A stretch of 41,286 bases of DNA from the NCBI GenBank assembly GCA_028714855.1, contig JAQTLP010000014.1, positions 1 through 41,286 of the forward strand. The letters run 5' to 3'. The DNA is from Phycisphaerae bacterium. GTDB lineage: Bacteria > Planctomycetota > Phycisphaerae > Sedimentisphaerales > Anaerobacaceae. The position numbers were made by a program, and so were the translations under genes. Shown one piece after another: positions 1 to 41,286 of the stretch. Position 1 is the first letter of the stretch. Each line of letters starts with the position of its first letter. The notes beneath the pieces were generated by a model that saw only the letters and a program-made list of their open reading frames with translations, was not told the DNA's origin and searched no databases.

Positions 1-390
1 AAGCCGTTGCCCCATTGGGTCAGAACACTATTTAGGGTCAGACTTTGGGTCCGAGGAAAAATGATTCTTTACCATTTATGGAGACTTGACCATGTCGCCA
101 AAACCGCTTAGATGCAAAAAGTTGGAAACGCGGGGGGTATATACAACCTGCAAAAAATGGCCTCTCCAGCCATATAGGAGGAGGGGTGAGTGTAACTGGA
201 GAGGCGTAAACACAGTGTTCAATTAGAAGGCGTTTCTGAGAAGGCAAAGTGATACGGTTTTTTCGAGAAATTTATAAATTTTTTTGGGATTCTCAATAGC
301 GGGCTTTCGGAATGAGAAGAGTAACTCCCACCACGCCGGGTGGGGGCTATATATAAACGCCCAGACGGGGGGCATTGAAGGGGAATTTGC
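1..390. other. gene-free stretch with two stem-loops
   Basis: No credible gene. GGGTCAGA occurs near both positions 17 and 37. Besides the repeat at 160-205, a second hairpin pairs CCCACC (327-332) with GGTGGG (39 bases into the same line, 339-344). A minus-strand open frame at 38-247 has no supporting features. Function unknown. Confidence 0.4.
160..205. repeat. 10-bp inverted repeat / stem-loop
   Basis: GCCTCTCCAG at 160-169 is perfectly complemented by CTGGAGAGGC at 196-205, with a 26-base loop rich in G. No gene is convincing around it. It may be a terminator of a gene to the left or part of an RNA structure; no T-run follows directly. Confidence 0.4.
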
Positions 391-420
391 TTGATTTTTG
401 GCGGGGAAAAGGCTTACAAT
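391..420 (+). promoter_or_regulatory. candidate promoter of the dockerin gene
   Basis: TTGATT (391-396) and TACAAT (415-420) are separated by 18 bases, a fair match to a housekeeping sigma promoter. It lies about 120 bases upstream of the secreted dockerin gene at 544, leaving a long 5' leader. Confidence 0.4.
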
Positions 421-543
421 GGGGTTTTTAAAGGCTTTTAATCTTAAAGGAGGGCAGGGGGCGTGACGAGTATAGAAGAGAGTTTTTAAGTCTATCTGCT
501 CGTTCGATATGGGATTTCAACATTTTTTGAAGGTGATAGTAAG

Positions 544-1263
544 ATGATTAAGCAATCGGTTCTTATATTGTTAGCGGTGTCAGTTTTGTTCGCAGTTTTA
601 CCTGTGGCCGCTGATGAAACTATCATCAAGAATGATTCCATAGCAGATACCAACCTGGCTGTCGTTGTCGGGGATTTTTACGCCGGCGAGCAGGCGGGGG
701 TACGCCTTACCTCGCCTATTGACGGTATCATCGTAGGAGTCCAGATTCTGTGGAAGGGCGATGTCCCCGGCGATTCGCCGCAAAAGGGAAGCGCCATATA
801 CATTTATGCCGAAGGCGCTTTTCCGACGCCGGGAGCAGAGCTTGCGACAATAGACACTCCACTTCTGGTTGCGGACGGATGGAACGAATTCAGATACCTC
901 GACCCTGACGAGACGGTCGCTTTAAGTATTCCGGTTGTCAGCGGCCAGAGCTTTTATGTAACGCTTGAATTTGCCAATGACACTGATGTTGGCTCCGGCA
1001 AGGCAAGCGTGGTGAGGGACACAGACGGCTGTCAGGCCGGCCGTAATGTTTTATATGCAATTCCGGGCGGCTGGTTCAACTTATGCCTGTTAGGAGTTCC
1101 CGGCGACCTAGTGATACGGGCGGTCGTCGAATCCGGGTCGGTATGCCCTGAGAAATTGGCCGGCGATATTAACGGCGACTGCTATGTGGATATGCTTGAC
1201 CTCGCGGTGCTGGCGAATGACTGGCTGAAATGCAATAATCTGATGGACGAGGATTGTTCTTAG
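544..1263 (+). CDS. secreted protein with C-terminal dockerin-like repeat
   Basis: This 239-aa protein starts with a clear Sec signal peptide (basic MIKQ, then a hydrophobic run, cleavage likely after VAADE near residue 24). The middle, about residues 30-195, is a beta-rich domain I do not recognise. The last 35 residues carry one dockerin-type calcium loop, GDINGDCYVDMLDLAVLAND, which follows the DxNxDxxVDxxDL pattern of type I dockerins. Only one full repeat is visible, whereas a complete dockerin has two. Dockerins bind cohesin domains on a scaffold, so the protein is probably held outside the cell through such a partner. AAGGTGA lies about 6 bases before the ATG. Start and strand are secure; the role of the main domain is unknown. 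Confidence 0.8.
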   Translation: MIKQSVLILLAVSVLFAVLPVAADETIIKNDSIADTNLAVVVGDFYAGEQAGVRLTSPIDGIIVGVQILWKGDVPGDSPQKGSAIYIYAEGAFPTPGAELATIDTPLLVADGWNEFRYLDPDETVALSIPVVSGQSFYVTLEFANDTDVGSGKASVVRDTDGCQAGRNVLYAIPGGWFNLCLLGVPGDLVIRAVVESGSVCPEKLAGDINGDCYVDMLDLAVLANDWLKCNNLMDEDCS

Positions 1264-1547
1264 AAAAACAGTTCTTCGTTGCAGTTGGGTGGACAAAAGC
1301 GGTGTTTTTGGGGCGGAAAATGGGATATTCAGAAAAATTCAAGAAAGAAAAAGAGGATGGTCGATTTAGGTAAAGTGAAGGTCAATCCGCTTGTGGCGGA
1401 CAAAAAACAAGTGGCTCTTTGTAAGCCTTAGGGCTGTAAATTGGCTGAACTTTGTATTGCCCACTTTCGATAACACGAACAAGGCAGAGCGAAATGAGGG
1501 CATAAGAAGAGAGAGCTGAAAGAATGAAGAAAAGAGCCACATAAACT
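1264..1547 (+). other. gene-free stretch, possible small RNA
   Basis: About 285 bases without a coding frame end in a strong intrinsic terminator. Small hairpins are visible, for example TCCGC-TTGTG-GCGGA near 1395 and AGCC-TTA-GGCT near 1424. I cannot match it to 6S, SRP, tmRNA or RNase P RNA. It may be the 3' UTR of the dockerin gene or a separate small RNA. Confidence 0.3.
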
Positions 1548-1582
1548 AAGGGAGAGTTTACAAAGCTCTCCCTTGTTTTTTT
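1548..1582 (+). terminator. Rho-independent terminator
   Basis: AAGGGAGAG (1548-1556) pairs perfectly with CTCTCCCTT (1566-1574) across a 9-base loop and is followed by GTTTTTTT. It ends transcription from the dockerin gene or from an RNA in the preceding gap. Confidence 0.8.
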
Positions 1583-1666
1583 GCCATGTCAATTTTCCTA
1601 TTTTTCCCAGATAAAGGACTTGCTAAAGAGGAATATTTAGCTGAAGATAAACGCAATGAAACTTGG

Positions 1667-1686
1667 ATTCCTGCTTTCGCAGGAAT
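1667..1686. repeat. REP-like palindrome (copy 1)
   Basis: ATTCCTGC and GCAGGAAT form an 8-bp stem with a TTTC loop. Flanking TGG and GACA complete the dispersed element whose translation is the familiar WIPAFAGMT string. Degenerate copies occur near 7621 and 20139 in this window. Confidence 0.7.
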
Positions 1687-1708
1687 GACAGATACGAGAG
1701 AATTAAAG

Positions 1709-2146
1709 ATGATGGAAGTACCACCAATTTTGCTGTCAGTGATTATCTGCGAGAGGGTGATTTTCGATAAATTCACCGGCATGCCGAGCATTATAAATAT
1801 TATCCAGAATATCAATGCGCCAAAGTATCCGATACGGTATCCTTCGCTTGTGTTTTTCTGTGAATTGACAAACGGGCACGGGAGGACGAAAACAACGATT
1901 AGACTGGTTGATGAACAGGGGCCAGGGGGGCAGGAAGATAAAGTTATATTCGAGCAGAAGGGGGAGGGGGAGTTTAAGGACGTTAAGCAGGTCGTCAGTT
2001 TAGCACTGAATCTGCAGGGGGTGATGCTGCCTCACGAAGGCGAATATCGTTTTCAATTGTTCGCGGATGACTGTCTTCTCGGAGAGAGACGGATTATCTG
2101 CAGGAAGATTGCGCCGCCATCAAAAGGCGGGGAAACGGCCGAGTAA
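1709..2146 (+). CDS. DUF6941-like hypothetical protein
   Basis: A soluble protein of 145 aa. An open frame runs back to 1586, but that extension translates the REP palindrome (WIPAFAGMT) and is unlikely to be protein, so I place the start at the MMEVPP pair (1709 or 1712). The pattern SVIICERVIFDKFTGMPSIINI, then a central beta-rich part and G-x-Y-x-F-x-L-x-x-D (about residues 115-130) resemble the DUF6941 family, whose function is not known. No signal peptide or membrane segment is seen. It ends 14 bases before arfB on the same strand, so the two are probably cotranscribed. Family assignment is from memory of the pattern; the start has only a weak ribosome-binding site. Confidence 0.6.
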   Translation: MMEVPPILLSVIICERVIFDKFTGMPSIINIIQNINAPKYPIRYPSLVFFCELTNGHGRTKTTIRLVDEQGPGGQEDKVIFEQKGEGEFKDVKQVVSLALNLQGVMLPHEGEYRFQLFADDCLLGERRIICRKIAPPSKGGETAE

Positions 2147-2160
2147 AAACTGAAGGAAAT

Positions 2161-2583
2161 ATGATTAAGATCGGCAGAGGGATTTTTATTTCGGAGGACG
2201 AATTTGTTTTCAAGTTTTCTCGCGGAGGCGGGCCGGGAGGGCAGAACGTCAATAAAGTCAATACGCGGGTCATGGTGTTTTTCGACGCTGCAAATTCGCG
2301 GAGTTTTTCCGATGAGCAGAAAGGACAGATACTCAGAAGGCTTGCAAACAGGGCAGATAAAAGCGGTGTGATAAGGGTTGTTTCGCAACAGTATCGGACA
2401 CAAAAGGCAAACAGGGAGGCGGCGGTTGAGCGGTTAGTGGAGCTGTTGAAGGGGGCACTAAAAAAGAAGAAGGTACGGAAGAAGACGAGGGTGCCTGAGA
2501 GAGCCAGGAGAGAGCGATTAGAAAAAAAGAAACGACGCGGTTTTTTGAAGAGACAGAGGGCAGAGAGGAATTTTGAGCAGTAG
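2161..2583 (+). CDS. arfB: ribosome-rescue peptidyl-tRNA hydrolase ArfB
   Basis: The 140-aa product is a class I release-factor-like hydrolase without codon-recognition domains. The catalytic GGQ motif is at residues 26-28 inside GGGPGGQNVNKVNT, the family signature. After the globular part (to about residue 105) comes a highly basic tail (KKKKVRKKTR, RRERLEKKKRR), which in ArfB/YaeJ enters the empty mRNA channel of stalled ribosomes and triggers release of the nascent chain. Length matches E. coli ArfB. GAAGGAA precedes the ATG at 2161. The upstream gene is the DUF6941-like protein; the downstream neighbour is convergent with only 5 bases between stop codons. Confidence 0.92.
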   Translation: MIKIGRGIFISEDEFVFKFSRGGGPGGQNVNKVNTRVMVFFDAANSRSFSDEQKGQILRRLANRADKSGVIRVVSQQYRTQKANREAAVERLVELLKGALKKKKVRKKTRVPERARRERLEKKKRRGFLKRQRAERNFEQ

Positions 2584-2588
2584 AGGGG

Positions 2589-3209
2589 TCAAATCAATTC
2601 GATATTGAGAGGCTTTTCAGAAGGGGGAGAGTCGGAGGCGACTAATTTTTGGCCGAGGGCGAACGCTTCTTTCATTGCGGAAGGATGTTCTTTGATTTGG
2701 CCTGGGTCTTCCACCTTATTTACAAACAAGTTTGCGGCGTAATTTACATCGAGGACGTCGAAGAAGTATTTCATAGTGAGGCGGATGCAGTCGAACATTT
2801 TTTTGCTTTTCGAGCCGCCTACGGCGATGACCATAGCACGTCTGTCACGGCCGGTGGTGATGAGGGGCTTTTTCAAGACATATTTGTGAGCCCAAAGGCA
2901 CTGGCAGCGGTCGATGAGGGCTTTTGCCTGAGCGCAGACGGCCATAAAGAATATGGGCATTGCGAAAATGATGCGGTCTGCGTCGAGCATTTTTGCGGAG
3001 ACGACGTGATAATCGTCTTTAACGACACAGGTACCTGTTTTGTAACAACAGTTGCACTCGACGCAGGGGGCGATTTTGTAATCCGCCAAGCGGAGATATT
3101 CGGTTTGTGCGCCGGCGGATTCTGCGCCGGCTAAAGCCTGGCGGAGAAGCAGGTCGCTATTGCCATTAAGCCGAGGACTTGCCGAGATTCCGATTACTTT
3201 CAAAGCCAT
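2589..3209 (-). CDS. iron-sulfur flavoprotein (NADPH-dependent FMN reductase fold)
   Basis: A 206-aa flavodoxin-fold protein. The FMN-phosphate loop SASPRLNGNS is at residues 9-18. It is followed by a compact cysteine set C49-x2-C52-x2-C55-x5-C61, which fits the C-x2-C-x2-C-x(4-7)-C cluster motif of the Isf family, so it probably carries one 4Fe-4S cluster and FMN and moves electrons between ferredoxin-like donors and an acceptor. AMPIFFMAVCAQAKALIDR resembles the family's second flavin-contact region. I chose ATG 3209 because the alternative TTG at 3248 adds an unlikely 13-residue tail and has no better ribosome-binding site. It lies 64 bases downstream of the aminopropyltransferase-like gene on the same strand. 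Confidence 0.82.
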   Translation of the reverse strand: MALKVIGISASPRLNGNSDLLLRQALAGAESAGAQTEYLRLADYKIAPCVECNCCYKTGTCVVKDDYHVVSAKMLDADRIIFAMPIFFMAVCAQAKALIDRCQCLWAHKYVLKKPLITTGRDRRAMVIAVGGSKSKKMFDCIRLTMKYFFDVLDVNYAANLFVNKVEDPGQIKEHPSAMKEAFALGQKLVASDSPPSEKPLNIELI

Positions 3210-3273
3210 ATCGGCAGTTAAGCTATCAGTATTTGGCGCGAAAAGCAACAGGGAGGAATGTTAAAGGAGTGAT

Positions 3274-5493
3274 TTATTTTGTATTTGTTTTTTGACTATC
3301 CTCGATGGACAGAAGATAAGTTTGTAATTCAGCAACAGCATTTTCATCATTGGCATCTGAAAAGGAAGTGATTGCTTTTTGAAGGACCGCAACTGCTTCA
3401 TCATATTGCTGCTGCTGCGCAAGAGCATCCGCAAGCATTAAATGGTTCTGTAGTTCGAGAGGATTTAAATTTATGGTCTGCTGAAGATATTCCGATGCTT
3501 CGCCGAATCGGCCGACTTCCATCAGCGCATTGGCCAAATCTTTGACTATCTCAATTGAGGAGGGTTTTTCAGTCAAATCTTCGCGATAGCCCTCAATTGC
3601 TTTATTTAGATATTCGGAGGCCTCTTCGTTTCTGCCTAATTGTTTTGATGCCAACCCTACATTGTAGTAAATATTCGCCATGCCCGACTTTACTTTGGTT
3701 TTTTCATTGTATTCGATGGCACTTTTGGCAGCGTCGATGGCCTGCTGCCATTTACCCTGTGAGGCCAGAATCTGCCCCATATTATTGTAGGCAATGGCAG
3801 CCATTGTCGGGTCGACCTGAATAACATTTTTATACATTGCCAGGCTTTCATCCGGTTTGCCCCGGCTTTCAAGTTTCATTGCCTGCTCGATGTATTTGTT
3901 TGACAGATAGTTGACGGCACCCTGACGAACTACCGGCGTCAGCATATTTTCCACCGGCGCATAATCATCTGTTATTACAATACCGTGTCCTTTTTCTACG
4001 AGAGCTTTTATTTCAACATCATTCGGTATCCATAAATTCATACCTGTTGTTGATTTCTCCAAGCCCAGGTTTTCGAGATTGATTTTTTGCCTGGCAGCAA
4101 TAACCACAGTATTGCGCGGACCCGGACGCGACAAATATTCAGCAATAACATAAACATCAGGAAATGTTTGCCGCAGAGTTTTGACAATGCTTCCCAGGAA
4201 CCGTCCGCTGTCATAGGTATCTATCAGGTTTAATATATATATGCCGTCGTCAGTCAGTATTTGAGCGATTTTGTCGTTAAACTCTTTGGTTGTGAGCTGA
4301 TAGGGGACCGAATAGTCATTGATGGCATCTTCGTAAATGAAATCGTATCGAGATATTTGGTCGCCGGCTCGTTTTTTATGGAGTAACTCGTCAACATAAT
4401 TGCGAGCATCCATTGGAAATGTGCTGATAGAAGTATTTTTGTCCAGGCCGAAAGCCATGACGGCTGCTTTGGTTACTCTTGGGTCGATTTCAGCGACATC
4501 AATGCGACTTCCCGGCCAGACTTTCTCGATATATCGAGGAAAGACGTACCCTCCTCCTCCGATTACCAAAGCTGAAATTTCATTTTTGTCACGAGTCAAC
4601 AGATGTGTTACCGCAGCATAAATACGCCCATAGGAGGATTGTAAATCGAGTATGTCGTCCATTACGATTCGGCTGTGCATTAGTTTGTCCAGCATAAATG
4701 CACGTTTATCTGCCGTTTCCGGAATGCGAGTTACGGCGATATAGGAGTATTGGCTTTCGTCTTCATAAAGAAGTTTGGGGTCCAGTTTTTCTCTCAATGC
4801 GAGAGATGAGCCGACGTTCTCCGCCCATCCGACAGGCGCCATTCCCATAGTCATCAAAGCAATGAATATTGCCGCCCAGATATATAGCGTCCAGAGTCTC
4901 GGCTGATACAGGATAGCCATCAGCAGCAAGGCAGCGGCGACCGTCCAGATGATAGCAATAGTCCCCATCACGGCAATAAGGTAGAAGCCGGCAAGGAATG
5001 TCCCCGCGATACTGCCCGCGGCGCCGAAGGCGTATATGTCTCCGATGGTCCTTCCGGTAGGCAGTCCCCTGTCGAGGGCCATTTTCGCAACTACCGGACT
5101 TATCGTTCCAAGCAATGTTGACGGGAGCATAAAGACCAGGAATACATGCGTAAATGCATGTGCCGGCCAGCTTAACTTCCACAGCCATAGCCAGTCGCCG
5201 ATGAGATTGTTCAAGATGATGGTTACCACGCAGGCAACGGAGGAGATGCCCAGAAGCACAGCCAATGCCTTTCTTGCGGGGAAACGGTCTGCGATACGGC
5301 CTCCCAGATAATTGCCTACGGTAATGCCTGCCAGGACTACGCCGATTACCGAGGTCCACGTATATAGGGATGAGCCGAGATACCTGGCTATGAGCCGGCC
5401 GGCGACAAGCTCCAGCACCATTATACAGGCGCTCGAGAAGAAGACGGTGGCGGCCGGGATGAGAATTGAGAGAAAACCTTTGTTTTTGCTCAT
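3274..5493 (-). CDS. membrane spermidine-synthase-like protein with TPR tail
   Basis: A 739-aa three-part protein. Residues about 5-220 form several hydrophobic transmembrane helices similar to MFS-fused polyamine synthases (VLAGITVGNYLGGRIADR). Residues about 270-520 are a spermidine-synthase-like Rossmann domain with the SAM motif IGGGGY near 312, the acidic EIDP that follows it and YEDAINDYSVPY. The last about 190 residues are TPR repeats (GKPDESLAMYKNVIQVDP, AYNNMGQILASQGKWQQAIDAAKSAI). The family is common in planctomycetes and proteobacteria; whether it makes polyamines is not established. ATG 5493 has GGAAGGA 7 bases upstream, better than the ORF's further start at 5544. A promoter is visible at 5530-5558. 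Confidence 0.85.
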   Translation of the reverse strand: MSKNKGFLSILIPAATVFFSSACIMVLELVAGRLIARYLGSSLYTWTSVIGVVLAGITVGNYLGGRIADRFPARKALAVLLGISSVACVVTIILNNLIGDWLWLWKLSWPAHAFTHVFLVFMLPSTLLGTISPVVAKMALDRGLPTGRTIGDIYAFGAAGSIAGTFLAGFYLIAVMGTIAIIWTVAAALLLMAILYQPRLWTLYIWAAIFIALMTMGMAPVGWAENVGSSLALREKLDPKLLYEDESQYSYIAVTRIPETADKRAFMLDKLMHSRIVMDDILDLQSSYGRIYAAVTHLLTRDKNEISALVIGGGGYVFPRYIEKVWPGSRIDVAEIDPRVTKAAVMAFGLDKNTSISTFPMDARNYVDELLHKKRAGDQISRYDFIYEDAINDYSVPYQLTTKEFNDKIAQILTDDGIYILNLIDTYDSGRFLGSIVKTLRQTFPDVYVIAEYLSRPGPRNTVVIAARQKINLENLGLEKSTTGMNLWIPNDVEIKALVEKGHGIVITDDYAPVENMLTPVVRQGAVNYLSNKYIEQAMKLESRGKPDESLAMYKNVIQVDPTMAAIAYNNMGQILASQGKWQQAIDAAKSAIEYNEKTKVKSGMANIYYNVGLASKQLGRNEEASEYLNKAIEGYREDLTEKPSSIEIVKDLANALMEVGRFGEASEYLQQTINLNPLELQNHLMLADALAQQQQYDEAVAVLQKAITSFSDANDENAVAELQTYLLSIEDSQKTNTK

Positions 5494-5529
5494 TATTGTC
5501 CTTCCATAACTTATTCTATATTGATTGAA

Positions 5530-5558
5530 AGTATAATAAAGCATTTTACCACTAACAA
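5530..5558 (-). promoter_or_regulatory. candidate promoter of the membrane aminopropyltransferase-like gene
   Basis: Read on the minus strand, TTGTTA (5553-5558) and TATACT (5530-5535) are 17 bases apart, about 37 bases before the ATG at 5493. The rest of the gap to the retron promoter (5559-5723) is AT-rich and holds nothing else I can identify. Confidence 0.45.
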
Positions 5559-5723
5559 GCGGTTTTTAACTCTACAGTTAATTGCAAATAACGATTGGTT
5601 GCGGTAAAAATGGGGAAAACGAGTGATTTTAGGGTTCTTATGTCTTTCCGGCCATATTAACACTTGGGGGCAAACTTTTATAACTGAAAGTCAAAAAATT
5701 TTTTGTTTTTTTCAAAATTATCC

Positions 5724-5751
5724 TTGGCGCATAGTTAGACCAACATATAAT
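5724..5751 (+). promoter_or_regulatory. retron promoter
   Basis: TTGGCG (5724-5729) and a perfect TATAAT (5746-5751) are 16 bases apart. Transcription would begin near 5758, about 12 bases before the a1 strand of the retron RNA, which is where a retron promoter is expected. The -10 box is flanked by the inverted repeat TTAGAC/GTCTAA. Confidence 0.6.
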
Positions 5752-5761
5752 GCATGTCTAA
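5735..5761. promoter_or_regulatory. candidate operator around the retron -10 box
   Basis: TTAGAC (5735-5740) and its complement GTCTAA (5756-5761) are separated by 15 bases centred on TATAAT. The arms extend imperfectly to AGTTAGAC/GTCTAATT. XRE-family repressors bind such symmetric half-sites over their own promoters, so the XRE gene at 6308 is the natural candidate ligand. This is inference from position and symmetry. Confidence 0.45.
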
Positions 5762-5769
5762 TTTGGCGT

Positions 5770-6001
5770 TAGATATCTCCTGACGTCACGGCTTTGAATT
5801 TCAAGGCCGTTGCCCTTGCCCTTTGCTGAGGCAAGGGCCTGAAAGGCAGTGAATTACTGCCTATACGTATTAACGGCCCACAACACGCTTGAGCTGTGTG
5901 TTCTGTGGTGTCCATATATTCCGTTGTGTTGTAATGGAACGGAGCGGTCGTAACGTACGACCCCAAAATCTGAGTCCTTAATTTACGAAAGGAGATATCT
6001 A
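5770..6001 (+). ncRNA. retron msr-msd non-coding RNA
   Basis: The ends are a perfect 12-bp inverted repeat: a1 TAGATATCTCCT (5770-5781) and a2 AGGAGATATCTA (5990-6001), the hallmark closing stem of retron RNAs. Inside are consecutive hairpins: ACGGCTTTGA/TCAAGGCCGT (5788-5810, 10 bp with one G-U), GCCCTTGCC/GGCAAGGGC (5812-5838), AGGCAGT/ACTGCCT (5844-5862), then a TTCCGTT/AACGGAG stem (5919-5944) and GGTCGTA/TACGACC (5946-5962). The first three probably form msr; the remainder up to the CCCCAAAATCTGAG run should be the msd template. G5782 or G5785, just after a1 in the palindrome TGACGTCA, could be the branching guanosine. The RT gene lies 570 bases downstream. The exact msr/msd border needs folding or msDNA sequencing. 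Confidence 0.85.
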
Positions 6002-6002
6002 T

Positions 6003-6224
6003 ATGGATAAACGGCAAATTCAGTTGGTCAGGGATATTTGCCATGAGGTAGATTGGTTGGTAACCCAAGACCAAGGGACTGCAGAATTGGATGTTTTGGA
6101 AAGGTACCGCCTTAAAATGAACGATCTGTTGTGGAAAAGAAAGTACCGGGAAGCTGAGGATATGGCGTATGCCATTCTTTTAAAGCGCGCCGGTCATGAC
6201 GCAGATCGTTATCTTTCAGAATAA
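6003..6224 (+). CDS. small retron-associated protein of unknown function
   Basis: A 73-aa charged protein with no signal peptide or membrane helix. It looks all-helical: an N-terminal helix with HEVDWLV, then LERYRLKMNDLLWKRKYREAEDMAYAILLKR. I recognise no family. It is the first gene after the retron RNA, and its ribosome-binding site AAAGGAG (5988-5994, 8 bases before the ATG) lies inside the a2 strand, so RNA folding could mask it. The XRE gene follows after 83 bases. Position makes it a candidate effector or structural partner of the retron complex, comparable to small proteins next to XRE genes in other retrons (type VI in the Mestre scheme, as I recall it). That role is inference only. 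Confidence 0.75.
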   Translation: MDKRQIQLVRDICHEVDWLVTQDQGTAELDVLERYRLKMNDLLWKRKYREAEDMAYAILLKRAGHDADRYLSE

Positions 6225-6275
6225 GGTTGGGACCAAAGAACTTCCAAAGCTCCGACTTTAATCGGGAAACAACCC

Positions 6276-6318
6276 GTGAATATAGGAAAAGATGAAGGAG
6301 GTAAGCAGTGAATATAGG
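6276..6318 (+). repeat. short direct repeat at the XRE start
   Basis: GTGAATATAGG occurs at 6276-6286 and again at 6308-6318, where the second copy is the GTG start of the XRE gene. The spacing is 32 bases, about three helical turns. It could be a small tandem duplication or a pair of binding sites. Confidence 0.5.
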
Positions 6319-6622
6319 TAAGGGCATAAAATTCGTTCGGATAGCTTCAGGACTTCGGCAAGGAGAAATGGCAGAGCGTCTTGGTATTAGCCAAAACTAT
6401 CTATCTCTTTTGGAAAACAATAAAGCTGAACCGAGCATTGCGCTGTTGAAAAAAATATCGAAAAATTTTGGCGTTCCAGCAGGTTTCTTGTTCTGGGAAG
6501 ATGCGATGCCATCTGAGGGGGAAAAGCCCGAAGTTACTGAAAAGTACGAACGTATCAGGAGCCTTGTACATGAACTGCAACAATTGCGCATCTCTCACCA
6601 GTTGCAATCAGCAACTGAATAA
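6308..6622 (+). CDS. XRE-family HTH regulator of the retron
   Basis: A 104-aa protein with a Cro/CI-type helix-turn-helix in residues 3-65: GKGIKFVRIASGLRQGEMAERLGISQNYLSLLENNKAEPSIALLKKISKNFGV contains the usual recognition helix SQNYLSLLE and the PS...L trailing helix. The C-terminal 35 residues are helical and charged. It starts with GTG at 6308, preceded by a strong AAGGAGG (6295-6301). The end overlaps the RT start by 53 bases in another frame, so the two are translationally linked. In retrons such HTH proteins may repress the operon or be part of the effector; the inverted repeat over the -10 box at 5735-5761 is a plausible site. Confidence 0.85.
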   Translation: MNIGKGIKFVRIASGLRQGEMAERLGISQNYLSLLENNKAEPSIALLKKISKNFGVPAGFLFWEDAMPSEGEKPEVTEKYERIRSLVHELQQLRISHQLQSATE

Positions 6623-7571
6623 GGATGTAAAGTTAGACAAAACACTTCGTATCAGATCTGTTAAACATCTAGCCTCAATTCTTGGAATTTCGACTGATAC
6701 GTTGTTAAGACTAAAAGAGAATTCTGATAGATACTATCGTGAATTTAACTTAGACGTAAAGGGTAAAAATCGCTTATTGGTTGAAGCAATCGGGCTGTTA
6801 AAAACTATACAACGTAGAATTCTTGACGATTTACTTTTAAGAATTCGTCCATTTGAAGGTTCCTTTGGGTTGGCGACAGGCAGAACCATTAAAGATAATG
6901 CAAAGGTACATGCTAAGTCTAAGTACATCGTAAAACTTGACATAAAAGACTTTTATCCAAGCATCCATCGAAAAAAAATTTACGAATTTTTCACAAAACA
7001 ACAAAAATGCAGCCCGGATGTTACACATATACTAACTGCCCTGACGACCCGTAAACATTCGCTTCCTTTAGGGACATCTACGAGTCCGATGCTTGCTGAC
7101 CAAATAGTAAGGCCTATCGACATGAGAATTAACGGTATTGCAAATAAGGCTGAATTGAAATACACACGCTATATTGATGATATCACCTTATCTGGAAATT
7201 TCCCCCTGGAGCGAATGTCCAAAACAGTTATGAAACTGTTAAAACAGTCGGGTTTTAGGACAAAGAAAGACAAGCTTATATATTACAAGCCATTTGAGAT
7301 TGGACAAGAAAGAGTTATCACTGGTGTACGAGTTACTGATGGGCAAATTTCGGCACCATTGGATTATGTTAAAGCATTAGAAATTGAACTGAAAGCAGCT
7401 ATTTATCAAAGTAAAAGAGAAACCCCCACAGGAGAGTTTCAGACATGTGAGCATTACCGGGGTAAAATAACTTACATCAACTGGTTGGATCCTAAATTGG
7501 GAGAGGGGTTGCTGAAACTTTATCACAAAGTAAAATGGCAACATCTTGAGTGGGCAGCAAGAAGACAGTAA
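6570..7571 (+). CDS. retron-type reverse transcriptase
   Basis: A 334-aa RT when started at ATG 6570, which has AGGAG 8 bases upstream; an open frame continues back to 6468 but only as overlap with the XRE gene. Catalytic motifs are present: VKLDIKDFYPSI near residue 122 (first Asp), LPLGTSTSP near 163 (the usual QG is LG here) and YIDD at 201-204. NAKVH near residue 110 matches the NAxxH motif of retron region X, and VITGVRV near 249 matches the VTG of region Y. These two motifs separate retron RTs from group II intron and DGR enzymes. It would prime from the 2'-OH of a guanosine in msr and copy msd into msDNA. The gene is AT-richer than its neighbours, which fits horizontal arrival. Confidence 0.93.
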   Translation: MNCNNCASLTSCNQQLNKDVKLDKTLRIRSVKHLASILGISTDTLLRLKENSDRYYREFNLDVKGKNRLLVEAIGLLKTIQRRILDDLLLRIRPFEGSFGLATGRTIKDNAKVHAKSKYIVKLDIKDFYPSIHRKKIYEFFTKQQKCSPDVTHILTALTTRKHSLPLGTSTSPMLADQIVRPIDMRINGIANKAELKYTRYIDDITLSGNFPLERMSKTVMKLLKQSGFRTKKDKLIYYKPFEIGQERVITGVRVTDGQISAPLDYVKALEIELKAAIYQSKRETPTGEFQTCEHYRGKITYINWLDPKLGEGLLKLYHKVKWQHLEWAARRQ

Positions 7572-7620
7572 TCAAAGAATCTATAACAAAACCTAAAATG
7601 AGTTTTATAAAAACATCTGG

Positions 7621-7655
7621 ATTCCCACTCCCTTAGGGATAAATTTTGCGGGAAT
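7621..7655. repeat. REP-like element (copy 2, degenerate)
   Basis: TGGATTCCC at 7618-7626 and GCGGGAATGACA at 7648-7659 are the two ends of the same dispersed element seen at 1667, but the centre is interrupted by about 23 bases. It sits between the RT stop and addB. Confidence 0.5.
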
Positions 7656-7708
7656 GACAGAGAGCGACGGTAATTTTGTTATAAGCTTTAAAATCCGGGA
7701 TGATTTAG

Positions 7709-10700
7709 ATGGCAGTTCAATTTATTCTCGGCAGAAGCGGGACGGGCAAGACGAGCTATTGCATAAAGGCGATAGCGGATGAGCTGGCAGCAGGCGCTGA
7801 TAGTCAGCCGCTGATTCTGCTGGTTCCGGAACAGGCGACATATCAGGCGGAGCGTGCGATTTTAAACGACAAAAGAGTGGGGGGGTATCACAGATTGTGC
7901 GTGCTTTCGTTTGCGAGACTGCAATTTTTGCTATCTGGTAAAAATACGGCAAAGCCGGCAGTAACACGCATCGGGCAACAAATGATAATCCAGAGGATTC
8001 TGCGGGACAATAAAAGCAAATTAAAATTGTTCGGTTCATCGGCAGAATTTCCCGGTCTGGGTCGGCAAATGGCGGAGACCATCACCGAGCTGCACGAATA
8101 CGCAAAAACGCCGGAAGATATTGACCATTTATTGAACCAACTGAAAAAAGACGAGCGCAATAGTCTGGCTGCACTGAAGTTTGCCGATATAGGCCTGGTT
8201 TTGCGGGAATATCTGAAGTTTATCGAGGGCAAGTTTATCAATCCGGATGTTCAGCTGACCCGCAGCTGTCGAGCGGTCGCCACCTCGGCTTTGACTAAGG
8301 GCGCAAAGTTATGGGTTGATGGGTTTGCAGGGTTCACGACGTCTGAGCTTGCGATTTTAACGGAGCTGCTGAAGGCGGCGGCAGATGCTCAAATCGCGTT
8401 GTGCATAGACCCGTTAGAGATTGATTTGGTAAATCCCAATATTGCGAATCTCGAAGCGACGAGTATGTTTAGTCCGACTGAACGAACATACGCTGAGCTT
8501 GTCGAGATGGTAAAAAAGAGCAAGCTGCGGCTGGCCAAGCCGATAATTTTGAAGGATGGAGTCAGGTTTTCCCGCAGCCGGGAGCTTGCACATATCGAGC
8601 GTAATGTTTTTAAGCTCAATCCTTCAAAAATGCCGGCGGGAGACAGTGTTCGGATTGTATCGGCGCCCAACGTACGTGCCGAAGTACAATTTGTCGCGAG
8701 AGAGATATTGCGGCTGCTCAAGGAAAAAGAATATCGATACCGTGACATCGCTGTCATCGCTTCGGACATTGACCGTTACGAACATTATATAAGGGCATGT
8801 TTTGACGATTACGGGTTGCCATTTTTTATCGATAAGCGAAAGAGTTTGAATCAACATTCTGCAATCGCACTTATTTGTTCGGCGATGCAGGCGGTGCTGA
8901 ATGGTTTTTCTAACAGCGATATTTTCAGCTTTCTTAAGACGGACCTTGCGCCAATAGAGCGGGGCGAGGTTGATTTGCTGGAGAATTACTGTCTTGCGTT
9001 CGGAGTGACAGGGAGCGACTGGATAAGCGCACAGGAGTGGCACTTTGCAGGTCAGGATGACAAACACTTTGACGAAGGGCGTGTGAACGGAATTCGAAAG
9101 AAAGTTTGCAGATTTTTGCTCGAACTGCGGGATAAACTTTGCCCTCTCGACAATCCGAAAAAGACGATGAGTGCAGAGGAGTTTACGAAGGCGATTTTTG
9201 ATTTTGTTGACGAACTCGGTGTTCTTGAGACAATCGGCGGCTGGGCTGAAGAGACAGACGAGCATCGACAGTTTTACGACAAGTTTTTGGATATATTCGA
9301 TGAATTTGGTGAGGTTTTTGCCGGTCAGGAAGAAACGGCTGAAGATTATTTTGCGATTCTCGATTCTGCATTTTCTCAGATGACGCTGGCATTTATTCCG
9401 CCGACTTTGGACCAGGTGCTTGTCGGCTCTATCGAGCGGAGCCGGCATCCGGACTTGAAAGCGGTTTTTCTTATAGGCACCACTCAAAGAGAATTTCCTG
9501 TCCCGGTGAGTTTCGAGAGGATATTGACGGATGAGGACCGGATTGCTGCCGAGTCAGTGGATTTTGCGCTGGCGGCGACGGCCGGCCAAAAGCTGGCAGA
9601 ACGGCAGTATCTGGCCTATATCGCATTTACAAGGCCGAGAGAAATGCTGTATATTACGTATCCTGCAACCGATGAAGGGGGCGGTGCTGAAACCCGCTCG
9701 CAATTCATAGATAATCTGGCGGGGTTGTTTGAAAATCTTAAAGAAGAATCGGCCGCAGGATACAAAAACGATGTTGAGCGTGTCCATAGCAAGAGCGAGC
9801 TTGCTGATTTACTATGCAGCCAATTTGGTAAAGATGCTTTTTCGACCGAAGCAAAGGAAAAAGAGCAGCTTGGCGGGCTGTTAGGTGATATTGCCGCGGA
9901 TAAGGAGCTTGCTGAACTGGGGTCGGAGGTTATGTCGGCGATAAGTTACGACAATCGTGCACAATTAGACACAGGGATAGTCAAAGAGATTTTCGCTGGA
10001 GAGCTGAAAAACTCAGCGACGCGACTGAGCACTTTCTCGGCGTGCCCGTATCAGTATTTCGCAAGATACATACTGGAACTGGAGGAGAGAGAGGAATTCA
10101 AGCTTGAGCCGCTGGATTTGGGCAATTTCTATCATCGTGTTCTGGATGCTTTATTAAAACGGCTTAACTCGGCGAAAAAAGATTTTGCAGTAGTCGCGGA
10201 CGATGAGCTTCTTAGACTTCTAAGAGAACAGATAGCAAAATTCGCAAGTGAGAATGCATTTATATCAAACTTTTTACATCGGTCAGCACATAACGGTTTC
10301 ATTATTCATTGTGCCGCTGAGGTCCTTGAAGATTGTGTCCTGGCAATAGCTGAAATGGTTCGGGCGGGCAGTTTCAGGCCGAGGTGGTCGGAGGTTTCGT
10401 TCGGCGAAGCGAAGGACAGCGTTATTAACATCGGCAAATATAAGATTAAACTGCCGGGCGGCAGGGTGACAGCTTTGAACGGGAAAATTGACCGGCTCGA
10501 TGTTTCGGACGATAGAACTGCGATTGTTTTTGATTATAAACGCAGCGGTAAATCATTTAACTGGTCGGAGTTCTATCACGGTTTAGATATGCAGCTGCCG
10601 ATTTATATGCTGGCGGTTAAAAACGCTGACAATCCTAAGTTTAGCATCCACAATGCGTTAGGCGCATTCTATATGCCGGTTGAGGTAAGCCCTGTGAAAT

Positions 10701-11119
10701 GTGCTATCGAGGATTTGTCAGAGGAGACGGAAGGTTTCAATTATAAGGCGAAGGGGATATTTAACGGCGAAGTTTTCCGGCAGCTCGATAAAGAAGCTTC
10801 CAAAAACAGCAGGTTTTATAATTTTTACGTTACCAAAGACGGGCAGCCATACGGCAATTACGAAAGACAAGGGGCATTAAGGCCGGACGATTTTGAAAAA
10901 GCACTTAAATTTACCGAGAAAAAGATAATACAATTGTCTGAAGAAATTCTCTCCGGCAGAATCGAGGTCAAGCCATATCGTTTGAACCAGAAATCGCCGT
11001 GCAGTTTCTGCAAGTACAAAGCGGTCTGCCGGTTCGATTGGCAGGTAAATGAGTACAACTTTTTGGAATCCTTAGACAAAGCTGGTGCGCTCGAGAAGAT
11101 GAAGGGCAAGAATGGTTGA
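7709..11119 (+). CDS. addB: ATP-dependent helicase/deoxyribonuclease subunit AddB
   Basis: The 1136-aa product begins with an UvrD-like fold and Walker A motif GRSGTGKT at residues 8-15, followed by LVPEQATYQAE, typical of AddB. The C-terminal nuclease domain has VFDYKRSG near residue 940 (D-x-K active site). The AddB iron-sulfur cluster ligands are visible: one Cys in SACPYQYFARYI near 779 and three in CSFCKYKAVC near 1098. With AddA it forms the double-strand-break resection complex that loads RecA and degrades linear foreign DNA. B. subtilis AddB is 1166 aa, so this is full length. The stop overlaps the addA start by 8 bases. The ribosome-binding site is weak. Confidence 0.95.
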   Translation: MAVQFILGRSGTGKTSYCIKAIADELAAGADSQPLILLVPEQATYQAERAILNDKRVGGYHRLCVLSFARLQFLLSGKNTAKPAVTRIGQQMIIQRILRDNKSKLKLFGSSAEFPGLGRQMAETITELHEYAKTPEDIDHLLNQLKKDERNSLAALKFADIGLVLREYLKFIEGKFINPDVQLTRSCRAVATSALTKGAKLWVDGFAGFTTSELAILTELLKAAADAQIALCIDPLEIDLVNPNIANLEATSMFSPTERTYAELVEMVKKSKLRLAKPIILKDGVRFSRSRELAHIERNVFKLNPSKMPAGDSVRIVSAPNVRAEVQFVAREILRLLKEKEYRYRDIAVIASDIDRYEHYIRACFDDYGLPFFIDKRKSLNQHSAIALICSAMQAVLNGFSNSDIFSFLKTDLAPIERGEVDLLENYCLAFGVTGSDWISAQEWHFAGQDDKHFDEGRVNGIRKKVCRFLLELRDKLCPLDNPKKTMSAEEFTKAIFDFVDELGVLETIGGWAEETDEHRQFYDKFLDIFDEFGEVFAGQEETAEDYFAILDSAFSQMTLAFIPPTLDQVLVGSIERSRHPDLKAVFLIGTTQREFPVPVSFERILTDEDRIAAESVDFALAATAGQKLAERQYLAYIAFTRPREMLYITYPATDEGGGAETRSQFIDNLAGLFENLKEESAAGYKNDVERVHSKSELADLLCSQFGKDAFSTEAKEKEQLGGLLGDIAADKELAELGSEVMSAISYDNRAQLDTGIVKEIFAGELKNSATRLSTFSACPYQYFARYILELEEREEFKLEPLDLGNFYHRVLDALLKRLNSAKKDFAVVADDELLRLLREQIAKFASENAFISNFLHRSAHNGFIIHCAAEVLEDCVLAIAEMVRAGSFRPRWSEVSFGEAKDSVINIGKYKIKLPGGRVTALNGKIDRLDVSDDRTAIVFDYKRSGKSFNWSEFYHGLDMQLPIYMLAVKNADNPKFSIHNALGAFYMPVEVSPVKCAIEDLSEETEGFNYKAKGIFNGEVFRQLDKEASKNSRFYNFYVTKDGQPYGNYERQGALRPDDFEKALKFTEKKIIQLSEEILSGRIEVKPYRLNQKSPCSFCKYKAVCRFDWQVNEYNFLESLDKAGALEKMKGKNG

Positions 11120-14100
11120 GAAAAAAATAAAATGGACGCAGCAGCAGAAGCGCGCGATTTCAGCTCGCGGCAGAGACGTTCTGGTGAGCGCATCGGCCGG
11201 CACTGGGAAAACGGCGGTGCTGTCGGGGCGGTGTGTCGATATAGTATCCGACGAGAGTATATGTCCCGATGTGCGGAACATATTAGTGCTGACTTTTACC
11301 GAGATGGCGGCTGAGCAGATGCGGTCGCGAATCGGCGAGCAGTTAAAAGACGCATTTCTGGAAAGCGGCGACCGTCACCTTCGGCTCCAGCTTATGCTGC
11401 TGCAGAGCGCCGATATCAGCACGATACATTCGTTTTGCAAAAGGCTTATCACCGAATTCTTTTACAAGCTCGGCCTTGACCCGACTTTCGGGATAATCGA
11501 TGGAGACGAGGCGAGGTTGCTGAAGGCGGAGACACTCGAAAAGACGGTTGAGTGGGCGTGGCGGCAGAATAATTTGGTGCAGGGGCTGGAACAGCTTTTC
11601 CGGCGGCGGGACCTTCGGACAAATGACGGTTTTCTTTCGAAGATAATAAGTTTGAGCAATTTTTTGGAGGGCGTAGTCTCGCGGGAGGATTGGTTCGAGC
11701 GGGCGATACAGCTTGGCGGGGTTGTCAGCCCGTTTACATCGGGACTGGGTGGGGAACAGAAACAAATTGTTGCGGAGAAATTGAAGAGCATTGCCGAACA
11801 GTTTCGACAGGCCAAAAAGCTTTACGAGAACGAGCACACAGGCGGGGACTGGGCGGAGAAGCTGAAAGTAAGTCATATTAAACCAGTTGTGCAATGCATG
11901 GAATTTTTAAATGAGGGCGACTGGGATAAATGTGCTGCGGGGATAAGAAATTTTGTCAAACCCACGACGCACAAGCCGAAAGATGTGCCGGAGACGCTTG
12001 CAGAGCTTATACGGAAAAATGTCAAAAGGGCTTTGGATGTCTTTGCGGGACTTTCGGCACTTGCCATATTGAATCCCGATTACCTCGACAGGGTCGGCGG
12101 AGCTGTGAGCCTGCAGACGAGAGTGCTTGTTGAGCTTGTTAAGAAATTCGGAGAGTTTTACAGCCACGCGAAGAGGGCGGTTAACTGCCTGGATTTCGCA
12201 GACCTCGAACGTTACGCGCTGAAGCTTTTAGTTGATGAAAATTCAGGGGACGAGAAATTATCGCCGTCGGCTACGGCATTGTCGCTGCGGCAAAGGTATA
12301 AGTATATATTTGTTGACGAATATCAGGACATAAACGCTGTTCAGCAGGCGATACTCGATATGCTCAGCAGCGGAGGAAATATCTTTGTTGTCGGGGACAT
12401 TAAGCAAAGTATCTATGCATGGCGGGGAGCTGAGCCGGAGATTTTTCTCCAGCGGCTCAAGCCTGCAGCATCAGCCGGGTTGCGGGTTGACCTGAACGCC
12501 AATTTCCGTTCGGCCAAAGGCATTCTCGATTTTGTCAACAAGGTGTTCGGACGGATAATGACGGCCTCTTTCGCGAGAATCGATTACGATGAATCGGCTG
12601 AGCTGAAGCCGGCGTCTAAAAGCGAAGACGAAAAAGGCGTTGTAGAGTTTTGTTTGCTTGATGAGGAAGGCGAAGATGAGGAATTGCAGAATAAGGAGAC
12701 TGCGGATAGCACAAAAGAAAGCGGGGACACCTATACTTGCCGTCAGCGTCAGGCGGCCATGATTGCCCGGCGTATAAAGCAAATGGTTGGGGCGGAAACT
12801 GGGCGGCCGGAATTCGAGATTTACGATAAGCATAAACACCAAAAAAGAGGGGTCGAATATCGTGACATCGTGGTACTGATGCGTTCACTGGCGAAAAGAG
12901 CGAACGATTATGTTGAAATTTTCAGATTGGCCGGCGTGCCTGTGAACTGTCAGGGGACAGCGGGCTATTTCGAGGCGACTGAAATCAGCGATGTTTTGTG
13001 CCTGCTGAAAGTTTTGGACAATCCGCAGCGCGATATTGAATTGGCTGCGGTATTGCGGAGCCCGTTTTTCAAGGTCAGTGACACGGAACTTGCAAAAATA
13101 AAAGTCTATAGTAAAACAAATGAGCGATATAAAAATTTCTACGAGCGCGTGCTTGAATATTCTACCTCGGGGACGGATGCGAAACTCGCTGAAAAACTTA
13201 AAAAAGCTTTTGAACAGATTGAGCAGTGGCGCGGCATTGCGCGTAACGGCAGCTTGGCGGATTTGATTTGGCAGATCTATCGGCAGACAGGCTTTTTGTC
13301 GTATATCTGCGCTTTGCCGAGCGGGGAGGCGCGCAGGGCCAACCTGCTTAAACTGCACGAGCGGGCGATTCAGTTCGAGGGCTTCGTCAGCAGCGCCGGC
13401 AGGCCGTCGTTGGGGCGTTTCGTTGAATTTGTCGAGGAGCTTCAGGAGATAGGGCAGGACTGGGTGCCTGCTGAGCCGGACAGCTCCGCTGAAAATGCGG
13501 TGCGGATTATAAGCGTTCATAAGAGCAAGGGACTGGAGTTTCCGGTTGTTTTTCTGGCTGAACTGGATAGTCAATTCAATAAGAGGGACATTCAGGAAGA
13601 TTTTCTGGCGGATGTTAATGATACGCTGGGGCTGCAGATTATCGACCGCAAGTCGAACACAAAATTAAGCTCACTTGCGCATCAGGTTATCGCCGAGAAA
13701 AAATTGGCTGCCGGCCTGGCAGAGGAGATGCGCATTCTTTATGTCGCGATGACGCGTGCGAGAGAAAGGCTTATTTTAAGCGCGTCGGAAAAGAAAAAAC
13801 ACTGCCGGGACATTATCAGCGACGGTTTCTTTTCGGGCGATGAACCGATTAGCGATTGGCAGCTTCGACGCTGCCGCAGTCCGCTGGAGTGGGTTCTCTA
13901 CGGGCTTTCAGACCAGAAGAATTTGCACGAGGCATTTGAAACGGAATTAGAGGCCGGCAGCGATGATGATTTGTTCAGCGTAAAACTTTATGGCCGGAAA
14001 GAGCTCGAAGGGCTTGGCGGGTATATTAGCAAATTAAAAGACAAGAAGAGATGCCTGCCTGAAACAATCGTAAAATCGCAGTCAAAATCTAAGCTGCTGT

Positions 14101-14762
14101 CGCAGGTGAAGAAATCTTTGGCGTGGCGATACAGCTTCGGCGATACTCATCTGCTGCCCGCCAAACAATCGGTGACGCAACTGACACATCGGGAAGACGA
14201 ATACTTGAAACCGCTGCCTGTTTCCAGCCGCTCGCTGCTCGAATCACCTAAACTTACCAGTCGCGATATTGGTACTGCTTCGCATCTTATAATTTCACAG
14301 CTTGATTTGAGCAGACCCGTAACGGGAGAAATAATCGAGAAGACAAAGGAGAAACTTTTAGCTGATGGGGCGATAACGGAGCCGGTTGCGGAGCATATTA
14401 ACACGGATTCGATAATCAAATTTTTTGAGGGTGAGTTAGGCAGGGCTGCCCTTGATTCTAAGAATATTGTTTATAAAGAATGGCCGTTTACTTTTGCTTT
14501 ATCCGCTTCCGAATTGAATAATACGAGCGATGAAATCATCGTCGTTCAGGGAATTATAGATTTACTCATCAAAACGCCGGAAGGTTTGCTGGTGATAGAT
14601 TTCAAGACCGACGATGTAACCGCCAAAAATGCGCCGCAACGGGCGGAACTTTATCGGCGGCAACTGGAGCTTTACGGCAGGGCGGCGGAGACAATTTTGA
14701 AAACCAAAACAATCGCAAAATGGCTGTATTTCCTAAGGCCGGGGTGTGAGGTTGAGGTTTAG
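11112..14762 (+). CDS. addA: ATP-dependent helicase/nuclease subunit AddA
   Basis: A 1216-aa UvrD/PcrA-type helicase fused to a RecB-family nuclease. Q-motif WTQQQKRAI is at 8-16, Walker A ASAGTGKT at 27-34, DEAD-like FVDEYQDIN near 400, the NFRS motif near 463, and SVHKSKGLEFPVVFLAEL plus ILYVAMTRARERL mark helicase motifs V and VI. The nuclease domain ends with VQGIIDLLIK and LLVIDFKTDD near 1160 (D...DxK). AddA unwinds and cuts one strand while AddB cuts the other. It overlaps addB, so the pair is translated together. Length is close to B. subtilis AddA (1232 aa). Confidence 0.95.
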   Translation: MVEKKIKWTQQQKRAISARGRDVLVSASAGTGKTAVLSGRCVDIVSDESICPDVRNILVLTFTEMAAEQMRSRIGEQLKDAFLESGDRHLRLQLMLLQSADISTIHSFCKRLITEFFYKLGLDPTFGIIDGDEARLLKAETLEKTVEWAWRQNNLVQGLEQLFRRRDLRTNDGFLSKIISLSNFLEGVVSREDWFERAIQLGGVVSPFTSGLGGEQKQIVAEKLKSIAEQFRQAKKLYENEHTGGDWAEKLKVSHIKPVVQCMEFLNEGDWDKCAAGIRNFVKPTTHKPKDVPETLAELIRKNVKRALDVFAGLSALAILNPDYLDRVGGAVSLQTRVLVELVKKFGEFYSHAKRAVNCLDFADLERYALKLLVDENSGDEKLSPSATALSLRQRYKYIFVDEYQDINAVQQAILDMLSSGGNIFVVGDIKQSIYAWRGAEPEIFLQRLKPAASAGLRVDLNANFRSAKGILDFVNKVFGRIMTASFARIDYDESAELKPASKSEDEKGVVEFCLLDEEGEDEELQNKETADSTKESGDTYTCRQRQAAMIARRIKQMVGAETGRPEFEIYDKHKHQKRGVEYRDIVVLMRSLAKRANDYVEIFRLAGVPVNCQGTAGYFEATEISDVLCLLKVLDNPQRDIELAAVLRSPFFKVSDTELAKIKVYSKTNERYKNFYERVLEYSTSGTDAKLAEKLKKAFEQIEQWRGIARNGSLADLIWQIYRQTGFLSYICALPSGEARRANLLKLHERAIQFEGFVSSAGRPSLGRFVEFVEELQEIGQDWVPAEPDSSAENAVRIISVHKSKGLEFPVVFLAELDSQFNKRDIQEDFLADVNDTLGLQIIDRKSNTKLSSLAHQVIAEKKLAAGLAEEMRILYVAMTRARERLILSASEKKKHCRDIISDGFFSGDEPISDWQLRRCRSPLEWVLYGLSDQKNLHEAFETELEAGSDDDLFSVKLYGRKELEGLGGYISKLKDKKRCLPETIVKSQSKSKLLSQVKKSLAWRYSFGDTHLLPAKQSVTQLTHREDEYLKPLPVSSRSLLESPKLTSRDIGTASHLIISQLDLSRPVTGEIIEKTKEKLLADGAITEPVAEHINTDSIIKFFEGELGRAALDSKNIVYKEWPFTFALSASELNNTSDEIIVVQGIIDLLIKTPEGLLVIDFKTDDVTAKNAPQRAELYRRQLELYGRAAETILKTKTIAKWLYFLRPGCEVEV

Positions 14763-14795
14763 CCGGCGGCATATTTCGCGGTTTCCTCTTTACGC

Positions 14796-14823
14796 TTGTC
14801 TATTGGTGTTACATTTGTATAAT
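14796..14823 (+). promoter_or_regulatory. candidate promoter of pfp
   Basis: TTGTCT (14796-14801), 16-base spacer and TATAAT (14818-14823), about 60 bases before the phosphofructokinase ATG. It makes pfp and pnuC a separate transcription unit from addBA. Confidence 0.5.
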
Positions 14824-14884
14824 AAACCCTTTGTTTACAATCAAAAAGCAGCAATATAAGGGTTTTTAAGGAGAAGATATAGCA

Positions 14885-16096
14885 ATGGCAAAGGCAGCAA
14901 AGGCAAATGCAGTAGTGGGCCAGTCGGGCGGGCCGACGGGGGTAATCAACGCATCTTTGGTCGGCGTAATTGAAGAGGCAAGGAAACACCCTGAAATCAA
15001 GAACCTCTACGGTGCAATCCACGCGGTAGAGGGGATGGTTAAAGATGAATTTATAAATCTGAAGAAACTGTCGCCGGCTATGCTCAAAGACGTCGTCGCT
15101 TCGCCGTCGTCTGCGCTTGGCTCCAGCAGAAATAAGCCCGATGAAGAATACTGCGCTAAAATACTCGAGGTTTTCGAGAAGCGCGATGTCAGATACTTTT
15201 TCTACATCGGCGGCAACGACTCGGCGAATACCGCGCACATTATCAATACGATGGCGGCCAAAAGCGGCTACGAGCTGCGGGCGTTCCACATACCCAAAAC
15301 CATAGATAACGATTTGCTGGTGACCGACCACTGTCCGGGTTTCGGAACGGCGGCGAAATTCGAAGCGTGCGCCCTGGTAGGAGACGATATGGATAATCGC
15401 TCGCTGCCGGCGATAAAGATAGATGTGATTATGGGAAGAAACGCCGGCTTTTTGACCGCGGCTACTGTTTTGGGCAAGCAAAGAGACGATGACGGGCCGC
15501 ACCTGCTTTATTTCCCCGAAAGAGTTGTTTCAATGGACAAATTCCTCAATGATATCGAAGGCGTGTATAAAAAACTCGGCCGATGCGTCGTCGCGGTAAG
15601 CGAAGGCGTTTGTGATGCCGACGGCGTGCTGTGGGCGGAGAAATTGGCCAAGGAGAAAGAAACCGATTCGCACGGAAACCTGCAGCTCTCCGGCTCGGGC
15701 GCTCTGGCGGACTTTTTGGCGGGCAAAGTGAAAGGCAGAATAGGGATAAAACGCGTGCGGGCGGATACGTTCGGCTATCTGCAGAGAAGCTTCGCGGGGC
15801 TGCAGTCGTCGGTAGATGTCAAAGAGGCAAGGCAGTGCGGCAGAATGGCAGTGAAATTTGCGATGAAAGAAGACAGCGGCTCGGTCGCAATGGAAAGGGT
15901 TGGCAGCGGGAAGAAATACGCGGTCGAGTATTTCCGCACGGAGCTGGAAAACGTCGCGGAAAAGACAAAGAAGATGCCGGACGAGTTTATCAACGCCGAA
16001 GGCAACGGCGTAACGAAGGCTTTTGTCGAATATGCGATGCCGCTGACAGGCGGGGTGCCGAAAAGCATATATCTTGGCGGCAATCCGAGAGTTTGA
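14885..16096 (+). CDS. pfp: pyrophosphate-type 6-phosphofructokinase
   Basis: The 403-aa protein is a group II phosphofructokinase. GQSGGPTGVINASL near residue 12 is the phosphate-binding loop. IGGNDSANT near 108 and HIPKTIDNDL near 137 carry the catalytic TIDND; the Lys in PKTIDND and Asp in GGND are typical of PPi-dependent enzymes, since they obstruct the ATP pocket. MGRNAGFLTA near 181 is the fructose-6-phosphate-binding MGR motif. It converts fructose 6-phosphate and PPi to fructose 1,6-bisphosphate and phosphate, reversibly. AAGGAGA lies 11 bases before the ATG. The stop abuts the start of pnuC. The PPi preference is inferred from these residues. Confidence 0.9.
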   Translation: MAKAAKANAVVGQSGGPTGVINASLVGVIEEARKHPEIKNLYGAIHAVEGMVKDEFINLKKLSPAMLKDVVASPSSALGSSRNKPDEEYCAKILEVFEKRDVRYFFYIGGNDSANTAHIINTMAAKSGYELRAFHIPKTIDNDLLVTDHCPGFGTAAKFEACALVGDDMDNRSLPAIKIDVIMGRNAGFLTAATVLGKQRDDDGPHLLYFPERVVSMDKFLNDIEGVYKKLGRCVVAVSEGVCDADGVLWAEKLAKEKETDSHGNLQLSGSGALADFLAGKVKGRIGIKRVRADTFGYLQRSFAGLQSSVDVKEARQCGRMAVKFAMKEDSGSVAMERVGSGKKYAVEYFRTELENVAEKTKKMPDEFINAEGNGVTKAFVEYAMPLTGGVPKSIYLGGNPRV

Positions 16097-16744
16097 TTGA
16101 GCGTTTTTAACGTCCATAATGTGTTTTTTACCTTTCTCGGTTATCCGATGAGCTACATCGAGCTCTCGGCCACTCTTTTGATTGCTGTTTATGTTCTGCT
16201 TATTACCCGGCGAATCATCTGGGCGTGGCCTTTGGGGCTGGTCGTCTTCTCGCTCTTTGCGGTGCTTTTCTATCAAATCCGTCTCTACTCCGATTTTTTC
16301 GAGCAGTTCTATTACATAGGCAACTGTTTCTACGGCTGGTATAGCTGGAAAAAAGCCAGGGCCGAAAAGAAAGAATTGACGGTAACTTACGCCACAGGCA
16401 AGGCCCGGCTGACAGCCATCCTGATAATAGCGGCAGGGGGGACGATTTTGGGATTTGTTGTGAGCAGGATTCATATATATCTGCCGGCGTTTTTTCCGCA
16501 GCCCGCCTTTTACCCGTATATCGACGCGACTGCCACGGTGATGGGGTTTGTCGCGGCGGCACTTTCGGCCCAGCGGAAAATCGAAAGCTGGCTGCTGTGG
16601 ATTTGCGTCAATACTATTTGCATCGGCTTGTATTACGCGAGGGACGTAAAATTCGTTATGCTCCTTTATGTATTCTTCCTGGCACTGGCAGTCAACGGTT
16701 TGATTACGTGGGGAAGGGAACTGAGACGGGTAAAAGGCAGATAG
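16097..16744 (+). CDS. pnuC: nicotinamide riboside transporter PnuC
   Basis: A 215-aa inner-membrane protein with about seven hydrophobic helices. Family features are the LGLVVFSLFAVLFYQIRLYSDFF-type segment (about residues 50-75), YYIGNCFYGWYSWKK, and WLLWICVNTICIGLYY near 170, the core that binds the ribosyl-nicotinamide substrate. PnuC imports nicotinamide riboside for NAD synthesis by facilitated diffusion. I favour the TTG start at 16097 directly after the pfp stop, because the first residues (VFNVHNVFFTFLG) align with the N-terminus I remember from E. coli PnuC; ATG 16148 is the alternative. No regulatory RNA is visible before it. Confidence 0.85.
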   Translation: MSVFNVHNVFFTFLGYPMSYIELSATLLIAVYVLLITRRIIWAWPLGLVVFSLFAVLFYQIRLYSDFFEQFYYIGNCFYGWYSWKKARAEKKELTVTYATGKARLTAILIIAAGGTILGFVVSRIHIYLPAFFPQPAFYPYIDATATVMGFVAAALSAQRKIESWLLWICVNTICIGLYYARDVKFVMLLYVFFLALAVNGLITWGRELRRVKGR

Positions 16745-17292
16745 TTGTTTTTGAATAGATCCCTCGACTACGCTCGGGACAAGAATTGGCTTTGTTTGGG
16801 TTTGTTTTAACCAAGTGTCCAATTTGAATTTTTCGCTATAACTGGTTGTTTTCATTGGGGTTATACCAAATTTGACTTTGTCCTAAATTGGCTTTGTTTT
16901 GCATAATTTATTCATTTTGATTGATTTTTTCCTTCTGCGCAGAAAATCAGCGCAGCTGCTGAAGGCAGACGAAAAAAAGAAAACAGAATACAGAAGACAG
17001 AATTCAGAAGACAGCAAGTAGCGTAAGCCATGCTGCGCACATAAAAGTCGAAATCATAAACAAACTCCGTTTAGTTTTAAGTTTTTAGTTCTTAGTTTTT
17101 AGTTAGTTAATAATAACTAAATCATTATTTGAATTGGACCTGCTGGACCTGAAACCTTGCCCTGCTGGGCGAATGACGTTCATCTACTGATGAACAGGGG
17201 GTATTTTACCATATTTCTGGCAAAAGTAAAGGAAAAAATTGCTGTTTTGTGTATGCAATTACAAACGGTTTTGATTGAAAAACGAAAGACGG
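16745..17292. other. gene-free stretch with repeat debris
   Basis: About 550 bases without a credible gene. It contains the imperfect palindrome CCCTCGACTACGCTCGGGAC (16761-16780), which resembles a dispersed REP-type element known from many genomes. Tandem-like ACAGAA(T/G)AC-AGAAGACAG repeats occupy about 16982-17015, and TTAGTTTTAAGTTTTTAGTT repeats follow at about 17073-17105. This looks like repeat-rich filler between convergent genes. Confidence 0.5.
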
Positions 17293-19014
17293 TTAGCTTA
17301 CAGATTTTTTCCTATGACCTCTGTTACTGTACTGGCTTAATTTTACTTCAATGGCCCGGACAAGGGCATCAAATGAACTCCTCTTGGCCTCATTAAGAGA
17401 AGCTGTTGGGTTATGCTCTATCATCTCAGCCACTTTACTTTTCAATTCTTGCTTTACACGATCGTTCCAATCCTTGCCCTGTTGAACAAATACATCACGC
17501 ATTCTATCTGACCATTTCTTTGCTGAATGGAATTTTGGTGTGTCCAGTGTAATTCCATATACGTTCTCTACGATCTTTTTGTATATATTGGAATCGTAAA
17601 GATCTTCAATCTCGGCCTCTGTCATTCCTTCACAAGTTGAAAAATTTACATCTGCATCAGTCATAATTCCTTCTATTCTTGCTTTATCGAAGGATTCTTT
17701 ACCACAACTATCGTGATCCAAAAAACAATGGATGAGACACAGAGCATCAGTTATCAAGCTGGCTTTGTATGATAGGTTTGTTCCCCCGTCCAATGTTTCA
17801 ATCGCAAGAGTCTGGTTGTCAAACGCTGATTTAATTTTAGCTGATGCGTGGGAAAGAAGAGCCTTCATGGCAACCTTATCTTCATGGCCTTCGACAAGCA
17901 AAACTAATTCTGCATGGCGGAGGTTGTCGGATGCACGAACACCAAGAATATTTCGAATGTCTTCAACTTTTGTTGCTGGCTGCGCTCTCTGATTGTTAAC
18001 TATAATATTGCTGGAGATATTCATCTTGTCTACAAACAATGGACAGTGTGTTGTGACGACTACTTGGTGTTTCTCGCTTAGTTCATTTAACACGGCGCGG
18101 AGTTCGTGAATTGCTGACGGATGAAGATGTGACTCTGGTTCTTCGATGGCGACGACAAGGTTTTTACCACTTGCCCCCCGCTCAGATGCGTGTCGCATTA
18201 TTGCGAGCGCAGCAAGACTTTGAACTCCATCTCCTTTGTATTCCAGAAGGGTGGGTGTACCATCATCAACCTCTATCTCGCAAGATCTTCGCATTGCTCT
18301 ATATCGTTCTTCCGAAGATATTCCAACGCGAACATTGGAAACAGCGGGCAAAAACTTTACGAGGGTGTCCTTTATAGTTTTTGAGAGAAGATCTAGTACC
18401 GGCTCTTGAATCTTTGCCACCCTCTCAAGTGCTTTTATGTAATCGGGATTATCCTCAACTTTAGCCAGCTCACGTTCTACCATATTCTCCACGACTTTCT
18501 GTGCCGACTCGGCTGTTCGTATGGCAGGAATATGAGTAAAATCAATATGTTCTGAAATGAACGTGCATACTTCTTCATGCTTGGCAGTCAATGCCTTTCC
18601 GCCCTTTCCCTGTTTTAGAACTCTAATCTTCATCTCGCCTTTCGAATTGAAAGATATCCGTACGGGAAGTGTTCCGGTTACATAACTTTTAATTTTTTTC
18701 CAGAACTCGTTTCTTTCATCATCCGACAAATCAAATTCCAATATAATTAAAGACTCACCATTAGGTTGTTCTTTCTGAAGCTGTATCGGGAAATCCCTAT
18801 TCCAATCATAATGGCGGTGACGCCAAGATAATCTTGCTCCTAGGGGTAAACGCCTCCCCATTGTTAATACATCCATCGCAACAACTAATGCTCGAAGAAT
18901 GTTAGATTTTCCTTCATTGTTTGGACCCACTAAGATAGCCTTGTTCCCCACCTTGATCTTATGGGCTTTAGTTATACTCCTATATTTTTCAACAGTGAAA
19001 GCAACGAGCTTCAT
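17293..19014 (-). CDS. OLD-family ATP-dependent endonuclease (AAA ATPase + TOPRIM)
   Basis: The 573-aa protein has an SMC/ABC-like ATPase split over residues 1-340: Walker A GPNNEGKSN at 30-38, a signature-like GDGVQSLAAL near 262, Walker B LVVAIEEPESHLHP near 287, and the H-loop VVTTHCP. A TOPRIM nuclease follows: VLLVEGHEDKVA near 370 (catalytic Glu) and LDHDSCGK near 430 (DxD). This order defines OLD proteins, which protect cells from phages and cut DNA with metal ions. No GajB-like UvrD helicase gene adjoins, so it resembles a stand-alone (class 1) OLD rather than Gabija. It is a solitary gene between convergent pnuC and codirectional ftsY, AT-richer than ftsY. Confidence 0.88.
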   Translation of the reverse strand: MKLVAFTVEKYRSITKAHKIKVGNKAILVGPNNEGKSNILRALVVAMDVLTMGRRLPLGARLSWRHRHYDWNRDFPIQLQKEQPNGESLIILEFDLSDDERNEFWKKIKSYVTGTLPVRISFNSKGEMKIRVLKQGKGGKALTAKHEEVCTFISEHIDFTHIPAIRTAESAQKVVENMVERELAKVEDNPDYIKALERVAKIQEPVLDLLSKTIKDTLVKFLPAVSNVRVGISSEERYRAMRRSCEIEVDDGTPTLLEYKGDGVQSLAALAIMRHASERGASGKNLVVAIEEPESHLHPSAIHELRAVLNELSEKHQVVVTTHCPLFVDKMNISSNIIVNNQRAQPATKVEDIRNILGVRASDNLRHAELVLLVEGHEDKVAMKALLSHASAKIKSAFDNQTLAIETLDGGTNLSYKASLITDALCLIHCFLDHDSCGKESFDKARIEGIMTDADVNFSTCEGMTEAEIEDLYDSNIYKKIVENVYGITLDTPKFHSAKKWSDRMRDVFVQQGKDWNDRVKQELKSKVAEMIEHNPTASLNEAKRSSFDALVRAIEVKLSQYSNRGHRKKSVS

Positions 19015-19105
19015 CTCAAAAATCTCATTTCATAACTCTTTTTTTATTTCCCAATTCTACCCAAATTGTATTCATTTTCAACGACAAAATTTGGGGATGT
19101 TTGGA

Positions 19106-19121
19106 CGAACACATAGGTTCG
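19106..19121. repeat. REP-like palindrome CGAAC-acatag-GTTCG
   Basis: CGAAC (19106-19110) and GTTCG (19117-19121) form a short hairpin within GGACGAACACATAGGTTCGC followed by CCCTAC, a dispersed palindromic element type seen in many bacteria. It lies just downstream of ftsY. Confidence 0.45.
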
Positions 19122-19128
19122 CCCCTAC

Positions 19129-20052
19129 CTATGCGAATAATGCTTCGGTGAAGGTGTCGGGGTCGAATTCGGCGATGTCGGATGGTTTTTCGCCGAGGCC
19201 GACGAATTTGACGGGGATATCAAGCTGGTCTTTGATGGCGATAACGATTCCGCCGCGGGCGGTGCCGTCGAGCTTAGCGAGGAATATGCCTGTAACGTCG
19301 ATTGCCTGGGTGAACATTTTTGCCTGCGCGATTGCGTTCTGGCCTGTGGTTGCGTCGAGAATCAATAAGACTTCATTGGGTGCGCCGGGGATTTTGCGGG
19401 CGACGATATCGCGGATTTTAGTCAGTTCTCTCATCAGGTCTTTTTGCGTATGCAGCCGGCCAGCGGTATCTAAAATCAGAAAATCCACGCCTCTTGCGAC
19501 GGCGGCTTCGCAGGCGTCGAAGGCGACGGCGGCTGGGTCGGCTCCGCTTTTGTGTTTGACGATTTGCACGCCGATGCGCTCGGCCCAGATTGATAATTGC
19601 TCTACCGCGGCGGCACGGAAGGTGTCGCAGGCGGCGACGATGACTTTTTTATTGTTCTGGCTTAAGACGTATGCAAGTTTGGCAATACTGGTAGTTTTGC
19701 CGGAGCCGTTGACGCCGGCGATTAAGATTACCGTAGGGCCGGTCGAGGCCATTCGCAGTTGTCTATCCTGATGGGGCCAGTAGTTTTTGATATGCTCTTT
19801 GAGAAAGGGAATAATATCGTCGGTGGTTGCGATTTGTTTGCTGCCGTAAGCCGTCCGCAGGTCTGATATGAGCTTGTCGGTAGTTTCCACGCCGATGTCG
19901 TCGCTGATTAGGGTTTTTTCAAGCTCATCGAGCAGAGAGTCATCGATATTTCTGCTTAGTTTCAAAACCTGCGAAAGGGAGGAGCTGATTTTATCCCGCG
20001 TTTTGCTTAATCTGTCTTTGAAAAACTGGACGGTTTTAGAGAAGATTGCCAT
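19129..20052 (-). CDS. ftsY: signal recognition particle receptor FtsY
   Basis: A 307-aa NG-domain GTPase. The helical N domain covers residues 1-95, with DDSLLDELEKTLISDDIGVET as the conserved ALLEADV-like part. The G domain has GVNGSGKTTSIAKLA near 113, ACDTFRAAAVEQL near 138, LDTAGRLHTQ near 196, and TKLDGTARGG near 253 here as AKLDGTARGG. FtsY docks ribosome-SRP complexes to the membrane translocon through reciprocal GTP hydrolysis with Ffh. There is no long acidic A domain, only a short amphipathic start (MAIFSKTVQFFKDRL) that may touch the membrane. It is divergent from dnaA. Confidence 0.96.
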   Translation of the reverse strand: MAIFSKTVQFFKDRLSKTRDKISSSLSQVLKLSRNIDDSLLDELEKTLISDDIGVETTDKLISDLRTAYGSKQIATTDDIIPFLKEHIKNYWPHQDRQLRMASTGPTVILIAGVNGSGKTTSIAKLAYVLSQNNKKVIVAACDTFRAAAVEQLSIWAERIGVQIVKHKSGADPAAVAFDACEAAVARGVDFLILDTAGRLHTQKDLMRELTKIRDIVARKIPGAPNEVLLILDATTGQNAIAQAKMFTQAIDVTGIFLAKLDGTARGGIVIAIKDQLDIPVKFVGLGEKPSDIAEFDPDTFTEALFA

Positions 20053-20421
20053 AGTTTAGTCAAAAATCCCAAGCACTAAATCCGAAATCCCAAACAATAT
20101 CAAGTTACCAAGATTCAAATGTTCAAAATAAAAAACTGGATTCCCGCCTTCACGGCGGAGACAATTGCAAAGTTTCGCAGAAACGAGGGGGAATTTCAAG
20201 GGTTTCTATACTTTTTGTCACAAGACGGACAATTTTCTTTGACAAAAGGCGGGATTAAGGTTAGATTTTCATTAACACTTGGCGCAAGCCACCGGGTAAG
20301 GCTTTGTTCAATCACAGAGGGTGATGCGATTCAGCCTTATGAGGAATTTTTGGCAGGGATGGTTTAGGCAGATAGCCGCTGTTTTCACAGGGTAGCGATT
20401 TAGAAAGGAGTGGAGCTGAGT
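20053..20421. other. ftsY-dnaA divergent region with REP-like copy 3
   Basis: Holds a degenerate REP-like element (ATTCCCGCC-ttcac-GGCGG, 20140-20158), the dnaA promoter at 20239-20267, and the dnaA ribosome-binding site. An 82-residue open frame at 20119-20367 begins in the REP element (translated WIPAF) and overlaps the promoter; I do not accept it as a gene. I found no exact DnaA boxes (TTATCCACA) here. Confidence 0.5.
20239..20267 (+). promoter_or_regulatory. candidate dnaA promoter
   Basis: Perfect -35 TTGACA (20239-20244), 17-base spacer and TAGATT (20262-20267). It lies about 150 bases before dnaA. Confidence 0.5.
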
Positions 20422-21741
20422 TTGGCAACGAGGGAAGTTGAAAATATTTTCGCTGATATACTCGAACGAGCAAAAGCGCTTGACCCTGTCAATACCCGCA
20501 CTTGGTTCGATAAGCTGACAGTTCTGCACCTGGACGGCGGCTCACTTGAGATTAACTGTCCTGATGAGGCCACGGTGCAGTTTTTACGCGATAACTGCAA
20601 AGGCAGTTTCACCCGCGCAGCCCAGCAGATAACAGGCCATCTTGTTGCGGTAGATTTCAGTGTCGAAGAGAAAAGAAGCTTTTTGCGCCGGTCCCGCCGG
20701 CGTGAGGGCGGACCTAACCTGCATCCCGATTATACGTTCGATAATTTCGTAGTAGGGCCGAGCAACCGCCTTGCCCACGCAAGCTGTGTCGCGGTAAGCC
20801 AGTCGCCGGGCAATACTTATAATCCGCTTTTTCTTTACGGCAACGCCGGTTTGGGCAAAACGCACCTTTTGCACGCTGTCTGCGGCGAAACCAAGCGGAA
20901 ATCCGATAAGAAGGTAATTCAATTCGTAAGCTGCGAGGATTTTGTCAACAGGTTCATCAGGGCGATAGAAGAAGGAAACCTGGCGGGTTTTCAGAGCCAG
21001 TTTCGCACTGTTGATATGCTGGTTATAGATGATATTCAGTTTTTGCGTGAGCGGGAGCAAAGCCAGGAAGAATTTTTCCACACTTTTAACAGCATTTACA
21101 GCAACGGCAAACAAATCATACTCAGCGCCGACTGTCCGCCCAGCAATATTCCATCATTGGAAGAGCGGCTTATCAGCAGGTTTAACTGGGGACTGGTTGC
21201 GAGGATTGATGCGCCGAGCTATGAGACGAGAGTCGCAATCGTCCAGAAGAAAGCCCATCTTCGGGGCCTGAGTATCAGCGACGAAATAGCAGAATATATC
21301 GCCCGCAAGGTGCATGCAAATATCAGGGAACTGGAGGGGGCACTTACAACCATTTACGCTGTAGCGACCACTACCGGCGAGCAAATCACCTTAGAAATGG
21401 CCCAGAGGGCATTGAAGGGCCAAATTGAATCAGCTCCCCGACATATAAATATTACGGATATTATCGACGTGGTAACCTCTCATTTTGATGTTCGGCTCGC
21501 AGATTTGCAGAGCAAAAAGCGCAGCCAAAGTATAGCTGAGCCGCGTCAGATTTGTATGTATTTAGCGAGGAACCTGACGAAGCACAGCCTCGAGGAAATC
21601 GGCGGTCATTTGGGCGGCCGAGACCATACGACCGTTATGCACGCCTGCAGCAAGATAGGTGAGGCCAGCAACAGTGACCCCCAGATGCACTCACTTCTGA
21701 ACGAACTGACAAAACAAATCACGCAAGCACCGCAAGCTTGA
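20422..21741 (+). CDS. dnaA: chromosomal replication initiator DnaA
   Basis: A 439-aa protein from TTG 20422. Domain I (about 1-85), a short linker, then AAA+ domain III: LHPDYTFDNFVVGPSN, Walker A GNAGLGKTHLLHA near 147, Walker B MLVIDDIQFL near 205, and sensor-2 NIRELEGALT near 300. Domain IV carries the DNA-binding signature: RQICMYLARNLTKHSLEEIGGHLGGRDHTTVMHA near 385-418. It melts the origin. The start is uncertain: GTG 20410 is also in frame, but AAAGGAG at 20404-20410 and GGAG at 20412-20415 favour TTG 20422. A bidirectional terminator follows. The gene next door is ftsY rather than dnaN, so a full oriC arrangement is not seen. Confidence 0.93.
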   Translation: MATREVENIFADILERAKALDPVNTRTWFDKLTVLHLDGGSLEINCPDEATVQFLRDNCKGSFTRAAQQITGHLVAVDFSVEEKRSFLRRSRRREGGPNLHPDYTFDNFVVGPSNRLAHASCVAVSQSPGNTYNPLFLYGNAGLGKTHLLHAVCGETKRKSDKKVIQFVSCEDFVNRFIRAIEEGNLAGFQSQFRTVDMLVIDDIQFLREREQSQEEFFHTFNSIYSNGKQIILSADCPPSNIPSLEERLISRFNWGLVARIDAPSYETRVAIVQKKAHLRGLSISDEIAEYIARKVHANIRELEGALTTIYAVATTTGEQITLEMAQRALKGQIESAPRHINITDIIDVVTSHFDVRLADLQSKKRSQSIAEPRQICMYLARNLTKHSLEEIGGHLGGRDHTTVMHACSKIGEASNSDPQMHSLLNELTKQITQAPQA

Positions 21742-21791
21742 ATGCAGTTAAGCGGAGAACTTCTCTGTTGAACCCATGCGGGAGCAAATAA

Positions 21792-21827
21792 AAAAGGCTG
21801 TGAGGTTTGGTTTTCTCACAGCCTTTT
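21792..21827. terminator. bidirectional terminator between dnaA and a PEP-CTERM gene
   Basis: AAAAGGCTGTGAG (21792-21804) pairs perfectly with CTCACAGCCTTTT (21815-21827) over a 10-base loop, with A and T runs on both flanks. It serves convergent dnaA and the 232-aa PEP-CTERM gene. Its stem resembles the terminators at 26647 and 27958. Confidence 0.85.
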
Positions 21828-21850
21828 GATTTACAAACTGAAATCAGGAT

Positions 21851-22549
21851 TTATGCCCTGCGTTTTCTAATCAAAGCCAGTCCGCCAAACCCAAGCAGAA
21901 CTAACGTCATCGGCTCCGGTACAACCTGACTCTGGTCTGCAAAAATAGTTATAGTCAAACCGTTGGCCGCATTATAATTATCTGTCAGATAATCTGATAT
22001 GTCAGTACCGCCATCGAGTGAGACATCACTATCAAGACCGGCAACATTATCGCTGCCCCAGGATAACGAAACTCCATAGAGGTCGGACCAATCCGGATTG
22101 ACTTCGACATTTGAAATGGCCACCCAGGCCTTACCATCCAGAGCGCCGAATCCTGTTCTTCCTTCCCAGTATTTACCACCGAAGCCGCCGCCGGAATCCA
22201 TACCGCCGCTGATTTTTATAGACCAGTTGGTATCCGAGACATTCCAGTCGTAAAGCTCGACTGACCAGCTACCGCCGACGAGGTCAAACCTTGCTCTTGT
22301 CGGGGCGGTTGCAGAATCATAACGGTTCCAGCCACAGTCAACTATGGTACTGTTAAATAAGTAGGCACTGGTGTCCGTTAAAGTAATGCTTGCATCACCG
22401 CCGCTCCAAATCAAACTGCCGGTACCCGCATTATAATTGGCGCTAGCACCCGTTGTGTAATTGATTTGGACATTGTCAACGGGAGCGGCAAACGCAGACA
22501 AGGGAAGCAAAACCAAACACACAATCAATAGTACAACAAATCTTTTCAT
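21851..22549 (-). CDS. PEP-CTERM sorting domain protein (232 aa)
   Basis: A signal peptide (MKRFVVLLIVCLVLLPLSAFA, cleavage near 21) precedes a beta-rich domain of about 180 residues with many Gly, Asp, Ser and Trp. The C-terminus, VPEPMTLVLLGFGGLALIRKRRA, is a textbook PEP-CTERM: PEP, one hydrophobic helix, basic tail. Exosortase cuts such signals and attaches proteins to the surface or extracellular matrix. AGGAGGAGTGAA precedes the ATG. It starts 38 bases after the end of the next PEP-CTERM gene upstream, so they probably form one operon. The main domain is not recognised. Confidence 0.85.
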   Translation of the reverse strand: MKRFVVLLIVCLVLLPLSAFAAPVDNVQINYTTGASANYNAGTGSLIWSGGDASITLTDTSAYLFNSTIVDCGWNRYDSATAPTRARFDLVGGSWSVELYDWNVSDTNWSIKISGGMDSGGGFGGKYWEGRTGFGALDGKAWVAISNVEVNPDWSDLYGVSLSWGSDNVAGLDSDVSLDGGTDISDYLTDNYNAANGLTITIFADQSQVVPEPMTLVLLGFGGLALIRKRRA

Positions 22550-22587
22550 TTCACTCCTCCTAAAAAAAGTACGAACGTTTTATAACA

Positions 22588-23343
22588 CTATCTTATTTTC
22601 TTCCGAATAAATAATGTACCGCCGACCAACAAGAGTAAACTTGCAGGTTCGGGTATTCCCGTGAACTTAATATTTGAAATGCCCGAATGGGCGAAGTCTC
22701 CCGTTACAAAATTATTTGCCGAGGCGGTTTTAAGTGAAAGGTCCATCTTGGGGCCGGTCATAACAAGCGTATCGCCATTGGAAAGCAAAATCCCTGATGC
22801 CACACCAATGCTTCCCGGTACAAAATCCAGAAACAACGTTTTGTCAAATCGTCCTTCTTCGCCGAGAGTTTCCTGGAAAAACCAGCGGTCTTCACCGGTG
22901 GCGAGGGGGTCTTCATACAAAGGAACAAGAGTAGCCTCGAGGATCTGTTTGGCTGAAGTGCCGATTCCGCCATACACCCAAGTCGTACCTTTTCTTATTC
23001 CTCCTGTGATTCTTACGGTAACGCTTCCCTCGAAATAACCGGCTGCCCGGGTGGTGGACGAAACGTCTCGTTCAAGGTTCGGTAGAAATTCAAGTTTACC
23101 CAGAATGCTGGCATAAGAACCTGTATAGTCAAAAACATATAAACTGGCCAAGCTAATTGTGTCCGGGTTAAAATCAATGTGACCTGCACCGTCCGCATAT
23201 CGATACCAGGGTTCAGTCCCCATAAAACTCAAATCCATCTTGTCAACATGAAGAGTCGTAGCCGAGGAAGGAAAAGAGAAAAGAAGAACAAACACTACCC
23301 CCGCCAACAGATTTCGTACCGTTACTCCCTTTACGTTTCTCAT
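22588..23343 (-). CDS. PEP-CTERM sorting domain protein (251 aa)
   Basis: The start at ATG 23343 is chosen because AAGGAGGAGACGTGAG precedes it and a signal peptide follows (VRNLLAGVVFVLLFSFPSSATT). An open frame reaches back to 23481 but runs through non-coding leader. The mature domain is unrecognised, and the C-terminus GIPEPASLLLLVGGTLFIRKKIR is a PEP-CTERM signal. It is the first gene of a two-gene unit with the 232-aa PEP-CTERM gene and is transcribed from the promoter at 23605-23634 through a leader of roughly 250 bases. Confidence 0.82.
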   Translation of the reverse strand: MRNVKGVTVRNLLAGVVFVLLFSFPSSATTLHVDKMDLSFMGTEPWYRYADGAGHIDFNPDTISLASLYVFDYTGSYASILGKLEFLPNLERDVSSTTRAAGYFEGSVTVRITGGIRKGTTWVYGGIGTSAKQILEATLVPLYEDPLATGEDRWFFQETLGEEGRFDKTLFLDFVPGSIGVASGILLSNGDTLVMTGPKMDLSLKTASANNFVTGDFAHSGISNIKFTGIPEPASLLLLVGGTLFIRKKIR

Positions 23344-23598
23344 CTCACGTCTCCTCCTTGCGTTTATCCAAACCCTTACAGCACGTTCGGAAACAAAGCC
23401 TCTTTTTGCCCAGCCACCGTTTTGAGTGGTCTTGTCTTCCAAGAGGGCAGACCGTGCCATAGCAAACGCGCCGCCTAACAAAACGTATACTCTCTTTACT
23501 CTTTCCTTTGCGGGGCCGTACTAACTGAGACCCTCTTCATAACTAATTTTGTGGTGGAGTGAAGGCATGCTTCTCTCTGTTCACCACCTCTTCCTTAA
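23344..23598 (-). promoter_or_regulatory. long 5' leader of the 251-aa PEP-CTERM gene
   Basis: On the minus strand the leader begins with GGTGGTGAACAGAGAG, which can pair with the later TTCACTCCACCAC to form a hairpin (23552-23590). This part, and the later CGCAAAGGAAAGAG, match the leader of the gene at 28019-28792. After the point where that gene has its ATG, this leader continues for about 140 bases and contains a CCAC/GTGG hairpin before the real start. It could be a structured regulatory RNA or a leader with a decayed earlier start. I cannot match it to a known riboswitch. Confidence 0.4.
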
Positions 23599-23604
23599 CC
23601 ACTA

Positions 23605-23634
23605 TCCTAAATCAAAAGTAGCAGTAAAGTCAAC
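23605..23634 (-). promoter_or_regulatory. promoter of the PEP-CTERM pair (TTGACT type)
   Basis: On the minus strand: TTGACT (23629-23634), 18-base spacer, TAGGAT (23605-23610), with a T/A-rich stretch upstream. TTGACTTTACT is identical to the corresponding bases at 28918-28928. Confidence 0.55.
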
Positions 23635-23714
23635 AGAAAAAGGTAAAAAACATGCGTTTTTTTAAATTTTTCCATATTTTTATGTTACCTTGATTTTTGG
23701 TCTAAAAATCGGCA

Positions 23715-25580
23715 TTACCAGTCTGCAAGGGCTCCCATATTGCCCTGTGCGAGCCACATATCGAACATATTTATCCTTCCGTCTTTATTTATATCACACA
23801 GGTCGTCATACATCGCAAAATATGCCTCATTCGTCGTATTGAGCGTTCCTCCCATTTTGCCTTGTATCAACCATGTATCGAAGAAATTAACGCGGCCATC
23901 ATTATTAGCATCGCCCGAAAGTGGTGACCATGCCTTTTTTTGGCCAGGCCCATATGCAATTTGCATCAAGGGGTCGCCGATTACAACCTCAGCCCAGCTC
24001 AAAAAGGGGATGGCAGTAAACGCCGCTTCCGCAAAAGCAAGGTCGGCAAAGCCGTCGCCATCCTCGTCGGCCAGTAAATTGTACTGCAAGTAGAGATTAT
24101 CAATAACGGCTTCGGATACAGGTTCAAAGGCGTGCCCAATTGCGCCTGTGCCTCCTATACTTATAAAATCCACGATTTTACCCTGTGCTACTGGACTCGT
24201 TGCCACGTTAGAAAACATCGTTACGGCATTGAGGCTTTCGATTGATGCAAAAACAGCGCCGTTCGTGCACTTAAACAACGGCTCAGAAGCAGGACCTCCG
24301 TGCAGAAGATAATCTGCAGTGCTGTCTTCGTCGCCGTTACATCCGTAAGTGGCCAAAGCAATAATTGCCTGGCTTGGCTGTCTGTTCGGGTCAGTCGCAG
24401 CATAAGCATCGAGGTCCGCCTGAGTAAGACGACGGGCAGCTCTTTGGTCAAGCATCACCTCTAAGTTATATCCATAATCCATAAAGTTTATATTCAGATT
24501 GTTTGCATTAACCTGCTGATTAGTCAGGGCTATGTATGATTCCGTATAATCATATTTGATAAGCGCACTGCGAGCATCTGGGGGCTGATTAACTGCAGGG
24601 TCATAAACGATATAATTGGCCTGGCCGTCGAGATTATAAATCCGGTTCCTGTCGAGTGCTTTTGCCGGGGCATCGTCAAGCACAACAACCGCTCCGGCCG
24701 GATTAACACCGATATTCGGATTCGAGGCTCTTTTTGCTCTTTCAAGCATCGCCCGAACGGAGAAAATGGCGCTTTGCCCCTGGTTCTTGGGACCATCCAG
24801 CCTGCACGTAAGATAAATGTCTCCGGCGTTAAATGAGCGATTTATTGCTCCGTAAATAGCAGGGTCTGGCCAGGACCATTCGTTCTCACCCTCGATTTTC
24901 GGTGGCATGCCTGTAGCCTGATAGGCGTTCGTCCAGAGGAACGTATTACTGTCCGGCGGCAGCCGCTCGAAAAGACTGATGCTGCTTTGGCTGTATCCCT
25001 GATAAGGATTGACCATTCTGTTTTCCGGGCCGAAAGGATTGCTGCCGTAGTCGCTGTACCACAGGCAGGTCAACTCTGATTCAACAGACGCTATATCCAC
25101 ATTTGCCAAATTATTTTTTACCGTACCAGGATTGGAGCCGGCGGGATATATGGCGTTGCCATAAGCCGGGTCTGAATCTTTGATTCGATAAGGCATACCG
25201 GCGGTTGTGATAATTACTTTGATTGTGGTGATACGCTCGGGATAGTTTAAATCGGCCAAGTAATTGCGGACAGGTTCGGCAATCGAATCGTTGTATTGCT
25301 GCCGTGTGATTATCTCGTTTTCAGGGTTGCTTTGTGGACCGCTGCAATCGGCTAAACCAGACAGATACAGAACTTGAGACTCATTGATTCCCGGATAATA
25401 TTTGCGGTAGAGTTTAGCAACATAACGACTTGTTGGGCTGTTTTCATTGACCAGAACTAATACGTCCGAAGGATGCAACTGCCCAATTGCAGACGTAGAA
25501 AACAGGGCAAGACAACAGAAAAGTATTGCCCCTCCCCCCGGAAAACTTCTCCCACTCTTAAGCTTGCTCCTATGGGGCAT
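23715..25580 (-). CDS. secreted TIGR03790-family protein with C-terminal dockerin
   Basis: A 621-aa secreted protein. After a basic start, residues about 17-34 form the signal peptide (ILFCCLALFSTSAIG). The body (about 35-545) has the features of the TIGR03790 family: SDVLVLVNENSPTSRYVAKLYRKYYP, later ITTAGMPYRI, the long Asp/Asn-rich core, and GDPLMQIAYG near its end. That family is frequent in planctomycetes and has no assigned biochemical function. The C-terminus has two dockerin-type loops, GDANNDGRVNFFDTWLIQGK and DINKDGRINMFDMWLAQGN, a complete dockerin pair. The neighbour upstream in the operon has a cohesin-like domain and a PEP-CTERM anchor. Confidence 0.82.
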   Translation of the reverse strand: MPHRSKLKSGRSFPGGGAILFCCLALFSTSAIGQLHPSDVLVLVNENSPTSRYVAKLYRKYYPGINESQVLYLSGLADCSGPQSNPENEIITRQQYNDSIAEPVRNYLADLNYPERITTIKVIITTAGMPYRIKDSDPAYGNAIYPAGSNPGTVKNNLANVDIASVESELTCLWYSDYGSNPFGPENRMVNPYQGYSQSSISLFERLPPDSNTFLWTNAYQATGMPPKIEGENEWSWPDPAIYGAINRSFNAGDIYLTCRLDGPKNQGQSAIFSVRAMLERAKRASNPNIGVNPAGAVVVLDDAPAKALDRNRIYNLDGQANYIVYDPAVNQPPDARSALIKYDYTESYIALTNQQVNANNLNINFMDYGYNLEVMLDQRAARRLTQADLDAYAATDPNRQPSQAIIALATYGCNGDEDSTADYLLHGGPASEPLFKCTNGAVFASIESLNAVTMFSNVATSPVAQGKIVDFISIGGTGAIGHAFEPVSEAVIDNLYLQYNLLADEDGDGFADLAFAEAAFTAIPFLSWAEVVIGDPLMQIAYGPGQKKAWSPLSGDANNDGRVNFFDTWLIQGKMGGTLNTTNEAYFAMYDDLCDINKDGRINMFDMWLAQGNMGALADW

Positions 25581-25606
25581 TTTTTATATGCACCCTACTT
25601 TCTCAC

Positions 25607-25654
25607 GCACTCGTATTTACGTTCGTGTGATGAGCCGTTCATTCGACCGAGTGC
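25607..25654. repeat. 7-bp inverted repeat before the TIGR03790 gene
   Basis: GCACTCG (25607-25613) and CGAGTGC (25648-25654) are perfect complements 34 bases apart, in the 112-base gap between the 219-aa gene and the TIGR03790-dockerin gene. It may fold in the mRNA. Confidence 0.35.
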
Positions 25655-25692
25655 AAATATAAGTAATCCTTTATGGACAAAATACGGAAAAA

Positions 25693-26352
25693 TTATTTTC
25701 CGGAATCAATCCTTCGACTTCTAAATGCCAAACCTGTAATAACTGCCATAATCAGCAAACTCCCAGGCTCCGGTGCTACTATCGTAAAGACATTATTCCC
25801 AGGCAAGAACTGGATGTTGTCGGGATACATGTATGACGGCATACCCTCGTCATCGCGTAGAACCCCAAAAAATCCTGTTGTGTGAGTATAATCTGTGAGT
25901 TCATAAGTAACCTGCTCTCCTACATTACCGATTGCTTCAATTGTTACTTGAGCAAGCAGGCTAAAACCACCGATGCCGGTGTTGGAATCCGTCGGCCCCG
26001 GCGTAAAAACTCCCAATGCATATATATTGCCGTTTTTGTCAGCATTCAACGACGACCAACCAGAACCTGCGGCTATTGGAGTAGGGGCTATTAAAACAGG
26101 GTCAGCATTAACCTGAACCACACCGTCGGTATCGACAACCATATCGAGCTGCCAGACGTTCAGGCCATTACCTGCTTCTACTTCTTCTTCGATATGGGCC
26201 CAAATGCTGATGGTTGCTTCCTCGCCGAAAGCAAGGGTATTTTTATCCGCAGTTATTTGGAATAAAAGATTAGCAGAAGAAACAGCATTAAAGAAAAGAA
26301 GCACAAGCGTGGCAAAACAGACGAGCTTTGATTTGCTATTCATCACCACCAT
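25693..26352 (-). CDS. PEP-CTERM protein with cohesin-like domain (219 aa)
   Basis: Signal peptide (MVVMNSKSKLVCFATLVLLFFNAVSSA), then LLFQITADKNTLAFGEEATISIWAHI, LNVWQLDMVVDTDGVVQV and FSLLAQVTIEAIG. This order of strands and spacing resembles cohesin domains, which bind dockerins. The C-terminus APEPGSLLIMAVITGLAFRSRR is a PEP-CTERM anchor, slightly unusual because six residues follow the arginines. GAGGAGGAG precedes the ATG pair (26352 or 26343). The next gene downstream encodes a dockerin protein. The cohesin call is by eye and should be treated as a suggestion; the PEP-CTERM call is firm. Confidence 0.78.
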   Translation of the reverse strand: MVVMNSKSKLVCFATLVLLFFNAVSSANLLFQITADKNTLAFGEEATISIWAHIEEEVEAGNGLNVWQLDMVVDTDGVVQVNADPVLIAPTPIAAGSGWSSLNADKNGNIYALGVFTPGPTDSNTGIGGFSLLAQVTIEAIGNVGEQVTYELTDYTHTTGFFGVLRDDEGMPSYMYPDNIQFLPGNNVFTIVAPEPGSLLIMAVITGLAFRSRRIDSGK

Positions 26353-26556
26353 TCTACTCCTCCTCTGCTGTAGAAGTCATTTAGTATGACCCCTAAGCAC
26401 ACTCAAAACCAAAACTGTGTTTTTCTTCGATGGTTTAGAGCAAAATTTCAAAAGCTTAACAATTACCCAAACTACCATACGAAAAAGTAAAAATCAAGGG
26501 GAAATTCTTTAAATTCGCATTTTTTGCTTGAAGAAAGTCATTTTTTTCCAAAAGGT
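26353..26556 (-). other. leader and promoter region of the cohesin-like PEP-CTERM gene
   Basis: About 200 AT-rich bases. On the minus strand a weak promoter can be read as TTGATT-17-TAGTTT near 26468-26496. It shares A/T-rich blocks, including AAATTCGCATTTTTT, with the region upstream of the gene at 28019-28792. No gene is present. Confidence 0.4.
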
Positions 26557-26583
26557 GTTTTTTTAAGCCAAAAACGCATCATT
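26557..26583 (-). repeat. conserved upstream element (copy A)
   Basis: A 27-base block, plus-strand GTTTTTTTAAGCCAAAAACG then CATCATT, matches the block at 28975-29001 with only two differences. Similarity continues weakly on both sides. Each copy lies about 205 or 185 bases upstream of a PEP-CTERM gene start. Confidence 0.7.
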
Positions 26584-26646
26584 AACTTTGCTAATACCAA
26601 CAATAGAGGGGGGTTATTTCCGCCCAGGTTCTGATAAAATAGGGAA

Positions 26647-26680
26647 CCCAAAAGCTGTGAATCACTTCACAGCTTTTGGG
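26647..26680. terminator. terminator after the 246-aa PEP-CTERM gene
   Basis: CCCAAAAGCTGTGAA (26647-26661) pairs perfectly over 15 bp with TTCACAGCTTTTGGG (26666-26680), with a 4-base loop. T-runs lie on both sides, so it can act in both directions. Confidence 0.8.
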
Positions 26681-26704
26681 TTTTTAGTTGATGTTTTAGT
26701 AGAT

Positions 26705-27445
26705 TTAAGCGTTGCGTTTTCTTAACAGAGCAAGTGTTCCGAGGCCGAGCAGGCAAACCGTCGCCGGCTCCGGAGTATGCGGCGGTGTCGTCGGCAGTAG
26801 AATTAGGTAGTCCTGACCGGAGAGTGTGCTGGTTGCGGCAAGGTTCCAATCAAAGTATGCCGTGTCGCCGTTCAGCCCGCCAAGCCAGGAGTTAGCTGCA
26901 GCGGCCTGTTCGATACCTGTAGAGCGGAAACCTGTCCCGGTGCTCACATTCCAGGTGGCGGGGTTGCCATTCTGTTCGTAAACAATCTCCCATACAGCAG
27001 CACCGAAGGCTTCCGCCAGTCGTTTATTTGCAGTAGTCGGGTTGGTGACCCAGTTGGTGTCGAAATGTCTGCCCCAAAGCTCGCGAATGTAGTTGGCTTT
27101 GAGGGTCTGCATGGGCGTACCGTATTGAGCCGGCAGAGGCGCTTCGTCCAAGGGGACAACATTCTGCCAGCCATTATATGGTTCTTGAGGCAATTCTATA
27201 CAGAAGCCCCAATCAGGAACCTGTGTACCCAAATCGGTGCCGCCTGCGTTGGTCCAAGAATAGATTCCGGTGTATACGGTTACGCCGGAAAGGCCGCCGC
27301 CCCAGATTGTGCCTGTGTCCGAAAGACTATTATTGTGATTCTTGGCGTTTACAGTTCCAAGAATAGTCGCACTTGCTGTCGAAGTTAGTGCGAGGCTTAC
27401 AATAACTGCCGAACAAGCAATAATTAGCCATTTTTTTCTCATCAT
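26705..27445 (-). CDS. PEP-CTERM protein with thioester-domain-like pattern (246 aa)
   Basis: Signal peptide (MMRKKWLIIACSAVIVSLALTSTASA), then a domain with WGFCIELPQEP near residue 80 and AEAFGAAVWEIVYEQ near 150. This Cys...(A)xxW layout recalls surface thioester domains (TED), where a Cys forms a thioester with a Gln five residues before the Trp region; here the position that would be Gln is Gly, so the bond is unlikely even if the fold is shared. The C-terminus TPEPATVCLLGLGTLALLRKRNA is a PEP-CTERM signal. AAGGAGAAGAAG precedes the start. A good promoter lies at 27792-27820, leaving a leader of over 300 bases. Confidence 0.8.
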   Translation of the reverse strand: MMRKKWLIIACSAVIVSLALTSTASATILGTVNAKNHNNSLSDTGTIWGGGLSGVTVYTGIYSWTNAGGTDLGTQVPDWGFCIELPQEPYNGWQNVVPLDEAPLPAQYGTPMQTLKANYIRELWGRHFDTNWVTNPTTANKRLAEAFGAAVWEIVYEQNGNPATWNVSTGTGFRSTGIEQAAAANSWLGGLNGDTAYFDWNLAATSTLSGQDYLILLPTTPPHTPEPATVCLLGLGTLALLRKRNA

Positions 27446-27466
27446 CTTCTTCTCCTTAATTTAGTA

Positions 27467-27646
27467 CTAAGTATTATTAATACGGATTAAACATAAGCTG
27501 CTGCGAAAGGCGCAGCTTTTCAGCACATAAGCGGTTGGGCTGTTTAGACGCATTAAAGCATCGAAATAAAAAGAAAGGAGAACAGCTCTCGCATCGTTGG
27601 CAAAGACCGCCAGAGCAACTGTGGTTAGTAATTTTATACTTCTCAT
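27467..27646 (-). other. 59-codon signal-peptide-like open frame in the leader
   Basis: An open frame begins with MRSIKLLTTVALAVFANDARA, which looks like a secretion signal, preceded by GGAAAGAGGAAG. The remaining 38 codons look random, and it ends just before the ribosome-binding site of the 246-aa PEP-CTERM gene. It could be the decayed start of another surface gene, or a regulatory leader peptide. An A-A-G-C-T-G-C-rich hairpin (27495-27518) lies inside it. Confidence 0.35.
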
Positions 27647-27957
27647 CTTCCTCTTTCCTTATAGTCCGGATGACTTTAGTTAGTATCCACGGACAATCAA
27701 ACAGCAAGATTCCGTCCCAAATTTACTGTGATGGATACGAGGTGAAAATCCCTTGCCCCTCTACTTCTTCCAGCCCAGACCTTATAACAGCATTGTATCT
27801 GAAATGTTTTTACGAGTCAAGAAGTATCTACCCTATTTTGCCTATTTTATCTACTTTGCCATTTTTCTTTTGTTCGTCTTATAAAAACGTAATTTCAGGC
27901 GAAATTGGAAGGAAATAGTGCAGAAAAACTTTCGTAAGTATCACTGGACAGGAACAA
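27647..27957 (-). other. leader and promoter region of the 246-aa PEP-CTERM gene
   Basis: No gene on either strand that I accept; a plus-strand open frame at 27535-27918 has no support. It holds the promoter at 27792-27820 and otherwise AT-rich DNA. Confidence 0.4.
27792..27820 (-). promoter_or_regulatory. promoter of the 246-aa PEP-CTERM gene (TTGACT type)
   Basis: On the minus strand TTGACT (27815-27820), 17 bases, TACAAT (27792-27797). It shares the TTGACT -35 with the promoters at 23605 and 28899. Confidence 0.55.
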
Positions 27958-27987
27958 AAAAAGCTGTGAATTGCTTCACAGCTTTTT
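27958..27987 (-). terminator. terminator after the 257-aa PEP-CTERM gene
   Basis: AAAAAGCTGTGAA (27958-27970) pairs with TTCACAGCTTTTT (27975-27987), 13 bp with a TTGC loop. On the minus strand it is followed by TTTTTTTG. Core stem AAGCTGTGAA is identical to the one at 26647. Confidence 0.85.
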
Positions 27988-28018
27988 GATTTTTGTTTTT
28001 GGTTAGGTTCTCGTTGAT

Positions 28019-28792
28019 TTAAGTTTGTCGTTTTCTAAGCAAGGCCAACCCGCCAAGACCGAGTAATAATATTGATGCCGGTTCCGGTGTTATTTCATAG
28101 TAGGAGCTTCCGCTTGCCGTAGCTCCGGCGCTCAAAATAAACTGGAACTTGGACTGCATACTTGTAATAGTACCAGGCAGGGCTACTATCCCTGTGTCAC
28201 CTCCTGAGTATGATGTGATAGGAGTGTTTACTAAGTACGCGAAATTAGTTGTATTATTGTAAAGCGCCTTATAAGCCTTGCCGCCCGAATAGCTGCCCCA
28301 GAGAGTACGGCCAGTAGGTCCAGTGACTAATACGCCTGCTTCGGCATAAGCTTCGGTGTTGCTGAGCGGGTCGAAAGTCATCTGAGGCGAGCTGAACGAA
28401 AAACTCGTGGCATACGTACCGGCTGTAACGGAAAATCCAAGGGTGACAACCGGGTCTCCCTGAAATGCGACTGTTAACCCATTAAGGTGTGCCAATATGA
28501 GTTCACCATTGTCTTCAGCCGCAATATCGATTCCCTCTGGGAAAAGGATATTTGAATTCCACGGAACTGGGACATTAGAATTTACAACCTGTTCCCAATA
28601 AGTTGGGTCGAATAAGCCGGGGTCTATAGTGCAGTAACCCGTATATCCTCCACCTTCAACTATTAGTTCTATCGCACCGGTACTTGTAAATCCCGCGACA
28701 GCTATATTGCAAAATGTGAAACAACAAAAGGCGGTGATTAAGAATGAAATGGATACGGATTGGACCTTTGCGGTCCGTCTTCTCTTCATCAT
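28019..28792 (-). CDS. PEP-CTERM sorting domain protein (257 aa)
   Basis: A basic start (MMKRRRTAKVQ) and hydrophobic stretch (SISFLITAFCCFTFCNIAVAG) form the signal peptide. The mature part, about 200 residues, is Gly/Thr/Ser-rich beta structure with no family I recognise. The C-terminus TPEPASILLLGLGGLALLRKRQT is a near-consensus PEP-CTERM. GAAGAGGAGTAGAGAG precedes the ATG pair. It has its own TTGACT promoter (28899-28928), a conserved leader, an upstream element (28975-29001) and a terminator, so it is a single-gene unit. Confidence 0.85.
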   Translation of the reverse strand: MMKRRRTAKVQSVSISFLITAFCCFTFCNIAVAGFTSTGAIELIVEGGGYTGYCTIDPGLFDPTYWEQVVNSNVPVPWNSNILFPEGIDIAAEDNGELILAHLNGLTVAFQGDPVVTLGFSVTAGTYATSFSFSSPQMTFDPLSNTEAYAEAGVLVTGPTGRTLWGSYSGGKAYKALYNNTTNFAYLVNTPITSYSGGDTGIVALPGTITSMQSKFQFILSAGATASGSSYYEITPEPASILLLGLGGLALLRKRQT

Positions 28793-28852
28793 CTCTCTAC
28801 TCCTCTTCCTTTGCGAAACTGAACTAAAGCTGTTTTAGTAACAACTTTCGGG

Positions 28853-28891
28853 GTGAAGGAAAGACTGATGCTATTTCTCTCTTCACCACCT
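28853..28891 (-). promoter_or_regulatory. conserved leader motif of the 257-aa PEP-CTERM gene
   Basis: On the minus strand AGGTGGTGAAGAGAGA (28876-28891) and CCTTCAC (28853-28859) match the leader at 23559-23590 almost base for base, and can pair as GGTGAAG/CTTCACC. A second hairpin AAAGTTGTT/AACAGCTTT follows (28826-28848). Confidence 0.5.
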
Positions 28892-28898
28892 AACCCTC

Positions 28899-28928
28899 AT
28901 CTTATGCCGGACGTGATAGTAAAGTCAA
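28899..28928 (-). promoter_or_regulatory. promoter of the 257-aa PEP-CTERM gene (TTGACT type)
   Basis: On the minus strand TTGACT (28923-28928), 18-base spacer, TAAGAT (28899-28904). Confidence 0.6.
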
Positions 28929-28974
28929 CAAAAAAATGAAAAAATTCGTATTTTTTAATTTTTCCTCCAAAGCT

Positions 28975-29001
28975 GTTTTTTTGAGTCAAAAACGCATCAT
29001 T
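28975..29001 (-). repeat. conserved upstream element (copy B)
   Basis: Plus-strand GTTTTTTTGAGTCAAAAACG then CATCATT; matches copy A at 26557-26583 apart from two bases. It is followed by CGCTGATACTGATAGA, which also resembles TGCTAATACCAACAATAGA after copy A. Confidence 0.7.
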
Positions 29002-29045
29002 TTAGTTTCGCTGATACTGATAGAAGAAATTGTTTAACCCGATGG

Positions 29046-29765
29046 TTATGGTATTGGCAGGCCGAGCTCGGCGAGGACCTTTTTCATATCCTCCCAGACC
29101 TTTTTGCGGTTCTCGGGTGAATAATTTCGTAAAAGGTAGGCGGTGTGGTATGTAGGCATAACTTTAACAGGGGCGCTGCCGAGGCCGGCATAGTATTCGT
29201 GGAATTGTCCCCGCAGCTGGCCGATAGGTGTGTTTGTGTTTAATAGCGTTCGTGCCGCGGGAGCACCCAGAGCTACGATGACCTCTGGATTTATTATCTC
29301 AATCTGCCTTTGAAGGTATGGAAAACAGTTTATTATTTCCTCTGCTCGCGGCTCACGATTTTCAGGCGGCCGACACTTCACGATGTTGGCGATGAAGACT
29401 TCTTCGCGTTTTAGTCCGCAGGCAGCAATTATCTTATTCAGCAGCTGTCCGGCTCTTCCGACAAAAGGCCTTCCCTGGGCGTCTTCATCGGCTCCGGGGC
29501 CTTCGCCGACAAAAAGTATGCGGGCTTTCGGATTACCCTCGCCTGGCACGGCATTAGTTCGCAGCGAACCAAGGTCGCATTTGCGGCATTGGCGGACCTC
29601 ATCGGCGATTTTTTCAAGCTCTACAGCTGCATTGGCGGAAGCTGCGCTATCCTGCTGCGGTTTTGGTTCCGAAGGTTTGGCTTTGAGGGTAAAGCTGCCG
29701 GTGAAGAAATCCTCCATTTCAAGGTGCTGACGGACAGTTTTGTTTATATCTATTTCTTTTTCCAT
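29046..29765 (-). CDS. uracil-DNA glycosylase, family 4 (4Fe-4S)
   Basis: A 239-aa protein starting at ATG 29765; the TTG at 29801 overlaps the preceding terminator and is rejected. Residues 1-55 are a variable charged extension. The catalytic domain begins with the cluster ligands C60-R-K-C63, then VGEGPGADEDAQGRPFVGRAGQLL (water-activating and uracil-pocket motif of family 4), NIVKCRPPENREP with the third Cys, INCFPYL with the fourth, and MPTYHTAYLLRN with the second active-site motif. It removes uracil from DNA as the first step of base excision repair. It lies downstream of gdhA, separated by a terminator. Confidence 0.9.
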   Translation of the reverse strand: MEKEIDINKTVRQHLEMEDFFTGSFTLKAKPSEPKPQQDSAASANAAVELEKIADEVRQCRKCDLGSLRTNAVPGEGNPKARILFVGEGPGADEDAQGRPFVGRAGQLLNKIIAACGLKREEVFIANIVKCRPPENREPRAEEIINCFPYLQRQIEIINPEVIVALGAPAARTLLNTNTPIGQLRGQFHEYYAGLGSAPVKVMPTYHTAYLLRNYSPENRKKVWEDMKKVLAELGLPIP

Positions 29766-29802
29766 TATGGAATATTGTAGCCGATTTTCAGGGGTATTCA
29801 AT

Positions 29803-29837
29803 AAAAAAGGACGCCTGTTAAAAAGAGGCGTCCTTTT
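29803..29837 (-). terminator. gdhA terminator
   Basis: AAAAGGACGCCT (29805-29816) and AGGCGTCCTTTT (29826-29837) form a 12-bp stem; on the minus strand it is followed by TTTTTTATT. It separates gdhA from the glycosylase gene. Confidence 0.85.
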
Positions 29838-29858
29838 AGAATTTGTAATCAGGATTTT

Positions 29859-31238
<1,380 letters not shown>

Positions 31239-31253
31239 CTATGACTAACTTTT

Positions 31254-31282
31254 ATAATAAGTTACGCTAATGAAAAATCCAA
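31254..31282 (-). promoter_or_regulatory. candidate gdhA promoter
   Basis: On the minus strand TTGGAT (31277-31282), 17 bases, TATTAT (31254-31259), about 50 bases before the gdhA ATG. Confidence 0.45.
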
Positions 31283-31353
31283 GTATTTGTTTTGAATACG
31301 GCTCAAAGATGCAATAATATATACTATTTAGATGACGTTTAGCAAAGGATTAA

Positions 31354-31371
31354 TAATAATATAATTTATTA
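31354..31371. promoter_or_regulatory. TAATAA-n6-TTATTA inverted repeat before lysR
   Basis: TAATAA (31354-31359) and TTATTA (31366-31371) flank TATAAT, 12 bases before the LysR ATG. The symmetry and location suit an autoregulatory LysR site or simply an AT-rich promoter. Confidence 0.35.
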
Positions 31372-31383
31372 GATAGGCTTATA

Positions 31384-32265
31384 ATGCATATAGAAACGTT
31401 AAAGATATTCTGCGATTTAGTTGAGCTGGAGAGCTTCTCAAAAACCGCTGAAAAACATTTTCTAAGTCAATCTGCGGTTTCTCAGCAGCTTGCACAACTG
31501 GAACTGGTTCACAAGGTTCAACTGCTGGACAGAAAGAAAAGGCCTCCGGCCCCGACCGCAGCGGGTCAACTGCTTTATGACGCCTGCAAGGACATCATTG
31601 GAAGATACGAGCAATTCAAAAGAGAGCTGAACGCTTTGCAAAAACCTTCCGCAGGAAGAGTCAACGTGGCTGCGATATACAGTATCGGTATGCATACTCT
31701 TCCGGACTATGTTAAAAAATTCATGGTCAAGTATCCGGATGTTAATGTCCATATTGAATATTTAAGCTCCGGCCGGATTTATGAATTGGTTCTGTCCGGC
31801 GAAGCAGATATTGGTCTTGTAGCTGTTCCAAGAAGAGATAAAAGACTGGAAGTGTATGATTTTATTGATGAGCCGTTAGTTTTGGTCTGCAGTCCTAAGC
31901 ATCCCTTAGCAGGTGAATCACAAATCGATGTCCATAAAGTGCAATTTGAGAAATTCATCGCCTTTGAGAAAGATACTCCCACCCGCGGCCTGATAGACAG
32001 TATCCTACAGCGTTACAGTATTTCTGTTCGCCCTGTGATGGAGTTCGATAATACGGAAACCATTAAACGAGCGATAGAGATAAACGCGGGGATAAGCATA
32101 TTGCCTGAGAACACGATAGTCCAGGAAGTCAGCAGCGGAACAATAAAGGCGATACCGTTTTCGAATGAGAGATTTATCAGGCCGACCGGCATAATCGTTC
32201 GCAAGGATAAACTTTTGGGGATGGCCAGCCGGTACTTTATTGAGCTGCTTCGCAAAAAATCGTAA
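31384..32265 (+). CDS. LysR-family transcriptional regulator
   Basis: A 293-aa regulator. The winged HTH occupies residues 1-60 (ETLKIFCDLVELESFSKTAEKHFLSQSAVSQQLAQLE), followed by a linker helix and a periplasmic-binding-like effector domain from about 90 (GRVNVAAIYSIGMHTLPDYVKKF). The closest flavour appears to be the CysB/CbbR group. Divergence from gdhA with 178 bases between suggests it controls nitrogen assimilation genes, but that is inference. The HAD gene starts 15 bases after its stop. Confidence 0.9.
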   Translation: MHIETLKIFCDLVELESFSKTAEKHFLSQSAVSQQLAQLELVHKVQLLDRKKRPPAPTAAGQLLYDACKDIIGRYEQFKRELNALQKPSAGRVNVAAIYSIGMHTLPDYVKKFMVKYPDVNVHIEYLSSGRIYELVLSGEADIGLVAVPRRDKRLEVYDFIDEPLVLVCSPKHPLAGESQIDVHKVQFEKFIAFEKDTPTRGLIDSILQRYSISVRPVMEFDNTETIKRAIEINAGISILPENTIVQEVSSGTIKAIPFSNERFIRPTGIIVRKDKLLGMASRYFIELLRKKS

Positions 32266-32280
32266 AACGAGATACGAGGT

Positions 32281-32886
32281 ATGTCTATCAAAGCTGTGAT
32301 ATTTGATTTGGATGGGACGATAACCCAACCGTTTTTTGACTTTGATGCCATTCGTGAAGAGATGGGGCTGGATAAAAATTCCGGTCCAATTCTGGAATCG
32401 ATGCAGAAGATGTCGCCGAGTCAGCGCAAAGATGCAGAAAGGATATTGCACTATCACGAAGAAAAGGCGGTGATGGAATCCAAGCTTAACGACGGCACCA
32501 AGAAAACACTTGAATCGCTTCGCAAGGCAAAAATTAAAATCGGGATTTTGACACGTAATAAAAGTTACAATGCGCTTGCTATCGCTGAAAAGCACGGACT
32601 GCAATTCGATGCTATTGTTGACAGGGACGACGGTCCGGTCAAGCCGGATGCATTCGGTGTGCTGCGGATATGTGAGAAGTTTGGCATAAGGCCGCAAGAA
32701 GCCTTAATGGTCGGCGATTATCTTTTCGATTTGCAGTGCGCCAAGGCCGCTGGCGCTGTTGCGGTACTTTTGACCAATCACGAGCGGGCGGATGAATTTG
32801 CAAAGCAAGCGGATTTTTGTATTGAAAGAATAGACCAGATACTTGAGATTGTTGAGAAATCAGATGACAGGAGTAAAATCGGCTGA
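32281..32886 (+). CDS. HAD-family phosphatase (phosphoglycolate phosphatase-like)
   Basis: A 201-aa HAD hydrolase. Motif I is FDLDGTIT (residues 8-15; nucleophile Asp and acid Asp), motif II ILTRN near 95, motif III Lys in GPVKPDAFG near 120, and motif IV GDYLFD near 142. The helical cap between motif I and II places it in subfamily IA with phosphoglycolate and similar phosphatases. Substrate cannot be told from sequence. The ATGTC start follows GATACGAGGT. Stop and the next start overlap (TGATG), so it is coupled to the LolA-like gene. Confidence 0.85.
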   Translation: MSIKAVIFDLDGTITQPFFDFDAIREEMGLDKNSGPILESMQKMSPSQRKDAERILHYHEEKAVMESKLNDGTKKTLESLRKAKIKIGILTRNKSYNALAIAEKHGLQFDAIVDRDDGPVKPDAFGVLRICEKFGIRPQEALMVGDYLFDLQCAKAAGAVAVLLTNHERADEFAKQADFCIERIDQILEIVEKSDDRSKIG

Positions 32887-33656
32887 TGAATGAAAAGATA
32901 ATAACGAGAATTTTTTATCTGTCGGCAGCAACAATGGGAGTGTGGGTGGTGAGCTGTTTGGCTAAACAGACAGATTCTAATTTGGCGGCTAAGCCGCAGG
33001 TAGAAATAGTTTTGGAACAATTAAAGAAGCAAACCGCCGAGCTGAAATCTTACCAGAGTCATATTGAATATAAATTCATTCAGCCGTTATTGGAATCAGA
33101 AACGCTAAAGAAGGGCGTTCTGTATTATCAAGGGTCGCAGGGGAAATCGGCGCTGAGGATAAATTTTCAATCGCTTAAGCAGGATGAGGAAGAGGAACAG
33201 AAATACATCGAGCAGTATATTTTCGACGGCGTCTGGCTGACGCTCATTGACTACCAGATTAAAGAAGTCAAACGTTATCAGAGGGCTGAGCCGGACGAGC
33301 CGGTTGATGCTTTTGAGCTGGTCGGGGCAAGTTTTCCCATAATCGGCTTTAGTAAAGTGGAAGACCTTAAAAAGGAATTTGAAATAGGGCTGGTCGAGTG
33401 GGTTGAAGCAAAGGAGTTTATTCAGCTGCATTTGAAGGTCAAGGCGGATTCGACTTATAAGGACGATTATACTTCTATTGACTTCTGGATTGATAAGAAG
33501 ATGCATCTGCCGGCGAAAATTGTCGCGGTTTCAACCGAAGACGATATTTATGAGATAAAATTTCTTCAGCCGAAGGTCAATGAGAAGATTGATAAAAAGA
33601 TCTTTGACTTAAAAATCCCTGACGGATTCAATGTTGAAACAGAGCCGCTTAAATAA
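32886..33656 (+). CDS. LolA-like exported protein
   Basis: A 256-aa protein with a hydrophobic N-terminus (ITRIFYLSAATMGVWVVSCLA). VVSC could be a lipobox, making it a lipoprotein; otherwise it is an ordinary signal peptide. The mature part alternates beta strands with charged loops: KSYQSHIEYKFIQPL, ALRINFQSLK, FDGVWLTLIDYQIKEVKRYQ, IDFWIDKKMHLPAKIV. This resembles the half-barrel of LolA/LolB and RseB-type proteins that bind lipids, common in planctomycetes as short outer-membrane-lipoprotein-sorting homologues. Translationally coupled to the HAD gene. Confidence 0.65.
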   Translation: MNEKIITRIFYLSAATMGVWVVSCLAKQTDSNLAAKPQVEIVLEQLKKQTAELKSYQSHIEYKFIQPLLESETLKKGVLYYQGSQGKSALRINFQSLKQDEEEEQKYIEQYIFDGVWLTLIDYQIKEVKRYQRAEPDEPVDAFELVGASFPIIGFSKVEDLKKEFEIGLVEWVEAKEFIQLHLKVKADSTYKDDYTSIDFWIDKKMHLPAKIVAVSTEDDIYEIKFLQPKVNEKIDKKIFDLKIPDGFNVETEPLK

Positions 33657-33692
33657 GAAAGACAAAAATAAATAGAATGGAAAGGAATGAAA

Positions 33693-34166
33693 ATGGCAAA
33701 AGGGATAGTTGTTTATTATTCGAGAAGCGGAAATACGAAAGAAATGGCGGATCTGATAGCCCAGTCAATGAATGAGGCCGGTCTGCCGACCGACTGCAAA
33801 TCTGTCGAGAAGGTCAAGGCAGATGACCTGCTCAAATATGACGCGATAGTCATCGGCTCGCCGACCTATTACGGCCATATGGCAGGGCCTATTAAGCAGT
33901 TGTTCGACGACATGGTTGCCTTCCATGGCCAACTCGACGGCAAAATAGGGGCGGCCTTTAGCAGCGCAGCAAATATCGGCGGCGGTAACGAAACTACAAT
34001 CATAGGCATAATAGAAGCGATGCTCATCGCCGGTATGGTTGTCTGGGGCGACCCGCAAGGCGATCACTACGGGCCGGTATCTATCAGTAAGCCCGATGAG
34101 AGGGTTAAACGGCAATGCCAGCGGCGGGGGCAGAGAATTGCAGAATTAACGAAAAAACTCCATTAA
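33693..34166 (+). CDS. WrbA-like flavodoxin / NAD(P)H:quinone oxidoreductase
   Basis: A 157-aa flavodoxin. The FMN phosphate loop is YYSRSGNTKEMA (residues 8-19); GSPTYYGHMAGPIKQLFD (about 55-72) and SSAANIGGGNETT (about 94-106) contact the isoalloxazine, as in WrbA. WrbA proteins (about 200 aa) reduce quinones to hydroquinones; this one lacks part of the C-terminal insertion, so it is a shorter relative. ATG 33693 is preferred over 33687 because AAGGA lies 6 bases before it. Confidence 0.85.
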   Translation: MAKGIVVYYSRSGNTKEMADLIAQSMNEAGLPTDCKSVEKVKADDLLKYDAIVIGSPTYYGHMAGPIKQLFDDMVAFHGQLDGKIGAAFSSAANIGGGNETTIIGIIEAMLIAGMVVWGDPQGDHYGPVSISKPDERVKRQCQRRGQRIAELTKKLH

Positions 34167-34310
34167 ATTTACGTTGTGAAGGCACCAGGGCACAAATGGA
34201 TAGGGGGAAAGTTGTATAAGTGCTTATATATTATGGTCTTAAGCGGTTTTTTGCCTTAATGGTAAAAAGTGAAAAAATGTGTGTTTTTTTGCGAAAAAAA
34301 GCATTTTTCT

Positions 34311-34339
34311 TTGACAAAATGACGGCGGGCGGTTAGCTT
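34311..34339 (+). promoter_or_regulatory. candidate promoter of the H1-like gene
   Basis: TTGACA (34311-34316), 17-base spacer, TAGCTT (34334-34339), about 60 bases before the small histone-like gene. Confidence 0.5.
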
Positions 34340-34397
34340 TTTAGCGTTTTTAGCTGGAAAATAGCAGTTTTAACCTACGAAGTGGAGGTTTATTTTG

Positions 34398-34571
34398 ATG
34401 CAAGAGTATGAAGCTCTAAAAGCACTGGTTGCAGAAACAGAAGCTGACATCAGCAAAGCCGAAGGCGGAAACAAGGCAGCAGGGACGCGCGTCCGCAAAC
34501 AAATGCAGAAGATAAAACAAGCTTCTCAAGTTGTTCGCAGCCGCATTCTCGAAATCAGGTCAGCCGAGTAG
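34398..34571 (+). CDS. histone H1-like small DNA-binding protein
   Basis: A 57-aa gene too short for standard ORF cut-offs. The translation has EYEALKALVAETEADISKAE, then GNKAAGTRVRKQMQKIKQ and a basic C-terminus, the pattern of the Hc1/histone-H1-like proteins widespread in Planctomycetota and Bacteroidota, which condense DNA or bind nucleic acid. GGAGGT lies 8 bases before the ATG, and a TTGACA promoter is about 60 bases further upstream. Predicted structure is two helices around a Gly-Asn-Lys turn. Confidence 0.82.
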   Translation: MQEYEALKALVAETEADISKAEGGNKAAGTRVRKQMQKIKQASQVVRSRILEIRSAE

Positions 34572-34619
34572 ATTAGCACTAGTAATTGAAAACACGGACG
34601 GTTGTGCATATTTCAGTCT

Positions 34620-34651
34620 GGTTCCGACCGGATAGTCGGCTTGTTGAAACC
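34620..34651 (+). other. hairpin between the H1-like and FabZ-like genes
   Basis: CCGAC (34624-34628) pairs with GTCGG (34635-34639), with outer GGTT/AACC closing at 34620-34651. No T-run follows, so it is not a typical terminator; it may be part of the leader of the FabZ-like gene. Confidence 0.35.
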
Positions 34652-34703
34652 GGCGGGATAGGGGTGTTTTGAGTGCGCAGAGCGTTTCAGTATAGGTTCA
34701 GTT

Positions 34704-35183
34704 ATGCCACCTGCATTATTGTTTGATTTAACTCAAATAGACCTTACGGCAAAGCCAGTCTTCGACAAAGAATCGATTGGCAAAGTAAATCCCCAAAGGT
34801 TTGAGATGCAACAGCTTGATGGTATCCTTTGGTATGACAAAGAAAAAATGCTGGTTCTGGGTTATAAGGATATAACGGAGAACGAGTTCTGGATTCGGGG
34901 CCATATTCCCGGTCGGCCGCTGATGCCGGGGGTGATAATGATAGAATGTGCAGCGCAGCTGCTCAGCTTCTTCGTCAGGTATATTTTAGGCGAGGATGTT
35001 TTCATAGGCTTTGCAAGCATCGATTCCGCTAAGTTTCGAGCAACTGTTCTGCCGGGACAACGACTGCTGCTATTGGGCAGAATTACGAAATTCCGGCCGG
35101 GGCGCAAATATGACGCTTATATTCAGGGCATTGTCGATGATAAAATGGCCTTTGAGACCGAGGTTTCGGGAATGGCGGTTTGA
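34704..35183 (+). CDS. FabZ-like 3-hydroxyacyl-ACP dehydratase
   Basis: A 159-aa hotdog-fold protein. GHIPGRPLMPGVIMIECAAQ (about residues 74-93) matches the FabZ catalytic segment G-H-F-P-x-x-P-x-M-P-G-V-x-x-x-E-x-x-A-Q, with catalytic His and Glu both present. Later IGFASIDSAKFRATVLPGQRL is the FabZ KFRxxVxPG motif. Canonical FabZ removes water from 3-hydroxyacyl-ACP in fatty-acid synthesis. It stands alone here without lpx or fab genes and has a 45-residue N-terminal part, so it may be one of several paralogues. The ribosome-binding site is weak. Confidence 0.85.
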   Translation: MPPALLFDLTQIDLTAKPVFDKESIGKVNPQRFEMQQLDGILWYDKEKMLVLGYKDITENEFWIRGHIPGRPLMPGVIMIECAAQLLSFFVRYILGEDVFIGFASIDSAKFRATVLPGQRLLLLGRITKFRPGRKYDAYIQGIVDDKMAFETEVSGMAV

Positions 35184-35248
35184 ATTGTAGTGAAATTGGT
35201 GTGGCAGGTGTAATTGTTCTGCATATCGCCATCAGTGCCAATTACCTC

Positions 35249-35419
35249 TCATACACTGCCTAACCGGTCGTGGAGGTAGAAGAATCTGGCCGCATTGTAA
35301 CTGCCGTTATGCTGCGCTAAAATCTGTGAATCTGCGTAAATATATGTCTTCTTGATAGCCATATTGTCATTCGGGTCAAGCTCAAGCAATATCGTAGGCA
35401 GTTCTCCGAAGATGTCAAC
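35249..35419 (-). pseudogene. displaced Rhs core fragment
   Basis: A 164-base stretch (35256-35419) duplicates 36700-36863 of the Rhs gene with about 14 mismatches, roughly 91 percent identity by eye. It remains in frame and encodes VDIFGELPTILLELDP through HDRLGSV, with a stop immediately on each side. Most differences are silent. It lies downstream of the DUF3592-like gene and resembles the orphan core fragments that follow Rhs loci after C-terminal tip exchange. Confidence 0.85.
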
Positions 35420-35454
35420 TTACAAAGTCTCCGAATCATTACGCCTCTACACCA

Positions 35455-36009
35455 TCAATCCCAAAACCAATACTTCCAAAGGGCGCCTAAAAATACTATT
35501 AAAAAATTAACACCTACAACGATAGGAAGAAGTAAACGTTTAATAATAATCGCACCGTTTCTAACCTCACGAACAAGAACAGATTCAATGGGATTCTTGT
35601 TGTTTACGAAACAGACTGTTTCATCCTCTAATGAATAAGGGCCTTTAACCTCTTTTCCGGCTTTTCTTGTCTTTTTTATTTCCTCTTTTTCCTTCCCGCC
35701 TATTACCTTATTTTTCTCTACAATATTGTACCTGCTGGATGTATATAGACTTCCTTTGTATTCATACTCGTAAGAAATAACCCGATAGAAAATCGGAGGG
35801 TTAGCCATAGGATGAACATCTAACTTCACATTTTTTATTAGGCAGGGCACCTCAATCCAATTCTTAACTCCTTTCACATCTTTGTTTGTCTTCGACAAGG
35901 TGAGCAAAAACCAAATAACACAAACCGACACTACTGTCGCAGAGACTATCGCTTGTTTTTTATATCGACTCTTATAATGTCTGTTCTGTTCTTCTCGTTC
36001 CACAATCAA
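35455..36009 (-). CDS. DUF3592-like two-helix membrane protein
   Basis: A 184-aa protein with a hydrophobic helix near residues 20-38 (AIVSATVVSVCVIWFLLTL) and another at 160-178 (LLLPIVVGVNFLIVFLGAL). Between them is an extracytoplasmic beta domain with VPCLIKNVKL, ISYEYEYKGSLYTSSRY and VCFVNNKNPIESVL, the features of DUF3592. Function unknown. It starts with TTG overlapping the Rhs stop (TTGA), so it is coupled to the Rhs tip; that position is where an immunity gene would be. The start could also be GTG 36003. Confidence 0.7.
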   Translation of the reverse strand: MIVEREEQNRHYKSRYKKQAIVSATVVSVCVIWFLLTLSKTNKDVKGVKNWIEVPCLIKNVKLDVHPMANPPIFYRVISYEYEYKGSLYTSSRYNIVEKNKVIGGKEKEEIKKTRKAGKEVKGPYSLEDETVCFVNNKNPIESVLVREVRNGAIIIKRLLLPIVVGVNFLIVFLGALWKYWFWD

Positions 36010-37187
36010 TCCCGGAGGAAACGTTCACCCCAACTACTGAGATAATTCTCGAAATTTTTCATTGACGGATCATCAAGCAGCCAATCCAAATTGCCACTAG
36101 CTATATCCCCTGCCAGATAATCACCAAACTTAATTAACTTGTCCTGAAGTACGGTATCCGTCAGGTTCGAACCAACAAAGTTTACAATACCAACAATTCC
36201 GCGTATGCCGGCCCGTGTTAATCCTCCTTCAAACTGTGCCATTAAGAGTTCTGCCTGAATTGCCTGATTCATGCCCATAATATTAAATATCTCACTTGCT
36301 TTCGCTGATTCTCTAAATAACGTTGTTGAAAACGCACAATCCAATTTTCGAAGACTACCCAGAATACCGTTAACTACAAGAGTTTCCGCATAGCTTATCT
36401 CTCGCCCACTCGGATCAGTGTGGTTTATCGGGTTATTTAAACAATACAGATATTTGTGCAGCGTCAACGGTTCTTCGAACTTGCCAGATTCCGGGTCTCT
36501 TCCCGTAAAGCGCATCAGCGCAGGGTCGTATTGGCGGGCGCGGAGATAGTATTGGTTGATTTCACTGTCGTAATACTGTCCAGTATATTTAAAACTATTC
36601 TCTGTGTTCTCTGTGCACTCTGTGGCAAAGGATTCACCGAAGGGATTATAGGTGTAACTATTTTGCGTTGCACCTTGATTGTTGATAACAAGTCGCGCGC
36701 TGCCTAAACGGTCGTGGAGATAGAAGAATCTGGCCGCATTGTGGCTGCCATTATGCTGGGCTAAAATCTGTGAATCCGCGTAAATATATGTCTTCTTGAT
36801 AGCCATACTGTCATTTGGGTCAAGCTCAAGCAATATCGTAGGTAATTCTCCAGATATGTCAACAACATACTTTCTTCGCGTCGTTGTCTGGCCTGAAACG
36901 GTCGATTGCCGCCAGACGCGGTTGCCGAACGGGTCATATTTTAGCGAGATTGAATCAGAGCCGGCTGTCGCAGAGCGCAGCTTGCCTTCCCAGTTGTATA
37001 CGAAGGAGAATGAAGGCTTGGCGGTAAGCCGGCCGTTTTCGTCCCACGTAAGCGCATCATTGCCGGCCTTGGTCATAATGTCGCAGTCGTAGATATCGCT
37101 GTCGCCTGCGGTTTTATCGTATTCGTAATCGGTATCGACGCTGTTGAGAGTCTTTGTTTCTATTACGAACTCTAAAAGATATGCCAA
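36006..37187 (-). CDS. Rhs core and variable C-terminal tip, 5'-truncated
   Basis: A 393-residue frame, far shorter than a full Rhs protein (usually over 1000). YDPFGNRVWRQ, HDRLGSARLVINNQG, YNPFGE and YLRARQYDPALMRFTGRDPE...YLYCLNNPINHTDPSG are YD-repeat and Rhs-associated core sequences that end in the DPSG boundary near residue 257. The final 135 residues are a tip unlike the core, helical, with no toxin family I recognise. The 5' end has only a TTG at 37187, 9 bases from tRNA-Glu, so the N-terminal shell is missing and secretion of this product is doubtful. Probably a remnant created by recombination at the tRNA. Confidence 0.8.
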   Translation of the reverse strand: MAYLLEFVIETKTLNSVDTDYEYDKTAGDSDIYDCDIMTKAGNDALTWDENGRLTAKPSFSFVYNWEGKLRSATAGSDSISLKYDPFGNRVWRQSTVSGQTTTRRKYVVDISGELPTILLELDPNDSMAIKKTYIYADSQILAQHNGSHNAARFFYLHDRLGSARLVINNQGATQNSYTYNPFGESFATECTENTENSFKYTGQYYDSEINQYYLRARQYDPALMRFTGRDPESGKFEEPLTLHKYLYCLNNPINHTDPSGREISYAETLVVNGILGSLRKLDCAFSTTLFRESAKASEIFNIMGMNQAIQAELLMAQFEGGLTRAGIRGIVGIVNFVGSNLTDTVLQDKLIKFGDYLAGDIASGNLDWLLDDPSMKNFENYLSSWGERFLRD

Positions 37188-37195
37188 ATATTCAA

Positions 37196-37270
37196 TAGCC
37201 CCAAGGGGATTCGAACCCCTGTTGCCGGGTTGAAAACCCGGTGTCCTAGACCGGCCTAGACGATGGGGCC
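37196..37270 (-). tRNA. tRNA-Glu (UUC)
   Basis: Read on the minus strand: acceptor GGCCCCA/TGGGGCT (one G-U at the first pair), anticodon arm CCGGG-TTTTCAA-CCCGG with anticodon TTC (codon GAA), T arm AGGGG-TTCGAAT-CCCCT, discriminator A. CCA is not encoded. It follows the ferredoxin gene by 7 bases and precedes the truncated Rhs gene by 8. Confidence 0.95.
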
Positions 37271-37277
37271 AAGCATT

Positions 37278-37451
37278 TTATTCCATAGTGATGGCTTCGA
37301 CGGGGCAGCTATCAACACAAACGCCGCAATCGATGCAAGCGTCAATATCCACTACCGCCTTACCATCAACCATCTTTATTGCCTCACTCGGGCACTCTGG
37401 AACGCAGGATTCACAACCTGTGCATTTTTCTTTGTTTACTTTAGCAGGCAT
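37278..37451 (-). CDS. 2[4Fe-4S] ferredoxin
   Basis: A 57-aa protein when started at ATG 37451, which has GAAAGGG 8 bases upstream; in-frame 37457 is too close to it and 37496 adds an unlikely tail. Two cluster motifs are intact: CTGCESCVPECP (about residues 10-21) and CIDCGVCVDSCP (about 39-50), each C-x2-C-x2-C-x3-CP. It carries electrons in the cytoplasm, as clostridial-type ferredoxins do. A promoter TTGATT-17-TAATAT lies at 37545-37573, with a GGAA-loop hairpin in the leader. Confidence 0.92.
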   Translation of the reverse strand: MPAKVNKEKCTGCESCVPECPSEAIKMVDGKAVVDIDACIDCGVCVDSCPVEAITME

Positions 37452-37544
37452 TTTCATAACCCTTTCAAAAACGAATAAAAACCTACCATATCCCATAAGG
37501 GATGCCTTCCGGCATAAAAGACGAAATGTTACAGAATTATGTTC

Positions 37545-37573
37545 ATATTACAATATAAATTTTTACAAATCAA
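37545..37573 (-). promoter_or_regulatory. candidate ferredoxin/tRNA-Glu promoter
   Basis: On the minus strand TTGATT (37568-37573), 17 bases, TAATAT (37545-37550). A leader hairpin ATGCC-GGAA-GGCAT follows (37502-37515). Confidence 0.45.
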
Positions 37574-37646
37574 GGGGATTGCCCCAATTTTTGAGGGGGA
37601 AACGGATGATTTGGGTCTCCTGTTCCTGGCTTTAAGCCTGAGGATG

Positions 37647-39599
37647 TCAATCATCGGTTCTGAAGGGCGAAGCGGGGAGGCCCGTCTGATTATATAAATT
37701 TGCGCCTTCAGGATTGTCGGCCCAGGCATAGCGGACGGCAACAGGGTTGGGCACAGAGTTGTTCCAGACGATGATTTTGTCGCCTTGGATTTTGGCATTT
37801 GCCCAGACGAATTTTTTGTCGGCACCGGCAATGGCGAAATATTTCAGGTTGCTGTCTTTTGCAATTAAGCCGCCGTCGGTATTTGTAAACGTGAGAGTGA
37901 TTTTGTTGCCATCTGTTGTCATAGATTGGTAAATCGGGCCTGAATAGATGACGTCTTTCTCGCCATAAGCGAGGTTTTCGGCAGCGAGGGCGAGGCGTTT
38001 GCCGACGTCTTCCTTATTCAAGGGATGAATATCATTCCATTCACCGATATCGATGGTGACAGCCATTGCAGTGTTGGGGATAGCGAGAGTTTTAAGCTGA
38101 GCTTCCCGTAGTTCTGCCCAGCCGCTTTCGGAGGGCTGGTCTTTAGCTGCCATGAAAGAGGTCAGCTGGACATACAGGAAGGGGAAATAGCCCTGGTTCC
38201 ATTTTTGTCTCCAGTCGGCTATCAGAGTGTAGAAGAGTTTTTGATATGCAGACGGATTTCTGCTGGCGTTGGATTCGCCCTGATACCAAATCACACCTTT
38301 AATGGAGTAATTGAGGAGCGGGGCTATCTCTCCATTATATAAGCCTACCGGCTGCCAACGAACAAAGGTCGTCGGCGGGATGGGGTCCATAGTGACACCT
38401 AATTTATACTGCCACATGCCTTTTAAGTCGATAGTCTGGCCTGCCCCAACCAACTGGTAAAGTTTCTCGGTGACGAAGCCGCCGCGTGCCCAACTGTTAC
38501 AGTTGATGACCCTTACGACGATGGTATTTTTGCCTTCCTTTAGGAGGTCGGCGGGGATTTTGTATTTTCTGGGGGGCCATTCGTAGGTGATTGCTCCGAC
38601 CTTTTTGCCGTTAAGGTAAGTTTCGTCGCCGTCGACAATTCTGCCGAGCCAAAGCCGAGCGGGTTTTCCGGCCATAGAGGCAGGGACATTAATATCTTTT
38701 CTGAACCAGACGACGCCCTTAACAGGGCCGAGGGGGCCATCAGCCCAGTGGCCGGGGACATCCATTGTTGCCCACTGCGAGGCATCATAGGTTGGGTCGA
38801 ACCATGGTTTTTCGCCGGGAGCAATACCTTTGTCGGTCTGGTTGAGACGGCCATACCAAGCATCACTGGCAGCCTTATCTCCATCTTCGACTTGCTTAAT
38901 GTAGGCGGGGTCTTTGAATTTTTGCAGTGTTGCAAGGTCCTCCGGAAAGGCCTTTAAGGCGTCCTCGCTCATCCAGGCCTGTGCCGGCGAGCCGCCAAGA
39001 CTTGCATTTATAAGGCCGATTGGGACGTGGTATTTCTGGTACAATTCCTTTGCGAAAAAATAGCCAATGGCTGTGAATTTAAAGATAGTTTGGGGATTAG
39101 CCGATGCCCAGGTGCCCGATTCGAGGTCATCATGGGGGGCGTCGAAGTAATACTTATCAGGAACCTCGAATTGCCTTATAGAGTTATTGTCGGAATTAGT
39201 TATTTCGTTGGGGTATTTATCTTTTACCCTTTCCATTGTCAGTTCCATATTCGATTGTCCGGAGCAGACCCACACATCGCCGATGAGGATATTTTTCAGG
39301 GTTATATTGTTGGCGGCTTTAATTTCCATATTGTAAGGGCCGCCGGCTTTTGATGGAGAAAGCGTTGCCGTCCATTTACCATCTGGGTCGGCTGCGGCGG
39401 AATACATTTTACCGTTAAAGTCGATGGTTACCTTTTCGCCTGCGTCGGCCCAGCCCCAAATTTTTACATTAGCGTCTCTTTGTAACACCATACCATCGCT
39501 GACCAGTCGCGGAAGCCTGACATTGCAAAAGGCTATCTGACAAATCAGCAATACATAACAGCATAATGCCGAGCCAAGTGTTCTTGCATTCAAGTTCAT
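37647..39599 (-). CDS. sialate O-acetylesterase (SGNH/GDSL)
   Basis: A 650-aa secreted enzyme. Signal peptide about 1-25 (NARTLGSALCCYVLLICQIAFC). GDVWVCSGQSNMELTM near residue 107 contains the nucleophile Ser of block I; GLINASLGGSPAQAW near 196 is block II; IKGVIWYQGESNA near 435 is block III; DIHPLNKEDVGKRLALAA near 535 has the catalytic Asp-x-x-His of block V. A beta-galactosidase-like jelly roll (DVPGHWADGPLGPVKGVVWFRKDINVP) is inserted between, as usual in this family. It removes acetyl groups from sugars, sialic acid or xylan-type. ATG 39599 with GGAGA 7 bases upstream is preferred to TTG 39605. It follows its likely regulator gene. Confidence 0.9.
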   Translation of the reverse strand: MNLNARTLGSALCCYVLLICQIAFCNVRLPRLVSDGMVLQRDANVKIWGWADAGEKVTIDFNGKMYSAAADPDGKWTATLSPSKAGGPYNMEIKAANNITLKNILIGDVWVCSGQSNMELTMERVKDKYPNEITNSDNNSIRQFEVPDKYYFDAPHDDLESGTWASANPQTIFKFTAIGYFFAKELYQKYHVPIGLINASLGGSPAQAWMSEDALKAFPEDLATLQKFKDPAYIKQVEDGDKAASDAWYGRLNQTDKGIAPGEKPWFDPTYDASQWATMDVPGHWADGPLGPVKGVVWFRKDINVPASMAGKPARLWLGRIVDGDETYLNGKKVGAITYEWPPRKYKIPADLLKEGKNTIVVRVINCNSWARGGFVTEKLYQLVGAGQTIDLKGMWQYKLGVTMDPIPPTTFVRWQPVGLYNGEIAPLLNYSIKGVIWYQGESNASRNPSAYQKLFYTLIADWRQKWNQGYFPFLYVQLTSFMAAKDQPSESGWAELREAQLKTLAIPNTAMAVTIDIGEWNDIHPLNKEDVGKRLALAAENLAYGEKDVIYSGPIYQSMTTDGNKITLTFTNTDGGLIAKDSNLKYFAIAGADKKFVWANAKIQGDKIIVWNNSVPNPVAVRYAWADNPEGANLYNQTGLPASPFRTDD

Positions 39600-39641
39600 A
39601 AACAATCTCCATTTGGGTTTTTATTAGTTGAAACAAGAAAG

Positions 39642-40814
39642 TTATTTTGGGGCGAATTTTTTGCGGTAGTCCAAAGGGCTCATTCCTTTTTGCTGCTTGA
39701 AATAACGAGCAATATTATTAGCTGCATAGGGATACCCCAGTAACTTTGCAATCTGGGACACGGATAAATTTGTGCCAATCAACATATTAGCCATCTGATT
39801 AATGCGGGTATATTTGATTTCTTCGTGTATTGAGTGGTTTAGGACTTTGCGGAAATGCTGCTCGAGGGCTCTGCGAGAGAGGCCAACCGCCTGAGCAACA
39901 TCGCCGACCTGGATTATCTCTCTGGAATGCCTGCGAATAAAGCTGATGGCTTCTGCGACATCCTTGTCTTCTATGGCCATAATGTCCGTAGATTGTCTAG
40001 TTACGACGTGCAAAGGCAAGATGGTAACTTCTTTTTCATTTTCTGTTATTTTCTGGTTCCTCATCAGCTTATCGAGGATTTTCGCAGCTTCGTAGCCAGC
40101 TCTTTCGGTGCTTAAAGCTATGCTTGATAACTGTGGATAAGAGAAATTGCAGATTAATTCGTCGTTGTCAACGCCGAGAATAGCCACATCGTCGGGGATT
40201 TTACATTCTGCGATTTTACAGGCCGCCAGTATATCCAGGCCACGGTCGTCATTACAAGCCATCAGGGCGACAGGCTTTGGCAAAGACTCGAGCCAGGCGG
40301 CGATGAGGGACTGCTCTTTGGCTGGCTTGCGCAGATGCTTTGCTCCTGGTTGCTGGTAAACAGAAGTCTGGAAGCCGGACTCGGCGAGGATGCGTTTAAA
40401 ACCATCGCACTTTTGCTGAGACCAAATCATATCGTCGAAGCCACAGTAGGCAAAATTTCTGAAGCCGCGTTGAATAAAATACTCAGCTGCCATACGACCA
40501 GCGTCGATTTCATCGGTGGAGAGGCGACAGGCTTTGTGTTTTGGCTTATCCAAACCGCAAATAACGGCCGGTAGGCCTAGATTAACGATACTGTCAATGA
40601 AATCAGGGTCCCAAGTGTGGGCAATAACGCCGTCCGCATCTATGTCCGTGAGCCATTTGTGCGATTTTTCTTTGTCCTGTCTGTAGAACTCCGGCTTCAT
40701 ATAGTAGAGCCAGTGCCCGTGAAGGTTGGAATACTGGATAATGCCGTGGAGCAACCCTCTGCCGAAGCTTCTTGACCTTTCGATGATTAATATAACTTTG
40801 GGAATTTTTAACAT
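39642..40814 (-). CDS. XylR-like regulator (sugar-binding domain + AraC HTH)
   Basis: A 390-aa regulator. Residues 1-275 are a LacI/GalR-type periplasmic-binding fold with DADGVIAHTWDP, LPAVICGLDKPKHKACRLSTDEIDAGRMAAEYFIQRGF and VAILGVDNDELICNFSYPQLSSI. Residues about 285-390 are an AraC DNA-binding domain with VGDVAQAVGLSRRALEQHFRKVLNHSIHEEI and SVSQIAKLLGYPYAANNIARYFKQQKGMSPLDYRK. This layout is that of XylR, which senses a sugar and activates catabolic genes. The esterase gene follows after 42 bases, so it is the likely target and co-operon member. A 12-bp palindrome lies 47 bases before its start. Confidence 0.9.
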   Translation of the reverse strand: MLKIPKVILIIERSRSFGRGLLHGIIQYSNLHGHWLYYMKPEFYRQDKEKSHKWLTDIDADGVIAHTWDPDFIDSIVNLGLPAVICGLDKPKHKACRLSTDEIDAGRMAAEYFIQRGFRNFAYCGFDDMIWSQQKCDGFKRILAESGFQTSVYQQPGAKHLRKPAKEQSLIAAWLESLPKPVALMACNDDRGLDILAACKIAECKIPDDVAILGVDNDELICNFSYPQLSSIALSTERAGYEAAKILDKLMRNQKITENEKEVTILPLHVVTRQSTDIMAIEDKDVAEAISFIRRHSREIIQVGDVAQAVGLSRRALEQHFRKVLNHSIHEEIKYTRINQMANMLIGTNLSVSQIAKLLGYPYAANNIARYFKQQKGMSPLDYRKKFAPK

Positions 40815-40860
40815 ATATTTGTTATTATACTATATCTTTCTATGCTGTGTCTATAAGGAA

Positions 40861-40893
40861 TTATGCGCAAAATGATGTTATTTTTGCGCATAA
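40861..40893. promoter_or_regulatory. operator-like perfect inverted repeat
   Basis: TTATGCGCAAAA (40861-40872) and TTTTGCGCATAA (40882-40893) are perfect complements over 12 bp with a 9-base spacer. The half-site TGCGCA is itself symmetric. It sits between divergent regulator and secreted-protein genes and is a strong candidate site for the XylR-like protein. The rest of the gap (40894-41056) is AT-rich without a gene. Confidence 0.6.
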
Positions 40894-41056
40894 TAACGGC
40901 CCGTTTGGGGCCGGAGTATGTATAATTACTATAGTGTGCTATTAGGCTATATTACTGCTGTTATTTAATGCCGTGTTTGCAACAGGGTTAATCCTCGTGT
41001 CGAGCATAAGCAAGAGGAGCACTTTGGGTGAAAGTTGAAGAGGAAGGTGTTCGTTG

Positions 41057-41137
41057 ATGTTAAGCCAAAAAACAATTAATCATTTCATTAATAAAGCAAA
41101 TAAACATTTCGTTAATAATTACAATCTAATTTTTTAG
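41057..41137 (+). other. possible 26-codon leader peptide
   Basis: ATG 41057 is preceded by AGGAAGG (41041-41047) and encodes 26 residues rich in Asn, Lys, His and Phe. Its TAG stop overlaps the ribosome-binding site of the next gene. It spans two copies of CATTTC(A/G)TTAATAA (41081 and 41105). It may be a translated leader; equally it may be chance in AT-rich DNA. Confidence 0.3.
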
Positions 41138-41147
41138 GAGAAATACC

Positions 41148-41286
41148 ATGTATAGAAAATTTCTGTTTTTAGCCACTCTCGTCCTGGTGCTAAGCCTGGT
41201 ATGCAGCAGCTACGGCGCAGATACCACTGCTCCAAGGCCGGTCCCTGCGAAGTGGCGGATTGTCCCGATAACACTTGGGCCAACCT
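41148..41286 (+). CDS. secreted protein, 5' part only
   Basis: ATG 41148 has AGGAG 7 bases upstream. The first 46 residues are visible before the window ends: a signal peptide (MYRKFLFLATLVLVLSLVCSSYGA, cleavage near 24) and then DTTAPRPVPAKWRIVPITLG. Similar DTTxPxPxPxxW starts occur in planctomycete proteins with LamG or Ig-like repeats, but the family cannot be fixed from so little. It is divergent from the XylR-like gene and may share the operator at 40861. Confidence 0.75.
   Translation, partial: MYRKFLFLATLVLVLSLVCSSYGADTTAPRPVPAKWRIVPITLGPT

Follow-up and report, generated by a model that had tools for sequence, protein, structure and literature searches.

A candidate one-to-one cohesin-dockerin pair with an exosortase-type anchor in Phycisphaerae

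In a stretch of 41,286 nucleotides from a Phycisphaerae bacterium (the window), a gene for a small protein with a PEP-CTERM-like tail stands beside a gene for a dockerin-bearing protein. This raises the question of whether the first protein is a surface receptor for the second and, if so, whether it also serves the other dockerin proteins of this genome (G000; 2.31 Mb, 19 contigs). A sequence-only reading had placed the pair at 23715-26352, and both open reading frames were indeed found there on the minus strand, with the P0001 gene upstream, the P0002 gene downstream and 112 bp between them in the ORF list. We propose that they encode a cohesin and a dockerin dedicated to each other, one to one, with the cohesin anchored through the exosortase and the cargo thereby anchored in trans, and we put the probability of this at roughly three in four. 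The features of the cassette are listed below.

25693-26352, minus strand: P0001, cohesin-like PEP-CTERM protein, 219 aa (from the open reading frame, the predicted fold and the tail layout)
26275-26352, minus strand: leader of P0001, about residues 1-26
25771-26274, minus strand: cohesin-fold domain of P0001, about residues 27-194 (from the model)
25711-25776, minus strand: PEP-CTERM tail of P0001, residues 193-214
23715-25580, minus strand: P0002, divergent TIGR03790 relative with a predicted gingipain/clan CD fold and a C-terminal dockerin, 621 aa
23946-25481, minus strand: gingipain-fold (TIGR03790-like) domain of P0002, residues 34-545
23718-23915, minus strand: two-loop dockerin of P0002, repeats DANNDGRVNFFDTWLIQGKMGG and DINKDGRINMFDMWLAQGNMGA
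22588-23481, minus strand: PEP-CTERM protein A of the cassette (open frame from TTG at 23481; likely start MRNVKG... near 23343)
21851-22549, minus strand: PEP-CTERM protein B of the cassette, 232 aa
26642-26685: terminator-like hairpin, 20 pairs on the plus strand and 17 on the minus strand

The hairpin stands between the cassette and an upstream PEP-CTERM gene (26705-27445), and is probably the upstream boundary of the cassette. Elsewhere in the window we observed a retron-type reverse transcriptase gene with a TTG start (6468-7571, plus strand; PADLOC RT_VI, 1.2e-65). Its match to an NCBIfam retron St85-like model (8.7e-52) is nevertheless under the cut-off, and no direct repeats of 40 bases were found near this gene. 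The window also contains an OLD/GajA-like AAA ATPase gene (17293-19014, minus strand), a possible defence gene, and a gene for an RHS repeat-associated core domain protein (36006-37187, minus strand; NCBIfam TIGR03696, 3e-21).

P0001 had been called cohesin-like from its letters, a claim on which sequence profiles and predicted structure disagree. The Pfam cohesin profile PF00963 matched none of the ten members of the P0001 family at E-values up to 10. A phmmer search of P0001 found no cohesin (best match an agrin domain at 0.71), nor did a profile search of PDB sequences (best match a collagen adhesin at 0.11), and a PHROGs search gave no match. Besides the PEP-CTERM tail match, a Pfam scan of P0001 returned no domain, and its single cohesin-fold domain comes from the model. 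For this model, the mature protein was folded with nine relatives (alignment A2), giving a pLDDT of 82 and a pTM of 0.76. Foldseek returned 52 PDB matches at E ≤ 1e-3 (best 6.7e-7), and nearly all of those listed are cohesins. Likewise, cohesins take up nearly the whole list of the best 50 PDB entries in VIA-align 2, where the best Z was 13.0 and the rmsd was 2.9 over 143 residues to 4u3s and 2.8 over 144 residues to 5k39. Structural comparison with cohesins was the check that the sequence-only reading had proposed for this domain, and it returned a cohesin fold. The model gives strong support to a predicted cohesin beta-sandwich in P0001, although the family lies outside the reach of PF00963.

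The CLIPPER adhesin domain is also similar to the model (Z 10.2). Together with the missing PF00963 match, this would fit a domain that binds carbohydrate or another surface partner, with the adjacency to a dockerin gene reflecting only a shared pathway. We consider this unlikely, as it is cohesins that head the structure list at a Z of about 13; the fusion of the cohesin-like domain to dockerins in two genomes (G148 and G717) and the dockerin interface symmetry that accompanies the cohesin gene, both described below, also speak against it.

The PEP-CTERM anchor attributed to P0001 held up in its layout but not in its score. The tail, APEPGSLLIMAVITGLAFRSRR, has a visible PEP-CTERM layout, and a helix is predicted at residues 170-191 of the model, but its own matches remain under the curated cut-offs (16.4 versus 20.7 bits in Pfam, 14.9 versus 16 in NCBIfam). 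At the family level, PF07589 matches nine of the ten members at E-values up to 10, with a best value of 3.8e-5. The genome encodes one exosortase (G000:C4:67758-68543; E 1.1e-57; TIGR02602 144.2 bits, cut-off 105.55), whose gene is close to a polysaccharide export protein gene. As a separate observation, a 222-aa frame in another genome (L048 of G006, 237-902, minus strand) combines a Pfam-level cohesin match with a VPAP...LRRR tail resembling a PEP-CTERM anchor, and is perhaps a second, separate case of a cohesin with an exosortase-type tail.

The neighbouring gene had been read as a TIGR03790 protein with two dockerin loops. The loops are well founded: PF00404 matches residues 556-608 with 27.3 bits (cut-off 22.9), two calcium loops are present in the sequence, and the C-terminal stretch of roughly 60 residues has a dockerin fold in the model (2y3n_B, Z 9.8, rmsd 1.8 over 60). 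The family name needs a qualifier, as the TIGR03790 match of 55.9 bits is under the curated 67; P0002 is, judged by its sequence, a divergent relative. The genome also has a canonical TIGR03790 gene at another place (G000:C1:297154-298260). The model of P0002 has a weak middle (pLDDT 65, pTM 0.74). It aligns best with gingipains (4ief_D, Z 17.5, rmsd 3.9 over 302; 1cvr, Z 17.1), with separases and TPR-CHAT next (Z about 9 to 9.5), which makes a clan CD fold likely. Among the 12 rows of the TIGR03790-like family alignment there is no invariant Cys, and H483 of P0002 is the sole His that every one of the 11 filled rows contains; the would-be catalytic residues of P0002 were placed by inference from strand order. 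The lack of an invariant Cys argues, through conservation, against classical Cys-peptidase chemistry. P0002 is predicted to share the gingipain (C25/clan CD) fold, but its family alignment does not show the conserved catalytic Cys and His of gingipains, and in its gingipain-fold domain the classical Cys-His site is probably lost or altered.

A first scan of the genome contigs with P0001 alone found no relative, whereas a second with a TIGR03790-like alignment (A1) found 12 loci. From these, alignment A2 excludes L041, L042 and L044, which have no adjacent cohesin, and alignment A3 excludes L043, which has a frame shift in the record. The A2 cohesin-like profile had strong matches (E < 1e-30) in 16 of the 161 genomes of the order. 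Of 87 genomes with a match, the 71 with weaker ones were set aside, as among the weaker matches listed the alignment is mainly to the C-terminal PEP-CTERM end of the profile. In 15 of the 16 genomes, a TIGR03790-like dockerin gene lies directly downstream on the same strand, with 3 to 172 bp between the open frames. Chance adjacency was rejected on this count. The remaining genome, G148, has a fusion of the cohesin-like domain with dockerin repeats, without a PEP-CTERM tail. A class sample of 397 genomes yielded 14 with an A2 match at E ≤ 1e-8, including two outside the order. Reading these two by eye, we found that the cohesin-like domain of G717 is fused to a dockerin and adjoins a dockerin protein, and that a dockerin protein comes after the cohesin-like gene in G744. 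All 18 cohesin-like members (16 in the order, plus G717 and G744) thus adjoin or are fused with a dockerin. The named records among the relatives are planctomycete MAGs, for example from Anaerohalosphaeraceae, Sedimentisphaerales and Phycisphaerae.

Homologues of PEP-CTERM proteins A and B each occupy the corresponding position in 18 of 25 loci. The remaining loci are at contig ends (G007, G026, G112 and G148) or miss the genes (G131, G386 and G477). Because A and B are conserved after the cargo gene, we take cargo, A and B to be the core of the cassette, to which the cohesin looks like an added clip.

We next considered whether P0001 might be a general surface scaffold that holds many of the dockerin proteins of this genome, as the sequence-only reading had suggested with its mini-cellulosome-like scheme. 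A common receptor is wanting in G000: there are 17 dockerin matches at E ≤ 0.01 (two of them in one protein), one exosortase, and no PF00963 cohesin at E ≤ 1e-3. The recognition helices nevertheless point elsewhere. Twelve of the 13 other readable dockerin tails, among them that of the gene at 544, carry a generic helix in which a Trp stands near position 20 of the repeat, the exception being an S8-peptidase-like tail (L001); the count does not include the dockerin proteins of L004 and L016, which were read out of frame. The recognition motif of the cassette dockerin, FFDTWLIQGKMG / MFDMWLAQGNMG, is unlike this helix, which makes a private pair likelier than a general scaffold. Moreover, of the 16 genomes with the cohesin-like gene, 15 have it linked to a dockerin gene of its own and the last has it fused to dockerins, while most genomes of the order lack it. 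General display is thus very unlikely, and the comparison with a cellulosome did not survive either: we found one cohesin, one evident cargo with a peptidase-like rather than polysaccharide-degrading fold, and no scaffold repeats, whereas a cellulosome is defined by a multi-cohesin scaffoldin with a carbohydrate-binding module.

The gene at 544 had been put forward as a second dockerin gene. It does carry a generic dockerin loop, but this is a single calcium loop with a sub-threshold score of 17.2 bits, and we rejected it as a second client of the anchored cohesin on account of the single loop and its generic recognition helix. Two further observations concern the other dockerins of this genome. 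About a dozen G000 dockerin proteins share one generic recognition helix, and the genome contains no recognisable cohesin for them. In addition, the products of two nearby genes on contig G000:C3 (L027, 3096-3875 and 4709-5419, both minus strand) begin alike with HxHFxIGxNADGIxGxxDDN but differ in their tails, a dockerin on one and PEP-CTERM on the other. Dockerin and PEP-CTERM tails look interchangeable on this one kind of protein in G000.

If the cassette dockerin serves one dedicated cohesin, its interface might carry a trace of this. In cellulosome studies, sequence symmetry between the two dockerin repeats goes with dual binding. We fixed positions 10, 11 and 13-18, which we take to be the recognition positions of type I dockerins, before comparing the repeats in 22 of the 25 loci (leaving out G148, cut before the tail, and G386 and G477, outside the order). 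Within the 15 linked proteins, the mean identity between repeats 1 and 2 at these positions was 0.69, compared to 0.19 and 0.21 for the same repeat between orthologues; none of 20000 shuffles reached the within-protein value. P0002 itself scores 0.62 and shows the internal symmetry of type I dockerins. Clear examples are STWDYYYVRF, found twice in G136, and DSTDIWCVKY, found twice in G036. Per position (1-20), the excess likeness falls at 9-11 and 13-18, with little elsewhere in the loop except at position 7, and variable loop positions show a small excess (0.20 versus 0.17 and 0.11).

The likeness between repeats could also have arisen if the dockerin-like tail is a calcium-stabilised spacer whose repeats were recently duplicated without any function in binding. 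Duplication without function is a standing hypothesis for dockerin symmetry, whose functional role is left unresolved in the relevant part of PMC8063739. For this cassette we consider it highly improbable. The likeness is concentrated at interface positions with little excess at loop positions, it is weaker where there is no cohesin gene, and the codons are overall no more alike than expected: identical residues use the same codon in 40 of 83 cases (48%, 42% expected). These codon counts also led us to reject gene conversion as the main cause of the likeness. Exceptions are G136 (8/8 codons shared) and G150 (5/5), whose repeats could each be recent copies.

In the seven relatives that are readable and have no cohesin known next to them, the repeat identity is 0.21 (one-sided Mann-Whitney p 2.4e-4, which overstates the contrast because the seven proteins represent about four independent lineages, four of the proteins belonging to a single one). 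G141, which lies inside the cohesin branch of the tree described below and has no adjacent cohesin, retains a symmetry of 0.50. Cohesin and dockerin distances correlate after removing the divergence of the gingipain-fold domain (partial r 0.60, permutation p 2e-4), in a partial Mantel test of 15 pairs that are related by descent and whose kinship is only partly removed; the cohesin of G115 is partial in this test, and G116 is represented by the longer fragment of its TIGR03790-like domain alone. Judging from the repeats, each of the two seems to be maintained as a match for one cohesin face, consistent with dual binding, while the cohesin-dockerin interface is seemingly one that changes quickly between genomes.

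The TIGR03790-like clade was found in 23 of the 161 genomes of the order, eight of them without an adjacent cohesin. In G131 and G132, where the cohesin is absent, the TIGR03790-like protein has both dockerin repeats and its own PEP-CTERM tail, which occurs in none of the 15 cohesin-linked proteins. That these two retain a dockerin despite their own tail counts against our reading. So do four proteins (G050, G141, G158 and G160) that have dockerin repeats but no PEP-CTERM of their own and no cohesin next to them; anchoring is dispensable there or provided by something unseen. The G156 protein has dockerin repeats and no PEP-CTERM, on a contig that begins inside the gene and leaves the adjacent cohesin beyond judgement, and that of G148 is cut before the tail. 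When 25 TIGR03790-like domains were placed in a tree, those of the 15 linked proteins, G141 and G148 were on one side of a branch (support 82/99), with G131/G132 and the G050 group outside it. The tree fits a single gain of the cohesin partner, though its root is that of the drawing and the cohesin branch is not among the fully supported ones.

Among wider TIGR03790 proteins, the 30 best-scoring loci of the phylum had no dockerin or PEP-CTERM tail by pattern, a result of little weight because several of the frames are probably antisense. Four of 16 further loci, mostly from the same class, had dockerin-like repeats and one had a dockerin plus PEP-CTERM, also by pattern, which missed a look-alike tail in L168. 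In four genomes of one genus in the class (L162-L165), the TIGR03790 proteins end in a different pair of dockerin-like repeats, DLDGDGSLTIFDFLAFQN-like twice. The family must therefore have acquired tails of this kind either repeatedly or at an early date.

Together, these patterns raise the idea that a surface cargo moved from an anchor in cis (its own PEP-CTERM) to one in trans (an exosortase-anchored single cohesin). This would have given a private one-to-one pair in which selection at the interface kept both dockerin repeats matched, despite the lack of a multi-cohesin scaffold. We hold this to be about evenly balanced between true and false, and the direction of the switch, from cis to trans, is one that we infer.

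The dedicated pair that we favour links P0001 to P0002 because of their conserved adjacency, the fusions, the interface symmetry that tracks the neighbouring gene, and their correlated divergence. Mechanistically, P0001 would be secreted through its leader, after which its PEP-CTERM tail would be processed by the single exosortase and the protein retained on the cell surface or within the exopolysaccharide layer. There, its single cohesin-fold domain would bind the dockerin of P0002 in a calcium-dependent manner, as the comparative evidence suggests. The cargo, which may have lost its peptidase activity, would be held in trans by this non-covalent clip, where some relatives would hold a homologous cargo in cis by its own PEP-CTERM. 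PEP-CTERM proteins A and B are probably part of the same surface assembly.

Several known systems resemble parts of this arrangement. The single-cohesin anchoring scaffoldins of Ruminococcus, as presented in the relevant sections of PMC11557425, also place a surface-attached cohesin where it takes up a dockerin-bearing protein. Those scaffoldins are attached by sortase, whereas P0001 has an exosortase/PEP-CTERM type tail in place of sortase or SLH attachment, one cohesin, one evident cargo and no cellulolytic scaffold. The 'Planctosome' proposed for freshwater Planctomycetes, in the part of PMC6461901 that describes it, likewise consists of non-cellulosomal planctomycete cohesin and dockerin proteins and is proposed to hold peptidases; it has a lamin-tail anchor, large multidomain proteins and an adaptor, in contrast to the small cohesin with a PEP-CTERM tail described here, whose immediate neighbour is a dockerin protein of gingipain fold. 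Limihaloglobus sulfuriphilus provides another PVC-group set, presumably non-cellulolytic, with a Coh2-Doc1-Coh1 scaffoldin and 13 dockerin proteins (PMC11557425). Unlike P0001, this scaffoldin combines two cohesins and a dockerin in one protein and was found by standard searches, and the section on this species does not describe an exosortase anchor, whereas P0001 has an exosortase-type tail. Finally, the cellulosome-like complex of Cloacimonadota, as outlined in the portion of PMC8542988 concerned, includes a gingipain-type peptidase with a C-terminal dockerin, but it is built on a large scaffoldin that has several cohesins, CBMs and an attachment domain at its C terminus, instead of a single cohesin with PEP-CTERM. 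Our literature search found no paper in which PEP-CTERM occurs together with dockerin or cohesin; dockerin and exosortase co-occur in one paper, unconnected in the passages that mention them. The pair would be a non-cellulosomal cohesin-dockerin attachment with an exosortase-type anchor, new in that anchor.

If this is true, the cassette joins two sorting systems, PEP-CTERM and cohesin-dockerin, and offers a receptor to at least one dockerin out of the many in planctomycetes that have no recognisable cohesin. It would also assign a gingipain fold to a TIGR03790 relative. The 15 natural, diverged one-to-one cohesin-dockerin pairs and their partnerless relatives would make up a test set for the function of dockerin symmetry, and may be new candidate orthogonal binding pairs. 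Should the switch from cis to trans anchoring also be true, the two-fold symmetry of dockerins would serve more than packing on crowded scaffolds.
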